Assembly (NCBI GenBank): GCA_019636335.1 | Contig: JAHBXR010000010.1 | Span: 1-64,000 of the forward strand | Source: Pirellulales bacterium | GTDB lineage: Bacteria > Planctomycetota > Planctomycetia > Pirellulales > JAEUIK01 | DNA: 64,000 nt | Direction of reading: 5' to 3' | In this document: in pieces, positions 1 through 64,000 of the stretch | Layout: every line of letters begins with the position of its first letter | How positions within the stretch are numbered: position 1 is the first letter of the stretch | The notes under the pieces: model-generated | What the model was told of the DNA's origin: nothing | Databases searched by the model: none | Seen by the model: only the letters and a program-made list of their open reading frames with translations | Translations under genes and position numbers: made by a program

Positions 1-21
1 AGCAGACTCGCCACTAGCGCG

Positions 22-957
22 TTACGTACCCATCGCGACGTGCAGTTCGTGCAGATCGACGGCAAGTTGGCGCAGGTAAGATCGCCCCTGGTGGTGATCT
101 TCCAGCGACTCCAACAGGTCGGCAGGGATTGCCTGCCATCCGAGGTAAGCACCGCTGATGGCGCCGGCCATAGCGGCGATGGTGTCGGTATCTCCTCCCA
201 GCAGGATCGCGTTGCCGATGGTCTGCTCGTAGGAGTCGGGCGTGAGTCCGAACGACGCGATGGCCGTGACGACCGAAGACTGCGCCTGGATCCCGTTGCC
301 AAATAGCGCGAGATCCAGGGCCGTTTTCACTTGCGCAGCGCGGCGTAGCGGACCAGAGAACTCCACGCTTTGACAACGCGAGGCCAATGCCTCGAAGTAT
401 TCCACTCGCTCGAAGGGATGCGATATCGTCGCCAACGCAACGGCGTTCGCAATCAATTGCGCACCTTCGATGCCGAGTGGATGCACGTGCGTTGGCAACG
501 ATGAGAGTCGTGCCTGATGCCATAGTTCGTCATGATCGCGGCGAAAGAGAAGTCCAACGGGCGCCACTCGCATGGCGGCCCCATTGCCGAAGGAACCTCC
601 GGGAAAGAGCTCCTCGGCCCAGAACTTGTGATCTTGCCCCTTGAGCATGGCTTCGATCACGACGCGAGCACCGCGCCCGTAGCCGCGCTGCGGCAAGTAG
701 TTTTCCGCGAAGCGCTGGCACAGCACCGCTTCCTTGATCGCACGACAAGCGAGCAGGGTCTCGGCCACGCCGATCGTCATCTGGGTATCGTCCGTGTACC
801 AGATTTCGCCCGGCGGCCGGTTTTCGATAAGCGCACGGACGGATGGGAATCTGGCGGCGATGTGCTCCGGAGATTGCCCTTCAAAGTGCGCGCCTAGCGC
901 ATCCCCCACGGCGAGCCCTAGCAAGCAGCCGATGAAGCGATCTTCTAGAGTCGGCAT
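22..957 (-). CDS. ADP-ribosylglycohydrolase family protein (DraG/ARH-like)
   Basis: Predicted hydrolase that removes ADP-ribose from proteins or cleaves ADP-ribosyl compounds, using a two-metal (Mg/Mn) centre. The N-terminus MPTLEDRFIGCLLGLAVGDA matches the first helix of the family. The metal-binding motifs are present: YTDDTQMT near residue 56 and GGDTDTIAAMAGAISGAYLG near the C-terminus. The chosen ATG at 957 follows a strong GGAGGAAA ribosome-binding site; an upstream in-frame extension of 12 residues has no such site. The protein is 311 residues, normal for the family. It is the last gene of the leftward NAD salvage operon, 25 nt after pncA. This suggests a role in recycling ADP-ribose or in feeding the ligand of the NrtR-like regulator. 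The substrate cannot be told from sequence. Confidence 0.9.
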   Translation of the reverse strand: MPTLEDRFIGCLLGLAVGDALGAHFEGQSPEHIAARFPSVRALIENRPPGEIWYTDDTQMTIGVAETLLACRAIKEAVLCQRFAENYLPQRGYGRGARVVIEAMLKGQDHKFWAEELFPGGSFGNGAAMRVAPVGLLFRRDHDELWHQARLSSLPTHVHPLGIEGAQLIANAVALATISHPFERVEYFEALASRCQSVEFSGPLRRAAQVKTALDLALFGNGIQAQSSVVTAIASFGLTPDSYEQTIGNAILLGGDTDTIAAMAGAISGAYLGWQAIPADLLESLEDHHQGRSYLRQLAVDLHELHVAMGT

Positions 958-982
958 TATCGACGTTTCCTCCGCGAACAAT

Positions 983-1582
983 CTACTCGACAATCTTTAT
1001 CGCCGCCGCGCGCATTTCTTCCATCGCGCGCCGGCAATCGCCTGTCTTTCGTTCCACGCCGCGGACGCCTTCGACCAGCAACACCGTGCGGAAGCCGAGG
1101 GAAACGGCATCGAGTGCCGTGAATTTCACGCAGTAGTCGGTCGCCAGACCCATCACGTGGACCACGTCGACTGACTTCGCGCGCAGGTACTCTTCCAGCC
1201 CGGTCGCCTTACGCCGGGCATTGTCGAAGAAGCCGCTGTAGCTATCGATCGCGCGGTCGGTCCCCTTGCGAACGACATACGAGATGGGGACCTGGTTTAG
1301 CGTCGGCGCGAACTCGGCGCCCTGCGTGTCTTGCACGCAATGTTCGGGCCACAGAATCTGCGGCAATCCGTTCAACTCGATCACATCTCCTATTTTGTGA
1401 TCCGAGTGCTGACTGACAAAGGAAAGATGGTCCGCCGGATGCCAGTCCTGAGTGGCCACGACCAATTCGTACTCCGCCATCCGCCGATTCGCTACCGCCA
1501 CCACCTCATCGCCGCGCGGCACCGCTAACGCCCCGCCAGGCAAAAAGTCATTCTGAAGGTCAATCAGTAAAAGGGCTTTCAT
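983..1582 (-). CDS. pncA: Nicotinamidase (isochorismatase family)
   Basis: Deamidates nicotinamide to nicotinate in the cytosol, the first step of the PncA/PncB salvage route to NAD. The 199-residue protein has the full catalytic set: Asp8 (LLLIDLQNDF), Lys106 (VVRKGTDR) and nucleophile Cys151 (GLATDYCVKF). The metal site is visible in ATQDWHPADH (Asp46, His48) and WPEHCV (His81). The length is normal. It starts 29 nt after the NrtR-like gene and is followed by the ADP-ribosylglycohydrolase, so it should be co-transcribed with pncB and nadE and share their control. The Shine-Dalgarno site is weak, consistent with an internal operon gene. Confidence 0.95.
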   Translation of the reverse strand: MKALLLIDLQNDFLPGGALAVPRGDEVVAVANRRMAEYELVVATQDWHPADHLSFVSQHSDHKIGDVIELNGLPQILWPEHCVQDTQGAEFAPTLNQVPISYVVRKGTDRAIDSYSGFFDNARRKATGLEEYLRAKSVDVVHVMGLATDYCVKFTALDAVSLGFRTVLLVEGVRGVERKTGDCRRAMEEMRAAAIKIVE

Positions 1583-1611
1583 GGCGAACTCAAATATCGC
1601 ACGTTGGTGCG

Positions 1612-2301
1612 TCAGATCTCGAAATGAAACCCGCGTTTCGTCAGCCGGTCATATTGCTTCTTGTCGAAGCGGTACAGTCGCGCCGCGCGGTGCGCCACGT
1701 CTTGTTCGATTTCGTTCGTCTCGCGAACGATGCCCATCGCCAGTACCCGCTTGCGGAAATTGCGCTTGTCGAGCTCCCGGTCCAAAATCACCTCGTACAG
1801 GTGCTGCAACTGTCGCAGCGTGAAGCGCTCGGGCAACAGCTCGAAACCGATCGGCTGGTAGCGGACCTTGCCCCGCAGCCGCTCGTGCGCCGCGGCGAGA
1901 ATCTCCTCGTGGTCGAAGGAGAGTCGCGGCAGGTCGGCCAGCGCGAACCAGCCCGCGTTCCGCGCGTCGCTGCTCGCCTGCACCTGATGCTCCGACAGGT
2001 TGACCAGCGCGTAATAGGCCACCGAGACAACCCGTTCGCGCGGGTCGCGATCGACCGCGCCAAACGTGTAGAGCTGTTCGAGAAAAATATCGTGCAGCCC
2101 GGTCTCTTCCTCGAGTTCGCGCCGAGCCGCGGCGTCGAGCGTCTCATCCAGGTTGACGAAACCGCCGGGCAGCGCCCAACGACCCGCGAACGGAGCGAGG
2201 TCGCGCTCGATCAGCAGCACCTTCAGATCCCGTTCGTCGAGCGCAAAGACGACGACATCGACCGTCAGGGCAGGGCGGGGATATTCGTACGTGTAAGGCA
2301 C
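1612..2301 (-). CDS. nrtR: NrtR-like Nudix transcriptional regulator of NAD metabolism
   Basis: A Nudix domain (about residues 10-140) followed by a winged-helix-like C-terminal region ([19 protein letters not shown] and [13 protein letters not shown]), the architecture of NrtR repressors, which bind ADP-ribose and release DNA. The Nudix box is intact (GGFVNLDE, then [10 protein letters not shown]), so the protein may also hydrolyse an ADP-ribose-type substrate, unlike NrtR members with a degenerate box. The start is a GTG at 2301, chosen because an AAGGA site sits 9 nt upstream; the open frame further upstream only overlaps nadE. It begins 19 nt after the nadE stop. Location inside a pncB-nadE-pncA operon preceded by a 21-bp palindrome supports autoregulation. 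A plain Nudix hydrolase is the alternative. Confidence 0.85.
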
Positions 2302-2320
2302 GCGGATCGGTCCTTGGCAT

Positions 2321-4312
2321 TCATTCGCGTCGGTGGTCGTCGAGCTCGGCCAGCTCGCGGCGAAAGCCGCCCGACAGGATCGGAAAGCGGCACCAGGTCT
2401 TCGGATCGAGGTTCTTGTCGTCGACGTGGAGCGAAGGGGCATATCGCTCACGCTTCCACTGGTTGCGGCTCCACAGTTCGAAGAAGCGTCGCACCCAGCG
2501 GGCGAGTTGCTCGCGTGCGTATTGCGGGTTCGCCGCCGCGATCGTGTCGAGCACCTCCTGCGGAGAGCGCCGTTCGCCAATCGCCTGATCCTCGATGGCA
2601 TCGAGCAGATCGTACGGCATGAGATCGGCTTCGTCGGTCTGACCCTCGGCCGGCGGACGAAGCTCGGCCGTCGGAGCCTGCACGTTCACGGCCCGCAACG
2701 CCGGAACCGGTCCCACGCCGAACGGCCCCTCGACTTCGAGCCAGCGCAGCCAGCGACGGATAAACGCCTTGTCGATGCCGGCGATAGGGCTGATACCGCC
2801 ACAGGTATCACCATCCATCGTGGCGTAGCCGACCGCCGCCTCCGAACGATTGCTCGTGGCCAAAAGCAACGCCCCCTTCACGTTCGCGATCAGCCACACC
2901 GAGGGCCCCCGCGTCCGGGCCTGAATGTTCTGCAGCGCCAGATCGTCTCGCTCCCAAGTCAACGTTCGCCCGAGCGCGGCTTCGACCTTCGACACGTAGC
3001 CGCGGAACAAGTCGTCCACGTCGAGCTCGAGATGCGTCGCGCCGATCGCGCGGGCCACGTCGCGCGCCGCGTTGCGGGTCGTGTCCGAGCTGTTGCCCGT
3101 CGCTTGGTAAACGGTCGTCAGCAATTCGTGGACGAGCGGCGCAACTTCGTCGTCGGCCGGCGGCGTTTCCGCACGAAAGCCGATCGCACGGCAGAATTCG
3201 TCCCGTCCGAGCTGTGCCACACCCAGTCGCACCATGATCGCCACGAGCGACGCCACGGCGGACGAATCGGCCCCACCACTGAGCGAGACGACAAACCCTC
3301 GTGAACGGCTCTTGCGCAAGTAGTCGAACAGTCCCAAGGCAATCGCCCGGGCAAACTCTTCGTTCAACGGTTCGGCGACATTCTCCCACGTCGGTGCGTG
3401 GACCACCGGTGGATCGGGAGAGCAATTCGGCAGCGAGAATCGGACATCGACCACGCGACTCGTATCGGCAGCCAGAGCAGGCTGGTAGTTCGCCGACTGC
3501 GCGCGTCGCATGCGCGTGCCGTCGAGGTCGATCACGGCATCGGTGACGACGGCCGAGTCGTAGCCCAGCCTTGGTCCGCGGGCCAGCACGTGACCGGCCG
3601 ACGCGACGATCGTCTCGCCGTCGTAGATCACGCGCCCCGCCTCGTTGCCGAGCAGGTTGCTATAGATGTACGACACGCCGTAGGCACGCGAGGCCTCGGA
3701 GACGAGTTGCTGCCGCATGGCCGTCTTGCCCAGGGCAAAATGGCTCGCGCTGGGATTCAAGATGATGTCCGCCCCCAGGGCGACGTGGTGCTCCCCCGGG
3801 CGGTCGGCGACCCAGGCGTCTTCGCAGATCTCGAAACCGATGCGCACGCCGTCGAAATCGAAAAGCACGTCGCCAAACGGACAGATGCTGCCCGCCAGCT
3901 TGGCCGAGACCACGACGCCAGCGGGCCACGGTTTGAACCAGCGGGGCTCGTAGTGCAGACCGTCGCCGGCCAGGTGTTGCTTGGCCACTAGGCCCACGAG
4001 CCGGCCATCGACCAGCATGGCCGAGGCGTTGAACAGCGCACTGGCCTGCATCACGGGCAGCCCGATCGAGACGGCCATGCCTTCGGTGTCCGGCAAAAGC
4101 TCGGCCAGCACGCGTTCGGCGCGCCGCACGACCGCGGCCGAAAGAAACGCGTCTTCGCATCCGTAGCCCGTCAGACAAAGCTCGGGCAGGCAGAGCAGGC
4201 TCACCTGCCGCGCCCGCGCCAGTTCGATCGCGCGTCGAATGTGGGCGGCGTTGCCGTCCCAATCGAGCGGTATTTGATTGAGCGCAGCGGCCGCGACGCG
4301 AATCAGCTTCAT
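2321..4312 (-). CDS. nadE: Glutamine-dependent NAD+ synthase
   Basis: Final step of NAD synthesis: amidation of nicotinate adenine dinucleotide with ATP and glutamine-derived ammonia. The 663 residues comprise an N-terminal nitrilase/glutaminase domain (about 1-290) and a C-terminal NAD synthetase ATP-pyrophosphatase domain (about 310-650). The glutaminase triad is visible: Glu in [16 protein letters not shown], Lys in [15 protein letters not shown] and nucleophile Cys in [11 protein letters not shown]. The P-loop is [14 protein letters not shown]. The length is typical for two-domain NadE. The ATG overlaps the pncB stop by 4 nt, which indicates translational coupling. PncA, PncB and NadE alone account for nicotinamide to NAD conversion, apart from the adenylyl transfer by NadD, which is not in this window. 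Confidence 0.97.
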
Positions 4313-5799
4313 GTCGGCTCCTTCGAACGGGCAGCGGCCAGCGATTGGCGCAGATCGCGGATCATGGCCTCACGACGCTCGTGCAGACCGATGTCGAGCC
4401 CCACGGGGTATTCGTGGGGATGCAAAAACCTGCGGATGCTGGGGTGGAGTTTGGCCAGTTGATCGCGCACGCGCTGGCGTATCTCGTCGAGCGACTCGCG
4501 CCGCGCGATGATCTCTCCCTGTCGCACGTAGGGAATCAGCAGGTCCGTCGCGTCCAATTCGCTGGCGAGTTGCTTGCGACGATGTGGGTCCTTGATATCG
4601 ACAATCGTGCGGCGGGGATCGACCCCGGCCAACTCGTCGTACAACAAATCGGCCACGAAGCCTTGGCGCCCCTCGAATCGCCTCACCTGAAGAATGCCCG
4701 GCACGGTCGATTTGGCCGCTTGTTCCGAAAGCTTCATCTTCGGTTGCCACGTGCCGTCGTCGTCGCGAATCGCCCCCAACTTGTAGACACCTCCCAAGGC
4801 CGGCTGATCGTACGCGGTGGCCAGTTTCGTGCCGACGCCCCAGACGGTAATCTTCGCGCCTTGCTGCTTCAGGCTTTCGATGATGCGCTCGTCGAGATCG
4901 TTCGACGCGACGATCGCCACCTCGTGCAGACCCGCGGCATCGAGGATCTTCCGCGTCTCGATGCTCAGATAAGCCAGATCGCCCGAGTCGAGCCGAATGC
5001 CGATCATGCGATGGCCGGCCGCCTTCAACCGCTGCCCCACGCGCGCCGCGTGACGCACCCCTTCGAGCGTATCGTACGTGTCGACGAGGAAGACGCAGTT
5101 GTTCGGCATCGCCTCGGCGTACTGCTCAAAGGCCTCTAGCTCGCTGTCGAACGCCATGACCCAACTGTGGGCGTGGGTGCCACTCACCGGAATTCCGTAC
5201 AAACGGCCAGCCAGGACATTCGAGGTCGAATCGCACCCGCCAAGATACGCCGCGCGACTGGCGGTCAATCCACCATCGATGCCTTGCGCGCGACGCAGGC
5301 CGAACTCGAGCACCGACTCGCCCGCGGCGGCCGCAGCGACACGTGCCGCTTTCGTCGCCACCAGCGTCGAGAAGTTGACCAGGTTCAAAAGGGGCGTTTC
5401 GAGCAGTTGACATTGCAACAACGAGCCGCGCACCCGCACGAGCGGCACCTGCCCGAACGCGACGGTCCCCTCGGGCAGGGCGTCGAGATCGCAGGTCAGC
5501 TTCAGGCCGGCGAGATACTCGAGAAAACCCTGCTCGAACAGTGGCGCGCCGTCATTCCCCACCAGCGTGGACAGGTAGGCCAGATCGGCTTCGTCGAAAC
5601 GGAAGCCCGCGACATAGTCGAGCGCCGGCTCGAGCCCCGCCGCCACCGCCAGACCGCCGCCAAAGGGCGCCCGACGGAAGAAGAGATGAAACACCGCCTC
5701 CTGATCCGCGCGGCCGAGCTTCCAGTAGCCGTAGGCCATCGTCAACTGATAGAGATCGGTCAGCAGGGCCAACGACGGACGGTAGAGTTCGACAAGCAT
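4309..5799 (-). CDS. pncB: Nicotinate phosphoribosyltransferase
   Basis: Converts nicotinate and PRPP to nicotinate mononucleotide, usually with ATP hydrolysis. The 496-residue sequence carries the family N-terminus ([18 protein letters not shown]), [13 protein letters not shown], the substrate-site segment [13 protein letters not shown], the phosphate/PRPP-binding [12 protein letters not shown] and [20 protein letters not shown]. It is the first gene of the leftward NAD operon. Only 12 nt separate its ATG from a perfect palindromic operator (5812-5832), and no classical Shine-Dalgarno is obvious, so the mRNA leader must be short. It overlaps nadE by 4 nt. Confidence 0.96.
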
Positions 5800-5811
5800 G
5801 GGACGCCCAAG

Positions 5812-5832
5812 TTAGTGTTATTTATACACTAA
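5812..5832. promoter_or_regulatory. Probable NrtR operator: 21-bp palindrome upstream of pncB
   Basis: TTAGTGT, a 7-nt AT-rich spacer, then ACACTAA: both arms are perfectly complementary. It lies 12 nt upstream of the pncB start codon, where a bound repressor would cover the promoter or transcription start. The operon it controls encodes an NrtR-like protein. NrtR sites are known to be palindromes of about this length in front of NAD genes; that this one is bound is inference. Confidence 0.75.
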
Positions 5833-5841
5833 GACTTGGCG

Positions 5842-6114
5842 ATCGAAATGTCAAGTCTTTGGCGCGATCAGTTCGCGGCCGAGCTGATTTACTTTTCGAA
5901 TGGCGTGCTCACCGGGGCGCGTCCCGAACCGTGCGGCCAGGCAGGTCTAGCCGACGTGCAGATCATCGAAGCGTTGTATGAATCGGCAAAACAGGGACGA
6001 GCCGTATCTGTCAATCCCCCTATCAAGCCAATGCGTCCTTCGCTCGAGCAGGAAGTTTCCCGTCCCGCGGTAACATTGCCCGAATTGGTCAACACGCAAA
6101 GCCCCTCGCTGTAA
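5842..6114 (+). pseudogene. C-terminal remnant of a Gfo/Idh/MocA-family oxidoreductase
   Basis: An open frame of about 90 codons resembles only the last part of planctomycete NAD(P)-dependent Gfo/Idh/MocA oxidoreductases. It has a DQFAAELIYFSNGVLTG segment, then GLADVQIIEALYESAKQGRA and a C-terminal tail (RPSLEQEVSRPAV) typical of the family. The Rossmann domain and the catalytic part, about three quarters of a normal protein, are missing upstream, where the pncB promoter begins. There is no convincing start codon context. It is best read as a decaying 5'-truncated gene. Confidence 0.65.
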
Positions 6115-6363
6115 CATCGGCGAACTTCTACAGTGTTGGTACGCAAATATCGTCGGCAATCCGCCGCCGGCACGTCATGTGCAATGCGAGTCGACGCCGT
6201 TATCATGCGGGGGCCGATCGACGTCGGTCTGCCGACGCGGCATGCGGCGCTCTCTCTGATCGCATCGCCGATCAGAGTCTCTCGTTTTAGAGGCGGCTGC
6301 TTCTGGCGAAGCGGTGCGGGACGCGTCCAGTTTTCAACGGAGTTGTTTGTGAAGGAGAGTTCG

Positions 6364-6600
6364 ATGAGTCGATGGTTCACTGTGGCAATCATGCTGTTGG
6401 CCGTAACGCTGACGACCCTGGTCCCGGTCGGCGAAGCCGAAGCTGGATGCCGTCGTGGTCGCTGCAAGCGTTCGCGCTGCCATGTCGCGCGTTGCCACCG
6501 TACGACCTCGTGTACACCGACGAATTGCGGAACCACCTCGTGTGGCGATTCCTGCGGGACGTGCGATGCTGGCGCTGCTCCGGCAGCTCCCCAGGGCTAG
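6364..6600 (+). CDS. Small exported cysteine-rich protein
   Basis: A 78-residue protein with an N-terminal signal peptide (MSRWFTVAIMLLAVTLTTLV, likely cleavage after GEAEA). The mature peptide of about 50 residues is Arg/Thr-rich with nine cysteines spaced every 3-6 residues (GCRRGRCKRSRC, CHVARCHRTTSC, CGDSCGTC) and a short Ala/Pro tail. The ATG follows AAGGAGAG at good spacing. A strong terminator follows the stop codon, so this is a monocistronic unit. No family is recognised. The cysteines could form disulfides or bind metal outside the cytoplasm. Similar short Cys-rich exported proteins are common in planctomycetes but uncharacterised. Confidence 0.75.
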   Translation: MSRWFTVAIMLLAVTLTTLVPVGEAEAGCRRGRCKRSRCHVARCHRTTSCTPTNCGTTSCGDSCGTCDAGAAPAAPQG

Positions 6601-6620
6601 TCGGCTTGCTGTAGAAATGC

Positions 6621-6663
6621 ACGCACCCGGCGGAACAAGACGTTCTGCCGGGTGCGTTTCTTT
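6621..6663 (+). terminator. Rho-independent terminator
   Basis: A 16-bp stem with one mismatch (arms 6621-6636 and 6642-6657, core ACGCACCCGGC/GCCGGGTGCGT) with a 5-nt loop, followed by TTTCTTT. It starts 20 nt after the stop of the Cys-rich gene. Confidence 0.9.
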
Positions 6664-6713
6664 GGGCGCGGACAGGAAGCGTCTGGAAGCTTGCCGCGTG
6701 GACTGCCTACAAA

Positions 6714-6863
6714 AGCGAACTCGCCCGAAAGTCTATCCCAGTTCTCTTTCTTACGGATTCTTTCGATCTACTTGGGTCTTTCTGCGTGAGCAGTTTTTCC
6801 CAAACCGATCGAGCGATTCCGTGGTCTATCGAACTGGGATAGACGCTCGGGCGAGCATTCGCT
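6714..6863. repeat. 150-bp self-complementary element (MITE-like or structured RNA)
   Basis: The outer arms are nearly perfect inverted repeats: 6714-6744 pairs with 6831-6863, including GTCTATCCCAGTTC against GAACTGGGATAGAC and TCGCCCGA against TCGGGCGA. Inside, further segments pair in register (ACGGA..TC..TCGATC..TTGGG against CCCAA..GATCGA..GA.TCCGT), down to CTGC/GCAG around a GTGA loop. The whole stretch folds back on itself. No protein is encoded and no clear target-site duplication is seen. It could be a miniature inverted-repeat element or a transcribed hairpin RNA. Confidence 0.6.
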
Positions 6864-7074
6864 CTGGCGACGCCTCACAGTCACCGCTTCTTTGCTAATG
6901 CAAGCTGCGTGCCAAACTCGATTTCGGCAACGGGCCCGGTATTTTCCCTGCGATACCGGCTAAAAAGCCCGCTTTCGCCCGCTGCCGGTCTCTCAACGAC
7001 CAAGCACCGATCCAAGTGACGACCAAACTGGTTTCCTTCAGACCGCCCCACGCGCCCGGGGTTGAAGCGTGGCG
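6864..7074. other. Intergenic stretch with a small hairpin, no gene seen
   Basis: No credible coding frame. A 7-bp hairpin (CCGGTAT at 6936-6942, ATACCGG at 6953-6959) lies downstream of the leftward gene at 7075-7938 but lacks a U-tract on either strand. Confidence 0.4.
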
Positions 7075-7938
7075 TTACGGGGACGTCGCATCCTGCCATA
7101 TTTTTTCGGATCCTTCGATTCGCAGCGGCCCTGCAACTTCCTTTCCATCGCGCAGCACGACATAGGCGTCGGCCCCGGCGACGCTATCCCAGGCCAGCCG
7201 TGCGCGTCCGCCGGAACTCACCGTCGGCGATGGCGCGCTGCGATGGCCCTGCGCGCCGATCGCCACAAGCGAGTAGCGGTGCTCGCCACGTCCGTCGTCC
7301 TGCACCACGCGCGGAGCCGAGGGAGTCTCGAGCGGTACGTGGCGCACTTCGCCGCCGACAAGTTGCAACACGTCGGTCGCGTATGGAAGACCGCCTCCGC
7401 CGTATCCGCCACCGCCAATCGCCATCTTGCCCTGGCCAATCAGCGCATCCGTCAGGGGCTCGGTATGACCTGGTCGAAAGGTCTGGAATCGCAGGCGCCC
7501 GGGGTGGGTGCCGCCGTTCCATTGTTCGAGCGGAATTTCGGACATTTCGAGCCCCTCTCCCTGGATGATGGCCATTTGTCGCCAGTTGCCATCGAGCCAC
7601 ACATTCCACGAAATGTGTCCCGGCGCCGTGCGCAGCGTCCCATCGCGCTCGAGGGCGTGGAAGCGATCGTCGAACGGATCGTCGATCTCGCCCTTGATCA
7701 AGCGACTCCTGACCCATAAACCGCCCGGACCATCGTGCAGCGCTCGGGCATAAACGCCGCGGGCGATCTGCTGGTCCTCGAATCCTTTTTCCCACGGCTC
7801 ACCGGTATCCGACACGATCAGCTCTTCGCGCACGATGAGCCGATCGACGTCGAGCTGGTCCATACGCGGTGGCACAAAGTACATCACTCCCAGCGTGGCC
7901 GCGACGGAAATCGCCACGGTAATGAAACGGTCGAGCAT
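7075..7938 (-). CDS. Membrane-anchored hypothetical with fibronectin-III-like C-terminus
   Basis: 287 residues. The N-terminus (MLDRFITVAISVAATLGVMY) is a single membrane anchor or uncleaved signal. The middle part has no recognised domain but contains a Gly-rich stretch (GGGGYGGGG) near residue 175. The last 85 residues (RYSLVAIGAQGHRSAPSP, AWDSVAGADAYVVLRDGKEV) resemble a fibronectin type III beta-sandwich, in which a value is extracted and labelled. It probably faces the periplasm. The neighbours are the orphan 150-bp element and the SulP-carbonic anhydrase gene on the same strand about 110 nt downstream of its start. No function can be assigned. Confidence 0.7.
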   Translation of the reverse strand: MLDRFITVAISVAATLGVMYFVPPRMDQLDVDRLIVREELIVSDTGEPWEKGFEDQQIARGVYARALHDGPGGLWVRSRLIKGEIDDPFDDRFHALERDGTLRTAPGHISWNVWLDGNWRQMAIIQGEGLEMSEIPLEQWNGGTHPGRLRFQTFRPGHTEPLTDALIGQGKMAIGGGGYGGGGLPYATDVLQLVGGEVRHVPLETPSAPRVVQDDGRGEHRYSLVAIGAQGHRSAPSPTVSSGGRARLAWDSVAGADAYVVLRDGKEVAGPLRIEGSEKIWQDATSP

Positions 7939-8055
7939 GACAGGGCTCCCCTAGAACAAAAGACGCGGCGCAGGTCGAACATGACCTTGCGCGGCCAGGG
8001 CGGGTCTGCCTGCGAGTATAGAGTGGGGGAGCGGGCGAAGAAACGCCCGACGGCT

Positions 8056-10350
8056 TCAGCCAGCCTGGTGGCTCGTCAACATGCCGAGCATTCCCTCGGG
8101 CTCGTCGTCCAAAAAATGCATCTCGCCGGTGGTGACGTCGTACATGGCGCCGACGATGGCGATCCGCCCCAGGCGCACCAGCTCGGCAAGCGTTTCGCTC
8201 TCTTGCACGAGGCTGGCCACCGAATGTCGCACGTTGGCGCGCGCGACGCCGTTCGTGTAGGCCTCTTTTTCCGCGTCCGATCCGCTGCTTTGCGCCGCGA
8301 ATTCATCGCGGTCGATCGACTTCTGGATCTCGCCGAGCACCGTCTCGACATTCTGGCAACCCGTCACATCGGCCACCGGCTGCGTGATGTCGTAGAGATT
8401 CACAGCGGTCGACACGGCGCCGCAACGGGTGTGCCCCATCACCAGGATCAGCTTTGCTCCGGCGACGGCGCAACCATATTCGATGCTGCCCAGAATCTTG
8501 CGGCTGGTGACGTTGCCGGCGATGCGCACGCTGAAGATGTCTCCCACCCCCAGATCGAACACGAGCTCCGCCGGCGTGCGCGAGTCGATGCAACTCAGCA
8601 CGACGGCCAGCGGATGCTGACCGGCCGCGGTGGCTAACACTTGTCGGCCCAGATCGCGATTCAAACGCCGGCCTCGTCGGAAGCGCTCGTGCCCCTCCTT
8701 CAAGATCTGCAGTACCTGCGCCGGCGTGACGTTCTTCTGCAGTTCGCGCGTGGAGTAGTCGACGTAGTGAATCTGGTCCTGCAATTGGTACTTGTTGCGG
8801 AACCCGACCAGGCTGACTTCGATCTGGCGCGCGGGGGCCTTCTTCAACTTGAAGTCGCGGATCATGTCGAGCACGTCGGGATCGATATAGTCGGTCCCTT
8901 GGGCGTCGAGCAGCACGTGCCCGCCGCGGGGCACGTTGTCGAGCGCCTTGGCGAGCGAGGCTCGATTCAAGAAGCTGACCTGGTTGGCCAGCTCGATGTG
9001 CAGCACGTCCCCCCCCAAGTGCTTCTCGACCACGCGGCGCAACGGCCGCCGCAGGTTGCTATTGAGAATGAAGCTGATACTCACAGCCAGGCCGACCAGG
9101 ATGCCCGTCAGCAAATCGGTGAAGACGATCGCCACGACCGTTACCACAAAGGGGACGAATTGGTACCGGCCGGCCGCCCACATCTGCCGCACGAGTTGGG
9201 GGCTGGCAAGCTTGGCCCCCGTGACGATCAGGATCGCCGCCAGGCACGCGAGCGGAATGGTATTCAGCCACGTCGGCAGCGCCATCACGGAGACGAACAG
9301 CAACCCGCCGTGGAAGATCGTCGCCAGCTTGCTCTGCGCTCCCGAGTTGATGCTCAACGAGCTGCGCACGATGACGGTCGCGACGGGAATCCCCCCCAGC
9401 AGGCCCGTGGTCACGTTGCCCACCCCCTGGGCGACGAGCTCGCGCCCCCGCGGCGACGTGCGCTGGCGCGGATCGAGCTTGTCGATCACCTCCAGATTCA
9501 ACAGCGATTCGAGCGATGCCACCAACGCGATCGTCAACGCGGCCAGATAGACTGCCGGGTTGCGCCACTGCGAAAAATCGGGCAGCTCTTGAAAGGCAAA
9601 AAAATCGGAAAGCGTCTGCGCCACAGGCACCTGCACCAGGTGCTCGGGACCAATGGCCCACTTGCCGCCGATACGATCGAGCAACACGCTGATGGCAATG
9701 CCCAGCGCAACCACCGCCAACGGAATCGGCAAGGTCATTCGCTTGAGGGCCGGCCAGCGGTCCCACAAAATCAACAGCCCAATGCACGACAGACCAATGG
9801 CCGTCGCGCCTGGGTGAATATGGAAAGGGAGATCCAGCACCTCGGTCAGGGTGGTCTCCATGTCGGGCTGGAAGAACGACATTTCCCCTTCCGGATCGGT
9901 GTCGTCACCCAGCAAGTGAGGCAACTGCTTCAAGATCAAGAGCAGGCCGATCGCGGCCAACAATCCCTTGACGACGCTGGTGGGGAAAAAGGCCGCGATA
10001 AACTCGGCCCGCATCAGTCCCAGCACGATCTGCATCACGCCGGCGATGACCACCGCCAGCAGAAACGCCTGAAACGACCCCAAGACCGCGATCTGCGCAG
10101 CCACGACGGCGGTCAAACCGGCGGCAGGTCCGCTAACGCTGACTTGGGAGCCGCTGACCAACCCCACCACGATGCCCGCCACGATCCCGGCAATAATCCC
10201 CGAGATCAGCGGCGCGTTCGACGCCAGCGCGATCCCCAGGCACAGGGGCAAGGCCACCAGGAACACCACCGTCCCTGCCAGCAGATCGCGCACGATCGAA
10301 CTGGGGTTCAGCGGACCGGCAGGATTCGGCGTCGTTGCGGAAGTGCTCAT
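8056..10350 (-). CDS. SulP anion transporter fused to STAS and beta-carbonic anhydrase
   Basis: 764 residues in three parts. First is a SulP membrane domain (about 10-430; [19 protein letters not shown] at the N-terminus, GPAAGLTAVVAA in the core). Next is a STAS domain (about 445-545; HVLLDAQGTDYIDPDVLDM). Last is a complete beta-carbonic anhydrase (about 555-755). The zinc ligands are Cys587 (VLSCIDSR), His640 and Cys643 (MGHTRCGAV), with the Asp589-Arg591 dyad intact, so the enzyme domain should be active. SulP-carbonic anhydrase fusions are known in other bacteria and are taken to move bicarbonate (or exchange it for another anion) while interconverting CO2 and HCO3-. It sits next to ClC, a second SulP and Dab genes, which supports a role in inorganic carbon or pH. 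Sulfate transport remains possible. Confidence 0.92.
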   Translation of the reverse strand: MSTSATTPNPAGPLNPSSIVRDLLAGTVVFLVALPLCLGIALASNAPLISGIIAGIVAGIVVGLVSGSQVSVSGPAAGLTAVVAAQIAVLGSFQAFLLAVVIAGVMQIVLGLMRAEFIAAFFPTSVVKGLLAAIGLLLILKQLPHLLGDDTDPEGEMSFFQPDMETTLTEVLDLPFHIHPGATAIGLSCIGLLILWDRWPALKRMTLPIPLAVVALGIAISVLLDRIGGKWAIGPEHLVQVPVAQTLSDFFAFQELPDFSQWRNPAVYLAALTIALVASLESLLNLEVIDKLDPRQRTSPRGRELVAQGVGNVTTGLLGGIPVATVIVRSSLSINSGAQSKLATIFHGGLLFVSVMALPTWLNTIPLACLAAILIVTGAKLASPQLVRQMWAAGRYQFVPFVVTVVAIVFTDLLTGILVGLAVSISFILNSNLRRPLRRVVEKHLGGDVLHIELANQVSFLNRASLAKALDNVPRGGHVLLDAQGTDYIDPDVLDMIRDFKLKKAPARQIEVSLVGFRNKYQLQDQIHYVDYSTRELQKNVTPAQVLQILKEGHERFRRGRRLNRDLGRQVLATAAGQHPLAVVLSCIDSRTPAELVFDLGVGDIFSVRIAGNVTSRKILGSIEYGCAVAGAKLILVMGHTRCGAVSTAVNLYDITQPVADVTGCQNVETVLGEIQKSIDRDEFAAQSSGSDAEKEAYTNGVARANVRHSVASLVQESETLAELVRLGRIAIVGAMYDVTTGEMHFLDDEPEGMLGMLTSHQAG

Positions 10351-10457
10351 GCCTGACAGGGTAACGGCAACGCCAGCAGGGGGAAATGCTGCTTGCCGAG
10401 ACTCGGCCAGAAATCGAACGATTCACCCCAAATTGAGATCCGACTGGGCAACAACGG

Positions 10458-12332
10458 TCAGCCCGGGCCGTTCGGCCGGGGCACACGGCCAAACAGGGGC
10501 AGGGTGGGACGGTCGTGTACCGTTTCGCGCAAACGGCGACGGTAGCCCGAGAGAATATCGCGCCGGGTCACGATCCCCACCAGGCGGTGCGGCGCCGCAC
10601 GAGTGACGACTGGCAGGCGCCCCACGCCATGATTCAGCATATGATCGGCCGCCTGCCGGACGCTGCAATCTTCGTAGACGAAACGCGGGCTGCGGCAGAT
10701 CAGGTCGGCCACGGTAGACGTGCCTTGATAATCGGGGTTCAACAACTCTCTTCGCGCGACGACCCCCACCAGCACGCCACGTGCGTCGAGCACCGGGTAG
10801 ACCGGATGAAGATGATCGGCCCGCACCAGCATCCGCTCGAGCACGTCGGTGACGCGGTCCGAGACGAGCAACGAGACGACCTGCCGCACGGCTACGTCAC
10901 GCACCAGGATCTGGTCGAGTGGATCGGCAAGGTATTCGTGCGGAGTGCGCACGCCGCGCCGCGCAATTTTCTCCGTCATGATCGAATTGCGCATCACCAG
11001 GCTGGCCGCGAGGTAAGCGGCCGCACAGCCTCCCATCAGCGGCAGCAGGCCCAGCGGTTGCAGCGTCGTCTCGAACGCGAAGACTGCCGAGGCCAGCATG
11101 GCACGCGAGGCGCCAGAAAACATCGCCGCCATGCCCACCAGCGCCGCCATGCGCGGGTCGACCCCCAGAGCGGGCGCCACGAGTGCGATCGCCGAACCCA
11201 GCGCTGCCCCCACGCCACCGCCGATCGTGAACAACGGGGCCAGCGTCCCCCCCGACGTCCCGCTACCCAGAGCAATCGACCAGGACAGAAACTTCATTCC
11301 GCACAGGAAGATCACCGTGGCCACCGGCAGGCGATTGGAGAGCAGATCGCGGATGTTGTAGTAGCCCACGCCCAACGTATCGGGCTCGAAATAGCCCACG
11401 ATTCCCACAGCGACGGCGCCGATGGCGGGCCACCACATCCAGTGCAGCGGCAGTCGCTCGAAACCGTCCTCGATGGCATAAACGATACGCGTCACCGCGA
11501 CGGCCACGATCCCCATCAACGCCCCAATCAACACATAGGCAAGCAGGGCCGCGATGCTGGGTTGCGCCAGGTTCGGCATCGCGAAGACCGGCTCCATCCC
11601 TTCGAAGATCCCGCGCACCCCCGTCGCCATGACTGCCGCCAGTGCCACCGGGATGATCGAACGGGGACGATACTCGAACAGCAACAATTCGATCGCCAGC
11701 AGCACCGCCGACACGGGGCTGCCGAACGTGGCCGCCATGCCCGCCGCCGCTCCGGCCGATAAGAGCGTCTTGCGTTCAGAGGTCGACACGTGAATCGCCT
11801 GGCCCAGCACCGACCCCAGCGCGCTTCCCGTGGCAATAATCGGCCCTTCGGCGCCAAACGGGCCTCCCGTGCCGATCGAAATGGCCGAAGAGATCGGCTT
11901 GAGAAACGTCATGCGGGCCGGAATGCGACTTTCATTCGTCAGCACCTGCTCCATGGCCTCGGGAATACCGTGACCGCGGATGGCCTTCGAACCGAAGCGA
12001 GCCATCAGACCAACGACCAGCGCTCCGAGCACGGGAATCGGCACGACCCACCAGCCCAGATTCGGCACGGCGGCGGCAGGCACGACGTCGACGAACGAGA
12101 GTCGTCCGAAGAAGGCCAGGTTCGTTACCAGCGCGATCAGTAACAGCAGGGCCTGCGCCACGAAGGCCGCAACGAATCCCAACAGCGCGGCCAGCCCGCA
12201 AATGAACACCGCACGGCGATCGATCGCCGCGTGCTGGGCCGGCAACTGTACCGACTCGAGCACCGTATTCAGCGCAGGCGTGATCGTCAGGCCATCGACC
12301 GTTGCAGATTGAGCAAGCGGATGTTCTTGCAT
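10458..12332 (-). CDS. ClC-family chloride channel/antiporter with CBS pair
   Basis: 624 residues with a ClC membrane domain (about 20-450) and two cytosolic CBS domains (about 470-600). Anion-path motifs are visible: GHGIPEAMEQV (position of GSGIP), GPFGAEGPIIATGS with the gating glutamate preserved, and GSGTSGGTLAPLFTIGGG. The gating Glu suggests anion/proton exchange rather than a passive channel. The CBS pair (VGVVARRELLNPD, LVGIVTRRDILSG) may sense adenine nucleotides. The ATG at 12332 is preferred over a TTG 63 nt upstream. It lies 82 nt after the SulP-PII gene and 107 nt before the SulP-carbonic anhydrase gene on the same strand. It could balance charge or pH during bicarbonate uptake. 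Confidence 0.93.
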   Translation of the reverse strand: MQEHPLAQSATVDGLTITPALNTVLESVQLPAQHAAIDRRAVFICGLAALLGFVAAFVAQALLLLIALVTNLAFFGRLSFVDVVPAAAVPNLGWWVVPIPVLGALVVGLMARFGSKAIRGHGIPEAMEQVLTNESRIPARMTFLKPISSAISIGTGGPFGAEGPIIATGSALGSVLGQAIHVSTSERKTLLSAGAAAGMAATFGSPVSAVLLAIELLLFEYRPRSIIPVALAAVMATGVRGIFEGMEPVFAMPNLAQPSIAALLAYVLIGALMGIVAVAVTRIVYAIEDGFERLPLHWMWWPAIGAVAVGIVGYFEPDTLGVGYYNIRDLLSNRLPVATVIFLCGMKFLSWSIALGSGTSGGTLAPLFTIGGGVGAALGSAIALVAPALGVDPRMAALVGMAAMFSGASRAMLASAVFAFETTLQPLGLLPLMGGCAAAYLAASLVMRNSIMTEKIARRGVRTPHEYLADPLDQILVRDVAVRQVVSLLVSDRVTDVLERMLVRADHLHPVYPVLDARGVLVGVVARRELLNPDYQGTSTVADLICRSPRFVYEDCSVRQAADHMLNHGVGRLPVVTRAAPHRLVGIVTRRDILSGYRRRLRETVHDRPTLPLFGRVPRPNGPG

Positions 12333-12414
12333 CGAGCCTAGCGCCGGCGGCACCCGCGTGGTGGGAAAACGCGGGCAGACGCCGTCAGACGTCAAAGTTC
12401 CATGGCTGGAACGT

Positions 12415-14460
12415 CTAACATTGCTGGATCACTTCAGCCGTCTTGGCGTGGCCATTGCTACTGCCGTTTTGGCTGAGGGAGCCGTTTGTGTAGCCGTTGG
12501 AATCGCTGAGGAACTGCCCCAACCGCACGACCTCGACCACTTCGGCGCAGGCCGTTACGTGGTGCTCGGGCTGAACCTCCTTGCGAAGGAAGGCGAGAAT
12601 CCGCTCGCAAACCTCGTTGGTGCAGATCACTTCGATCCGCATCTGGGAGTTCACCGGCGGCTCGCCACCGGCGATGAGCCGGCGACCGGCGCCCGAGCAG
12701 GGAATGACCGTATAGCCGGTTGCCCCGCGTTGGACGAACTCGTCCTCGAGCCAGCGCTCGAGCTTGGCATCGGTCGTCACGGTAACGCGCCGCACGCGGG
12801 CCACGCCCCGCTTGCGCGCGGCGGCCTCGTGATCCGACAATCCACGGTGCGTCTCGAGGCCGGTGATTTCGAGCGATAGCCCCTCCTGTTCGAAGTCGCG
12901 CTGCATGGTGATGAGCTTGTCCATCACGCTATGATCGACGAACTTCGTCTCGGAGAGATCGACAATCAGATTCTTGCGCTTTACGAAGCCGATGTGCTCG
13001 ATCTCGCGACGGAAGGGAATCCAGTTGCTGAATACCGCCGAGTGATGGGCCGAGATCATGCAGGTGCTCTCGTCCACGTCGGTCACGTCGAGGTAGGGCT
13101 TGAACAAGGAGCCGATCGGAACGCCATTCAGAATGTGAATGAACATCTTCATCGCGATGCCGACGGCGATGCCGATCAGCAGGTCGGTCGCCAGCACGGC
13201 AATGATCGTCGTCACGAAGATGACCAGTTGTTCCCGCCCGATGTGATAGACATGCATGAACTCGGACGGATGCGCCAGACGCGAGCCGGTGTAGATCAGC
13301 ATCGCCGCCAGGGCCGCCAGCGGAATCATGTGCAGCACGGTCGGAATCAACGCGACGCACGCCAACAGGAACACGCCGTGCCACATGTCGGCGAATCGCG
13401 TTCGGGCGCCGTTGTCAATATTCGCGCGGCTGCGGACAATCTCGGAGATTATCGGTAGCCCCCCGACCATCGCGGCGGCCAGGTTGGCCACGCCTACGGC
13501 GGCCATATCACGGTCCATGCTCGTCTTGCGGCGCCAGGGGTCGATCAGATCGATGGCCTTGGCGCTGAGTAGCGATTCGAGGCTACCCACGATGAAGAAC
13601 ATCATCACCCACTTCCAGGCCACCGGCAGCTTCAGCGCCGAGAAGTCGGGAAAGGCGATCTCGTCGAACATGCCGAACATGCGGCTGGGCATCCGCACCA
13701 GGTACTGCTCGCCGAGTTGATATTTGTGGCCCTGCAGAAAATAAGAGTGGTCGTGCAGCAGGTCGAAGCCCCAGCCCATCGGCACGACCACGGCCAGCAC
13801 GATCAGCGGCGAGGGAACCACCTTCAAGAAGCCCAAGCGACCGCGAATCAGCGGCCAGACGAACATGACGATCAAGCTGATGCCGCCGATCAATGCGATC
13901 GCCGGATTCGCCTCCATGATGAACTCGGGAATACGGCCAAGCAGATCGAGCGGATCGCCCTTTGCCTCGACCCCCAACGCCACCGGCACCTGCTTGCTGA
14001 TGATGATGATGCCGATCGCCGCCAACATGCCGTGTACGGCCGAGACGGGAAAGAACTCGCCGAGAACGCCGGCGCGGAAGATGCCGAACAGAATCTGCAA
14101 CACCGCCGCCGCTACGCCGACGGCTAGCGTCATCTTGTAGGCCGACATGTCGGCCGCCGTAAAGCCGCCGGTCATGCCATCGCCGCCGAACTCTTCGATG
14201 CAACCGATCGCGATCACGATCAAGCCCGCGGCGGGACCTTTGATCGTCATTTCCGAATTGCTGATGAAAGTGGTCAGGATCGATCCGATGATCGCCGCAA
14301 AGATGCCGGCCAACGGTGGAAATCCACTAGCGAGCGAAATTCCGAGACAGAGGGGCAGGGCGATGAGAAACACCAGAAAGCCAGAGAGAAAGTCTTGGCG
14401 AAAGTATTTCCCGAAGCCCTGCGCATCACCGCGAGGAACCGTCATGCTTTGATCGACCAT
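12415..14460 (-). CDS. SulP (BicA-like) transporter with STAS and SbtB/PII-like C-terminal domain
   Basis: 681 residues. The SulP membrane domain is about 15-430 ([36 protein letters not shown]). STAS follows at about 440-545 ([19 protein letters not shown]). Residues of about 557-650 look like a PII-superfamily fold of the SbtB type: [17 protein letters not shown], then [17 protein letters not shown], a T-loop-like stretch with [24 protein letters not shown] and [10 protein letters not shown]. The tail is Ser/Asn/Gly-rich. SbtB proteins bind cAMP/AMP/ADP/ATP and control bicarbonate uptake in trans; here the sensor is covalently joined to the porter. ATG at 14460 is chosen; a TTG start 63 nt upstream is possible. 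It is divergent from dabA, with 479 nt of control region between. Confidence 0.9.
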
Positions 14461-14939
14461 GAAAGTAGACCACCGACAAGAGGATGCTGGAGTGTCCGCC
14501 CGCGCCTCAATAATCTCATTCAAACGGCATCACGGAAAGGGCGCAGTTGATTACAAATCCGCAAGCTACGAAGCGCGTGAAAACACCTTTTTTATGCGAC
14601 ATTTCCGCCACTTTCGGCGGCGCCACGCGCGCCGACATGAAGCTCCATCGACGCTCTGCGCCGCACGCTATCGAGATTAAGGATTTGTAAGCAGGAGCGC
14701 CATTCGGTAGCAGGCCGAAGAGACGTATACTAGAAGACAACTCCCACCTGCCATCCCGCCGCTTCGCTCGTCGCGTTGTCTGTCGAACCAACCACTCAAC
14801 GCGGCGTGGAAATGTCTCGTTCGATTGTCGAAGTTCGTGGTGCCATGCATGCCTTCTGGTTCGACTCCGCCACCTCTGGCAGACTGACGCGATCCGCCCT
14901 TCGATCGCGGTCCGAAACTTTCCATCAAAGGTACTGGCC
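14461..14939. promoter_or_regulatory. Divergent control region between the SulP-PII and dabA genes
   Basis: 479 nt without a credible gene, less GC-rich than its flanks. It contains an exact 10-bp inverted pair, TTACAAATCC at 14551-14560 and GGATTTGTAA at 14681-14690, 120 nt apart, which may be regulator sites. A candidate -10 (TATACT, 14726-14731) faces dabA, with a poor -35. An imperfect 10-bp hairpin (14769-14778 with 14797-14806) would lie in the dabA leader. Confidence 0.5.
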
Positions 14940-17900
14940 GTGACCCATGTTGCCGCCTCTGAGGAGCGTGCTCGCGCGCACAGCAAGTTCCACGACCGCC
15001 TCAACGCGGTTCGCCACGCTCTCGATCACGCGAGCCATCTGCTGCCCTCGCAAGGCCCGATTTCTGTTTTCGTCCATCACAACACCTTGCACGCTTTTGA
15101 AGATCGCCACTTTGATGAAGCGGTCGCGCACGGTACCGTCACTTACGGTGGCGAGGCCTACTTGCCCGAGAGCCGCTACCGCGCGGAGCTGGCTCGGGGC
15201 CGCATCCTGCCACAAGATCTTGCCGCCGTGCTGCTGGAAGACCTCGACGACGATGGCGATCGTCTCATCGGCATGCTTGGCACACGCTTTCAACTCCGAC
15301 TGGCGATGCTGCAGCATCCGCTGCAACAAGGCACAGAATCGGAAATGCGCTGGTATATGGCTGCGTCGAAAGCGCTGTGGCACTTCATGGCCGATGTCCG
15401 CCCCGAACAACGCTTGCGTGCCGTAGGCAAGACGCGTCACTGGGCCATGCGCGACCTGCGCAACGGTTACACGAGGCAAGACCCACGTTTGCAGGAACTC
15501 GTCGGCGGATTGTTTCAGCAATTCCGTGCCGACGACATCCAGCTATGGAATGAAACGCGTTGGGAGGCCTTCACCCTGCACTTGCTGTGGCGCATCTGTC
15601 GTCAGGGAGTCGAGAGCGTGCCGCGCAACACGCGTCACGAGAAGCGATTCGTCCGCCAACGCGATCTGCTGTGGCAAGTCGCCGGCCAAGACATCGACAG
15701 CCTGGTCAATAAAATCCTCAGACGTTTCTGCGCCGCGTTTCTCGATCAGGGCCTTGCCACCTGGCTGCTGCCCCATCGCGACGAAGGATTCTTCCAAGCG
15801 TTCACCGCGCTCTACCAGGACAGTCGACCGGTCCGCGAATGGATGCGAGACCTGCCTGCCGAGTTGCAGCGACTCGCGCGCGCCGGCACGACCCCGATGG
15901 AGTCGATCGCCGAATCGCTCGATTTGCTTGGCGTCGACCTGGCGGATATGGACGAGTACATCCAGGCCACGTTGCTCGCGCTGCCCGGCTGGGCCGGCAT
16001 GCTCTGGCAGATGGAGACGAACGCCGAATGGACGGTCCATCCCGCGCCGGCCGGCACACTCGTGGGCTACCTGGCCGTGCGTCTGATACTCGAGCGACTG
16101 GCCTTGGCCTACGCCGCGCAGAACGCCCTCGGGTACCGCGGTCCCTTGCGATCGCTCGAGACGATCCTGCGAGCCAAGGTGCAACCCCTGCCGCAGTTGG
16201 GCATCGATCGCCGCGCGTTCATGCTGTTTCAATTGGCGCAGGTGCGTGGCTGGAGTGCCGAGGAACTATGGCGCTTGTCGCGCAATGAGTGGACGCAACT
16301 GGTGCGCGAAGTCGACGACTTCTCGAGCATCGAACGACGCCGTATCTACCATCTGGCGTACGAGCGTCGCTATCGCAATCGCGCGCTCGACGCACTGATT
16401 GCCCATTCCACGCGCTTGACGCCCCCCCTCGAACAGCCGCGTTTTCAAATCGTCACCTGCATCGACGACCGTGAAGAATCTTTCCGCCGTCATCTGGAAG
16501 AGGTCGAACCGGCCTGCGAAACCTATTCGGCGGCCGGTTTCTATGGCGTCGCCATGTACTACCGCGGTCTGGCCGACGCGCACGATTTGCCCCTCTGCCC
16601 GGTCATCATCAAGCCCAAGCACTTCGTCCGCGAAGAAGTTGCCTATTCGTTCGAGCAGTCGAATCGTCGCCGCGCCGAAACGCGTCGCGTGCTGGGGCAC
16701 GCCTCGCATCGCTTTCACCTGGGCAGCCGCGGTTTTCTCGGCGGTGTGCTCACGGCGATCATCGGCTCCTTTGCTTCGTTCCCGCTTGTGGCCCGCGTCT
16801 TGTTGCCGCGCCTCACGGCCCAGATTTCCCGGACCTTTGGTCGTTTCGTACAACCGCCCCCCATCACGCGGCTGGTCATCGAACGCTCGGCCGAGCCACC
16901 CAGCCCCGAACCGGGCCACTGCGGCTACAGTGTCGCCGAGATGGCGGAAATCGTCGAACGCATCCTGCGCGACATCGGGCTGACGTCGCGCCTGGCTCGG
17001 CTGATCATCATCACGGGGCACGGCTCATCGAGTCTCAACAACCCGCACGAATCGGCCTACAACTGCGGCGCCTGCAGCGGCGGTCGCGGCGGACCGAATG
17101 CACGCGCCTTCGCCGAAATGGCTAACGATCCACGCGTGCGGGCCTTGATGGCGCGGAACGGATTGTTGGTTCCGCCCGAAGTGTATTTCATCGGCGCGTT
17201 TCACAACACGTGCGACGACAACCTCCAGTACCACGATCTCGATCGACTGCCGAACTCCCACCGCGACGACTTCGATCACGCCCGGCAGGTTATCGACGAG
17301 GCGCGTCGCCGCAACGCCCACGAACGCTGCCGCCGCTTCGAGTCGGCAGATCTGACGCTGACACCCGAGGCCGCCTTGCGCCACGTCGAGGCCCGCTCCG
17401 AAGATCTGTCGCAAGCCCGCCCGGAATACAATCACGCCAGCAACGCCCTGTGCTTCGTCGGGCGGCGCGATTGGAGTCGCGGGCTCTTTGTCGACCGGCG
17501 CGTGTTTCTCACCTCCTACGATCCCGCTCAGGACGATGAGCAAACCACGATTCTGCTCCGCATCTTGCACGCGGCGATTCCGGTCTGTGCCGGAATCAGT
17601 CTTGAATACTACTTCTCCTGCGTCGACACGCGGGCGTATGGCTGCGGATCGAAGCTTCCCCATAACATCACGTCCCTCTTGGGCGTGATGGAAGGGGCCG
17701 CGAGCGACCTGCGAACGGGCCTGTCACAGCAGATGATCGAGATTCACGAACCCGTGCGGATCTTGTTCGTCATCGAAACGAGTCCCGAAGCCATGCTCTC
17801 GATCATGTCGCGGCATCCGACCATCGATCGCCTGGTGCGCGGAGAATGGGTTCAGCTCGCCTTGATCCACCCCGAATCTGGCTCGGTTCTCATCTATCAC

Positions 17901-18053
17901 CACGGCCAGTTCGAGCCCTATTCCGTCGAATCGACCGAACTGCCCCAGGTGCAGCACTCGATCGACTGGTACCGCGGTTGGCGCGACCACTTGGGTTTCG
18001 CGTCGATCGAACCCACGCCCTTGGCCACTCGTCCGACAGAGGCCCAGTCATGA
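14940..18053 (+). CDS. dabA: Inorganic carbon transport subunit DabA (DUF2309)
   Basis: Large cytosolic subunit of the Dab energy-coupled CO2/bicarbonate accumulation system, thought to hydrate CO2 at a beta-carbonic-anhydrase-like zinc site coupled to an ion-conducting membrane partner. 1037 residues. The zinc site is complete: Cys507 and Asp509 in [10 protein letters not shown], His694 in [14 protein letters not shown] and Cys709 in [13 protein letters not shown]. The 15-residue His-Cys spacing is the same as in the characterised Halothiobacillus protein. The start is GTG with AAAGG 8 nt upstream. The stop overlaps the next ATG (ATGA), so it is translationally coupled to the membrane subunit. 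It is somewhat longer than the shorter DabA proteins. Confidence 0.95.
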
Positions 18054-19441
18054 ACCACGAAACGCTCTACACCGCGATTGGCTACGTGGTCGTGCTGTGC
18101 CCCGCGGCCTTATTCGCCCTGTTGGGCGGAACGGCGATGGCCGGACGCCCGCTGACGGAACGCATCACCTCGCGCTCGACCGAGTTGGCCGTCGTCACGG
18201 GGCTTCTCGCCTCGACCTTGATGCTCGTGCTGATGCTCTGGTGGGACACGCGTTACGTGCCGGTCGATCTCGGCAATCTCGTCGTCATTCCCGAGCAGCA
18301 TTTTCACTTCCACCTCAAATTCGTCTTCGACCGGCTGTCAGTTCCCTTCCTGATTCTCTCGTACGCACTGGTGGGAACCGTCGGCGCCTTTGCAAACCGT
18401 TACTTGCATCGCGAGCAGGGATACCATCGCTTCTTTTTGTTTTATGCGATGTTCCTGCTGGGCATGGTGGTCGCTTCGCTGGCCGGTACGATCGAAACCT
18501 TGTTCCTCGGCTGGGAGCTCGTCGGCCTTTCATCTGCCTTGCTGGTGGCCTACTTCCACGAGCGTCCCTCGCCGGTGCTCAACGGTCAGCGCATCTGGTC
18601 GGTCTACCGCGTGGCGGACGCCGCCTTCCTGATCGCCGCCGTCGCCATGCACCACGTCACCGGCGAAGGCGACTTCAGCGCCTTGATGGGCATGGGCGCC
18701 TGGCCCGAAGGCCAGGCCGCACTGAATTCCAACCAGGCCCTCGTCATCGGCCTGCTGCTGCTCATCGCGGCGGCGGGCAAGTCGGGCTTGATTCCCTTCT
18801 CCGGCTGGTTGCCGCGTGCCATGGAAGGCCCGACTCCCTCGAGCGCCGTGTTCTACGGCGCCCTCTCCGTACACTTGGGGGCGCTGTTGTTGCTGCGGGC
18901 CGCGCCGCTGCTCGATCAATCGTACCTGTTGAGCGCCGCGGTCGTCGTGCTGGGGCTGGCCTCGGCGTTGTTCGGCACGTTGATCGGCCGCGTGCAGTCC
19001 GATGTCAAGAGCGCACTGGCCTTCGCGTCGCTGACGCAAGTGGGCATTATCACGGCCGAGATCGGCTTCGGCTTCCGCTATATCGCCCTGATTCACATCA
19101 TCGGGCATGCCTGCCTGCGAACGTTGCAATTGCTACGGGCCCCGAACCTGCTGCGAGATTACCGTAGCATTGAAAATGCCATCGGCGCTCACCTGCCGCA
19201 GAGCCAGCTTTCGTGGACGGGACGTTTGTCCCCCGCACTGCGGCTGCGGCTCTATCGGCTATCGTTCGAACGAGGCTACTTCGATGCCTTGCTCGACGCT
19301 TATATCGTGCGCCCCTTCGTGCATGTCTTTCGTTGGTGCGACGCCGCGGAACGTCGCTGGACCGATCTACTCTCCGGAGCACAGTCGCGCGAGTCGGATC
19401 TCGTGCCTGCCACCGCGGCCTGGGAAGAGGAATCCAAATGA
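18050..19441 (+). CDS. dabB: DabB-type proton-conducting membrane subunit (NuoL/MrpA-like)
   Basis: 463 residues, about 12 membrane segments, homologous to the antiporter-like subunits of complex I and Mrp. Key elements are [18 protein letters not shown] (conserved Glu on the proton path), [23 protein letters not shown] (conserved Lys) and [19 protein letters not shown] with the following [14 protein letters not shown]. In Dab systems this subunit supplies the ion gradient that drives DabA. The ATG overlaps the dabA stop by 4 nt and its own stop overlaps the next ATG by 4 nt. The C-terminal 80 residues are soluble and may contact DabA. Confidence 0.92.
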
Positions 19442-20943
19442 TCGAGTTGCATCTTCCCTGGCTCGAGCTGACGCTCGTCTCGCTCGTGATCGGCTCGGTC
19501 TGGGTCAACCGCCTGCGCGAACCGAACAAAGCGATGCGCCTGGCCCTCATCTTCTCGGGCTTCGCGCTGCTGTGTACGGTCGGCGCCTGGCAGGACTTCG
19601 GCATCCTCGAGCAATTCGAGGCGCACGACCTGGGGGACTTCGTGGCCGACTTTGCCGGCAACGACATCATCGTCATCGACGAGTTCAGCGCGCCGCTGCT
19701 GCCGCTCGCGGCGTTGCTTTACTTTCTGACGATCCTCTCCACGTCCCTGACCAAGCTGGAGCGATTTTCCTTCTCGCGCGCCCTGGCCGGCGAAGCGATC
19801 CTGCTGACGACCTTGAGCTGCCAGCATCCCTGGGCCGTCATCGCCCTGCTGGCGGCCGGCACGCTTCTACCCGGCTGGGAATTGATTCAGCGCGGCCGGC
19901 CGATTCGCGTCTACGCATTGCACATGGGAGTGTACATCGCACTGCTCGTGGCGGGGCAGTGGCTCGTCGATCGAAACGCTATCGAAGATCCCACTTGGAT
20001 TGCCGGCGTATCGCTTCTGATGGCCGCCGTGTTGTTGCGGAGCGGTGTCGTGCCGGTCCACATCTGGATCACCGACCTCTTCGAGAACGCCAGCTTCGGC
20101 ACGGCGATTCTCACCGTCACGCCGATGGTGGGCGCCTACGCGGCCATGCGTCTCGTGCTGCCCATCGCTCCACAGTGGGCCCTGCAAAGCATCGCCATTC
20201 TGTCGCTCGTCACGGCGATCTACGCGGCTGGCATGTCGCTCGTGCAGCGCGAAGCGCGCCGCTTTTTCTGCTACATGTTCCTGAGCAATGCCTCGCTCGT
20301 GCTGGTCGGCCTCGAAATCGCCACGCCGATCGGCCTGACGGGCGCCCTGTGCGTCTGGCTCTCGGTCGGGCTCTCGCTGCTGGGGTTCGGGCTCACCTTG
20401 CGCTGCCTCGAGGCACGCACGGGTCGTCTTTCGCTCCAAGAATTTCACGGGCTGTACGAACATACGCCCATGCTGGCGGTCTTCTTCTTGCTCACGGGGC
20501 TGGCCAGCATTGGCTTCCCGGGCACGATCGGCTTCATCGGCGCCGAGTTGCTCGTCGATGGCGCCGTGCAGGCCTATCCCTTGATCGGCGGCGCCGTGGT
20601 GATCGTGGCGGCACTCAATGGCCTGGCCGTGCTGCAGGTCTACTTCCGCATCTTCACGGGCACGCGGCACGTCACCTCGATCAATCTGCGCAGCCAGTTG
20701 CCGGAAAAGATCGCGGTCCTCTCCCTCTCGCTGCTGATCATCGGGGGGGGACTCTATCCGCAGCCCGGCGTAAAATCGCGTTACCACGCGGCCGAGGAGT
20801 TGATCGGCATGCGGGGCGAGGTGCTCGAGGAGTGGCACGACGACACCGAGGAAGAAATCGTCGACGACGAGCACGACGCCCACTCGGCCCTGCCATCCCG
20901 GCACGAAGCCATCCCCGTGGCAAGCGTCACGGCCAACGATTAG
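19438..20943 (+). CDS. Second proton-conducting membrane subunit (NuoM/NuoN/MrpD-like)
   Basis: 501 residues, about 13 membrane segments, of the same complex-I antiporter superfamily but clearly different from its neighbour. The conserved segments are [20 protein letters not shown], the following [32 protein letters not shown] and [20 protein letters not shown]. An acidic C-terminal tail ([19 protein letters not shown]) is unusual. It is joined to dabB by an ATGA overlap, so dabA-dabB-this gene form one tightly coupled unit. A two-channel Dab complex is the simplest reading; most characterised Dab systems have a single membrane subunit. Confidence 0.9.
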
Positions 20944-20954
20944 GTCCCGGCCAC

Positions 20955-22028
20955 TCAAGGTGTCGGCGCCATGCCGCTCGCTGGCAGCCAAAGTTCGCGC
21001 AAGAATTGCTCGATCGCCTGGGCAGCCACGGCGTGGGCCGCCTCGTTCGGGTGAGCGTCGTGGGCGTTCACCACCCAATGCTCGCTTGGCTGTTGCAGGA
21101 ATAGCGGCCTCAGATCGAGCACCGGGGCGAAGGCCAATTCTGTGCGCAGTTGGTCCTGAATGCGCGCGAACGCCGGGTCCTCGAGATCGTGCAGAAACGG
21201 AAACAGCACGATGGCGAATCCCATGCCGCGCTGCAGGCAATACTGCTGCAGCCCTTGCAGACGCTCTTTGTGAGTGCGCCATAAATCGCTGTCGTATGCC
21301 TTGGCGATCTGCGGATAGTAACTGGCCGCGTCGGGGTCCGTGGCCGCGATACGCCGCGAAAGGAACGTGTTGAGGAAGTAACTGTGCCGGGCCAGGAAGG
21401 GGAGCTCGTCGTATCGCTGCTTGATCCGCAGACCAACTTGGTCCCAGCCCGGCATCAAGTCGCTGATATCGTTGGGACAATACGCGACGAGCACGAAGTT
21501 CGTGCGATAGCCTTTGATGAGCGCCGTTTGCAGCAGATACCACTCGCGTCCCGTGTTGGCGCCGTTTTCACCGAAGCTATGAATCTCCCAGTCGGTGGGG
21601 TGCATCGCGCGCAGACGATTGACAAAGCGATCTTCTACCTGCGGCACTCCCGCAGCGGCGGTGAACGAATCGCCCAGCACGGTGACGCGCCAGCGCCCCG
21701 GCTGCGGGCGGTTGGCATAGTCGACGTTGTCGCGGAAGCCGAGGTTGTTGAACTGATAGTGCCGCGCGTGCCAGCGCTTCGACGCCTTCGACATGTCGAG
21801 CACGTCGGTTTCGTCGTAGAAAAACCGGTAATACAGCTCGGCGCCGGCCAAGATCAGCGAGAGCAAAAACAAGGTGATGAAAAGCTGTCCCGCCAGCCAC
21901 GCCCACCGACGGCGCCCTCCCTGGCTGCGCCGGTAGTAGCGCACGGCCGCGCACGACGCCACGAAGAGCACGACCGGCGCCAGCGCGATCAAGGCCAAGA
22001 CAACAAGGTCGCCCACCGTTTCGGACAA
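20955..22028 (-). CDS. Membrane-anchored SGNH/GDSL hydrolase-like protein
   Basis: About 357 residues. Two hydrophobic segments at the N-terminus (LVVLALIALAPVVLFVASCA and LFITLFLLSLILAGAEL) precede an SGNH esterase domain with nucleophile motif VTVLGDSFTAAAG, block II Gly (SFGENGANTG), block III Asn (YCPNDISD) and a C-terminal HDAHPNEAAHAV catalytic Asp/His. Planctomycetes have many such proteins, probably acting on acylated polysaccharides at the envelope. I chose a TTG at 22028 because AGGAG lies 6 nt upstream; an in-frame GTG at 22064 would add 12 residues but has no such site. It converges on the Dab operon with an 11-nt gap. Confidence 0.8.
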   Translation of the reverse strand: MSETVGDLVVLALIALAPVVLFVASCAAVRYYRRSQGGRRRWAWLAGQLFITLFLLSLILAGAELYYRFFYDETDVLDMSKASKRWHARHYQFNNLGFRDNVDYANRPQPGRWRVTVLGDSFTAAAGVPQVEDRFVNRLRAMHPTDWEIHSFGENGANTGREWYLLQTALIKGYRTNFVLVAYCPNDISDLMPGWDQVGLRIKQRYDELPFLARHSYFLNTFLSRRIAATDPDAASYYPQIAKAYDSDLWRTHKERLQGLQQYCLQRGMGFAIVLFPFLHDLEDPAFARIQDQLRTELAFAPVLDLRPLFLQQPSEHWVVNAHDAHPNEAAHAVAAQAIEQFLRELWLPASGMAPTP

Positions 22029-22109
22029 GGATGGCTCCTGCAAACGCGTGTGCCGTCGCGGCACGGTTTGAAGTAATCAGTCCATCCTAATCCGAGAAGA
22101 GCTCGACGC

Positions 22110-23687
22110 TCAGGAGATCGCCGCGAATGCTTGTTCGCCCGGCTTGATACCGGCAGCGAGCTTCGCGCGCCCATCCGCCGCCAAATGCTCGAGCAGGGCG
22201 TGGACCGTCTCGACCGCGTCGGCGGCGCCGATCGCGGCGGCCACCTGCTCGGCCGTCTGGGCCTCGGACCCCAGCGCCGCCACCACCTTGTTCTGCAGCG
22301 CGAGCACGCTCGCGGCGGCCTTCTTGCCCGCCTCGACCCCCGGCTGGTGATAGGCATTGATGCCGACCAGCGAACCGTAAAACCCCACGGCCCGTTCGAA
22401 CAGCGCGATCAAAAGCCCAATCGTCCGCGCCTCGACGCGCCGAATCGTGATCGTCATCGACTGCCGCTCATTGCCGAAGAGCGCCTCGCGCGTGCCGAGC
22501 AGAAAGCCGTGCAGATAGTCACCGGCCGTGATGCCCGGCTCGACCTCGACGGCGTCGCCGCCACTTTCGAGCACGCGAATGAAGGTCACGAAGAAGTTGT
22601 TCACGCCGTCGCGCAACTGCTGCACGAAGGCGTGCTGGTCGGTCGAGCCCTTGTTGCCATAGACGGCGATGCCCTGATCGACGCGTTCGCCCTGCAGATT
22701 CAAACGCTTGCCCAGCGATTCCATGACGAGTTGCTGCAGGTATCGGCTGAACAACAACAGCCGATCCTTGTAGGGGAGCACGACCATATCTTTCTTGCCC
22801 CGGCCGTCGGTGGCGTGATACCACATCAGGGCCAGCAAGGCCGCGGGATTATGGGGGGTGTCGTGCTGGCGCGTCACCTGGTCGCACGCCGCGGCGCCGG
22901 CCAACATGCCCCGGATATCGATCCCTTGCAGCGCCGCGGGCAACAAGCCGACCGCGCTCAGTTCGCTCGTGCGTCCGCCCACCCAATCCCACATTGGGAA
23001 GCGGGCCACCCAACGCTCGGCCTCGGCCTGCTGGTCGAGGTGCGAGCCCTCGCCCGTGATGGCCACCGCATGCCGGCCAAAGTCGAGTCCCGCCGCACGG
23101 TAGGCCGCCGCCGTGTTGACCATGGCGTTGCGCGTGTCGGGCGTGCCGCCGCTCTTGCTGATCACGATCGCCAGGGTCTCGTCCAGATGCCCCGCCAGCC
23201 GGCGCAGCACGCGATCGATGCCGTCGGGATCCGTGTTGTCGATGAACGAGACTTCCATCTTATCGGTGGCCGGATCCCCCAGGGCATCGTGTACGAACAT
23301 CGGTCCCAGGGCCGATCCGCCGATGCCGATCGACAGCACGCGGGTAAACTTGCCACCACGGGGAGACTTAACGCGCCCGGCATGGACGTCGGCGGCGAAT
23401 TTCTCGATGCGGTCAAGCGTGCTCGTGATCTCCGCGCCGATCTCCTTGCTGGGAGCCAATTCGGGAGCGCGGAGCCAATAGTGCCCCACCATGCGTTTCT
23501 CGTCCGGGTTGGCGATTGCGCCTCCTTCGAGCGCGTCCATCGCGCGATAGGCCGCGATCATCGCCGGAGCCATCCGCTGGAAGAAATCGTCGCCGAACGT
23601 CATTCGGCTGATGTCGAGCGAGAGATCCAAGTCGCTCGACTGGCACAAATGCTGCTGGTATCGCTGCCACAATGCGCGCGAATCCAT
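22110..23687 (-). CDS. pgi: Glucose-6-phosphate isomerase
   Basis: Interconverts glucose-6-phosphate and fructose-6-phosphate in glycolysis and gluconeogenesis. 525 residues. Sugar-phosphate-binding SIS folds are marked by [34 protein letters not shown] and [13 protein letters not shown]. The catalytic region [19 protein letters not shown] contains the conserved Gln-His, and the C-terminal Lys follows in [13 protein letters not shown]. The length and the ATG start are normal. The gene is alone on this strand between the SGNH hydrolase and a metallopeptidase. Confidence 0.96.
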
Positions 23688-23819
23688 CCCGTGGTCTCCT
23701 CAGAGGACGCCTGCTGGTGATTGCGCGTAACCTAATACGCCTGGCACGGATCGTCAAACGGAGCCGTGGGCGAGCGAGGATGGCGTGCGGGGAACACCAG
23801 CCCACGCGGCGGCAGGCTG

Positions 23820-24840
23820 CTACCACTTGAGCTGCATGACCCAGTCCTGAAACTCTCGATCGAGTTCCTCCCAGGTCCGTGGAGCCAGCACGGCCAACAC
23901 CGCTTGATCGCCTTGGGCATCGGACCGGCGATCGGCGCGGAATCGCCGGAAGAACTCATCGAGCTTGTCCTGCCGCTGCAGGTAAAGGCAAAAGTAACGC
24001 GCATAAGCATAGTTCAGGCCGACGTTGTCCGAGCGGAAATCATCGTCGGCAATCAGCGACTGCAGCGACCGCAAGCGTCCTTGCTGAATGGCTTGCTGCA
24101 GGATCGGCAGGCGCCAGTTCTCCAGCCCATCGATGCCCGACTCATCGTCGCGAATGCGACACTGCTCGTGCAGCGAGGCCAGTCCTTCATTGAACCAGTC
24201 GGGCACCTTGGGGAAGTCGAAGTCCATCAAGGCATGGGTCAATTCGTGGACGAGCGTCCCCCCCCCGGTCGCGATGTTCATCACCAGCACGCGCTGGCTC
24301 GGCTTGTAGTAGCCGAACACCGAGATGCCCGCCTCGCCATAGAGATCCTGGGCATAGTGGTTGTAGCTTGCCTCGTCGCGGAAGAGGAGCACAGTGACCG
24401 GGCAATCGGGCGCCACGCGGAAGTAGCTCTTCGCCATCGCCCGCGAGGCTGGACCGATCGTCCGATGATGCCATTCCTCGAGTTCCTCGCGGCTCAGGTC
24501 TCCACCGATGACGAAGGGGGCGTGAACCACCACGGCGCAGCCTTCGCCCAGTCGGCCGGTCAACTCGTCCGCCACGCCCTCGCATTGGGTCACCAGCTTG
24601 TCAGAAGGCGGATTGGCCGCCACCGCGCCGGCCGTGCGCTCGGCGAACGTCTGCTCGGCGCTGGCCGCGTCGAGCGTGAAGGGTTCCGCGGCATTCACCG
24701 GCAACACGTCGGCCGCCATGGGGAGCGGAGAGAGCGGTAGCTCGGGGCGCGCCCAGCGCGAGAGCGCGAGCGACGCACAGACGATGGGGACGGGCCCCAG
24801 CACGAGGATCGAAAGACGATGTCGATTCAAGACAACAAGC
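23820..24840 (-). CDS. Putative zinc metallopeptidase (HExxH, peptidase-MA-like), membrane-anchored
   Basis: The C-terminal half holds a gluzincin-type site: TLVHELTHALMDFDFPKVPD (His-Glu-x-x-His), then WFNEGLASLHEQ with a candidate third zinc ligand Glu. Upstream, a hydrophobic segment (HRLSILVLGPVPIVCASLAL) forms a signal anchor. The protein probably acts outside the cytoplasm. The start is uncertain. The frame stays open to 25202, but that extension overlaps the promoter of the divergent TPR gene and is low-complexity, so I placed the start at a TTG (24840) just before the hydrophobic segment. Length there is about 339 residues. The substrate is unknown. Confidence 0.7.
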
Positions 24841-25186
24841 CCAGCAACGCGGCCAATCAGCGAGGATTGCCCAGGTGTTTCTTGCGCGCCCGAGGGGGAT
24901 TGCGTCGTGACGCTCGGCGCGGACCGCGTGCTTCCATGCGCTGCTTCGATTCTACGCCGCGCGTGCGGAACTGGGGAGTCTCCGCCCGCCACGAAAACCG
25001 CGCGCACCGTGTGGCTTTGCTGGTCGCGCCGGATGTGCGGCGCGCCGGTCGAAAACAAGCCGCGCAACCCCACCAGATCGGACTCGCATAGCGTCGCCGA
25101 GGGCAAATGGGCATAATGTGTGCGGGTTAGCCAAGGTTTGCGGCCCTCCCTCCCCATTACGCCCGCCAAGAACGGAGTTCGACACG
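24841..25186. other. Divergent intergenic region, frame open but probably non-coding
   Basis: 346 nt between the metallopeptidase and the TPR gene. The leftward frame is open through it, giving an Arg/Ser/Pro-rich sequence with no domain. It should hold the promoters of both flanking genes; no clear -35/-10 pair was identified. Confidence 0.4.
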
Positions 25187-26839
25187 ATGCGTCGGCATTC
25201 AATTCTCACGATTCTGCTGGCTCTGTTCCTTGCGCTGGGGGCCGTCGATCACGCCCTGGCGGCCAACGAAGGGCAGGCAGCGCTCGACCAGGCGCTCGAG
25301 CTCAAGCTCTCGGCAACCAATGTGGGCGAGCTGTCACAAGTCATCGAGCTTTGCAAGAAGTCGCTCCAGGACGGACTCGATGCGGACAACGAAAAGTTCG
25401 CCAAGGGCTTGCTCGCCTCAACCTTGATTCAGCGCGCGACGCTCCTCACGGGCGTGCTGTTCTCTGGCGGCACGATTCCGGCCCAGCTCGCCGTCGAGAT
25501 CCCACGCATGCGGGCCCTGGCCCAGCAAGATCTCGAAGACGCGCTGACCTTCGACGATCGACAACCGCACGCCCACTATCTGCTCTCGCGTCTGTATGCC
25601 CTGTCAAACGGCAACCGCGACAAGGCGCGCACCGCCGCCGAAGAGGCTATCCGCCTCTCCGGCGATGACACGCTGCTCGCCGCCCGAGCCCACGTCGTAA
25701 GGGCCCTGCTGCGAGAAAAGCCCGAGGAAATTGCCGCCGAGCTCGACACGGCGCTCGAGCTGGCTCCCGAGGATCCGGAAGTCCTCCGTGCCCGCGGAGC
25801 GCACGCCCTCGAGCATCGCGACCTCGCCAAGGCCATCGAGGTGATGAAGCTGGCCGTCGAAGTGGAAAGAGAACGAGCCGACAATCACGAACTGCTCGGC
25901 ATGGCCTTCGCCCTGAATCAACAATTCGACGAGGCGCTGGCCGAACTGGACCGCGCGCTCGAACTCGCCCCCGACGATCCGTCGGCCCACCTGCTGCGCG
26001 CCCGCGTCCGGCTGGCCAAGGCCAAGCCGGAAGAAGCGGTCGAAGACATCGACCAGGTGTTCACGACGCGTCCCGCCACGGCCGATGCCTTGTTGCTCCG
26101 AGCGCTGGCCTATCAGCAGCTCGGCAAAATCGAACGTGCCTTGACCGATATCGATGAGGCACTCGGCATGCAGCCCGAGTTCGTGCCGGCGCTCCGCATC
26201 CGCGCCGTGCTGCTGGCCAGCAACGGCCAGGTGGACGATGCGCTGGCCGATCTCGAGAAGGTGCGTGCCCAGCAGCCGGAAGATATCGAGACGCTACTGC
26301 AATTGGGCGCCCTTTATCGTCAGAAGAAGGACGCCTCGAAGGCGATCGAGCTGTACGATGAGGCCCTCAAGTACGAACCGGAAAGCTGGTTTGTGCTGCA
26401 CAGCCGCGGCGACGCCTATCTCTCGATCAGCAAGCAGGCCGAGGCCCTGGCCGACTACGACGCCGCCGTGAAGTTGCACCAGGAGAGCCCGAATCTGTTG
26501 AACAATCTCGCCTGGCTGCTCGCCACTTCACCCGACGACAAGTTGCGAGACGGCAAACGAGCCATCGAACTGGCCACCAAGGCGGGCGAGCTTACCGATT
26601 TCAAAGAGGCCTACATCCTGAGCACCATCGCCGCCAGCTATGCCGAGGCGGGCGATATGGAAAAGGCCCTGGAATGGTCGACCAAGGCCGTCGACCTGAG
26701 TCCCGCCGAATTGAAGGAAAACATCAAGCAAGAACTCGCTAGTTACCAGCAGGGCAAACCCTGGCGCGAGCTCCAGTCGGACGGCGACACCGGTGCCGGC
26801 GCAGACGACGCATCCGAAAAATCCGCGGACGAAAAGTAA
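25187..26839 (+). CDS. Exported TPR-repeat protein
   Basis: 550 residues. It begins with a signal peptide (LTILLALFLALGAVDHALAA) followed by at least eight tetratricopeptide repeats, with typical segments DPEVLRARGAHALEHRDLAK, NHELLGMAFALNQQFDEALA, DALLLRALAYQQLGKIERAL and SWFVLHSRGDAYLSISKQAE. The Asp/Glu/Lys-rich C-terminus (SEKSADEK) is probably disordered. TPRs mediate protein contacts; no enzymatic motif is seen. The ATG at 25187 has a CGGAG site 10 nt away. It is convergent with the SDR gene across a CCAGGGC/GCCCTGG hairpin. Confidence 0.85.
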   Translation: MRRHSILTILLALFLALGAVDHALAANEGQAALDQALELKLSATNVGELSQVIELCKKSLQDGLDADNEKFAKGLLASTLIQRATLLTGVLFSGGTIPAQLAVEIPRMRALAQQDLEDALTFDDRQPHAHYLLSRLYALSNGNRDKARTAAEEAIRLSGDDTLLAARAHVVRALLREKPEEIAAELDTALELAPEDPEVLRARGAHALEHRDLAKAIEVMKLAVEVERERADNHELLGMAFALNQQFDEALAELDRALELAPDDPSAHLLRARVRLAKAKPEEAVEDIDQVFTTRPATADALLLRALAYQQLGKIERALTDIDEALGMQPEFVPALRIRAVLLASNGQVDDALADLEKVRAQQPEDIETLLQLGALYRQKKDASKAIELYDEALKYEPESWFVLHSRGDAYLSISKQAEALADYDAAVKLHQESPNLLNNLAWLLATSPDDKLRDGKRAIELATKAGELTDFKEAYILSTIAASYAEAGDMEKALEWSTKAVDLSPAELKENIKQELASYQQGKPWRELQSDGDTGAGADDASEKSADEK

Positions 26840-26867
26840 CTCGGCGTGAGCTTGTGCCTGCAAGTCG

Positions 26868-26886
26868 CCAGGGCGTTCTGCCCTGG
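26868..26886. terminator. Possible bidirectional terminator hairpin
   Basis: A 7-bp GC-rich stem, CCAGGGC (26868-26874) and GCCCTGG (26880-26886), with a GTTCT loop between two convergent genes. There is no U-tract, so the call rests on position and stem only. Confidence 0.4.
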
Positions 26887-26911
26887 GCATCTGCGTCTTG
26901 ATGCTGCGCCT

Positions 26912-27667
26912 TTAGGGAATGGTTACCCGGCCCCCCGAGGCCACCACGGTTTGCCCCGTCATGAAGCTCGATTCTTCGCTCAGCAAGAAGCGAATCACGT
27001 TGGCCAACTCGTGCGGCTCGCCGATGCGTTGCATGGGCGTTTCCTCGATCACGCGGCGCATCGTCTCTGCGGAAAGAACGTGTGCCATCTCGGTCTCGAC
27101 GAGACCGGGCGCCACGCAATTGATACGGACGTTGTGCGGGGCAAACGCCTCGGCGCAACATCGCGTCATGGCTATCACGCCGGCCTTGGCCGACGCATAG
27201 TGAATTTGCATCTTGCGCGGCCGCAAAGCGGCGATCGACGAGACGGTGACGATGCGGCCGAAGCCACGGCGGATCATCTCATCCTTGACCGCGAACACCG
27301 CCAGATACGCTCCGTTCAGATTCACGTCGATCGTTTCGCGCCAGGTCTCGTAATCGAGCTCGGTGTGGTCGCGCACGTTGCTGATGGCGCCGCAATGCGC
27401 TAGTAGATCGATCGGGCCAAGCTGCTCGCGCGTCGTCGCGACCAGCGCCTCGACTTCGTCGGGCTTCGCCACGTTGCAGGGATGGCAAAAAGCGCGTCGC
27501 CCCAGGGCCTGCAATTCGACGACCGTGCGATCGGCGTCCGCACGGCGTGTCGCATAGCTGATCGCCACATCGGCCCCTTCCGAGGCCAGACGCAGGGCCG
27601 TCGCGCGGCCGATCCCGCGCGAACCACCGGTCACCAGGGCAACTTTGCCCGCAAAATGCTCGCTCAT
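26912..27667 (-). CDS. SDR-family oxidoreductase (FabG-like 3-oxoacyl-ACP reductase)
   Basis: 251 residues of classical short-chain dehydrogenase/reductase. The cofactor motif is ALVTGGSRGIGRATAL. The catalytic residues are Ser in TVSSIAALRP and Tyr/Lys in IHYASAKAGVIAM, with the typical INCVAPGLVETEM after them. The segment CNVAKPDEVEAL fits the Asp-site loop of NADP-type FabG enzymes. The ATG at 27667 has a GGAG site 9 nt upstream; longer upstream frames overlap the neighbouring gene region. It is read in the same direction as the ATC-hydrolase-like gene that ends just 53 nt upstream of it. It might be a true FabG or a general NAD(P)H-dependent ketoreductase. Confidence 0.9.
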   Translation of the reverse strand: MSEHFAGKVALVTGGSRGIGRATALRLASEGADVAISYATRRADADRTVVELQALGRRAFCHPCNVAKPDEVEALVATTREQLGPIDLLAHCGAISNVRDHTELDYETWRETIDVNLNGAYLAVFAVKDEMIRRGFGRIVTVSSIAALRPRKMQIHYASAKAGVIAMTRCCAEAFAPHNVRINCVAPGLVETEMAHVLSAETMRRVIEETPMQRIGEPHELANVIRFLLSEESSFMTGQTVVASGGRVTIP

Positions 27668-27720
27668 GCTTGGGCGCTCCGGCTCGCCATCGAGTCGCCA
27701 GAGCGATGCTCCTTCAAAGT

Positions 27721-28413
27721 TTAATGAGACTCGCCGCTGGCCGCCTTTTCGCGTTGGGCGATGTCCAGTGCCTTCTGGTCCAGTTGCAGGGTGTACGTCT
27801 GCCAGGCGGTTTGCTCCTCGCTCGGCTGTTCGTTCGAACGCCACATGGTGAAATGGCAGGTCGGCGCCCCAGCGGGAATCGTCGTGTCGAACCGCACGTC
27901 GAAGCCGTGTTCCGCGCCGAACTCGCGCATCGCCTCGATCATCCCTTCGACGAAGTAGCGCTGCACGCGACAATCGAACGCCTGGTAGTGGTCTTGATGC
28001 GGACACCAGAGAATATCGAAGCTGACCTGCCGGTCGCTGTCGATCTTCGGATCCTCGAGCGAAGCGTAGCAGATGCGATTGATCACCGTGGCATAAAAGC
28101 TGAGAAACTCGGCCTCGGTCATTTCGGCGGGCTTCTCGGTGCCTGCCAGCAACTGCCGGCCCACATCGAGCCCGACGCGGCGCAAGGCGTCGTAAACCGC
28201 CTGCTGCCCGTCACGACCGAAGGCCCGCTCGCACGACTTGAGAATCTCGATGACCGCCATGGCCTGCATGGTGCCCCACTGCCAGAGCGTGGCCGGGTCG
28301 AAATCGGTCTTCGCCAGCACCTCCTCTTTCAGCCGCTGAAGCCCCTTGGCATAAGGCTGATTGAACTGGAACTGTTGCCAGGCCGGCTCCGGTCGGTGTT
28401 GCCAGTGGGCCAT
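27721..28413 (-). CDS. L-2-amino-thiazoline-4-carboxylic acid hydrolase-like protein
   Basis: 230 residues. The C-terminal half resembles the ATC hydrolase family: FDILWCPHQDHYQAFDCRVQ, RYFVEGMIEAMREFGAEHGF and PAGAPTCHFTMWR, with the Cys/His positions conserved in that group. The N-terminal half is helical (LWQWGTMQAMAVIEILKSCE). The characterised homologue opens a thiazoline ring in L-cysteine formation; most planctomycete members are untested. The ATG at 28413 has GGGGAG 9 nt away. Between it and the tRNA gene lie 190 nt with no further gene. Confidence 0.65.
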   Translation of the reverse strand: MAHWQHRPEPAWQQFQFNQPYAKGLQRLKEEVLAKTDFDPATLWQWGTMQAMAVIEILKSCERAFGRDGQQAVYDALRRVGLDVGRQLLAGTEKPAEMTEAEFLSFYATVINRICYASLEDPKIDSDRQVSFDILWCPHQDHYQAFDCRVQRYFVEGMIEAMREFGAEHGFDVRFDTTIPAGAPTCHFTMWRSNEQPSEEQTAWQTYTLQLDQKALDIAQREKAASGESH

Positions 28414-28600
28414 CGCGTAGGCTCCCCAAAAGAGTCTGCCGAGCAGCCCGCAGAGGGGCGGAGCCCGGGCGGAATTCCCCGTGAAAGGCTCGCGCCGAAC
28501 TGGCCGAGCGAGAACAGCATAAGATCGCCAGAGCCCCGCCGCCACGTGGCCTTTACGACCCGGCGCGAGTGTCCTATGCTTTGCCTGCCCTTGGACTTGC

Positions 28601-28676
<76 letters not shown>

Positions 28677-28767
28677 GTTGGCGGTCGCGACGCAAACCCC
28701 TTATATCATTGGGGGTTTCGCCCGCGAGCACAGCAGGTTATCACTGCGACCTTGGACTGTCAAGGCG

Positions 28768-29889
28768 ATGGCCGCGGGGGATTCCGGGCAAGCGGGCATT
28801 CGACTCCCCTACACCTCCGGCATCGCCGTTACCAACTCGCGTCCTGGCACGGGCCATCCGTTGAAGAAGATACTCTCCCACCTGTTCAAGATCGCCATTT
28901 CCGTTGGCATTATCGGGTATCTCGTCTGGCAGGCGAAGAGCGACCCCACGATCCAGGAATTCCAGTTGCCCTCGACGGGCGAGGCCTGGACATGGCTCCT
29001 GGCCGCCTTCTTGTTTTACCTGGGGGCGGTCACCATCACGATGTTCCGCTGGCACATCCTGGTGCGCGCCCTCGAGCTACCGTTTCGTCTGCGCGATGCC
29101 TTTCGACTCGGCTTTCTCTGCTACCTGCTGAACTTCATCTCGCTCGGCAGCGTCGGCGGCGATCTGTTCAAAGCGATCTTTATTGCCCGCGAGCAACCGG
29201 GACACCGCCCCGAGGCTGTGGCCACCGTGGTCATCGACCGTATCATCGGGCTCTATGGCCTGTTCGTGTTGGCCAGCATCAGCGTACTGGCCATGCCCGA
29301 GTTGCTCACGAGCGATTCGGCCCATACGCGCAACATCAGCCGCCTCACGTTGGTCGGCACCGTCATCGGGCTCTTGGGCATCGTCGTGCTGCTGGTCCCC
29401 GGCTTTACCACGGGGGCACTTTCCGAATGGCTCGGCGGCCTGCCGCGCGTGGGCCCGATCATCAAGAAGCTCATCGCCGCCGTGCGGATGTACCGCATGC
29501 GATGGAGCGTGCTCGTGTGGACGCTCATCATGAGTCTGTTCGTCCACGCGGGGGCCGCCATCGGCACCTACTGCATCGCGCGGGGGCTGTTCGCCGCTTC
29601 CCCCCCGCTTTCCGTGCAGTTTGTCGTCGTGCCGCTGGCCAACCTGGCGGGCATCCTGCCGCTCCCTTTCATGGGGCTCGGGGCCTACGAGGCAGCGCTC
29701 AGCTACCTCTTCGACCATGTCCCCTCCGAGGTGGTGCTGTCGAACAGCCAGTGCCTGCTGATCGCCTTCGCCTACCGCATCATCACGATCATGATCTCGA
29801 TCATCGGCGCCGTGATCTACATCACCAGCCGCCGCGAACTGAGCGACATGATGCATTCCGTCGGGGATGACGAGGGCCTGCTCAACTGA
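28768..29889 (+). CDS. YbhN/AglD-type membrane protein (lysylphosphatidylglycerol synthetase-TM-like flippase fold)
   Basis: About 373 residues with eight or so membrane segments. The UPF0104/LPG_synthase_TM signature is visible: FRWHILVRALELPFRLRDAF, FLCYLLNFISLGSVGGDLFKAIFI, VVIDRIIGLYGLFVLA and LPFMGLGAYEAALSYLF. Family members translocate or modify lipids, but only a few have known substrates. The start is uncertain: an ATG at 28768 gives a 31-residue polar leader, whereas a TTG at 28861 begins just before LKKILSHLFKIAISVGIIGY, the first membrane segment. Neither has a good ribosome site. It is convergent with the dienelactone hydrolase. Confidence 0.85.
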   Translation: MAAGDSGQAGIRLPYTSGIAVTNSRPGTGHPLKKILSHLFKIAISVGIIGYLVWQAKSDPTIQEFQLPSTGEAWTWLLAAFLFYLGAVTITMFRWHILVRALELPFRLRDAFRLGFLCYLLNFISLGSVGGDLFKAIFIAREQPGHRPEAVATVVIDRIIGLYGLFVLASISVLAMPELLTSDSAHTRNISRLTLVGTVIGLLGIVVLLVPGFTTGALSEWLGGLPRVGPIIKKLIAAVRMYRMRWSVLVWTLIMSLFVHAGAAIGTYCIARGLFAASPPLSVQFVVVPLANLAGILPLPFMGLGAYEAALSYLFDHVPSEVVLSNSQCLLIAFAYRIITIMISIIGAVIYITSRRELSDMMHSVGDDEGLLN

Positions 29890-29919
29890 CGCGAAACGCG
29901 ATCGGCTGGGCACTCGGCG

Positions 29920-30738
29920 CTAACGCGGCTTGATGCCCGCCAGCAGTTCTTTCCAGCGCTTCCAGGCCTCGTTGCGCCCCTCGGTGTTGGCGGGCGTGGC
30001 TTCGGGATTCGCCGGATCGCCGGCACGCATGAACCCGTGACCGGCGCCGTCGTAGATCACCGGATCGTAGGTCTTGCCGGCGGCTGCCATCAACTCGCGC
30101 GAACGGGGGATCGTGGCATTTACGCGGGCATCGTTACCGCCGTAGAACCCGTAGACCGGGCACTGGATGCGGGCAATCTCGGCCGAGCTATCGGGGCCGG
30201 AGCCATAGAACACGAAGGCCGCCTGAATGTCTTTGTTGTTCGTCGCCAGACGGAATACCTGTCCGCCTCCCCAGCAAAAGCCGCAGGCCGAAAGGGCGCC
30301 ATTCGCCGCTGGCAACGAACGCACGTAACGCCCCACCACGGTCAGATCGGACGTCACCTGCTCGGGGTTGAGCGACGAGATCGCCTGGCGAGTCGCATCC
30401 GAACTCTTGAACGAGGTTGTCCCCCCACCGTCCGGACCAGCGCCCGAAAGCAGATCGGGCGCGATTGCAATGTAACCAGCCGCCGCCAGTTGGTCCGCTA
30501 CCAGTCGCACCCAATCGGTGAGCCCGAAAATCTCGTGAATCACGAGCACGGCCGGCGCTTTCTCCTTCACCTCGGGATACGCGACAAAGCAGTTCACGTC
30601 ACGCGTCCCGCTACGCACCTTGACATATTCCAAGTGACGCGGCGACTTGTCGAGCTCCGCGGATGCCCATTCCTGAGCGTGAGCCGTTGGGATGGCAACG
30701 AGCGACAGCACGAAAGTCAGGACAAAGGCACGGAGCAT
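29920..30738 (-). CDS. Exported dienelactone hydrolase-family protein
   Basis: 272 residues with a signal peptide (MLRAFVLTFVLSLVAIPTAHAQ) and an alpha/beta hydrolase domain of the dienelactone hydrolase type. The catalytic Cys is in ACGFCWGGGQ, the Asp in YGGNDARVNA and the His in DGAGHGFMR, with VIHEIFGLTDW near the oxyanion hole. The Cys nucleophile marks it as DLH rather than a serine esterase. Being exported, it probably acts on an extracellular ester or lactone, not on chloroaromatic intermediates. The ATG at 30738 has a GAGG site; 15 upstream codons are open but lack a site. Confidence 0.9.
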   Translation of the reverse strand: MLRAFVLTFVLSLVAIPTAHAQEWASAELDKSPRHLEYVKVRSGTRDVNCFVAYPEVKEKAPAVLVIHEIFGLTDWVRLVADQLAAAGYIAIAPDLLSGAGPDGGGTTSFKSSDATRQAISSLNPEQVTSDLTVVGRYVRSLPAANGALSACGFCWGGGQVFRLATNNKDIQAAFVFYGSGPDSSAEIARIQCPVYGFYGGNDARVNATIPRSRELMAAAGKTYDPVIYDGAGHGFMRAGDPANPEATPANTEGRNEAWKRWKELLAGIKPR

Positions 30739-30941
30739 CGAGAAACCTCGCGGCAGGTGGGGTTGGAGAAGCAGGCCGAACACGTACGGCCTTATTCTTG
30801 CCGACGCGCCAGGCCCCTCGCAACCTTTGAGCCGTCCCGTTTAAAGAACGCCTAAATGGAACACGGGTCCGACCATTTATTCACGCCGACCGAATACTCG
30901 ACACAACCGGCACGTTCTACTAGCATGGCCGCCAGGAAATA

Positions 30942-33900
30942 ATGCGCGCCTCATACGCGCAAATCAGATCCACTGAGCTTGTTACGCCGACTAAAGGGGG
31001 CTGGAACGGTAGGGGCAGCTATTCGTCTCAACAGGCAGTGGCTGTGCTTGCAGTTCCGGCAGTGGAACGCTCTCACGATCGCGCACAGCCCACGAGTTCG
31101 CGGTATGCCCCAGGTCACGAGGACCTCGCCGTTGGCCCTTATCCCTGCGAGGTCCGTGTGCTACGTCCGCTCCGATCGCGAAACCGTCTCAGGCAAGAAC
31201 GTCACGTCGAAAAGCTGGAGTGGCGGACGCTACTGACCGTGGCCCCGCCCAGCGCGGTCTCTACAGGTCTCGTCGAGACCTCCTGGCAAGCCCCTCCTGT
31301 GTTCTTCGCAGGGGGCGAACAGGAGGATCATTGGAAAGTCGTCTCATCCGACAATCCCCACAACCACATCGTGCCGCCAGGCACAGGTTTGGACGGCGTC
31401 GTCGAGCTGTCGGTTCTGACCAATCAGAACGAATCGTATTACGCGACCGCCGCGCTCTTGCCTTCCGGGCGCCACCTGCTGACGGCAGCTCACGTGGTGA
31501 CCGATCCATTCGGCGACTTCAACGTCGAGGGGCTGATTGCTTACTTCGACCTGCCCGACCAGACCGTGCCGATCTACGTTACGAACGTCTATATCCATCC
31601 AGAATTCACCGGCGATTTCGCGCATGGAGCGGACATTGCCATCCTCGAACTGGCCACCCCCGCGCCGGCCGCAGCCGAACGCTACGACATCTATCGCGGC
31701 TCGGACGAAGTTGGCAAAGTCGTCTTCTTTGCCGGCTATGGCGACATTGGAACGGGCGCGGTCGGCGAACAAAGCTCGAGCGACGGAAACAAGCACTCGG
31801 GCTACAATCGTTACGAAGCGCTGGCCGATATCTTCGAAGGCACGCGATATCCCGCCGGCACGGTGCGTCCCGCTTCGATGCTGGTCTACGATTTCGACAG
31901 CGGCCAACCGCAAAATGATGCCCTCGGCGTGCAGTACGGCATCTACGACCTGGGGCTTGGCCACGGCGTCGAGGCCTCGACGGCGATCGGCGACTCGGGC
32001 GGACCGAATTTCATCAACGGTAAGATCGCCGGCATCACGTCGTATGGTTCGAGCACGATTACGCTCCCCGACGCCTCGCCGGGGTCGAACGCCAGTTTCG
32101 GTGACTACTCGATCGACACCCGAGTCTCGGCCTTTGCCAGTTGGATCGACAGCATCGTCAACATGCCCCCCGTCCTGGCCGCGATTTCCGCGAAGACAGT
32201 GACGCAAGGCGGCGTGGTTTCGTTCCTCGCCCAAGGAAGCGATCCCAACCCGGGCACTTCACTGACCTACACGCTCGCGCCGGGGGCACCCGCTGGCGCC
32301 TCGATTAATCAGAATACCGGCCTTTTCACCTGGCAGACCAACGATAGCACGCCACCGGGGCAGTATACGTTCACCGTCATCGTGTCCGACAACGGGGCGC
32401 CGACGCTCTCGGATGCCGAGTCGTTCACCGTCACCGTGAACCCCGCAGGACCGGGCACCATCTCGGTCGACTATGCGGCCGATCCCGCCCACAGCGGCAA
32501 GTACATCATTACGTTCGCCGAAGCCACGCCCGGCACGAATGCGCTCGAGCTGCGCCTGAATGCCTCGGGAATCGTCGAGTACAGTCATAACGGCGGGCCA
32601 TTCCTCACCGATCTTGCGCCCGCCATCTTCGGCAATCAGACGTTTTCGCTTGGCATCATCTCGCGCATCAATGTCGCGCTGGGCATCGGCAACGACACGC
32701 TCACCGTCAGTAATCACGGACCGGGGGGCCTGGTCGTGCCGACGCTCGAAGGCATCTACTTCGATGGTGGCAGTGGCGTCGCCGATCTGGTGCAGATTCG
32801 TGGCACCACGGGCAACGACTCATTCATTGTCGGCTTGAATGTCGTCAGCATCGCTGGTCGCGACGTCGTGGCCGGCAACGTCGAGTTTTATGAACTCAAT
32901 CCCTTCGGCGGAAACGACACGCTCTCCGTCGACACGGTCAGCGAAGAAGCCGACCTTGTCGAAGCGGTCGGCTCGCGCGTCGACGTCCGCCGCGGCCCCA
33001 ATCCGCAGACGGCCAGCAAGCTCACGATCAATCACGTCGAATTCGAATATCTTGGCATCCTGGCGGGCGGGGGCAACGACACCGTCTCAGTGCGCCAGGC
33101 GCGCAGCGGCAACCTGCGCCCAGTTCTGTGGGTCAGTTCGGAAGAAGGGATCGATCTCGTCGAGATCGAGCTCGAACCAACGACCGCTGGCGTCACCCAC
33201 TTTGTCGATACCGGTCCGGGGGGCCAAGACCGGCTGAGCATCTTCACGCGTAACGGCCACGCCGACCGCGTTCAGGTCAATGGCACTCACGTGGCCGTCC
33301 AGCTCGGCCCCAATCCCGATCTCGCGCCGACGATCAATTTCCAATACACGAACGTCGAGATCCTGAGCGTGCTCACGGCCGGCGGCGCCGATACGATCAC
33401 CGTCAAACAGCCGGAAGCGAGCGGGCCCTTCCCCAGCATCGTGGCCATCGAATCGCAGGACGAAGACGATCTCATCGAACTGGAATGGGGACTCCCCACC
33501 ATCGGACATGCCTACGGAGTGAACGCCGGCGGCGGGCAAGATCGACTGCGGATGTTCACCCGCAACGACGCCGACGACTCGATTCAGGCCTCGGGGGTGT
33601 CGGTCTCGCTGAAGCTGGGACCCAACCCGGGTAGCGCTGCCAACAAGGTCACCAACTACACCAGCGTCGAATTCCTCGACCTGCTCACCGCGGGGGGCAA
33701 CGACACGATCACGCTGCAAATGCCCCCCGTGGGGACGTTTCCGACCAGCGTCTCGGTCGAGTCGGACGCCGGTGACGACAGCATCACCATCATGCTCGGC
33801 AGTCCCAGCGTGGCCACTGCGTTCCAAATCAACGCGGGCCTCGGCGCGAACGATGCGCTCGTCGTGCATACGTTGAGCGGTTATGACGACATCATGACGG

Positions 33901-35678
33901 CGAACTCCGCCGCCGTGCTGGTCAAGCTCGGTCCCCATCCCCTCAACGCGGCGACGAAGACGATCAACTATCTCAATATCGATTCGCTCAGCCTCTACAG
34001 CGGCGGCGGCAACGACACGCTCACGTCGATCGAACCGGCCGTGGGCGCTTTTCCCCACACCGTGCGTCTTGAAGGGCAGGATGAAAACGACGTGATCGAG
34101 GTCGAGCTGGGACGCGCCACCTTGGCCACCACCTATCACGTCATCGGAGGCGCGGGCAGCGACAATCGCCTGAATCTGTACACGCGCAGCAATGCCGCCG
34201 ATCTGCTGTCGGGCACGAGCCAGTCGCTCGCCGTGCAACTCGGACCAGAGCCCCAGGCCAATCCCATCAAGAATCTGGCCTACAGCGCCATCAAATCGCT
34301 GTCGATCTGGAGCGCCGGCGGAGATGACTCGATCGGCTTCGACCTGGCGGCGAACGGTTCGGCCCTGAGCAGCGTCACGATCGAGGGGCAGACGGGCAAC
34401 GACCATATCGGCATCATTCTGGGCGCTGACGCTATTACTCCCCATTTGAAGCCCGGTGACGACCCAGCCGATCGCTTGACCCTCGACATCGCCAGCGATG
34501 CCGACGATCTGGTCGACGTAACCGGTGGCGCCATCGAGGTCCGACTTGGCCCGACTCCCGAGATCAAGACACCCACGATCTTCGCGTATCCCGGCTTCGA
34601 GGAGGTCGAAGTCCGCACGGGCGGCGGCAATGACCGGGTGCGCATCCTGCAGCCAACCGATGCCGCGGCCATCTTCATTCGCACCGAAGAAGGGGACGAC
34701 ACGATCGAGATTCCGCTCGACGCGACTGGCTTGCCCGATCTCGTCGAAGTCGACGGCGGGGCTGGCGCCGGCGACAAGCTCGTGGTGATCGATGCCCCCG
34801 CGCGAAATGCCGTGATCGTCGTGGCGTCCACGGCAGCCAGTGGCGTGATTGGCGCAACCGCACTCGAAGCGATCGAGATGTTCGGCGGCGAGGGAAACGA
34901 TTGGCTCGAGAATCAAACCGACATCCCCTCCACGCTGCATGGCGGACGAGGCAACGACACGCTGATCGGCGGCTCGGCGGCCGATCAGCTGCGCGGCGAC
35001 CCCGATCACAATGTCGGCGACGGCGCCGAAGGCCGCGACGTCATTCACGGCAACGGCGGTGACGACCTCATCTATGCCGATGGCCTCGACGGGTCCGAAG
35101 GGGGCGCCGATTACATCACCGGCGGCGAGGGGGCCGATACGATCTTCGGCGATGCCGGCGACGGCCTCGAAGGGGGTCAGGACACGATCCTCGGCGGCGA
35201 GGGAGACGATCTGCTCTTCGGCTTCAAGAACAACGATCTCATCGATGGTGGCGACGGCAATGACATTATCGCCGGACATCGCGGTGCCGACCATTTGATC
35301 GGCGGCGCCGGGCGCGACGTGCTCATCGGCGGCATCAACGACGACGTCCTGGAGGGCGGCGCCGACGAAGACCTGCTGATCGCGTCCGCCATGTTCCTCG
35401 ATCTCGATCTTGGCGCCTTACTCGCAATACGAGACGAGTGGACCTCGGCCAACGACTACGCCACGCGCATCGCCCATCTCACCGGAGCGGCCGCTGGAGG
35501 CCTCAATGGCGAGTACATTCTTACCACCACGCCCGTAGAAACCGCCACGATCTTGAACGATGGCGCCATCGATACGCTCATCGGCGGCAGCGAGCTCGAC
35601 TGGTACTGGCTCGACTTCGGCACGGAAGTCGTCGACGACCTCGAGGACGATGAAATCGCGAGCAACACCGCGGCCTGA
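30942..35678 (+). CDS. Giant secreted trypsin-like/RTX repeat protein
   Basis: 1578 residues. The N-terminal 90 residues are Arg-rich and end in EKLEWRTLL, resembling the N-terminal export region of large planctomycete surface proteins. A trypsin-like serine protease domain (about 150-390) has its triad: His184 (LLTAAHVVTD), Asp231 (GADIAIL) and Ser352 (GDSGGPN). Then comes a cadherin/Ig-like putative domain (about 405-500; GSDPNPGTSLTYTLAPGAPA). Next are several repeats of about 105-110 residues built on GGGNDT...LGPNP...NY motifs (about 560-1190). Last are RTX-type calcium-binding nonapeptides (about 1300-1490; GGRGNDTLIGG, GGEGDDLLFG, GGDGNDIIAG). The ATG at 30942 has AGGA upstream but the start is not firm. 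Confidence 0.85.
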   Translation: MRASYAQIRSTELVTPTKGGWNGRGSYSSQQAVAVLAVPAVERSHDRAQPTSSRYAPGHEDLAVGPYPCEVRVLRPLRSRNRLRQERHVEKLEWRTLLTVAPPSAVSTGLVETSWQAPPVFFAGGEQEDHWKVVSSDNPHNHIVPPGTGLDGVVELSVLTNQNESYYATAALLPSGRHLLTAAHVVTDPFGDFNVEGLIAYFDLPDQTVPIYVTNVYIHPEFTGDFAHGADIAILELATPAPAAAERYDIYRGSDEVGKVVFFAGYGDIGTGAVGEQSSSDGNKHSGYNRYEALADIFEGTRYPAGTVRPASMLVYDFDSGQPQNDALGVQYGIYDLGLGHGVEASTAIGDSGGPNFINGKIAGITSYGSSTITLPDASPGSNASFGDYSIDTRVSAFASWIDSIVNMPPVLAAISAKTVTQGGVVSFLAQGSDPNPGTSLTYTLAPGAPAGASINQNTGLFTWQTNDSTPPGQYTFTVIVSDNGAPTLSDAESFTVTVNPAGPGTISVDYAADPAHSGKYIITFAEATPGTNALELRLNASGIVEYSHNGGPFLTDLAPAIFGNQTFSLGIISRINVALGIGNDTLTVSNHGPGGLVVPTLEGIYFDGGSGVADLVQIRGTTGNDSFIVGLNVVSIAGRDVVAGNVEFYELNPFGGNDTLSVDTVSEEADLVEAVGSRVDVRRGPNPQTASKLTINHVEFEYLGILAGGGNDTVSVRQARSGNLRPVLWVSSEEGIDLVEIELEPTTAGVTHFVDTGPGGQDRLSIFTRNGHADRVQVNGTHVAVQLGPNPDLAPTINFQYTNVEILSVLTAGGADTITVKQPEASGPFPSIVAIESQDEDDLIELEWGLPTIGHAYGVNAGGGQDRLRMFTRNDADDSIQASGVSVSLKLGPNPGSAANKVTNYTSVEFLDLLTAGGNDTITLQMPPVGTFPTSVSVESDAGDDSITIMLGSPSVATAFQINAGLGANDALVVHTLSGYDDIMTANSAAVLVKLGPHPLNAATKTINYLNIDSLSLYSGGGNDTLTSIEPAVGAFPHTVRLEGQDENDVIEVELGRATLATTYHVIGGAGSDNRLNLYTRSNAADLLSGTSQSLAVQLGPEPQANPIKNLAYSAIKSLSIWSAGGDDSIGFDLAANGSALSSVTIEGQTGNDHIGIILGADAITPHLKPGDDPADRLTLDIASDADDLVDVTGGAIEVRLGPTPEIKTPTIFAYPGFEEVEVRTGGGNDRVRILQPTDAAAIFIRTEEGDDTIEIPLDATGLPDLVEVDGGAGAGDKLVVIDAPARNAVIVVASTAASGVIGATALEAIEMFGGEGNDWLENQTDIPSTLHGGRGNDTLIGGSAADQLRGDPDHNVGDGAEGRDVIHGNGGDDLIYADGLDGSEGGADYITGGEGADTIFGDAGDGLEGGQDTILGGEGDDLLFGFKNNDLIDGGDGNDIIAGHRGADHLIGGAGRDVLIGGINDDVLEGGADEDLLIASAMFLDLDLGALLAIRDEWTSANDYATRIAHLTGAAAGGLNGEYILTTTPVETATILNDGAIDTLIGGSELDWYWLDFGTEVVDDLEDDEIASNTAA

Positions 35679-35704
35679 TCGTGCTCCGCGGAGCAGACGG
35701 GGAG

Positions 35705-37519
35705 TTACGCCTTGCGCCGAGAGGCGCGGCGACGATCGACTTCGCTGAGGACCATCTTCCGCAGGCGGATGCTGTTCGGCGTGACCTCGACCAGTTCATC
35801 CTCTTCGATGTACTCGAGCGCGGCTTCGAGCGTCATCATGCGCGGCGGCTTGAGCAGGATGTTGCGATCGCTCCCCGAGGCCCGCATGTTCGTGAGCTTC
35901 TTTTCCTTCGTGGGATTGACCGACATGTCATCCGCACGCGCGTTCTCACCCACGATCATCCCTTCGTAGACCTCGTCGCCCGGGGCTACGAACATCTCCG
36001 CCCGCTCTTGCAGGCCATCGAGCCCGAAGGCCACCGCCTTGCCCCCGACCATCGACACGAGCACGCCGTTCTGCCGGGCAGGAATCTCCCCCACCATCGG
36101 GCGATACGACTCGAAGCGGTGATGAATCAGCGCCGTGCCCAGCGTGGCATTCAACAACCGGGTGCGAATGCCGATCAAACCGCGGGCCGGAATCGAGAAG
36201 ATCAGGTGGGCGTACTCTCCGCGGTTGAGCATCTCGGAGAGCTGTCCGCGCCGCGCGCCGACAATTTCCATCACCGGCCCCAATCGCTCGTGCGGCACTT
36301 CGATGACGAGCGTCTCGAACGGCTCCTCGGTCACCCCGTTGCGATGGCGCGAGATGACGCGCGGCTTGCCGACCGAAAGCTCGAAACCTTCGCGGCGCAT
36401 CGTCTCGATCAGCACCGAGAGGTGCAATAGCCCACGTCCGCTGACGGCGTAGCTATCGGCGCCCGAGACCGACTCGACCCGCAGGGCCACGTTGCGTTCG
36501 AGCTCCTTGAAGAGCCGTTCGCGCAGGTGCCGGCTCGTCAGGAACTTGCCGTCGCGCCCCGCCAGCGGCGAGCTGTTCACGGAAAAGACCATCTCGAGCG
36601 TCGGCGGATCGATCTCGATGCGGGGCAGCGGGACGCGTTTCTCGAAATCGCTCACCGTGTCGCCGATTTCGATCTCTTCCAATCCCACCAGGGCCACCAC
36701 GTCGCCGGCCGAGGCCTCCTCGACCTCGCGGCGTCCCAGCTTGTCGAAGACGTGGACACTGACGATGCGCGATTGCCGCTCTGCGCCTTCCGCCTTCAGC
36801 AAAGCCACGGGCATGCCCTTTCGCACCCGACCAGCCGTAATCCGTCCGATCGCGATGCGACCGACGTACTCCGACCAGTCGAGCGTCGTCACCAGCATCT
36901 GCAGCGGGGCGTCCGGCTCGACATCCGGTCCCGGAATCGATTGCACGACCATGTCCAACAGTGGTTGCATCGACTCGCTCCGTTCGCTGGGCGAGCTCGT
37001 GGCATAGCCCTCGCGCGAGCTGGCGAATATGTACGGAAAGTCTCCCAGTGCCTCCTCGGCGCCCAACTCGACGAAGAGTTCGAACGTCTCGTCGAGCACC
37101 TCTTCGGCCCGGGCGTCCGAGCGATCGATCTTGTTGACGACGACGATCGGCTTCAGCCCCACCTCGAGCGCCTTGGAGAGCACGAACCGCGTTTGCGGCA
37201 TGGGCCCCTCGGCGGCATCGACGAGCACGAGCGCCCCGTCGGCCATGCGCAGCACGCGCTCGACCTCTCCCCCGAAGTCCGCGTGCCCGGGCGTGTCGAT
37301 CAGGTTGATGTGAATATCGCCATACATCAGCGCGATGTTCTTGGCGAGGATCGTGATGCCGCGCTCGCGCTCCAGATCGTTCGAGTCGAGAATGCGCTCG
37401 CCGACCAACTGGCTCGCGCGGAACTCGCCGCTCTGACGCAACAGGCAATCGACCAGCGTGGTCTTGCCGTGATCGACGTGGGCAATGATGGCAATATTAC
37501 GAATGTCGTCGCGACGCAT
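35705..37519 (-). CDS. typA: Translational GTPase TypA/BipA
   Basis: 604 residues, normal length. Ribosome-binding GTPase related to EF-G and LepA, needed for growth under stress and for 50S assembly in other bacteria. The GTP motifs are IAHVDHGKTTLVDCLL (G1), ERGITI (G2), LIDTPGHADFGGEV (G3) and VVNKIDRSDAR (G4). Domain II (VGRIAIGRITAGRVRKG), domain III and the BipA-specific C-terminal domain (MVGGKAVAFGLDGLQERAEM, NPTKEKKLTNMRASGSD) are complete. The ATG at 37519 begins MRRDDIRNIAIIAH; the longer open frame upstream lies in the intergenic region. Confidence 0.97.
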   Translation of the reverse strand: MRRDDIRNIAIIAHVDHGKTTLVDCLLRQSGEFRASQLVGERILDSNDLERERGITILAKNIALMYGDIHINLIDTPGHADFGGEVERVLRMADGALVLVDAAEGPMPQTRFVLSKALEVGLKPIVVVNKIDRSDARAEEVLDETFELFVELGAEEALGDFPYIFASSREGYATSSPSERSESMQPLLDMVVQSIPGPDVEPDAPLQMLVTTLDWSEYVGRIAIGRITAGRVRKGMPVALLKAEGAERQSRIVSVHVFDKLGRREVEEASAGDVVALVGLEEIEIGDTVSDFEKRVPLPRIEIDPPTLEMVFSVNSSPLAGRDGKFLTSRHLRERLFKELERNVALRVESVSGADSYAVSGRGLLHLSVLIETMRREGFELSVGKPRVISRHRNGVTEEPFETLVIEVPHERLGPVMEIVGARRGQLSEMLNRGEYAHLIFSIPARGLIGIRTRLLNATLGTALIHHRFESYRPMVGEIPARQNGVLVSMVGGKAVAFGLDGLQERAEMFVAPGDEVYEGMIVGENARADDMSVNPTKEKKLTNMRASGSDRNILLKPPRMMTLEAALEYIEEDELVEVTPNSIRLRKMVLSEVDRRRASRRKA

Positions 37520-37841
37520 AAGAAAACGTAACCGTCCGTGGTCGGGCTCGAGGGTAGGGCAGGGTAAGATGCTGTCCCAGAGGCAGGGCCCACGCGGCAC
37601 CTCCAGGTGCCGGCGAAAGCGATCTGGTACCCTTACGGGGATGCGGCGGGCAGGGACAGATGCTCCATCGTATCCGGGCGTGCCAGATCTGGGTAGGGCA
37701 GGGCCCCGCGCCATTGGCTCCCACTGGGCAAAATCTCGCCCCTCCCGACCGAGACATGAAGATTTGGCGAGAATCTCGCGCAGCGTTATCGTGACGGCGT
37801 GTCGCGAACCGTGCCCCTGGCGACGTGCGAGCCCAAGCGCG
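37520..37841. other. Intergenic region upstream of typA with a repeated 13-mer
   Basis: 322 nt between divergent genes. GGGTAGGGCAGGG occurs twice in direct orientation (37552-37564 and 37691-37703), with a GGCACCT/AGGTGCC palindrome between. No gene is seen. It must hold the typA promoter. Confidence 0.4.
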
Positions 37842-38291
37842 ATGCCCACTTCCGGCGAACCCTCGGCCCGACGCCCCTCGCCCGATGAAGCATTGGCCAA
37901 GGTACGCAGCCTCCTTTCACAAGATCAGCCTGGTCTGGCCTATCTGCTGTATCAGCGGTTGCAGCGCGAACTGCCCGAGTGGCAATTGCCGGCCCCGGAA
38001 CTGGTCCAGATCGTATGCGGTCTAGCCGCGCGGCATGAAGTCGAGCAAGCGATTCCTGTCATGCTCGAATACCTGCGGCGATTTCCCACAGGCGCCCCGC
38101 GCATGCGGCTGATGCTGGCCCAGCTCTTGGTGCGCGACGCTGATCGGCCGGGCCAGGCCCTGGCCGTGATGGCCAAGATCACCCCCGGCACCATGCCCGA
38201 TGAGCTGCTCGAGACCAGAAAGAAGCTCGAACTCGAAGCCCACCTCAAGCTGGCCTCCAACCCCATCGAACCAGCCATCGAAGACTGGTAA
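37842..38291 (+). CDS. Small helical (TPR-like) hypothetical protein
   Basis: 149 residues, all predicted helical, with two or three repeat-like segments (LAYLLYQRLQRELPEWQLPA, EQAIPVMLEYLRRFPTGAPR, RLMLAQLLVRDADRPGQALA) that resemble degenerate TPRs. No signal peptide. The N-terminal 15 residues are Ser/Pro/Arg-rich. The ATG at 37842 is the most likely start, although the frame is open further upstream and no strong ribosome site is present. It is divergent from typA and ends just before a heptamer repeat. Function unknown. Confidence 0.6.
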   Translation: MPTSGEPSARRPSPDEALAKVRSLLSQDQPGLAYLLYQRLQRELPEWQLPAPELVQIVCGLAARHEVEQAIPVMLEYLRRFPTGAPRMRLMLAQLLVRDADRPGQALAVMAKITPGTMPDELLETRKKLELEAHLKLASNPIEPAIEDW

Positions 38292-38299
38292 ATCGTTAC

Positions 38300-38331
38300 C
38301 CCCTGACCCCTGACCCCTGACCCCTGACCCC
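38300..38331. repeat. CCCCTGA heptamer tandem repeat
   Basis: Four perfect CCCCTGA units plus a terminal CCCC, between two convergent genes. The minus strand reads GGGG four times in succession with TCA spacers and a fifth GGGG at the end, giving potential for a G-quadruplex. Confidence 0.85.
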
Positions 38332-38332
38332 A

Positions 38333-39736
38333 CTACCCCGGCGGCACTTCCGAGCGAAATTCTTCAAACTTGCCGCGCGGGCTGCGGGGAATATCGTCCA
38401 CGTAGTTGAACAGGATCTCGAACGGATGACCTAATCCCTGCTGCACGTAACTGCGCAGCGTGTTTTCCTCCTCGTCGGTCAGGGGCCGGATGACGACGAG
38501 CCGCGCCTCGAGCGTTTCGAGCGACTTCTGCACCAGTTGGAACTTCGTGACCGGGGGCACCTCGTTGAACACGGCCGCGATGTCGCGGGCGTCGATCATC
38601 GGCCAGCGCGTCTCGCCCGTCGGCAGCGTGAACATATTGCGCTGGCGGCCGAGTACCCGCTTCAAAACCGGCAGGCCGCGCCCGCACGGACATGGCTCTC
38701 CCACCTCGGCATAGTCGCCGATGTCGTACCGCACGAGCGGCATGGCGAAGTTGTTCAGGCTCGTGACGACGACGCGCCCCACGTCGCCCGGCTGGCACGG
38801 GCGTCCCTCGTCGTCGAGCACCTCGAGCAACACGTTCTCCGACTGGACGTGATAGTGCTCGTGCTCGGGACACTGCAGCGCGAGATAGCCGAACTCCTCC
38901 GAGCTGTAGGCGTCGACGACCGGCACGCCCCACACTTCGCGGCAGATCTCGCGCACCTGCGGCTCGACGACTTCACCAAACGTGCGCACTTCGCGCAACT
39001 TCGGCAGCTTCAGGCCATGCTTGTCGCAGTAGCGTGCCAGCGCCACGATCGCCGACGGATAGCTTAGAAAATACTCGGGGTCGTGCCGAGCCAGCCATTC
39101 GGCCTGTTCCTGAGTCGTGGTGTGGATCGTGAGGATCGCACAGGGGCCAGTCGCGATGTTGCGCGTCGAGGTCCCCCAGTTGTGCGTCTGCGCACCGGCC
39201 GGTGGTCGCGCCGCCTCTTGCTCCATGAAGCGGACGACGGCCAGCTTGCCGCGAAAATCGCGGCGGTGCCAAAGATGATCGCGCAGGGTGAAGACGCGCC
39301 AGGCGAAGCCCGTAATGGCCGTCCCCAGCACGCGCACCGGCTCGCCCGTCGAGCCCCCCGTCACCCGCACCGAGGTCCGCCCATGATCGCGCGGGATCGC
39401 CGTGCTGACCAGCGACTCGCCCCCGGCCTGCAGCTCGCGGCGCACGAGGATCGGCAGTCGTAGCCACGCCTCGGGATCCTCCAGATCCGCCACCCGCAGG
39501 CCGGCCGAGTCGAATCGCTCGTGGTAGAAGGGGACCGTGCGGTAGGCATGCTCCAACTCGCGCCGCAGTTGCTTCCATTGATGCGCGCGAAGCTGCTCGG
39601 GCGACCACCACTGCGTCTGCTCGAGCTGAAACAACAGCGCGAACAGCACCGAGGCATTCGGCTCGGGCACGGCGGGCCACTCGACGCCGCTGATGGCCGA
39701 CGTGAGATCGAACGGTGGATACGATGATGCCGACAT
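38333..39736 (-). CDS. Phenylacetate-CoA ligase-like adenylate-forming enzyme (PaaK/CapK family)
   Basis: 467 residues. Resembles the PaaK/CapK branch of AMP-forming enzymes. The P-loop-like segment is RVTGGSTGEPVRVLG. The adenylation motifs are VVDAYSSEEFGYLALQCPEH, VRYDIGDYAE and GLPVLKRVLGRQRNMFTLP. The C-terminal part LEARLVVIRPLTDEEENTL ends in the Lys-containing GKFEEFRSE tail. Members activate phenylacetate or unknown acids, often in polysaccharide or natural-product loci. No phenylacetate degradation genes are nearby, so the substrate is open. ATG at 39736 is preferred over a TTG 27 nt upstream. Confidence 0.88.
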   Translation of the reverse strand: MSASSYPPFDLTSAISGVEWPAVPEPNASVLFALLFQLEQTQWWSPEQLRAHQWKQLRRELEHAYRTVPFYHERFDSAGLRVADLEDPEAWLRLPILVRRELQAGGESLVSTAIPRDHGRTSVRVTGGSTGEPVRVLGTAITGFAWRVFTLRDHLWHRRDFRGKLAVVRFMEQEAARPPAGAQTHNWGTSTRNIATGPCAILTIHTTTQEQAEWLARHDPEYFLSYPSAIVALARYCDKHGLKLPKLREVRTFGEVVEPQVREICREVWGVPVVDAYSSEEFGYLALQCPEHEHYHVQSENVLLEVLDDEGRPCQPGDVGRVVVTSLNNFAMPLVRYDIGDYAEVGEPCPCGRGLPVLKRVLGRQRNMFTLPTGETRWPMIDARDIAAVFNEVPPVTKFQLVQKSLETLEARLVVIRPLTDEEENTLRSYVQQGLGHPFEILFNYVDDIPRSPRGKFEEFRSEVPPG

Positions 39737-39890
39737 GCGACGCGTCGCCCCCAGGTTGCTCAAGGAAGAGACGACTATCTTAGTGGCGCCAAGGGGGCGT
39801 GATAAGCCGGTCGAGCTGCGCGAGCAGGCGGTTTACACAACCAGAGTCGAGTCGAACTGGCTACCGACCACGAACCACTGCCCCACTCCG

Positions 39891-40109
39891 TCACTCCGGC
39901 TTGGGCGCCTCTTCTGCCGCCTGAAAGCCGCAACTGTTGTGCGTACCGTCGCAGAAGGGCTTGCGCGACGATTGACCGCAGCGGCAAAGCGCGACGGCCG
40001 GCTTGTCGGGATTGATCGGAAACGCATTGCCGTGTTGATCGACGATCGTCACGGGCCCCTCGACCAGCAGGGGACCATTCGGCCGGCAGCGGATGCGAAC
40101 TTCAGACAT
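39891..40109 (-). CDS. CDGSH iron-sulfur domain protein
   Basis: 72 residues. A single CDGSH motif, CRCGQSSRKPFCDGTH, gives the three Cys and one His that hold a [2Fe-2S] cluster. It is preceded by a short beta domain (RCRPNGPLLVEGPVTIVDQ), the usual layout in small bacterial CDGSH proteins. The ATG is preceded by GGAGGAA at ideal spacing, which rules out the longer upstream frame. It is probably a redox or cluster-handling protein of the cytosol. It lies alone between the PaaK-like gene and the anti-sigma gene, all on the same strand. Confidence 0.92.
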   Translation of the reverse strand: MSEVRIRCRPNGPLLVEGPVTIVDQHGNAFPINPDKPAVALCRCGQSSRKPFCDGTHNSCGFQAAEEAPKPE

Positions 40110-40221
40110 GATCTGGCTTCCTCCGTGTGGGGGTGGCTGGCGCGCGACATCCGCGCCACGGGGAAGTGTAACGCTCGAAGTCCGCTTTGTCAGCTTCGAG
40201 CATGAGAAGCGGGCACGCGCC

Positions 40222-41523
40222 TCAATCGACCCCTTCGGTCGATTGCGTGGAAGCCGGTTCTTCGTCGGCCACCACTCGCAGCACGAAGACCGCACGAATT
40301 CTCGCCGGCGACGCGGCGTCACGGGTAGGAGCCGACTCCGCTTCGGTGGCGGCTGCACCCGCGGCTGCTTCCCTTACCGTATCGATACGACGAGCGGTGG
40401 AACTCGCCGAGGCTTGCACCTGGCGGGTCTCGCTCTGAGCCGTCGTGCCGGCGAGCACCTGAGCGACTTCGTGGCGGAGCTCGCCTTCGAGTTCATCCGC
40501 GGCCACCGAGGTCTGTTCGGTGGCGGGAATGCGGCGGAATTCCATTCGCCACGTCTCCTGGACCCCCTCTCCCTTGGCCGGCTCGACAACCAGGGCCGGA
40601 AAATCGGCGTTCTTGGCATCGATCGAGGCAAGCACCGCTTCGAGTTGCGCGCTCGTCGCCTCGACATAGTACATCTCGCGGCCACTGGATTTCGCCTCGC
40701 CGGCAGAGGGGGGGGCGGCGTCCGCGGTTGTTTCTTCGCGTACGGCAGCTTCGCTTGCCCCGGCCCCCCTGGCACCAGGTGCGGCGCCGGCCACCTCGAT
40801 CTCGGCCGCGCCGAGCAACTGTTGAAACTCACTCCGCGCCAGGGCCGACTGCGTGATCTGCAAATCGACGATCAACACGTCCTCGGCCGCGCCATATTCG
40901 TCGGCAGCCTCGGGCGCGGCAGGAGGGGGACTGGCCGCCTTGTTCGCCTCGGGCGCGGCACTGCGGAAGGCGGGCACGGAACGACCCTCGACAGTCATCG
41001 TGGGTGCGGGGGCACTCTTCGGCACCGCCGTTATCTCGGGCCGCCGTTCGGCAAGTTGCTCGGTCGGCGCGGTCGCAGGCGCCGTGGCCAAACTTTCTTC
41101 TGAGTTGCGCACGGCAACGCTCGCCGATTGATCCTGTTGCGACGGCATCAACACCGCGATCATCAAGGCAGCCGCCACGGCGAAGCCCGCGTAGACCAGG
41201 GGACGCAACCAGCGGTGTCCCATCGATATAGCCTCCGGACCCGTTGGCTCTGAACGCGTCACCGTGGCACGAGTCGCCGCGGCCGCAGGCATGCCGAGCA
41301 CCATCTCGCGCTCTGCACGCTGCAACACAAGCTGACTGAAATCGGCCGGCAGCGTCATGCGCGGCAAGCCCTGCAGCCTCGACCGCAACGCCCGCAGCTC
41401 TTCGAGCACCTGCCGGCTCTCGGCGCTCTCGGCCAGCAATTGCTCGGCGCGTGCCTTTTCTTCGGCCGACAATTCGCCGTCGAGGTAGGCGCCGATCAGT
41501 TCATCGCGGGATAGTTCGGTCAT
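40222..41523 (-). CDS. Membrane anti-sigma factor-like protein
   Basis: 433 residues. The N-terminal 75 residues (LSRDELIGAYLDGELSAEEK, SRQVLEELRALRSRLQGLPR) match the sigma-binding helices of anti-sigma factors, but the zinc His-Cys-Cys set of the ZAS fold is absent. A membrane segment (LVYAGFAVAAALMIAVLM, about 105-125) leads to an Ala/Pro/Glu-rich extracytoplasmic region of about 300 residues, which contains a structured part (FQQLLGAAEIEV, YYVEATSAQLEAVLASIDAK). It follows the ECF sigma gene, with an inverted-repeat hairpin between them. The ATG at 41523 is chosen; one at 41562 would translate the repeat. Confidence 0.85.
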   Translation of the reverse strand: MTELSRDELIGAYLDGELSAEEKARAEQLLAESAESRQVLEELRALRSRLQGLPRMTLPADFSQLVLQRAEREMVLGMPAAAATRATVTRSEPTGPEAISMGHRWLRPLVYAGFAVAAALMIAVLMPSQQDQSASVAVRNSEESLATAPATAPTEQLAERRPEITAVPKSAPAPTMTVEGRSVPAFRSAAPEANKAASPPPAAPEAADEYGAAEDVLIVDLQITQSALARSEFQQLLGAAEIEVAGAAPGARGAGASEAAVREETTADAAPPSAGEAKSSGREMYYVEATSAQLEAVLASIDAKNADFPALVVEPAKGEGVQETWRMEFRRIPATEQTSVAADELEGELRHEVAQVLAGTTAQSETRQVQASASSTARRIDTVREAAAGAAATEAESAPTRDAASPARIRAVFVLRVVADEEPASTQSTEGVD

Positions 41524-41532
41524 GGTCAGATG

Positions 41533-41555
41533 TGTCAGGTACTCCGTACCTGACA
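41533..41555. repeat. 10-bp perfect inverted repeat between sigma and anti-sigma genes
   Basis: TGTCAGGTAC, 3-nt loop TCC, GTACCTGACA. Any transcript through here would form a 10-bp hairpin 9 nt before the anti-sigma ATG. It is one of a family of related units in the same gap. Confidence 0.85.
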
Positions 41556-41590
41556 AATACATGGTTATTCGGTATCAGCAGATGTAGGCT

Positions 41591-41605
41591 AGGTACCCCG
41601 TACCT
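41591..41605. repeat. Second AGGTAC-CCC-GTACCT hairpin, related to the first
   Basis: A 6-bp perfect inverted repeat, followed like the first copy by GACAAA. A third partial copy, CCTGACAAAG, lies at 41630-41639. The three share GTACCTGACAAA or part of it, so this looks like a small repeat array. Confidence 0.7.
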
Positions 41606-41650
41606 GACAAAGTTCAGGTTGCTCGTCCGCCTGACAAAGCTCAGGCCATG

Positions 41651-42328
41651 TCAAGGATCGTCCTGCAAAACCGCTTTCAATTGATCTCGTAACTGCGAAC
41701 GTGCCCGGTGCAGCCGGCTGCGGACCGTGCCGACCGGCAGATCGAGCATTTCTGAAATGGCGTCGTAGTCGAAGCCGTCGATCTCGCGCAGCACGATCAC
41801 CGCACGATGCTCTTCGCTCAACAACGACAAGGCCTGCTGTACTTGTACGGCGCGTTCTTGCTGCTCGATGCCGCTCGACGGATCGGGCCCAGCAGAGACC
41901 GGTTCATCTCCCGTCTCCTCGCGGGCACGGTCGATCGAGGCCACCGGCTTCTGCCGTCGTCGTCGACTGACCGCCAGATTGAAGGCGATGCGGTACAACC
42001 AGGTGTAAAACTGGCTCGCCCGCTGGAAGGTCTCGAGCTTGACAAAGGCCTGCACGAACGCGTCCTGGACGACGTCGTACGCTTCGTCGGTCGAGCCGAC
42101 CACGCGGACCATCGTGTTGTAGAGCCGATCCTGGTAGCGCGTGACCAGTTCGCCAAAGGCTGGGGACTTCCCCGCCAGGGCCGCGGCGATCAATTCTGCA
42201 TCGTCTACCAAGGATAGGTCCGCCGTATTGGACGACCGGTGGCCAAAATAAGTTCCCCGCAAATCGTAGCGGAGTGCCAAAAAACCGCCGGCGACCGCCA
42301 AGGGGTTGTCGAATCTCGACTTACGCAT
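41651..42328 (-). CDS. ECF-type RNA polymerase sigma factor
   Basis: Region 2 is seen in FGELVTRYQDRLYNTMVRVV and FVKLETFQRASQFYTWLYRI. Region 4 helix-turn-helix is LSLLSEEHRAVIVLREIDGF followed by YDAISEMLDLPVGTVRSRLHRARSQL. The length is about 200-225 residues depending on start: ATG at 42328 is used here, but the conserved part begins near LVDDAELIAAALAG and a TTG at 42262 is also plausible. The anti-sigma gene follows 127 nt downstream. A Tat-exported amidohydrolase gene is divergent. The target promoters are unknown. Confidence 0.93.
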   Translation of the reverse strand: MRKSRFDNPLAVAGGFLALRYDLRGTYFGHRSSNTADLSLVDDAELIAAALAGKSPAFGELVTRYQDRLYNTMVRVVGSTDEAYDVVQDAFVQAFVKLETFQRASQFYTWLYRIAFNLAVSRRRRQKPVASIDRAREETGDEPVSAGPDPSSGIEQQERAVQVQQALSLLSEEHRAVIVLREIDGFDYDAISEMLDLPVGTVRSRLHRARSQLRDQLKAVLQDDP

Positions 42329-42459
42329 GCCCGCCAGGGCCGGAATCGCGTGGAATCGGCCCTCGGCTGCGACTATCATGCCCGGCAGTCAAACTTTTCG
42401 TCAACACGACACCGAGAACCGCCGGATCTCCGAGCGGGCTTCGCAAGAGTAGCACAGCC

Positions 42460-43464
42460 ATGAGTGACGACAACCGCACGCTCGACACGACGAATGTCGC
42501 CGGCCCCTTCTCGCGACGCGAGCTGCTGCGGCATGCCGCCACGGCAACCGCCGTGGGCGCCCTCTGGCAAACCGCTCCGGGAACGAGCAACGCGACCGAG
42601 CCCGCCGCGCAGGAGAAGGAAAAACCGCTCGACGGCTGGATCGATGCCCACGTCCACGTCTGGACCGTCAACACGCACGACTATCCGCTGGCCGCCGGAT
42701 TCCGCCGCGAGGAAATGCGTCCTCCCAGCTTCGAGCCGATCAGGCTGCTCGAGTTGGCCCGACCCTGCGGCGTCGCGCGGATCGTGCTGATCCAGATGAG
42801 CTTCTACGGCTTCGACAACTCCTTCATGCTCGACACGATCGCTAAGTATCCGGGCGTCTTCTCGGGCGTGGCGGTCATCGACGATCGCCTGGTGGCGAAA
42901 CCGGCCGCCGAGATGCAGCGTCTGGCGAAGCTCGGCGTGCGCGGCTTTCGCATCTACCCGCGCAACGTCGAGGTCGATCGCTGGCTCGACGACGCGGGAC
43001 TACGGCAAATGTGGGCCTACGGCGGCGAAGCGGGACTCGCCATGTGTACGCTCATCAACCCCGAGGCGCTGCCCGCGGTCGATCGCATGTGCGAGCAATA
43101 CCCGGCCACGCCGGTCGTGATCGACCACTTCGCCCGCGTGGGCATCGAGGGCGAGATTCGCGAGACGGATCTCGCCATGCTCTGCAAGCTGGCGCGGCAC
43201 AAGAATACCTCGGTCAAGCTCTCGGCGTTCTATGCCCTGGGGAAGAAAACGCCCCCTTACCTGGACCTCGTGCCGATGATCCGCCGCGTGGTCGAGGCCT
43301 ACGGACCGGAACGCACCATGTGGGCCACCGACTGTCCCTTCCAGGTGGTCGACCACACCTACAGCCAGTCGATCGAACTGATCCGCGACCGCTGCGATTT
43401 CCTGAGCGCAAGCGACCGGGAGTCGATCCTCCGCGGCACGGCCCAGCGGCACTTTTTCTCGTAA
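42460..43464 (+). CDS. Tat-exported amidohydrolase (amidohydrolase family 2)
   Basis: 334 residues with a twin-arginine signal (FSRRELLRHAATATAVGALW), so it is exported folded. A TIM-barrel hydrolase with first-strand metal motif GWIDAHVHVW, His in PVVIDHFARV and the C-terminal Asp in WATDCPFQVVDHTYSQSIEL. This fits family 2 amidohydrolases (ACMSD-like decarboxylases and related lactonases), which planctomycetes encode in many copies. The ATG at 42460 lies just upstream of the Tat motif; earlier in-frame codons overlap the sigma promoter region. The substrate is unknown. Confidence 0.88.
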   Translation: MSDDNRTLDTTNVAGPFSRRELLRHAATATAVGALWQTAPGTSNATEPAAQEKEKPLDGWIDAHVHVWTVNTHDYPLAAGFRREEMRPPSFEPIRLLELARPCGVARIVLIQMSFYGFDNSFMLDTIAKYPGVFSGVAVIDDRLVAKPAAEMQRLAKLGVRGFRIYPRNVEVDRWLDDAGLRQMWAYGGEAGLAMCTLINPEALPAVDRMCEQYPATPVVIDHFARVGIEGEIRETDLAMLCKLARHKNTSVKLSAFYALGKKTPPYLDLVPMIRRVVEAYGPERTMWATDCPFQVVDHTYSQSIELIRDRCDFLSASDRESILRGTAQRHFFS

Positions 43465-43612
43465 ATCTCGTGCTTGGCCCGCCGTTTGTGTTGTCTCTCG
43501 GCCGATTTGCTTGCACGCCTTTTGCGGCCTGCTTCTAATGGCACGATTCTCGGACCGCCGCTTGGCGGGCCATGCTTCTTCCTGGCGCTCGTGGGGATAG
43601 GACACCATTCGC

Positions 43613-44527
43613 ATGTCGCACCGCTACGCTTCGTTGATCGTCGCCCTCGCTTTGCTCGCCACGTCGTTCTCTACCGCCGCGCAGGCCGGAGAGCTCGCCG
43701 TCGACCTTTTGGAAAATGTCGAATACGGCACCGGCGACGACGTGAAGCTCACGATGCATATCGCCAAGCCGAAGGAGACGGGCGAACCCCTTCCGGCGAT
43801 CCTCTTCATCCACGGCGGTGGCTGGCAGGCCGGCAGCAAGGACAGCTTCAAGAAGGCCATCCGCGACTTTGCTTCCGAGGGATACGTCGCCGCGACCGTC
43901 GGCTATCGCTTCGCACCCAAGTTCCGTACGCCCTGTCAGATCGAAGACTGCAAGTGCGCGGTTCGCTACCTGCGTGCTCACGCCGACGAGTTGAACATCG
44001 ATCCCACGCGCCTGGGCGCGATCGGCGCTTCGGCCGGCGCGCACCTGTCGATGCTTTTGGGCACGATGGACTCGGGAGACGGCTGCGAGGGGAATGGCGG
44101 CTGGCAGGATCAGTCGAGCAAGGTGCAGTGCGTGGTCAGCTACTTTGGCCCGGTCGATCTGACGGAAACCGAGATCGGCGACAATCCGGCACGTCAACTC
44201 ATCAACGAAAAGATGGTCCGCAGCATCCTGACGAACTTCGTCGGTGGCAAGCCCGAAGAACACAAGGACGCGCTGCGCCAGGCCTCGCCCATCACCTACA
44301 TCGGGCCGGGGGACGCGCCGATGCTCCTCTTCCAGGGAACCAAGGACGTGCTGGTGCCGTACGATCACGCCTTCAAGATGACCGAGGCCATGACGAAACA
44401 TGGCATCAAGGGTCGTGCCGAGTTGATCATGGGCGCCGGCCACGGCTGGATGGGAGACGAGATGGCCCGCACCCAAAAGTCGGCCCTCGAGTTCTTCAAC
44501 GAACATCTCAAGGGTGAAGTGAAGTAA
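43613..44527 (+). CDS. Exported alpha/beta hydrolase (carboxylesterase/lipase-like)
   Basis: 304 residues. The signal peptide is SLIVALALLATSFSTAAQAG. The HSL-type oxyanion motif is LFIHGGGWQAGS and the nucleophile serine lies in IGASAGAHLSML. The acid is in FQGTKDVLVPYDHA and the catalytic His in MGAGHGWMGDE. The family (BD-FAE/lipase) often deacetylates polysaccharides in planctomycetes; the exact ester is unknown. A strong hairpin terminator at 44600-44640 closes the unit. Confidence 0.92.
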   Translation: MSHRYASLIVALALLATSFSTAAQAGELAVDLLENVEYGTGDDVKLTMHIAKPKETGEPLPAILFIHGGGWQAGSKDSFKKAIRDFASEGYVAATVGYRFAPKFRTPCQIEDCKCAVRYLRAHADELNIDPTRLGAIGASAGAHLSMLLGTMDSGDGCEGNGGWQDQSSKVQCVVSYFGPVDLTETEIGDNPARQLINEKMVRSILTNFVGGKPEEHKDALRQASPITYIGPGDAPMLLFQGTKDVLVPYDHAFKMTEAMTKHGIKGRAELIMGAGHGWMGDEMARTQKSALEFFNEHLKGEVK

Positions 44528-44599
44528 CTCGCCCCCCAGGTTGCGGCCCAGGTGGGCGAACGCAACGACGTCGGCGATCACAACCCGTTCGTCGGGTGT

Positions 44600-44640
44600 C
44601 ATGGCCACAACGGTACTCCGTCGTGGCCATGTTTGTTTTC
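44600..44640 (+). terminator. Rho-independent terminator
   Basis: Stem CATGGCCAC (44600-44608) with GTGGCCATG (44623-44631), extended by ACGG/CCGT across one mismatch around a TACT loop, then TTTGTTTTC. It starts about 70 nt after the esterase stop codon. Confidence 0.9.
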
Positions 44641-44948
44641 AAAGCATGACACGGACCGTCCGCGGCATGGTCATGGCTCTCGAGTCGGCTCCGTGTCCTT
44701 GCCCGCCACTCGGGCAGGCCCCGAGGAATGTTGCCAGAACGCAACATACGCGAGCTTTTGCTGCGAATCTTCGACGGCCAGCGCTCGCGAATAACTGCCG
44801 TTACCCGCCAAATTGCGATACCGGTTGTCTCCGTAGGGGGGCAAAGTATGGTTGGACAGGCGGGTATCGGACGCAGGGGCAGGTTCACCTGCGCGACCCG
44901 GGTCCGAGGATTGCGCGGGGGAAGTCTTTTTTGTCCGCGGAGCAGGGC
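44641..44948. other. Intergenic region upstream of the histidine-kinase homologue
   Basis: 308 nt with no credible gene; open frames across it show no domain. It contains short hairpins (CTCGGG/CCCGAG near 44712-44730; GTTGC/GCAAC near 44738). The promoter of the downstream gene must lie here. Confidence 0.4.
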
Positions 44949-46448
44949 ATGTCGACCACATTATTCGTTGCGGAATCCATAACACCTCAGGATCAATTCG
45001 TGCCCGAGCACGTGGCTATCCTCGATGGCAACGGCCAGGTCGTGGCCTTTAACGACGCATGGCAGCGTTTTGCCGCGCAACACGGTCTGCGTTTCAACGT
45101 TGGTGAAAATTACGCGCAGGCCTGCCATGACGCCGTCGGGACGGGGGTCGAGCATGGGTCGGCCCTGGCCGCCGGCATACGCGCCGTGATCGGCGGCGAG
45201 CTGCCCGAATTCTCGGCCGTGCTGCCGGTGGGCGAATTCGACGAGCGGCAGTGGTTGCGCGTACGCGTCCACCGTGTCGATGGAGAGAACCAAGGACGAA
45301 TCGTCGTGACGCAAGCCCTGCTCGAGGCGAGCGACTACGACAACCGGTCTCACGGCGAGTCAGGACCGGCAGACGATCCTGCCACTTCCTACCATCTCGA
45401 GTTCGCCGCCAGACAAGCCGCCGAGGCCCGCGACGGCTCGTGCCACTCGCTGCTGCAGCGAGTCAGCCGCGAGTTGCGAACCCCGCTCAACGCCGTCATC
45501 GGCTTCTCGCACCTGCTGCTCAAAGAACCGCTGGGCGAGCGACAACTGCAGAAGGTGCGGTACGTTCACGAGGCCGGCCGCACGCTGCTCGAACTCGTCG
45601 ACAACATGCTCGAATACGCGAGTCTCGATCGGGGTGACTTCGAGCTGCAGGAACAAACCTTCGACGTGCGAAACCTCGTGCAGGAGGTCGTCACCACGGC
45701 GCAACCGGTCGCCCTCGAAAAACACCTGCCAATACGCTATCTCATCACGGAAGATGTCCCCACCGCGGTCGTCGGCGATCGGGAACGGCTGAGACATGTC
45801 CTCACCACTTTGGTCCATAATGCAGTCAAATTCACGCCGCGCGGGCGCGTGCTGGTCGAAGTCGCGTTCGCCGGCAGCGATGCCACCCAGCTTCGCGTGC
45901 GATTTTGCATTAGCGATACCGGCGTGGGCATCGCCCCCGAGCGGCGCAAGCTCCTCTTTGGTGAAGACCCATCGGGCACAGGCGCAGGGCTGCGCGATTT
46001 CGATGTAGCAGGAATCGGGCTGGCGCTCGCGCGGCGCCTCATCGCGAGGATGGGGGGCAAGCTCGCCCTGCGCAGCGAACCGGGCAAAGGCGCCACCTTC
46101 GAATTCGAGACCGTGTTCCAACCGGTCGCGCGCGCTGCAGAGTCTGCCTCTTCGTCCGCTACGAACCGCGAGCCGGACTCGTACGTCTGCGAGCAGGTAG
46201 GCGACTCGGCCGGCGCCGAGCATACCGGGCACCGCTTCGGTCTCGAGGATCTCGGTCAGGCCGTGCTCGACGAAAACTGGTCCACGGTCGAGCGTCTCTG
46301 CGGCGCGATCATCGATGGCGACGAGTGTCACCAGCTCGACGGAGTGTCGGTGCAGGCGTTGCGATTGACGCTGGCGGCGCGACGTCGCTCGGCGCATCGC
46401 GCCCGCGATATCTTTCGGGCACTCGCACAGGAACTAGCCAAAGCTTAA
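44949..46448 (+). CDS. Histidine kinase homologue lacking the phospho-accepting His
   Basis: 499 residues, soluble. The N-terminal PAS-like region (about 20-115; HVAILDGNGQVVAFNDAWQR) is followed by the dimerisation helix (about 165-235) and an ATPase domain (about 275-395). The ATPase motifs are N box LVHNAVKFTPRG, G1 ISDTGVGIAP and G2 GIGLALARRLIARMGGKLAL. The H box reads VSRELRTPLNAVIGF: the invariant His is Arg174, a one-base change (CGC for CAC). ATP binding therefore looks intact but autophosphorylation on the usual residue is impossible. A C-terminal helical extension (about 420-499) has no domain match. GGAG lies 6 nt before the ATG. No response regulator is adjacent. Confidence 0.88.
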   Translation: MSTTLFVAESITPQDQFVPEHVAILDGNGQVVAFNDAWQRFAAQHGLRFNVGENYAQACHDAVGTGVEHGSALAAGIRAVIGGELPEFSAVLPVGEFDERQWLRVRVHRVDGENQGRIVVTQALLEASDYDNRSHGESGPADDPATSYHLEFAARQAAEARDGSCHSLLQRVSRELRTPLNAVIGFSHLLLKEPLGERQLQKVRYVHEAGRTLLELVDNMLEYASLDRGDFELQEQTFDVRNLVQEVVTTAQPVALEKHLPIRYLITEDVPTAVVGDRERLRHVLTTLVHNAVKFTPRGRVLVEVAFAGSDATQLRVRFCISDTGVGIAPERRKLLFGEDPSGTGAGLRDFDVAGIGLALARRLIARMGGKLALRSEPGKGATFEFETVFQPVARAAESASSSATNREPDSYVCEQVGDSAGAEHTGHRFGLEDLGQAVLDENWSTVERLCGAIIDGDECHQLDGVSVQALRLTLAARRRSAHRARDIFRALAQELAKA

Positions 46449-46498
46449 GCGACGGTCGGCGATCGGACACGCGTCTCACCGAGAGAGTGAGAGACTGC

Positions 46499-49033
46499 CT
46501 AGTGGTTGAACAAGAATTCCTTCGTGTTCACCAGGGCCCAGAGAACATCTTCGTAGGCCTGCTGCTTGTTTTCGAGCTTCTCAATGTGTCCCAGGGCCAC
46601 CTGGGCTTCGTCGGGTAACGGCTCGCGCGAGTAAACCCAGCGATACAGCTCGCGGATCTTCTCCTCGTGCGAACGCCCTGAATCGGCCGCGAGCGTGGCC
46701 GCCCGACCGTCTCCCGCCGTGAGCTTGCCTTGCACCTCGGCCGAATTCAGCAAGTGCAGGCTCTGGGCCAGGTTGGCCTCCTGCGAGCGCTCGCATTCGC
46801 ACGCGGTGTCGGCCTGCGGACGACCAAAGACCGAGAGGAAGTAGCCACCCCCTTCCTGATCGGGAAGTTGCACGGCGCGCGTATCCGCCGGCAAGCCGCC
46901 GAAATCGGTCCGCGAGTGCGTCACCTGGTTCAACGCGTCGAGCAGCACCTCGGCTGTCAGACGCTTCGGATAATAGCGCGAGTAGTTCTGCTTATCGGTC
47001 AGATTGTACTCGTTGGGTTCCGAACTCAACTGATAGGTCTGCGACGTGCAGATCGTACGCACGAGATGCTTGAGATCGAAGCCGCTGTCGATGAAGTCCT
47101 TCGACAGGGCGCCCAGCAGTTGCGGATTCGAGGCCGGATTCGTCACGCGCATGTCATCTTCCGGATCGACCAGCCCCCGATCGAAGAAGTGCTTCCAATA
47201 ACGGTTCACCAGGGCCGGCGCGAAGAAAGGATTCTCCGCGTCCGCCATCCAGTCGACCAACGCCTGGCGGGGATCTTCCTCGGCAGGCACGTCGAGGGCG
47301 GGGGCCCCCAGCCCGGCCGGTTGGCGGTTCTGTCCCGTCTTCGGATTCTTGGCCACCGCCTGCCCCGCGGCATGGAAGATCCGCGGTTCCTCGGCCAGCT
47401 TGCCCCCCTTCTGCTTCACGCGCGAGAAGAAGGCCGCAAAGCTGTAGTAGTCGTCCTGGCTCCACTTCTCGAAGGGATGGTGGTGGCAGCGGGCGCACTG
47501 AATTCGCAGCCCGAGAAAGAGCTGTGCCGTGTCTTCGACCTGCTGATTCGCGTCCTTGACTTCGCGATACCAGGCCACCGGCGGATGACTCCCCACCTCC
47601 CCCGAGGCGGCGATGATCTCGCGAGCGAATTCGTCGTACGGCTTGTTCGTATACAGACTCTGCCGGATCCAGGAGTGGAAGGCGAACGTGCCGCGCACGT
47701 GATTCGGCGTGCGGCGTTTGTTGCGCAATACGGAGCTCCACTTGTTGGCAAAGTAGTCGGCATAGTCGGGACCGGCCAGCAGCGTATCGATCCACTTGTC
47801 CCGCTTCGCCGGATCCGTATCGGCGACAAACGCCGCCGTTTCATCCGGCGTGGGAAGCCGCCCCGCCACGTCGATCGTCACGCGGCGAATGAACGTGGCG
47901 TCGTCGCAGACGGGCGAAGGCGGAATGCCGAGCGTCTCGAGCTTGTTGAAGACCAGCTCATCGATCACTCCCTTCGCCTGCGGCACGTTCTCGACCTTGA
48001 TCCCCAACGGAACGCTGGCTCGAAAGACCGCTACGTGCCCCTGGTAGCGGGCCATAATCGCGACATCCCCCGTCAGCCCCAGCGTGTTCACCAGACCGGT
48101 GCTGGTCGATTCGGCGAGTTCTGGGTTATTCGGCTCGAACTGGACCATGCGGGTCACGTCTTCCGTCGAGCCGTCGCTGTAATGCGCAATGGCCGTTACC
48201 TGCTGCCGCCCCTCGAGCGGCATGGTGCGTTCTTCGGGGAAGACCGACAACCGCGTGACGACCGGGTCCTTCTCGCTGCCGTAGGGCATGCCCTGCGCGA
48301 TCCAGCGGCGCAGCAAGCGATACTCGTGCGAATCGGCCGGCAGTCGCTGACCGCCACCGTGGGGCATGGCATTCGTCCCCTTGAGCAGCAGCAGGCTACG
48401 GTCCGGAGACGCCGGGAAGAGACGCCGACCCCGTCCCTCCTTCACCAAGTACTCGAAATCTTCCGCCGGCTCGAAGCCGAGCAAAGAAAGCTTGAAACCG
48501 TTTTGGCCACTCGCCTTGCCGTGGCATCCACCGCTGTTGCAGCCGAGCTTGGTAAAGACCGGCACGATCTGGTTAGCGAAATTGATCGGCACCGCGTCAT
48601 GGAAGTGCGTCACCGCCAGCTTGATCGAACCGGCCGGTCCCTCGCTTGAGCGTGCCGTAACGGTCACTTCACCATCGGCCAAGGGGGTGACGAGACCTGT
48701 TTCATCCACCTGGACGATGCCCGCGGGCGTCAATTCAAAGGTAACAGCATCCGTCAGATCGCGCGTCTGGCCACTGTCGAAATTTCCCGTCACGACCAAC
48801 TGTTCCCGGGCGTCATTACCGACCAGGATCGCCTGGACGTCGGCCGGACGGCCGGAATCGATCGTGATGGATTCGAGCTTGCCGGGCTCGCCTAATCCCG
48901 GGGGAGATGCCGCCGCCGGTGTGACTACCTGATCGACCGAGGCATCCTTCGCCTCGTTGGCTGCTGCGGGACGCGGGACCGAAATCAGGGAGACCAGCAG
49001 AGCTGAAAGAGCAAAGACTCGAAACCAAGCCAT
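46499..49033 (-). CDS. DUF1549/DUF1553 protein with Ig-like domains and a CX4CH site
   Basis: 844 residues, exported (signal RVFALSALLVSLISVPRPAAA). Bacterial Ig-like (BIG2) segments occupy about residues 50-160 and 285-350. A CX4CH motif (LGCNSGGCHGKASGQNGFKL) near residue 180 may bind heme c. DUF1549 (about 370-590; PQAKGVIDELVFNKLETLGI, CARCHHHPFEKWSQDDYYSF) contains a second, classical CXXCH. DUF1553 (about 600-840) follows. This family is a planctomycete hallmark of unknown function and is usually paired with a DUF1501 gene, which is not seen here. AGGAGAAA lies 9 nt before the ATG. Confidence 0.92.
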   Translation of the reverse strand: MAWFRVFALSALLVSLISVPRPAAANEAKDASVDQVVTPAAASPPGLGEPGKLESITIDSGRPADVQAILVGNDAREQLVVTGNFDSGQTRDLTDAVTFELTPAGIVQVDETGLVTPLADGEVTVTARSSEGPAGSIKLAVTHFHDAVPINFANQIVPVFTKLGCNSGGCHGKASGQNGFKLSLLGFEPAEDFEYLVKEGRGRRLFPASPDRSLLLLKGTNAMPHGGGQRLPADSHEYRLLRRWIAQGMPYGSEKDPVVTRLSVFPEERTMPLEGRQQVTAIAHYSDGSTEDVTRMVQFEPNNPELAESTSTGLVNTLGLTGDVAIMARYQGHVAVFRASVPLGIKVENVPQAKGVIDELVFNKLETLGIPPSPVCDDATFIRRVTIDVAGRLPTPDETAAFVADTDPAKRDKWIDTLLAGPDYADYFANKWSSVLRNKRRTPNHVRGTFAFHSWIRQSLYTNKPYDEFAREIIAASGEVGSHPPVAWYREVKDANQQVEDTAQLFLGLRIQCARCHHHPFEKWSQDDYYSFAAFFSRVKQKGGKLAEEPRIFHAAGQAVAKNPKTGQNRQPAGLGAPALDVPAEEDPRQALVDWMADAENPFFAPALVNRYWKHFFDRGLVDPEDDMRVTNPASNPQLLGALSKDFIDSGFDLKHLVRTICTSQTYQLSSEPNEYNLTDKQNYSRYYPKRLTAEVLLDALNQVTHSRTDFGGLPADTRAVQLPDQEGGGYFLSVFGRPQADTACECERSQEANLAQSLHLLNSAEVQGKLTAGDGRAATLAADSGRSHEEKIRELYRWVYSREPLPDEAQVALGHIEKLENKQQAYEDVLWALVNTKEFLFNH

Positions 49034-49294
49034 GCGGCGTTTCTCCTGTCGCGAAGTAACGTCCCGTCCCAGGGACGCCGTGCCTTCGGGGACTGAACGC
49101 ATATTCTTCCATTGATGCGTTCGGAATGCAAGCAAAAGTGCCTTTGGGCGGCGAGTCGTAAGTTCAATCCCCGCTTGAGAATGTCGCGTAGGATGGAAGA
49201 GACGCACGATCCTCTCTTGGCGAAGGGGTCAACGCGGAGTGGTACAATCGCCTCTCCAGAGCTTCGCTATTCGATCGGCAGGGCAGGGGACACG

Positions 49295-49837
49295 ATGGAC
49301 AACTTCGATCCAGTCACGGCGTACAAGGCGGGAAACTCGCGCGAGGGCCATCTTATACTCCAGCTTCTCGAACAGGCAGGCATCCAGGGACGTGTCGCCA
49401 GCAACGGCGTCGAGTTCATCGCCGGCGAGTTGCCCTACCAGGTCGCTAGCTGTCCGATCCTGGTTCACCGCGCCGATCTCGAGCGGGCCCACGAAGTTAT
49501 CGAACGTTACGAGGAGACCCTCTGCGGCGATCGCGAACCGTGGGTGCCGGAGGATGAACGCTACTGCTACCACTGCGGCGAGCCAGTCGAATCCGCGGGC
49601 ACCGTCTGTCCCGCCTGCAAGCTTCCCCTCGACTGGCCAGCCGCCCCCGAAGCAGAAGAGGACGAAGTGGAGGCTCGGTTTCATTACCGTCATTGGATCA
49701 GGGCGTTCGTTCTCCTGGTTGCCCTGCTGCTCTTTCTGACTCGCACGCCGTGGGCTGTGATCGTGATAGCGGTTGTAGTGGTTGAAATGATCATGGCCTA
49801 CGACGCCGCGCGCTCGAAAAAGCTAAGCAACAGTTAG
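49295..49837 (+). CDS. DUF2007-domain membrane protein with zinc ribbon
   Basis: 180 residues. The N-terminal DUF2007 fold (about 1-75; NSREGHLILQLLEQAGIQGR, PILVHRADLERAHEVIERYE) is a small ferredoxin-like domain found in putative signal-transducing proteins. A zinc ribbon follows (CYHCGEPV and CPACKLPL, about 92-118), then two membrane helices at the C-terminus (AFVLLVALLLFLTRT, WAVIVIAVVVVEMIMAY). The ATG has AGGGGA just upstream. The gene is monocistronic and ends in a nested hairpin. Function unknown. Confidence 0.85.
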   Translation: MDNFDPVTAYKAGNSREGHLILQLLEQAGIQGRVASNGVEFIAGELPYQVASCPILVHRADLERAHEVIERYEETLCGDREPWVPEDERYCYHCGEPVESAGTVCPACKLPLDWPAAPEAEEDEVEARFHYRHWIRAFVLLVALLLFLTRTPWAVIVIAVVVVEMIMAYDAARSKKLSNS

Positions 49838-49880
49838 GGATGCGTGGGGCGCCAACCTTGGCGCACTCGAAGCGCATCCC
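49837..49880 (+). terminator. Nested double hairpin at gene end
   Basis: Outer stem GGGATGCG (49837-49844) with CGCATCCC (49873-49880); inner perfect stem GCGCCAA (49849-49855) with TTGGCGC (49858-49864) and a 2-nt loop. It begins at the stop codon of the DUF2007 gene. No U-tract follows, so it may stabilise the mRNA end instead of terminating transcription. Confidence 0.5.
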
Positions 49881-49918
49881 GTGGGTCCCGCCTCAGCCTG
49901 TTGCTTTGAGTTTCTGAA

Positions 49919-50398
49919 ATGTCGTCGCAAGCTGTTCGTCGTCGTGCAATCGGTCCACTCGAGATCCTGATCGTCCTGGGATTGGTGACCGTCCTGGCTG
50001 GAATCGCCTGGACGAAACTCGGCCCCAAGCATCCGACCCCCACCGCCGTCGAGGCCGTGGCGGACCAATTGGCGATCGATCTGTTGCGTTGCCACCGCGA
50101 GGCGATCATGAAGCAGGCCACCTTCGCCGTGACCATCATGCCGGGTTCGAGCGCTGGGCCCGGCTACTACGCGATCTCTCGTCCCTTAGGGCCCTCGCTC
50201 GAGGAGCCCCTGCGCGAGTTTTCGCTTCCCGCTGGCATCTCGATCAGCGCCACTCCGGCCAGAATTGAATTCCGCCCCGATGGCGCCGCCACCAGCGACT
50301 GGCAGGTCGATCTGACCGCGCCGCACGAAACGCGCACCGTCACGGTCACTGGACCGACCGGTGTGGTACGAATTCTGCCGGCCGACGGCGCCCCGTGA
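49919..50398 (+). CDS. GspH/FimT-like pseudopilin
   Basis: 159 residues. The type IV prepilin leader ends at RRRA, followed by IGPLEILIVLGLVTVLAGIA, which keeps Glu at mature position 5. The residue before the cleavage site is Ala, not the usual Gly. The C-terminal part (FSLPAGISISATPARIEFRP, then VTGPTGVVRI) has the GspH/FimT beta-domain pattern. It would be a minor pseudopilin of a type II secretion or type IV pilus machine encoded elsewhere; it stands alone here. Convergent with the M48 peptidase gene. Confidence 0.75.
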   Translation: MSSQAVRRRAIGPLEILIVLGLVTVLAGIAWTKLGPKHPTPTAVEAVADQLAIDLLRCHREAIMKQATFAVTIMPGSSAGPGYYAISRPLGPSLEEPLREFSLPAGISISATPARIEFRPDGAATSDWQVDLTAPHETRTVTVTGPTGVVRILPADGAP

Positions 50399-50408
50399 TT
50401 CAGTAGCG

Positions 50409-52442
50409 TTACGCCGTGGTGTGCGACACCAAGGGGGGCATTGGGCACCCCAACGCATCGCACAAGGCACGGAGCAATTCTGCCTCATCGAGACTGGTCA
50501 GCCCATCAGCCGCGATCGTGGCCACGCAGGCTTCGATCATCTGGCGTTTGACCTGCGGAGCGCTTGCCGCCAGGGTGGCTACGTCGCGGTCGAGCGCCGC
50601 CAGCGTGCAGGTTTCTCGCCGCGGCAAGGAGGCCCCTTTACCCAGACGCTGCATCCCGGCCTCGAAGGCGCCCTGCGTCACCGATTCGTCGTGATGGCCG
50701 ACGTGAGCCAACGTCGCCAACACTCCGATGGCCGCATTGCCCACCGCGTCGAGCGATTGGTACTGCACCTTCGGCGGCCGACGGCGGCCAAAGTGCTGAT
50801 CGAGATGCCGCACGATCATCGTCCACAACACGTACTCTGCCAGATCGACCTGCTCGTCCGCCTTCACCAAACGCTCGACGCTGGCGCGAAAGAGATCGTA
50901 CTGCCGCGCCGACAGTGCTTTGAGCGCCGGCTGCGCCAGCTCCAAAAGCGGCATGCGATAGCCAGGCCCCAGGGCATCGACCTCGGGGAGCAAGCGGTCA
51001 AACTCCTGCCACGAGGCTCCGTCGAGCACTGATTCGAGCAGCTTCAACTGCGCTCCTCGCACTTGTTCATCCCGGTCGACCAGCAAGGCATAGACAACCA
51101 GTTGCGCGCCGTGCGGCTCTCGCGCGGCGCGATCGAGTTCGGCCGGAAGCGCCGCGATGAACGCGGCCGCGTGATCGAGCTGCGCGGCGCTGATGGTTCC
51201 GACCTGCTCGACCGCTTGCGTGGGATCGAGCTGGCGATTTCTCGCCTGTGCGCGGAGCGAGGCAAGCTCCTGCCGCGAACGCTCCGCGGCGCTGCGCGAG
51301 GCGTGTGTTGCTACGTCCGCTCCCACGGCAAACCCCATCGCCGCGGCCTGCGCCCCCTGCCTTGCGGCAGCAGCGCCGGCCGTGGCCGCAGCAGCCTGCT
51401 CGCCTGCCTGCTCGGCACGCGGGAAACGCCCATTGAACGCAGGATCGATCCGCTTGATGCGCTCGGCCAGCGGGGGATGCGTCGAAAACAGATTCAAGAA
51501 CGATCCCTCGAGGGCATCGCCAAAGAACATGTGGCTCGCCTCCTCCGCGTGCGGATCGGCAATGCGCGCGTGTTCGGCAACGCCGCCGATCTTCTTCAGC
51601 GCCCCGGCGATTCCCTCCGGATTACGCGTGAACTGCACGGCCGATGCATCTGCCAGATACTCGCGTTGCCGCGAGACCGCCGCCTTGATCAGCTTGCCGA
51701 AGAAGACCCCGACATAACCGATGATGACCAGCGAGAGGGCGATGATCGTGACGACGGCGATCCCGTTCCCCTTCTTGCTATCGCTACTCCCCGAGCTGCG
51801 TGGCGCAAACCGGAGCACGTAGTAGCCGATCAGCGCGATGATCAAGATGCCATTCAACAGGCCGATCAGGCGGATGTTGAGCCGCATGTCGCCATTCAAT
51901 ATGTGACTGAACTCGTGCGCGATGACCCCTTGGAGCTCATCGCGGTTCAGATACTCGAGCGTTCCGCGGGTCACGCCGATCACGGCGCTCGTCGGCTCCC
52001 AACCGGCGGCAAAGGCATTGATGCTCGTTTCGCGGTCCAGCACGTAGACGGAGGGCACCGGCACGCCCGAGGCGATGGCGATCTCCTCGACGACGTTCAA
52101 GAGCCGTCGCTCGGCCGGCTTCTTTGAGTTGGAGTCGAGCCGCCTCCCCCCCAGCAGCAAGGCCACGCGCTCGCCCCCTTGCGCCAGCTCGATCGTTTTG
52201 AACAGGCTGCCCGCCACGATCACGCTGAGGGTCGAGACGGTCACGATGCCGCAGACGTAGGGATTCCACACTCCGTTGACGCCGGTGGCACGAGCCAACC
52301 CCTCGTCGGTCGTGCCCAGGGCGATCATCACCACGGCGTAGATCACGGCCACGATCGAGACGACGGCCAGGACGAAGAGCATCACCAGCCGGCCCGACTT
52401 ACGCCGGGCAACATCCTGATGCTCGAAGAAGTTCATGGCCAT
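50409..52442 (-). CDS. M48-family (HtpX-like) membrane metallopeptidase with TerB-like C-terminal domain
   Basis: 677 residues. The N-terminal half is HtpX-like: membrane segments near 20-42 and 62-82, the catalytic motif VIAHEFSHILNGD (zinc ligands His176, His180), two more membrane segments (about 190-260) and REYLADASAVQF supplying the third ligand Glu. After residue 330 a long Ala-rich soluble region follows, which ends in a helical bundle with RQMIEACVATIAADGLTSLD, like TerB domains. HtpX proteins degrade damaged membrane proteins; the doubled length with the TerB-like tail is a distinct subtype. The first of two close ATG codons is used. Confidence 0.9.
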   Translation of the reverse strand: MAMNFFEHQDVARRKSGRLVMLFVLAVVSIVAVIYAVVMIALGTTDEGLARATGVNGVWNPYVCGIVTVSTLSVIVAGSLFKTIELAQGGERVALLLGGRRLDSNSKKPAERRLLNVVEEIAIASGVPVPSVYVLDRETSINAFAAGWEPTSAVIGVTRGTLEYLNRDELQGVIAHEFSHILNGDMRLNIRLIGLLNGILIIALIGYYVLRFAPRSSGSSDSKKGNGIAVVTIIALSLVIIGYVGVFFGKLIKAAVSRQREYLADASAVQFTRNPEGIAGALKKIGGVAEHARIADPHAEEASHMFFGDALEGSFLNLFSTHPPLAERIKRIDPAFNGRFPRAEQAGEQAAAATAGAAAARQGAQAAAMGFAVGADVATHASRSAAERSRQELASLRAQARNRQLDPTQAVEQVGTISAAQLDHAAAFIAALPAELDRAAREPHGAQLVVYALLVDRDEQVRGAQLKLLESVLDGASWQEFDRLLPEVDALGPGYRMPLLELAQPALKALSARQYDLFRASVERLVKADEQVDLAEYVLWTMIVRHLDQHFGRRRPPKVQYQSLDAVGNAAIGVLATLAHVGHHDESVTQGAFEAGMQRLGKGASLPRRETCTLAALDRDVATLAASAPQVKRQMIEACVATIAADGLTSLDEAELLRALCDALGCPMPPLVSHTTA

Positions 52443-52677
52443 GCGAAGGCGACCGTCGAATCAGCAAATCGCGACACGAAAGAAATGATTTTTCCGCGTC
52501 CCAAAGACAATGCGGACGACGGCAGGCTACCAGATCCGGCGTCGAGTTCTATGGGAGGCAGCCGTGCCACGCATCAACAAGTCAACACCAAGCGGTGGCG
52601 GGCGTCCGCCTACTTCATAGTTATTTCTTGATGCAAGTTGAAGGGGGGGGGTACAACCGTCTTCGGTAAGAAGGGCA

Positions 52678-54660
52678 ATGGGCATGCGAAACTCACTGAG
52701 CATGGGTTCGTACGGGGGCAGCGTCGCTTGGCGCGGTGTGTTCCTATTTCTCTTGGGCGTGCTTCGACGCCGGCTAGCAGGCTGTGGTGATGGCAAGTCG
52801 CGTTGCGCTGCGTCGTTCCTAGTCGCCGCAATGCTCGCGGTTCACGTGGCGTTGCTCGCGTGGAGCGCCTATCGCCATAGCCCGGTGAATACCGAGGTCG
52901 GTCATCTTCCGGCGGGCATCAGCCACTGGAGATTCGGCCGCTTCGATCTCTATCGCGTGAATCCTCCGCTGGTCAGGATGGTGGCCGCGCTGCCGGTGCT
53001 CTACGCGCGGCCGGCCACCTACTGGAACCACTACAGCACCGACCCGCTCGTGCGGAGCGAAACGCAGGTCGGCATCGACTTTGTGAACGCCAATGGCGCG
53101 CGCACCTTTTGGCTCTATACGCTCGGACGCTGGGCATGCATCCCCTTCAGCTTGATCGGCGCGTGGGTCTGTTATCGCTGGGCGAGTGCGTTGTATGGTT
53201 CGGCCTCGGGACTCGCGGCGCTGGCGCTGTGGTGCTTTTGCCCCAACGTCTTGGGGAACGGCGCGCTGGTGATGCCCGACGTGCCTGCGGCTGCCTTGGG
53301 GGCCGCAGCGTGTTATCTGTTTTGGCGCTGGCTGCAATCCCCCACGTGGTTCGGCGGTCTCGCCGCCGGCGCCGTGTTGGGCGTGGCCGAGCTGACAAAG
53401 ACCACGCTCCTCGTGTTCTTTCCGCTTTGGCCGCTCGTGTGGATCGCCTACCGATGGTCGCAAGGTTGGTCGCGCGAGCCGCGCCGCTGGCAGCGCGAAA
53501 CCACCATGCTCGCCGCTTCGCTCGTGGTCGGCCTCTACGTCATCAACCTCGGCTATGGCTTCGAGGGAAGTTTCGAGCGGCTGCGCGATTACACGTTCAA
53601 GAGCCATTTGTTGACGGGCGCGCCGGCCGACGATCGAGCGTTTGCGCCGGGCAATCGTTTCGCGGAAACGCCGCTCGCGGCTCTTCCCGTTCCATTACCG
53701 CGCGATTATCTGCAGGGCATCGACGCGCAAAAACTCGATTTCGAGCGCGGCATGCCCTCCTATCTGCGCGGCCAGTGGAGCGACCGCGGCTGGTGGTACT
53801 ACTACCTCTACGGCCTGGGGATCAAGCTGCCGCTCGGGACGCTGGCGCTCGTGGGGCTGGCTGCGCTCGCCGCTATCTGTTTGCGCGAGGGGCGTGCGTC
53901 ATGGCGCGACGACCTCGCGCTACTCGCGCCGTGCGCGGCGATCATTGTCCTGGTCAGCTCGCAGAACGGCTTCAGCGTCCATTTTCGCTACGTGTTGCCG
54001 GCGCTGCCGTTCTTGTTCATTTGGGCCAGCAAGCCCTTTGCCTTCGCCGGTGGCCAGCGGACAGTGAGCAGTGGGCAGCGGTGGAGCGAACCCTTGCCAT
54101 TTGTTCAAGCCGCGCGGCGGCCACTCTTGGTCGGTATGTCGGTCGTGGCGCTCGCCTGGTCGGTGGCGTCTAGCTTGTGGTACTACCCGCACAGCCTCTC
54201 GTATTTTAACGAGCTAGTGGGTGGCCCGGAACATGGTCACGAACACCTGCTCGATAGCAGCATCGCCTGGGGGCAAGACCTGCTGTACTTGAAGGAGTGG
54301 CACGACGCGCACCCCGAGGCACGGCCGTTCTATTTGGCCGCGTCCACACGCATTAACCCACGACAGTTGGGTATGCACGTCCGCCTTCCACCATTCGCTC
54401 TGAAAGAAGTGTCGGGATCCTCTGTCACTGTCAAGAATGCGCAAGGTAACGGCCAGCAGCCGGGCTGGTATGCCATCGACGTAAACTTTTTGAAGGGTGC
54501 GGATCTCTTCACCCCTGACGGCATGGGGGACTTCCAGCGTGCTTCCGAGCTTGATCTTGGCACACTTCGCGCGCACTCACCTGTGGCGCGCGCGGGCTAC
54601 TCGTTCTGGATTTACGAACTGAAAACGAAAAACACCTCCGACGCATTTGTTGACATGTAG
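52678..54660 (+). CDS. Membrane glycosyltransferase of GT39/ArnT type
   Basis: 660 residues, about 11 membrane segments. The first extracytoplasmic loop carries Glu-Val and Asp motifs characteristic of PMT/ArnT proteins (YRHSPVNTEVGHLPAGISHW, FGRFDLYRVNPPLVRMVAAL). Typical later segments are VMPDVPAAALGAAACYLFWR and SLSYFNELVGGPEHGHEHLL. Enzymes of this group move a sugar from a polyprenyl-phosphate donor to a protein or lipid on the outer face. The GQRTVSSGQRWSEPLPF stretch near 460 looks like an inserted repeat. It is followed after 4 nt by the MauE-like gene. Confidence 0.85.
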   Translation: MGMRNSLSMGSYGGSVAWRGVFLFLLGVLRRRLAGCGDGKSRCAASFLVAAMLAVHVALLAWSAYRHSPVNTEVGHLPAGISHWRFGRFDLYRVNPPLVRMVAALPVLYARPATYWNHYSTDPLVRSETQVGIDFVNANGARTFWLYTLGRWACIPFSLIGAWVCYRWASALYGSASGLAALALWCFCPNVLGNGALVMPDVPAAALGAAACYLFWRWLQSPTWFGGLAAGAVLGVAELTKTTLLVFFPLWPLVWIAYRWSQGWSREPRRWQRETTMLAASLVVGLYVINLGYGFEGSFERLRDYTFKSHLLTGAPADDRAFAPGNRFAETPLAALPVPLPRDYLQGIDAQKLDFERGMPSYLRGQWSDRGWWYYYLYGLGIKLPLGTLALVGLAALAAICLREGRASWRDDLALLAPCAAIIVLVSSQNGFSVHFRYVLPALPFLFIWASKPFAFAGGQRTVSSGQRWSEPLPFVQAARRPLLVGMSVVALAWSVASSLWYYPHSLSYFNELVGGPEHGHEHLLDSSIAWGQDLLYLKEWHDAHPEARPFYLAASTRINPRQLGMHVRLPPFALKEVSGSSVTVKNAQGNGQQPGWYAIDVNFLKGADLFTPDGMGDFQRASELDLGTLRAHSPVARAGYSFWIYELKTKNTSDAFVDM

Positions 54661-54664
54661 TATC

Positions 54665-55315
54665 ATGATCGCGCACTTCCGCGCTCTCGCGCGTTTCGAC
54701 ATCGTGCGAGCCAGCATGACTGCCATTTTACTGGTGGCTGCCGGATTCAAGGCACACCATCTTCTGCTGACGAACGAGATCGAGGCCAGCGCAACTCTTT
54801 TCTCATCGCCGTGGTTCATGCTAGCCACGATTGAGTTCGAGTTGCTCTTGGCATTGTGGCTTATCTCAGGCGTGTATCTTGATACGGCGCTGGCCGCGTG
54901 CTTCGCATCCTTCTGTGCCTTTCAATGCGTGGCCTTTGCCGAGGGTCTCTTGGGGCGGCAGTCGTGCGGATGCTTCGGGACTGCTCGCGTCTCCCCATGG
55001 TCCATGTTTCTTGTGGACTTGATCGCTGTTGGAGCGTTGGGGTGGCGTATCACTCGCGGCACAGATTGCTTTCGAGGGCAAACGTGGGGATTGCGATCGC
55101 GACGTCCGATCATTGCTATGCTCGCGATTTCGATCGCGAACGGCGCATGGTTCGCATTCCTCGTAACGAACAGCGACCCACGAAGTGTGGAGCGTGAAAC
55201 GGGACACCCCATGATGACGCGTCTTGATCGCGCTCGTCGCGATATCCCGTCGTATTTTTTCAGTAACACGCGATCCGCTTCATTAATTGAACACGAGAAG
55301 CTTGCCCCTTGGTGA
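54665..55315 (+). CDS. MauE/DoxX-like redox-associated membrane protein
   Basis: 216 residues with four or five membrane segments. The pattern ASMTAILLVAAGFKAHHLLL, LATIEFELLLALWLISGVYL and RQSCGCFGTARVSPWSMFLV is that of the MauE family, whose Cys-Gly-Cys loop is linked to disulfide chemistry in methylamine dehydrogenase maturation. No other mau gene is present. It lies 4 nt after the glycosyltransferase and 12 nt before a DUF1573-like gene, so all three are probably co-transcribed. The C-terminal 40 residues are soluble and basic. The region is less GC-rich than the rest of the window. Confidence 0.78.
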   Translation: MIAHFRALARFDIVRASMTAILLVAAGFKAHHLLLTNEIEASATLFSSPWFMLATIEFELLLALWLISGVYLDTALAACFASFCAFQCVAFAEGLLGRQSCGCFGTARVSPWSMFLVDLIAVGALGWRITRGTDCFRGQTWGLRSRRPIIAMLAISIANGAWFAFLVTNSDPRSVERETGHPMMTRLDRARRDIPSYFFSNTRSASLIEHEKLAPW

Positions 55316-55327
55316 GGATATAACACG

Positions 55328-55873
55328 ATGACTGGCTCCGACATCATTCTGAAGGACGCTCATCATACGGTGGGCACATTACAGGACAGCGCCGCCGTCG
55401 GTGACGCGGCTCGCGCGTCGCGCGACAGTCTATATATGCTTAAGCTCCTAGGCATACCGTCCCTCGTCGCGATCTCATTGGTCGCCGGCGTGTGCCTCTG
55501 GGCCGCGCAAAAAACTGGCTCCATGCGCGCAGGTCTCGCCTACTTGCGCGGAGATCGCCTGTTTGCAGCCGCAACGGGTCCGATTCAATGGAACGGCGAC
55601 ACGGCAACGCGCCAGGCGTCGGGAACCATCGAGATCGCCAATTTCTCGGATGAAGCGATTCGGATCGTGGGCTACAACAACCCGTGCCTTTGTGTGCGCA
55701 TCGTTGGATTGCCACTGGTAATCCGCCCGCACGAACGGGTGACATTGGTGGTGGAGGGCAAAGCGGGATCCGAAGAACGAACGGCCTCCGTCGAATTCTT
55801 GACCGACGATGCGGTACAGCCCAGAGTCCCGGTGAACGTGGTGATCCCGCTCCTCCCAAGCCAGGAGGATTGA
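55328..55873 (+). CDS. Membrane-anchored DUF1573-like protein
   Basis: 181 residues. A single membrane segment (LGIPSLVAISLVAGVCLWAA, about 42-62) follows a polar 40-residue N-terminus. The extracytoplasmic domain (about 90-180) resembles DUF1573/ASH-type Ig folds: ASGTIEIANFSDEAIRIVGY, then NNPCLCVRI with a Cys-x-Cys pair at the place where DUF1573 proteins have CGCT, then LVIRPHERVTLVVEGKAG. It follows the MauE-like gene closely. A thiol-linked partnership with MauE and the Cys-rich peptide downstream is inference. Confidence 0.65.
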   Translation: MTGSDIILKDAHHTVGTLQDSAAVGDAARASRDSLYMLKLLGIPSLVAISLVAGVCLWAAQKTGSMRAGLAYLRGDRLFAAATGPIQWNGDTATRQASGTIEIANFSDEAIRIVGYNNPCLCVRIVGLPLVIRPHERVTLVVEGKAGSEERTASVEFLTDDAVQPRVPVNVVIPLLPSQED

Positions 55874-55978
55874 CGTGGACGTTGACTCGAGAAGTAAGGC
55901 AGCAGTACGGATCACGTTTAAAAACGGCAATTGTCGTTTCCGTTTGTTTCCCACTTTTTCCTTTGATTGGAGATTGAG

Positions 55979-56215
55979 ATGATGTACTCGACGATCCGAT
56001 TGGCTTCGCTATCCTTCCAGGTGTGCGGCTTACTCCTGATCTGCGCATCCTTCACGTCTTCACTCGCTATTGCGCAAGAAGACATCCTTAGACCGTGCAG
56101 CAGTGCAGCCTGTGATCCTTGTTGCACGCAAAACAATGCGAAATGCACGGGGAATTGCCAATGCGACAACTGTACATGCAATAAAAGCGGTGGCGTGCAG
56201 CAGTGCTATCTGTAG
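55979..56215 (+). CDS. Second small exported cysteine-rich protein
   Basis: 78 residues. The signal peptide is SFQVCGLLLICASFTSSLAI, with likely cleavage near AIAQ. The mature part of about 40 residues holds ten cysteines (CSSAACDPCC, KCTGNCQCDNCTCNKSGG, then QQC) and is otherwise polar. This Cys density suggests a disulfide-rich or metal-binding peptide. It is unlike the first Cys-rich protein (9 Cys, Arg-rich) in spacing and charge. GGAG sits 6 nt before the ATG; a second ATG follows directly. It lies in the operon-like row with the MauE-like and DUF1573-like genes. No family is recognised. Confidence 0.75.
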   Translation: MMYSTIRLASLSFQVCGLLLICASFTSSLAIAQEDILRPCSSAACDPCCTQNNAKCTGNCQCDNCTCNKSGGVQQCYL

Positions 56216-56408
56216 TGCCGCGCCGTCGTCCAGCGAATGACTACGCCTGAACTCCGGTCCGCGCAGTCAATGAGCCGAGGGCACCAATAGAAATCCATGG
56301 CGCGTAAATGCACGTCCGAAAAAAACTGTGGCTCATTGGCTGCGCGCACGGCAAACAAGGTCGAAGAGTCTCCAATGCGTACACCAACAATGTGAATGGC
56401 TGCAAGTC

Positions 56409-57422
56409 ATGATCCTATTACGTGAGTCTACATTTCTACTGATGGTTTCGTTCGCCGGTGTCGCTAGCGGCCAAGACGCTCTGGAGGCGAGTTTTAAATC
56501 AGAGGCGCCGCTTGGATGGCAGGCGCTCGAAGGCAAGATAAGCCGGCTGTCAGGCTCATTTGTCGAGGTGTCCGATACGATCCCCAACAAAGGAAATAGC
56601 AGCAAACACCGCCCTATAAAGGTAGTTGTGGAATTCCACATCTCCCCCGATGCAAAAAAGGTAGTGACAGATTTTTGGGACGAGTCGGGGAAATGGGAAT
56701 CGCGGCGCGTGCATGGCATGAACCCAGACTATGCGTTCAAGGCAGCCCAGACAGTTCAAGGAGGGGACTACTATATCACCGAGTGCGGCAATGGAAAGAC
56801 GAGAGATGATATCGAGAACATCATCCTGTTTGCTGGTATCAACTTGGTGCGAAGTTCGTTCGGTATCGAGTCCGATGTCCGAACGCTGCAGGAGATCGTG
56901 CAAAGCGAAGGGTTCAAGATTCTCAAATGCACTTCGGTGCCTCATGAAGGCCGCGAGCTGGTGCAGGTGAAGTGTCAGTTCAATCCCATCGGCCTGGCTG
57001 CCGAGCAGCACCCCGGCCCGACAACAGCCACGTTGCTGCTCGATCCAGACGCCCACTGGCGAGTGGTCCGCAGCGAATCACAATACGTTCGGCGCGATGG
57101 CCAGTCCGTATCGTCCGATATGGAGGTCACCTATTCCGACGGCGCGGCCGAGGAGGCCAATATTTCCAGAATTGCATGGCACCTCAAGGATGGCTCGGGC
57201 TACCTGACCAACACGGTGGATTTTTCCGCATTGTCAAACGCCCCAATTCCGTCCTCTGACTTTTATCTGCCGTCGCTCGGACTGCCCGATTGTCCGGGGA
57301 TCAACGTGCAAGGGCCTCCCTCGCCCTGGAAGTTGCTGCTCATTGGCATCAACTTGCTGGTGGTGGGTACCGTTTTGGCGGTCATCTTGCGGCGAAAATT
57401 TCGGCCGCGTCCCGCACCTTGA
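56409..57422 (+). CDS. Exported protein with C-terminal membrane anchor, unknown function
   Basis: 337 residues. N-terminal signal (STFLLMVSFAGVASGQ), a long extracytoplasmic part rich in beta-strand patterns (RPIKVVVEFHISPDAKKVVT, VRRDGQSVSSDMEVTYSDGA) and a C-terminal membrane helix (LLLIGINLLVVGTVLAVILR) followed by RRKFRPRPAP. No domain is recognised. This type of protein often precedes DUF1559 genes in planctomycetes. The ATG at 56409 lies right before the signal; upstream in-frame codons are less likely. Only 9 nt separate it from the DUF1559 gene. Confidence 0.7.
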   Translation: MILLRESTFLLMVSFAGVASGQDALEASFKSEAPLGWQALEGKISRLSGSFVEVSDTIPNKGNSSKHRPIKVVVEFHISPDAKKVVTDFWDESGKWESRRVHGMNPDYAFKAAQTVQGGDYYITECGNGKTRDDIENIILFAGINLVRSSFGIESDVRTLQEIVQSEGFKILKCTSVPHEGRELVQVKCQFNPIGLAAEQHPGPTTATLLLDPDAHWRVVRSESQYVRRDGQSVSSDMEVTYSDGAAEEANISRIAWHLKDGSGYLTNTVDFSALSNAPIPSSDFYLPSLGLPDCPGINVQGPPSPWKLLLIGINLLVVGTVLAVILRRKFRPRPAP

Positions 57423-57431
57423 GGAGTCGCC

Positions 57432-58514
57432 ATGCATCGCCGCCCGGCCATGACGTTGATTGAAGTGCTGATCGCGGTGGCGATCATCTCGCTGTTGATT
57501 GCGTTGCTGATTCCCGCCGTGCAAGGTACTCGCGAGGCAGCGCGGCGCACGCAGTGCCAGAACAACCTGCGGCAGTATGGGGTGGGCCTGTTGAATTTCG
57601 AGGCGGCGAGAACGCGGTTCCCCTCGGCGATTACGGTCGAGGTGCAGGGTCCGCTGGGGAGCAATTCGGAATGGGTCGTCTACGACTACATGGCCGATTT
57701 GCTGCCTTACCTCGAGGCGGACGCCGGCGCGCCCACGATGCACTCGGCGTCGTTCTTCGCCAAGGAAAACGAGCCGGTTGTGAGCCGCACGCCGGCGGTA
57801 GCCATATGCCCCTCGGCGCCGACGCGCGATCACTTCGAGCCCACCTCGTTCGTGCCGTCGCTGGCGGTGCCCCATATCGTGCCCGGCCCCTACAGCGACG
57901 CCATGCTACAGCCCATGTGGGACTTTCTCGACAAGAAGTACGCCGGCAGCTATCGCGGCGGCTTCTCCGATTACACGGTGGCATGGGGGGCCGAACGCAC
58001 GCTGGCGCTCAACCTCGGCTACTCGAAGTTGGACTACCCCATCACGCCGTCGTTCGACTTGGGGTTGGCCAGCATGTTTCCCTTGTTCAATGATGAACCT
58101 GCGCATGTGTTCACCAAGCTGCTTCAAGTGTTGGGCTCGACGAAAAAGACGACGTTTTCGAGTGGACTCTCCGCCGGACAAATCACCGACGGCCTTTCGA
58201 ACACGTTCATGGTGATCGAGGTAGCGGGCCGCCCGCAACGGTGGGTCGCCGGATGGCGGGATGAGGGCTCCGAGCCAGCGGAGGCTCCCTGGGCAGACCC
58301 CCGAAGCGTTCTCTTCTTGCAAGGGTCCGACGCAGGCACGGCGACATTGATCCAAGCCGACAACACGCGCGGGCTCTATAGCTTCCATCCCGGCTGCGCC
58401 AACCTGGTATTCGCGGATGGGCGCGTCGAAGCGGTCAGCGAAGCGATCGACCCGCGCGTCATTCTGCGCTGGATGACGCCCGCCAAGGAAGATAACGCGG
58501 AGCAAAGCCCGTGA
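57432..58514 (+). CDS. DUF1559 prepilin-like protein
   Basis: 360 residues. Prepilin leader HRRPA then MTLIEVLIAVAIISLLIALL, with Glu at mature position 5. The body shows the DUF1559 hallmark AARRTQCQNNLRQYGVGLLN and the C-terminal H-X9-DG signature (FHPGCANLVFADGRVEAVSE). Planctomycetes encode tens of such pilin-like surface proteins with unknown roles. AGGAG lies 5 nt before the ATG. The stop overlaps the next GTG by 4 nt (GTGA), which indicates coupling to the esterase-like gene. Confidence 0.95.
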   Translation: MHRRPAMTLIEVLIAVAIISLLIALLIPAVQGTREAARRTQCQNNLRQYGVGLLNFEAARTRFPSAITVEVQGPLGSNSEWVVYDYMADLLPYLEADAGAPTMHSASFFAKENEPVVSRTPAVAICPSAPTRDHFEPTSFVPSLAVPHIVPGPYSDAMLQPMWDFLDKKYAGSYRGGFSDYTVAWGAERTLALNLGYSKLDYPITPSFDLGLASMFPLFNDEPAHVFTKLLQVLGSTKKTTFSSGLSAGQITDGLSNTFMVIEVAGRPQRWVAGWRDEGSEPAEAPWADPRSVLFLQGSDAGTATLIQADNTRGLYSFHPGCANLVFADGRVEAVSEAIDPRVILRWMTPAKEDNAEQSP

Positions 58515-59458
58515 GCGTTCCCACGTTGGCAATACTGGTTGGCGCGCTCACGCTGGGGACATCCGATCTAGATTTTCTCTCGTTGTTTGAGGATCTGGAA
58601 TTTCGCGTCGATAGCGGGCCGCTCGAAGGTGGCGTGGTACGCTACCGGTTGTTCATTCCCGAAGACAACTTGGATGAACAGTTCCCGCTGATTGTGTGGC
58701 TACACGGGTACGGTGATTGCGGCGAAACAAATGTGAGCCAACTACGGTGGCTCGACCAACTCGTGTTCAATGCGCCGCGAGATCGCCGCCGCTTTCCGTT
58801 CTACTTGTTGGCAGTGCAATGCCCATGCGTGAATGGGCTTTGGTTCCACCAAGTGTCGGTACTTGGCGAGCCTGCCTCCGACGACATGCTGGCCATGCAC
58901 TACAAGGTCGTGCAGAGTTTGCTGGCGGAACGCCGGATCGATAAAAATCGCATCTACTTGACGGGACTATCGTTGGGGGGCACCGCGTGTTGGGAGTTCG
59001 CCAAGCGCTATCCCGACTTGTTTGCCGCCGTAGCGCCGTTGGCGTCGGAAGGAAGCGTGAGTGACGGTCTGGATCGGCTCATCCACCTGCCGATCTGGGC
59101 GTTCCATTCGCGCGACGACGCCTGGACTCCACCGACCGGCGTGCGCCGCACGGTTGACGAGCTTGCGCGCCTGAATGGCAGCGTCGATTTAACCGAGGTC
59201 AATACGGTGAGCCACGATTGCTGGACCCTCGCCTTCCGCGACTATCATCTGCTCGATTGGCTCCTCGCGCAGCGCCGCGGCGAGTCCGCAACCTGGGCAC
59301 CGGGCACGGTGCCCTTGCGTCTTCGGCTGCAAGACGAACTCCGGCGCTTCACATGGTGGCAACTCTTGGCTCAGTTTGCCGTGGTCGCGCTCCCCCTCGT
59401 TCTGGCGTGGTGGGCGCTGTGGCGGCGCACGTCCGTTATCGCAGGTCAGCCCACGTGA
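58511..59458 (+). CDS. Membrane-anchored alpha/beta hydrolase (PHB depolymerase/esterase-like)
   Basis: 315 residues. The N-terminus is weakly hydrophobic (TLAILVGALTLGTSDLDFLS). The hydrolase core has IVWLHGYGDCGETN (oxyanion region), ILTG-type serine motif in YLTGLSLGGTACWEFAKRYP, acid in FHSRDDAWTPP and His in VSHDCWTLAF. A C-terminal membrane helix (LAQFAVVALPLVLAWWALWR) tethers it to the membrane, the same layout as the protein two genes upstream. The start is a GTG overlapping the DUF1559 stop. The substrate is unknown. Confidence 0.8.
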   Translation: MSVPTLAILVGALTLGTSDLDFLSLFEDLEFRVDSGPLEGGVVRYRLFIPEDNLDEQFPLIVWLHGYGDCGETNVSQLRWLDQLVFNAPRDRRRFPFYLLAVQCPCVNGLWFHQVSVLGEPASDDMLAMHYKVVQSLLAERRIDKNRIYLTGLSLGGTACWEFAKRYPDLFAAVAPLASEGSVSDGLDRLIHLPIWAFHSRDDAWTPPTGVRRTVDELARLNGSVDLTEVNTVSHDCWTLAFRDYHLLDWLLAQRRGESATWAPGTVPLRLRLQDELRRFTWWQLLAQFAVVALPLVLAWWALWRRTSVIAGQPT

Positions 59459-59467
59459 GGTACACCA

Positions 59468-59677
59468 ATGGCCGCCGAACAAACAGAAGGATCGCCTTGG
59501 CTAGGGGCCTTATTGCTCGTCAGCCTGCTGACGCTTCTTTTCCAACTCTTTCCGAGCTTAGGGTGGAGTCTGCTCTCAATCATCGACGTTCGCGGGTGGT
59601 CGTGGCGATCGTACGCGACCGTCAGCACCGTGGCGATCGTTGTGCTGGTTGCGATCAAGATCTGGCGCGATCGGTAA
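59468..59677 (+). CDS. Small two-helix membrane protein
   Basis: 69 residues with two membrane helices (WLGALLLVSLLTLLFQLF and SYATVSTVAIVVLVAIKIW) and short polar ends. GAGG lies 8-9 nt before the ATG, and the gene starts 9 nt after the esterase stop, so it is probably translated with that operon. No family is recognised. Confidence 0.65.
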   Translation: MAAEQTEGSPWLGALLLVSLLTLLFQLFPSLGWSLLSIIDVRGWSWRSYATVSTVAIVVLVAIKIWRDR

Positions 59678-59777
59678 GCCGGTAGGAGTATGACGAGTTA
59701 CCCTGGCGTCAGGCAGGTTACCGCTCTAACTTTCTTGCCAGCCATGCGTTTTCGTGACCATTGGCTGACGCGCCTTT

Positions 59778-61124
59778 CTAGAGCGCCGATAGTGCTCGGC
59801 GCTCGCGCTTACCGGGGCGGCGTTTGCGTTTCTTGGTGCCTTGCCACGCTGGGCGGGGGCCCGTACCTTCGGCTGACGGGGCCGCGTCGGTACGCTTCTT
59901 GGCAAACGGCTTCTTAACCTTCGCTCGCTTGGGCGGACCCGCCGGGCGGCGATCCTCGCGCGGGGCTTCTTCGTGCCGCTCGACCGGCTTGTACTCGGGA
60001 TGGTCGGTCGCCACGTCGATGCGCTGGCGAATCTGCTGCTCGATCGCCTGCAGATAGCCGCGTTCTTCACGGTCGCAGAAGGCGATGGCGAAACCGGTCG
60101 CCCCGGCACGGCCCGTGCGTCCAATGCGATGGACGTACGTCTCCGGCTGCTCGGGCAAGTCGTAGTTCACCACGTGCGAGATACCATCCACATCGATCCC
60201 TCGTGCCGCGATGTCGGTCGCCACGAGCACCGAGGTCAAGTTAGCCTTGAAGTTGGCCAGCGTGCGCTGACGCGCCGCCTGCGACTTGTTGCCGTGGATG
60301 GCCTCGGCCCGGACGCGCACCTTGCTCAACTGCCGCACGACGCGGTCGGCGCCGTGCTTGGTGCGCGTGAAGATCAACACCCGCGACATGGGCTGCGCGT
60401 GCAGCAGGTGTGCCAGCAACTGAGGCTTGTGAGGCTTCGGCACCAGGTAGACCGATTGCGTGATCAGGTCGGTCGTCTCCTTGACCGGGGCCACGCGCAC
60501 CCGGACGGGATCGTGCAAGATCGCGTCGGCCAGCTTGCGGATGTCGTCCGGCATGGTCGCCGAATAGAACAGCGTCTGCCGCTCGTTGGGCACCTGGGCC
60601 ATGATGCGACGGACGTCGGGCAGAAAGCCCATGTCGAGCATCTGGTCGGCCTCGTCGAGCACAACGATCTCGAGGTGCGAAAGATCGACGAATCCCTGAT
60701 TCATCAGGTCGAGCAATCGCCCCGGGGTGGCCACGACGATATCCACGCCGTTACGCAGGGCGCGGGTTTGCGGATTCTGGTTCACCCCTCCCACGATTAC
60801 GGTCTCGCGCAGCGTGGTATGCCGCGCGAAGGTGCGAAAGCTCTCGCCGATTTGAAAGGCCAGCTCGCGCGTGGGCGAAAGCACCAGCGCGCGGATGCGG
60901 CGGCCCCGTCCTTTTGGCGGATTGCCAGCGGCCGTCAGGCGATGGATCATCGGCAGCGCGAAGGCGGCCGTCTTGCCCGTGCCCGTCTGGGCACAGCCCA
61001 GCAGATCGCGGCCCTGCAGGGCCGGCACGATCGACTGCGCCTGAATCGGCGTGGGGGTGACGTAACCTGCGGCTGACACGGCGCGCAGAATGGGCTCAGA
61101 GAGCCCAAGCTCTTCAAACTTCAT
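59778..61124 (-). CDS. DEAD-box RNA helicase (RhlE-like)
   Basis: 448 residues. Q motif and start [16 protein letters not shown]; motif [12 protein letters not shown]; Ia [58 protein letters not shown]. The basic C-terminal tail of about 70 residues ([26 protein letters not shown]) is an RNA-binding extension seen in RhlE-like enzymes. It unwinds structured RNA in ribosome assembly or decay. The ATG at 61124 fits the family N-terminus; one at 61175 would add 17 residues. The gene is monocistronic here. Confidence 0.95.
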
Positions 61125-61449
61125 CAGAACGGTCTCGTGGGAGAGTCCCAGGACCAAATGCGCTAGACGCTCCATGCGTCCTTCAAGAAACCATTGGTAC
61201 CTGGCAGAAATCCAATGGTCGGACAAAGACGCATCGCGGATCTCAGATGCGTGGATTATAGCACATGCCCGCCAGAAGTCGATGGCAGCAGACGTTTGCG
61301 CGTCGCGGCAACCGCTAGCACCCCGCCCTCCCTTGTGCCGTTACGACCCAATCGGGCCATATTTCCGCACCATTGCAGGGGCGAAGCCCATGTGGTTTTC
61401 TGGTAGCCGTAATGTTTTGCTGGTTCTGACGAGAAAGCGTAGGAAAACG

Positions 61450-63117
61450 ATGCCAGGGCATGCTCGACCGTGGGGACTGTTGCTGCTGATGCTGACCGCG
61501 GGTTCGGCTAGCGCCGGTGAAAAGGGACAGCCGCATTTTCCGGGACTCGGCCCACACACGCGCCCCATCACGACCACGTCTGCCGAAGCGCAAGATTATT
61601 TCGACGAGGGGCTCGCCTTCCTCCATGCCTTCAATCACGACGAGGCCATACGCTCGTTCGAAGCCGCGCTCGAGCACGATCCGCGGTGTGCCATGGCCTG
61701 GTGGGGCGTGGCGCTTGCCAACGGACCGCACATCAATAACCCTGCCATGCCTCCCGAGCGATCGGCCGCAGCCTGGAAGGCTTGGCAGGAGGCGAATCGC
61801 TACTCACCTCAAGGCACGCCCGTCGAACGCGCGCTGATCGCGGCGCTCGGCAAGCGCTATGCCGCCACGCCCCCCGAAGATCGTCGTCCGCTCGACGAGG
61901 CGTATGCCGCTGCCCTGCGCGAAGTTTGGCGGCAGTTTCCGCAGGACCCCGACGTCGGTGCGTTTTGTGCCGAAGCGATCATGGACCTGCGTCCCTGGGA
62001 TCAATGGACTCCCGAGGGCGAAGCCCAGCCGGGCACGGACGAAACGGTCGCCCTGTTGGAACGCGTGCTCGAGCTGTCGCCCCACCATCCGCTGGCCTTG
62101 CACCTGTATATCCACGCGGTCGAGGCGTCCCCCTCGCCCGAGCGTGCGGCCGACGTGGCCAATCGTCTGCGCACGGTCGCGCCCGGGCTGGGCCACCTGG
62201 TCCATATGCCGTCGCACATCGACGTGCGGCTCGGCAACTGGGACCTGGCCGTCACGTCGAACCAGCGGGCCATCGAGGCCGACCGCCACTACCGCCGGCT
62301 CGCCGGCAAGCAGGGCTTCTACCACGTCTACATGGCGCACAATCATCACATGCTCGCCTTTGCCGCCACGATGCGCGGTCAGAGCAAACTGGCCCTCTCC
62401 GCCATCCAGGAAATGGCCGACGGCATTCCACCGGAATGGGTCGCCGAGAGCCCGTTGATCGCCGACGGTTTCCTGGCCATGCCGGTGGAACTGATGATCC
62501 GTTTCGGTCGCTGGGATGAAGTGCTCGCCGCGCCCGAGCCGGCCGAAAACCTGCCCCTGTCGCGGGCGCTCTACCACGCGTCGCGCGGCGTGGCTCGCGC
62601 GGCCCGCGGAGAAACCGAGTTGGCCCGCGCCGAGCAGCAGGCCTTTCTCGCCGCGCAGCAGAAGATTCCGGCCGAGTCGACCATCGGCAACAATCTTGGC
62701 ACGCACGTCGCCTCGATCGCCCAGCACCTGCTCGCCGGCGAGATCCTCTACCGCGAAGGAAACGTCGAAGAGGGACTTGCCGAGTTGCGCGAGGCCATCG
62801 AACTCGAGGATCAACTGCGCTACGACGAGCCCCCGAGTTGGATTCACCCGGTGCGCCACGCCCTGGGGGCGACCCTGCTCAAGGAAGGTCGCGCGGCCGA
62901 GGCCGAAGCAGTTTATCGCGCCGACCTGAAGCGCTACCCCGACAATGGCTGGGCCCTCTTCGGACTGGCGCAAAGCCTGAGCGAACAAGGCCAGCACGAA
63001 GAAGCAGCCGAGATCGACGTGCGCTTTCGCGCCACCTGGATCGACGCCGACGTCGAGATCACCTCCTCCTGCTTCTGCCAGCCAAGCCTCGCGCGGCCGA
63101 AACCGGCGGCCAGGTAA
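61450..63117 (+). CDS. Exported TPR-repeat protein
   Basis: 555 residues. Signal peptide in PWGLLLLMLTAGSASAGEKG, then TPR-like repeats: AQDYFDEGLAFLHAFNHDEA, LALHLYIHAVEASPSPERAA, ALYHASRGVARAARGETELA and AAEAEAVYRADLKRYPDNGW. A His-rich part (YHVYMAHNHHMLAFAATMRG) and LVHMPSHIDVRLGNWDLAV lie near residues 255-310. Proteins of this layout are common in planctomycetes and Acidobacteria and have no known function. The ATG at 61450 has AGGAAA upstream. Confidence 0.85.
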   Translation: MPGHARPWGLLLLMLTAGSASAGEKGQPHFPGLGPHTRPITTTSAEAQDYFDEGLAFLHAFNHDEAIRSFEAALEHDPRCAMAWWGVALANGPHINNPAMPPERSAAAWKAWQEANRYSPQGTPVERALIAALGKRYAATPPEDRRPLDEAYAAALREVWRQFPQDPDVGAFCAEAIMDLRPWDQWTPEGEAQPGTDETVALLERVLELSPHHPLALHLYIHAVEASPSPERAADVANRLRTVAPGLGHLVHMPSHIDVRLGNWDLAVTSNQRAIEADRHYRRLAGKQGFYHVYMAHNHHMLAFAATMRGQSKLALSAIQEMADGIPPEWVAESPLIADGFLAMPVELMIRFGRWDEVLAAPEPAENLPLSRALYHASRGVARAARGETELARAEQQAFLAAQQKIPAESTIGNNLGTHVASIAQHLLAGEILYREGNVEEGLAELREAIELEDQLRYDEPPSWIHPVRHALGATLLKEGRAAEAEAVYRADLKRYPDNGWALFGLAQSLSEQGQHEEAAEIDVRFRATWIDADVEITSSCFCQPSLARPKPAAR

Positions 63118-63224
63118 TCGCGGGCTGTTTTCGCGCATACCGGCCACGACACGGGCTGCCATGCCCGTTTCGCAAGCGGGGTCATGAGCGAGACTCAACC
63201 AAGCGACCAGGCCACAGGGCTCTT

Positions 63225-63473
63225 CTACTTCGGCAGGCGCCGTTGCGCCGCCGTGGCGCGATCGATGAACTGCCGCATGGCCGGCAATTCGGAATAGAAC
63301 TTCGCGCTGGGATCGATCCCCGCGCGCTCGTTGTACTCGATGTAGGCGCGCACGCTCGGCACGTTGCCGAGCGTCGGCAGCACGACCAACCAAACCAGTG
63401 CCGCCAACGCCACCACTCCAGCAAACGAGGTGACGCGGCGTGCTCGGCTATTGCCCCAGGGCGCTGGCGGCAT
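63225..63473 (-). CDS. Small membrane-anchored hypothetical protein
   Basis: 82 residues: a single N-terminal membrane segment ([20 protein letters not shown]) and a soluble helical tail ([39 protein letters not shown]). The start overlaps the end of the YeiH-type gene by 26 nt on the same strand, so the two are coupled. No known domain is recognised. Confidence 0.6.
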
Positions 63474-64000
63474 CGGGAAAGACCTTTTCGAACATAAGCC
63501 ACGCCATGAACAGCGTGAGAATCAGATTCAAGGTCTGCCCGCAGACATAAAGAATCAGCGGCTTGCCGCCGACCAGAAACTTGCTCAACTCGCGGAAGCT
63601 CGTTTCCAGGCCGATGCTCACGAACGCCAGACAGAAGAACCAGTTGCGAAACGTCTTTGAGGTGCTCGTCGCCGCCTCGGCGATGGCATCCCCCTCGACG
63701 CCACTGTTGCCCACGAAAGTAAACACAATCGAGGCCGCCACGAATCCCAGAATGAACTTCGGAAAGCGGTACCAAATCTCGAACAGGCTGGGCCGCGTTC
63801 CATCGGCATCGCGTTCGACACGCGTCACCCAGTAGACCGAGACGCCAAAGGCGATCGCCCCAATCAGAATGTTCTGAATCATTTTGACCGTGGCCGCCAC
63901 CGCCAGCGCGGACTCGCCGAGCATCCCTCCCGCCGCCGCCACGGCGCCGGTCGAATCGATCGTCCCGCCGATCCACGCTCCGCCCAGCACGGGACCGATC
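63448..64000 (-). CDS. YeiH-family (putative sulfate exporter) membrane transporter, 5' end outside window
   Basis: The C-terminal part of about 183 residues is visible, with five or so membrane segments. The conserved [20 protein letters not shown], the following [19 protein letters not shown] and [20 protein letters not shown] fit the YeiH/UPF0324 family of putative sulfate or anion exporters. The start is beyond position 64000. The substrate of the family is poorly established. Confidence 0.85.

Follow-up and report, generated by a model that had tools for sequence, protein, structure and literature searches.

Our analysis of a 64,000-nucleotide stretch of planctomycete DNA (the window) identified an eight-gene module, spanning positions 52678-59677 (Table 1), in which the linkage of genes for a MauE-like membrane protein, a DUF1573-like protein, a cysteine-rich exported peptide and a LolA-like protein is real, and which probably (we put it at about 0.68, from sequence and structural models) serves as a dedicated oxidative-folding, maturation and export module with the peptide as its client. 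The gene set recurs, in variants, across the planctomycete phylum, and we found no account of it in publications that deal with DUF1573, DUF1559 or MauE in this phylum. The sequence-only reading of this DNA had recognized a glycosyltransferase, a MauE-like, a DUF1573-like and a 10-cysteine peptide gene, all four of which are present, and had ended the module at 56215. This end was too early: we moved it to 59677 because the four genes downstream (LolA-like, DUF1559, esterase and small transmembrane protein) recur in homologous clusters. The M48 peptidase gene upstream and the DEAD-box helicase gene downstream do not recur in those clusters.

Table 1. Features of the module, in positions of the window.
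Feature	Coordinates	Strand	Basis
GT-C (PMT_2/GT39-like) membrane glycosyltransferase	52678..54660	+	Pfam PMT_2 36.2 bits vs cut-off 26.1
MauE-like membrane protein, stand-alone (unfused), SCGCFG loop	54665..55315	+	PF07291 32.1 bits vs cut-off 27
DUF1573-like (PapD/HYDIN-type Ig) domain, membrane-anchored, Cys-Leu-Cys	55328..55873, inner start 55436	+	Homology and AF2 model
Terminator-like hairpin and T run, between DUF1573-like and peptide genes	55922..55939	+	Weak; possible attenuator
Cys-rich exported peptide, 78 aa	55979..56215	+	Predicted signal peptidase I cut AIA^Q; family profile A3
LolA/LolB-fold protein, signal peptide and C-terminal TM helix	56409..57422 (alternative GTG start 56328)	+	AF2 model, structure matches
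DUF1559 (PF07596) protein, prepilin-type N-terminus	57432..58514	+	Pfam 109.7 bits
PHB-depolymerase-type alpha/beta hydrolase, N-terminal signal and C-terminal TM	58511..59458	+	Esterase_PHB 30.3 bits
Small two-TM protein, end of conserved block	59468..59677	+	Homologues in L037, L039, L144

In the neighbourhoods of 74 distinct MauE homologues, exported Cys-rich ORFs are approximately 27 times denser just downstream of MauE, on the same strand, than further off: the first kilobase downstream has 0.38 per kb on the strand of MauE and none on the other, and the density is 0.014 per kb at more than 4 kb from MauE. When only the 45 well-flanked MauE loci are considered, a Cys-rich ORF lies on the same strand within 5 kb in 34, a DUF1573 gene in 33 and a LolA-like gene in 26, against 7, 0 and 0, respectively, of 64 control neighbourhoods from the same genome. 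Eleven of the 45 loci have no Cys-rich ORF by the rule used, and in at least one of these (L043) the rule missed such an ORF. The neighbourhood that the earlier reading had proposed is therefore conserved, and the peptide family does not occur independently of it: in 296 genomes the peptide profile gave 14 matches, of which 13 adjoin DUF1573 and LolA-like genes and one is spurious.

The MauE-like gene starts 4 bp past the glycosyltransferase stop, and its product, the sole PF07291 match above cut-off in the genome, bears out the predicted CGC loop (CGCFG). A CxC pair in the loop after the third helix is found in 17 of 17 rows of alignment A1 and in every homologue counted for fusions (the pattern scan used a 5-row alignment, the 17-row one being too diverse). 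Seventeen homologues are fused to DUF1573 and 44 to a thioredoxin-like domain, which has a CxxC in all 44 and whose profile gives weak PDB matches to thioredoxin/PDI chains (best E 0.0046). The MauE tree (72 rows, 130 columns) lacks resolution, and the DUF1573 fusions group more than under shuffled labels; one origin of these fusions is neither shown nor excluded. No methylamine dehydrogenase subunit gene was found among the neighbours scanned, the candidate client being the 78-residue peptide. MauE is common yet dispensable, as it is absent from several DUF1573-peptide-LolA units (L171-L173, L175, L203, L204, L206 and L210), and therefore another oxidant must act in those units.

The DUF1573-like protein of the window has no Pfam match at E<=1 and is homologous to the C-terminal half of the MauE-DUF1573 fusions, while relatives pass the DUF1573 (PF07610) cut-off of 26.1 bits (27.5 in L038 and 26.2 in L044). 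Its AF2 model (pLDDT 91.6) has a PapD/HYDIN (ASH)-type Ig fold, with matches to HYDIN, MSP and P. gingivalis 2qsv, and the membrane anchor and Cys-x-Cys pair noticed earlier correspond to one TM helix and a Cys-Leu-Cys. The CxC is missing in 13 of 62 homologous ORFs and is thus not obligatory for catalysis. DUF1573 is also found fused to C39 peptidase domains.

The exported peptide with ten mature cysteines was correctly recognized: it has an AxA signal-peptidase site and a predicted mature part of 46 residues that holds all 10, and no other ORF of the 64-kb window combines, by the rule used, a signal with Cys richness. In this member a single Cys stands where the family has its last CxC. Of 64 peptides, 51 have an even number of mature cysteines (p = 2e-6) and 13 an odd one, in some cases because of a misplaced cut; complete disulfide pairing is therefore favoured. 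Peptide size varies with the domain fused to MauE (median 57 aa for DUF1573 vs 129 aa for thioredoxin, p = 2e-5). The thioredoxin-type variants have C39 peptidase domains and, in some precursors, double-glycine leaders, neither of which is present in the window module. A search with the window peptide alone gave no convincing relative, although the family profile did. The window peptide has no Pfam or NCBIfam match at E<=1, nor do the planctomycete peptides scanned, even at E<=10, and the only PDB match of the family profile, to a defensin-like chain, is insignificant (E 2.3). The NVEALA peptides of Bacteroidetes (PF14055) are likewise short, exported and Cys-rich, with a motif between the signal and the Cys-rich part. 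An NVEALA identity was nevertheless rejected, since no Pfam or NCBIfam model, PF14055 included, matches the scanned planctomycete peptides at these thresholds.

The tightest partner of the peptide, overlooked in the earlier reading, is the LolA-fold protein. It has no Pfam match by sequence, but its AF2 model (pLDDT 83.8) aligns with the LolA/LolB superfamily over ~150-209 residues (VIA-align Z 13.1 to 8), has the half-barrel, and matches P. gingivalis LolA3 in Foldseek (E 3.6e-9). Unlike soluble LolA, it carries a C-terminal TM anchor. In the two tandem units of L156, identical tracts of 444 and 491 bp flank a diverged stretch that encodes the LolA domain and the mature part of the peptide; the leader and the LolA tail are identical, and in this one genome peptide and domain diverge jointly, as cognate pairs would.

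The conserved linkage, the fusions, the two folds, the even cysteine counts and the divergence of peptide and LolA domain at one locus are observed, and all the chemical steps are inferred. The peptide would be exported via Sec and then cleaved by signal peptidase I, and the periplasmic CxC of MauE would pass oxidising equivalents to its cysteines. The DUF1573 Ig domain could hold the client and perhaps act, through its own CxC, as a thiol-exchange relay. From its anchor in the inner membrane, the LolA-fold protein may bind the mature peptide as a cognate partner, whether as carrier, receptor or protector, and the GT-C enzyme, the esterase and the pseudopilin-like protein may perform accessory steps. 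The sequence-only reading had proposed a thiol-based envelope module; linkage, fusions and even cysteine counts sustain the peptide as client; the findings do not demonstrate an envelope role as such.

Other functions have to be weighed against this. The peptides could be bacteriocin-like effectors with the LolA-like protein as cognate immunity protein, a possible though doubtful reading that would fit alongside the maturation mechanism. The joint divergence between identical tracts agrees with it, as do the surplus of LolA-like copies over peptides in L044, L176 and L210, the patchy occurrence of MauE (46 of 296 genomes, and as many as 7 paralogues in one genome) and the bacteriocin-like C39 domains and double-glycine leaders of the variants; however, no peptide matches a toxin family, lipids or lipoproteins are the commoner ligands of the LolA fold, and the window module has no ABC exporter. 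In a broader and equally tentative form, planctomycetes might produce diversifying disulfide-rich secreted peptides, each with its own MauE-DUF1573 (or MauE-thioredoxin plus C39-DUF1573) maturation complex and a co-diversifying, membrane-anchored LolA-fold receptor or immunity partner.

Planctomycetes have cystine-rich walls, and a cystine-rich peptide might cross-link or decorate their proteinaceous outer layer. The DUF1559 pseudopilin-like and GT-C genes, and a YTV-type Cys-repeat protein adjoining one such module (L210), would suit that role, but it is unlikely given that DUF1559 is plentiful in this genome anyway (34 matches) and that patchiness and rapid divergence of the mature part are unlike a basic structural component. 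Binding of soft metals by an exported metallothionein-like or copper-binding peptide is more improbable still. The mature window peptide does have the pattern KCxxxCxCxxCxC, and PCuAC copper chaperones are among the many Ig folds to which the DUF1573 model is similar; against this, cysteine counts are even, relatives have thioredoxin-like CxxC and MauE partners, the CxC clusters are missing from the longer relatives, the module has no metal transporter or sensor, and the peptide has no Pfam match. Since planctomycetes commonly have DUF1559 and glycosyltransferase genes, some accessory genes could be there by coincidence, but a chance neighbourhood of unrelated genes is scarcely credible and, for MauE, DUF1573, peptide and LolA-like genes, is ruled out by the enrichment, the fusions and the genome-wide peptide search.

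The maturation module proposed here has partial counterparts elsewhere. In Paracoccus, MauE and the thioredoxin-like MauD accompany an exported Cys-rich client, the methylamine dehydrogenase small subunit, much as MauE and a fused thioredoxin-like domain do in planctomycete relatives. The planctomycete client, however, is a small peptide with a LolA-fold partner and no enzyme partner, and the window type has a DUF1573 Ig domain in the place of MauD. The disulfide role of MauE in methylamine dehydrogenase maturation is itself described as speculated (PMC7794033). In candidate decRiPPter families of Streptomyces, too, mauE (accompanied by mauD in one of them) lies beside a precursor with 8 or more Cys (PMC7794033), and peptide modification is similarly inferred there, but DUF1573, LolA-fold, GT-C and DUF1559 proteins are not reported in them and the planctomycete precursors have Sec-type signal peptides. 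Glycocin clusters (sublancin, thermoglycocin, orniglycocin) share a Cys-rich precursor, thioredoxin-like thiol-disulfide proteins and a glycosyltransferase (PMC12457901), as well as C39 peptidase with the thioredoxin-type variants; their glycosyltransferase is GccA-type rather than GT-C, their C39 lies within an ABC transporter, and they lack MauE, DUF1573 and the LolA-fold protein.

Production of Cys-rich exported peptides would give DUF1573, DUF1559, a branch of MauE and the LolA-like family with its membrane anchor a common testable context. The MauD/MauE idea would then reach beyond a single enzyme subunit to a class of peptides, and the module would offer an initial lead to secreted, disulfide-rich peptides in planctomycetes, whose cell biology is poorly understood. 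The fusions (MauE-DUF1573, MauE-thioredoxin and C39-DUF1573) point out protein pairs worth testing.

Among the remaining genes, the GT39-type call upstream of MauE holds, and the enzyme is the single match of its kind across the genome; a homologue with 56% identity adjoins MauE in L037, and others do so elsewhere. DUF1559 homologues with 44% identity are present in the L037 and L039 clusters, esterase homologues in ~14 MauE loci (47% identity in L037), and homologues of the small two-TM protein in L037 (47%), L039 (43%) and L144 (40%). Terminator-like sites such as that at 55922 are no more numerous in the region than expected by chance. The lower GC content noticed earlier is confirmed (0.588, 0.564 and 0.531 over 54-57 kb vs ~0.63 in the surroundings), and the kilobase with the lowest GC in the window is 56001-57000.

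The association of an exported Cys-rich peptide with MauE-like and DUF1573-like proteins, proposed in the sequence-only reading as a thiol module, is conserved among planctomycetes, and in the genomes searched the short Cys-rich peptide family, one spurious match aside, does not occur independently of DUF1573 and LolA-like genes. Of 296 genomes of the order, 46 matched the MauE profile; they span 33 of 121 genera and frequently have several copies each, and we compared the surroundings of these matches and of named planctomycete contigs. Cys-rich ORFs were called by a rule (a hydrophobic signal plus at least seven Cys in a short mature part) that errs both ways, missing for example the peptide of planctomycete locus L043 and over-calling elsewhere. 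In the first kb downstream of MauE they occur at 0.38 per kb on the same strand and 0 on the opposite strand, and at about 0.01 per kb farther away. Such an ORF lies within 5 kb in 34 of 45 well-flanked MauE loci versus 7 of 64 control neighbourhoods from the window's own genome, counts that span related sequences rather than independent trials, with loci drawn from a sample of often fragmented genomes and genes called by script. A profile of the short-peptide family gave 14 matches in the same 296 genomes, 13 of them beside DUF1573 and LolA-like genes; the other lies inside a 451-aa frame and was taken as spurious. Since a peptide, DUF1573 and a MauE-thioredoxin fusion also adjoin in Singulisphaera, the module reaches another planctomycete family.

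In the window, within a 6.4 Mb planctomycete assembly, the module is a block of eight tightly packed genes (Table), mostly spaced by less than 15 bp or overlapping, with gaps of 105 bp 5' and 193 bp 3' of the peptide gene. The block has clear ends, because none of the fetched clusters contains a homologue of the M48 peptidase gene that lies upstream on the opposite strand, and the downstream DEAD-box helicase gene has a single weak match (25%). The lower GC content remarked on earlier was borne out, at 0.53-0.59 over 54-57 kb. The peptide, the only ORF satisfying the Cys-rich rule in the 64 kb, has a signal sequence ending in AIA and the mature part QEDILRPCSSAACDPCCTQNNAKCTGNCQCDNCTCNKSGGVQQCYL. 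The MauE protein exceeds the Pfam cut-off, as does no other MauE-like protein in its genome. The DUF1573-like protein alone does not reach its cut-off; it aligns to the C-terminal half of relatives' MauE-DUF1573 fusions, and among the relatives those of loci L038 and L044 pass PF07610. Structure prediction gives it a single helix and an Ig domain of PapD/HYDIN type.

Table. Features of the window and of compared planctomycete loci (L-numbers).
Locus	Position	Strand	Feature
Window	52678-59677	+	Block, in order: GT-C glycosyltransferase, MauE-like, DUF1573-like, Cys-rich peptide, LolA-like, DUF1559, esterase, 69-aa membrane protein
Window	55979-56215	+	Cys-rich peptide gene
Window	49112-49837		Upstream of the module, not a member: paired-CxxC zinc-ribbon-like stretch, C-terminal membrane region
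L109 (Singulisphaera)	6898-7818		68-aa exported peptide, six mature Cys, preceding DUF1573 and MauE-thioredoxin genes
L107 (Phycisphaeraceae)	7767-13347		MauE-thioredoxin fusion directly 5' of GspE-like, GspF-like and several prepilin-type genes (type II secretion-like)
L178	9720-11267		515-aa frame: Cys-rich peptide leader region and LolA-like domain, within tandem array
L210	9060-9722		Protein with many TCxYTVC repeats adjoining DUF1573-peptide-LolA unit
L212	4055-5275		MauE-like first helix continuing in frame into LolA-like domain
L217	3070-4371		GT2 (polyprenyl-phosphate-sugar type) seemingly fused to DUF1573, adjoining LolA-like and PIG-V-like genes

MauE is fused to DUF1573 in 17 homologues and, in 44, to a domain in which CxxC is invariant and a TP motif is present, and whose profile weakly matches thioredoxin and PDI chains (E 0.005-0.03); 13 forms stand alone, including that of the window, where DUF1573 is the next gene. 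Mature peptides have a median of 57 aa beside the DUF1573 type versus 129 aa beside the thioredoxin type (p = 2e-5). In some clusters of the latter type there is a C39 peptidase domain, in many cases fused to DUF1573 (L103: Pfam E 1e-14). Precursors in such clusters tend to follow the published C39 rule (PMC10885120) of a double-glycine leader whose positions -4, -7 and -12 are hydrophobic, which by script fits 5 of 11 precursors in C39 loci (6/11 with one by eye) versus 1/34 elsewhere (p = 4e-4). The linking of DUF1573 with MauE in one type and with the leader peptidase in the other suggests that DUF1573 is what holds the peptide. DUF1573, peptide and LolA-like genes also form units that lack MauE (L171-L173, L175, L203, L204, L206 and L210); MauE, though common, is therefore dispensable. 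The repeat protein of L210 resembles planctomycete YTV-type wall proteins. In L050 and L214, free GT2 genes similar to that of L217 are found in the vicinity of GT-C genes.

An even number of mature Cys is found in 51 of 64 non-redundant peptides adjoining module genes (p = 2e-6, a generous value given related sequences and predicted cut sites), and some of the odd totals arise with a Cys in the membrane segment counted in. Full disulfide pairing requires an even count, whereas metal binding has no such requirement; taken with MauE and the CxxC domain, this parity favours disulfides, without amounting to proof.

The gene following the peptide, absent from the sequence-only reading, gave no match in a Pfam search; its predicted structure is a LolA/LolB-like fold with a C-terminal membrane helix, matching DUF1329 4z48 (Z 13.1), 3bk5 (12.8) and P. 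gingivalis LolA3 (12.6). The two tandem units of L156 share an identical tract of 444 bp, which reaches from the end of the DUF1573-coding part to the codons of the signal sequence, and another of at least 491 bp from the end of the LolA gene onwards. Between these tracts, divergence to roughly 40-70% affects the mature peptide and the periplasmic LolA domain alike. The pattern recurs in weaker form in L178 and L176, and L178 is a tandem array of peptide-LolA pairs, one of them a single long frame. Such joint divergence is what cognate partners look like, and the LolA-like protein may be a carrier, receptor or immunity protein. The in-frame junction in L212 is either a genuine fusion or a scar left by a deletion.

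The peptide would be exported by Sec and cut by signal peptidase I; MauE would oxidise it, DUF1573 would hold it as client, and the LolA-like protein would be its cognate partner. Further steps may include glycosylation or ester hydrolysis. Outside the cell, the peptide could possibly serve in antagonism, signalling or wall building. We found no description of this gene set in the literature searched. MauE and MauD serve methylamine dehydrogenase, the disulfide role of MauE being termed speculated, and the nearest published parallel is a group of three candidate Streptomyces families that have mauE, accompanied in one of them by mauD, and precursors with at least 8 Cys (PMC7794033). In glycocin clusters, Cys-rich precursors are found alongside a glycosyltransferase, thioredoxin-like proteins and a transporter of the C39 kind (PMC12457901). 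Unlike for the present module, the relevant passages of these two sources mention no DUF1573, no DUF1559 and no partner with a LolA fold. The gene arrangement in L107 raises the possibility that the MauE-thioredoxin family is linked to pseudopilus export.
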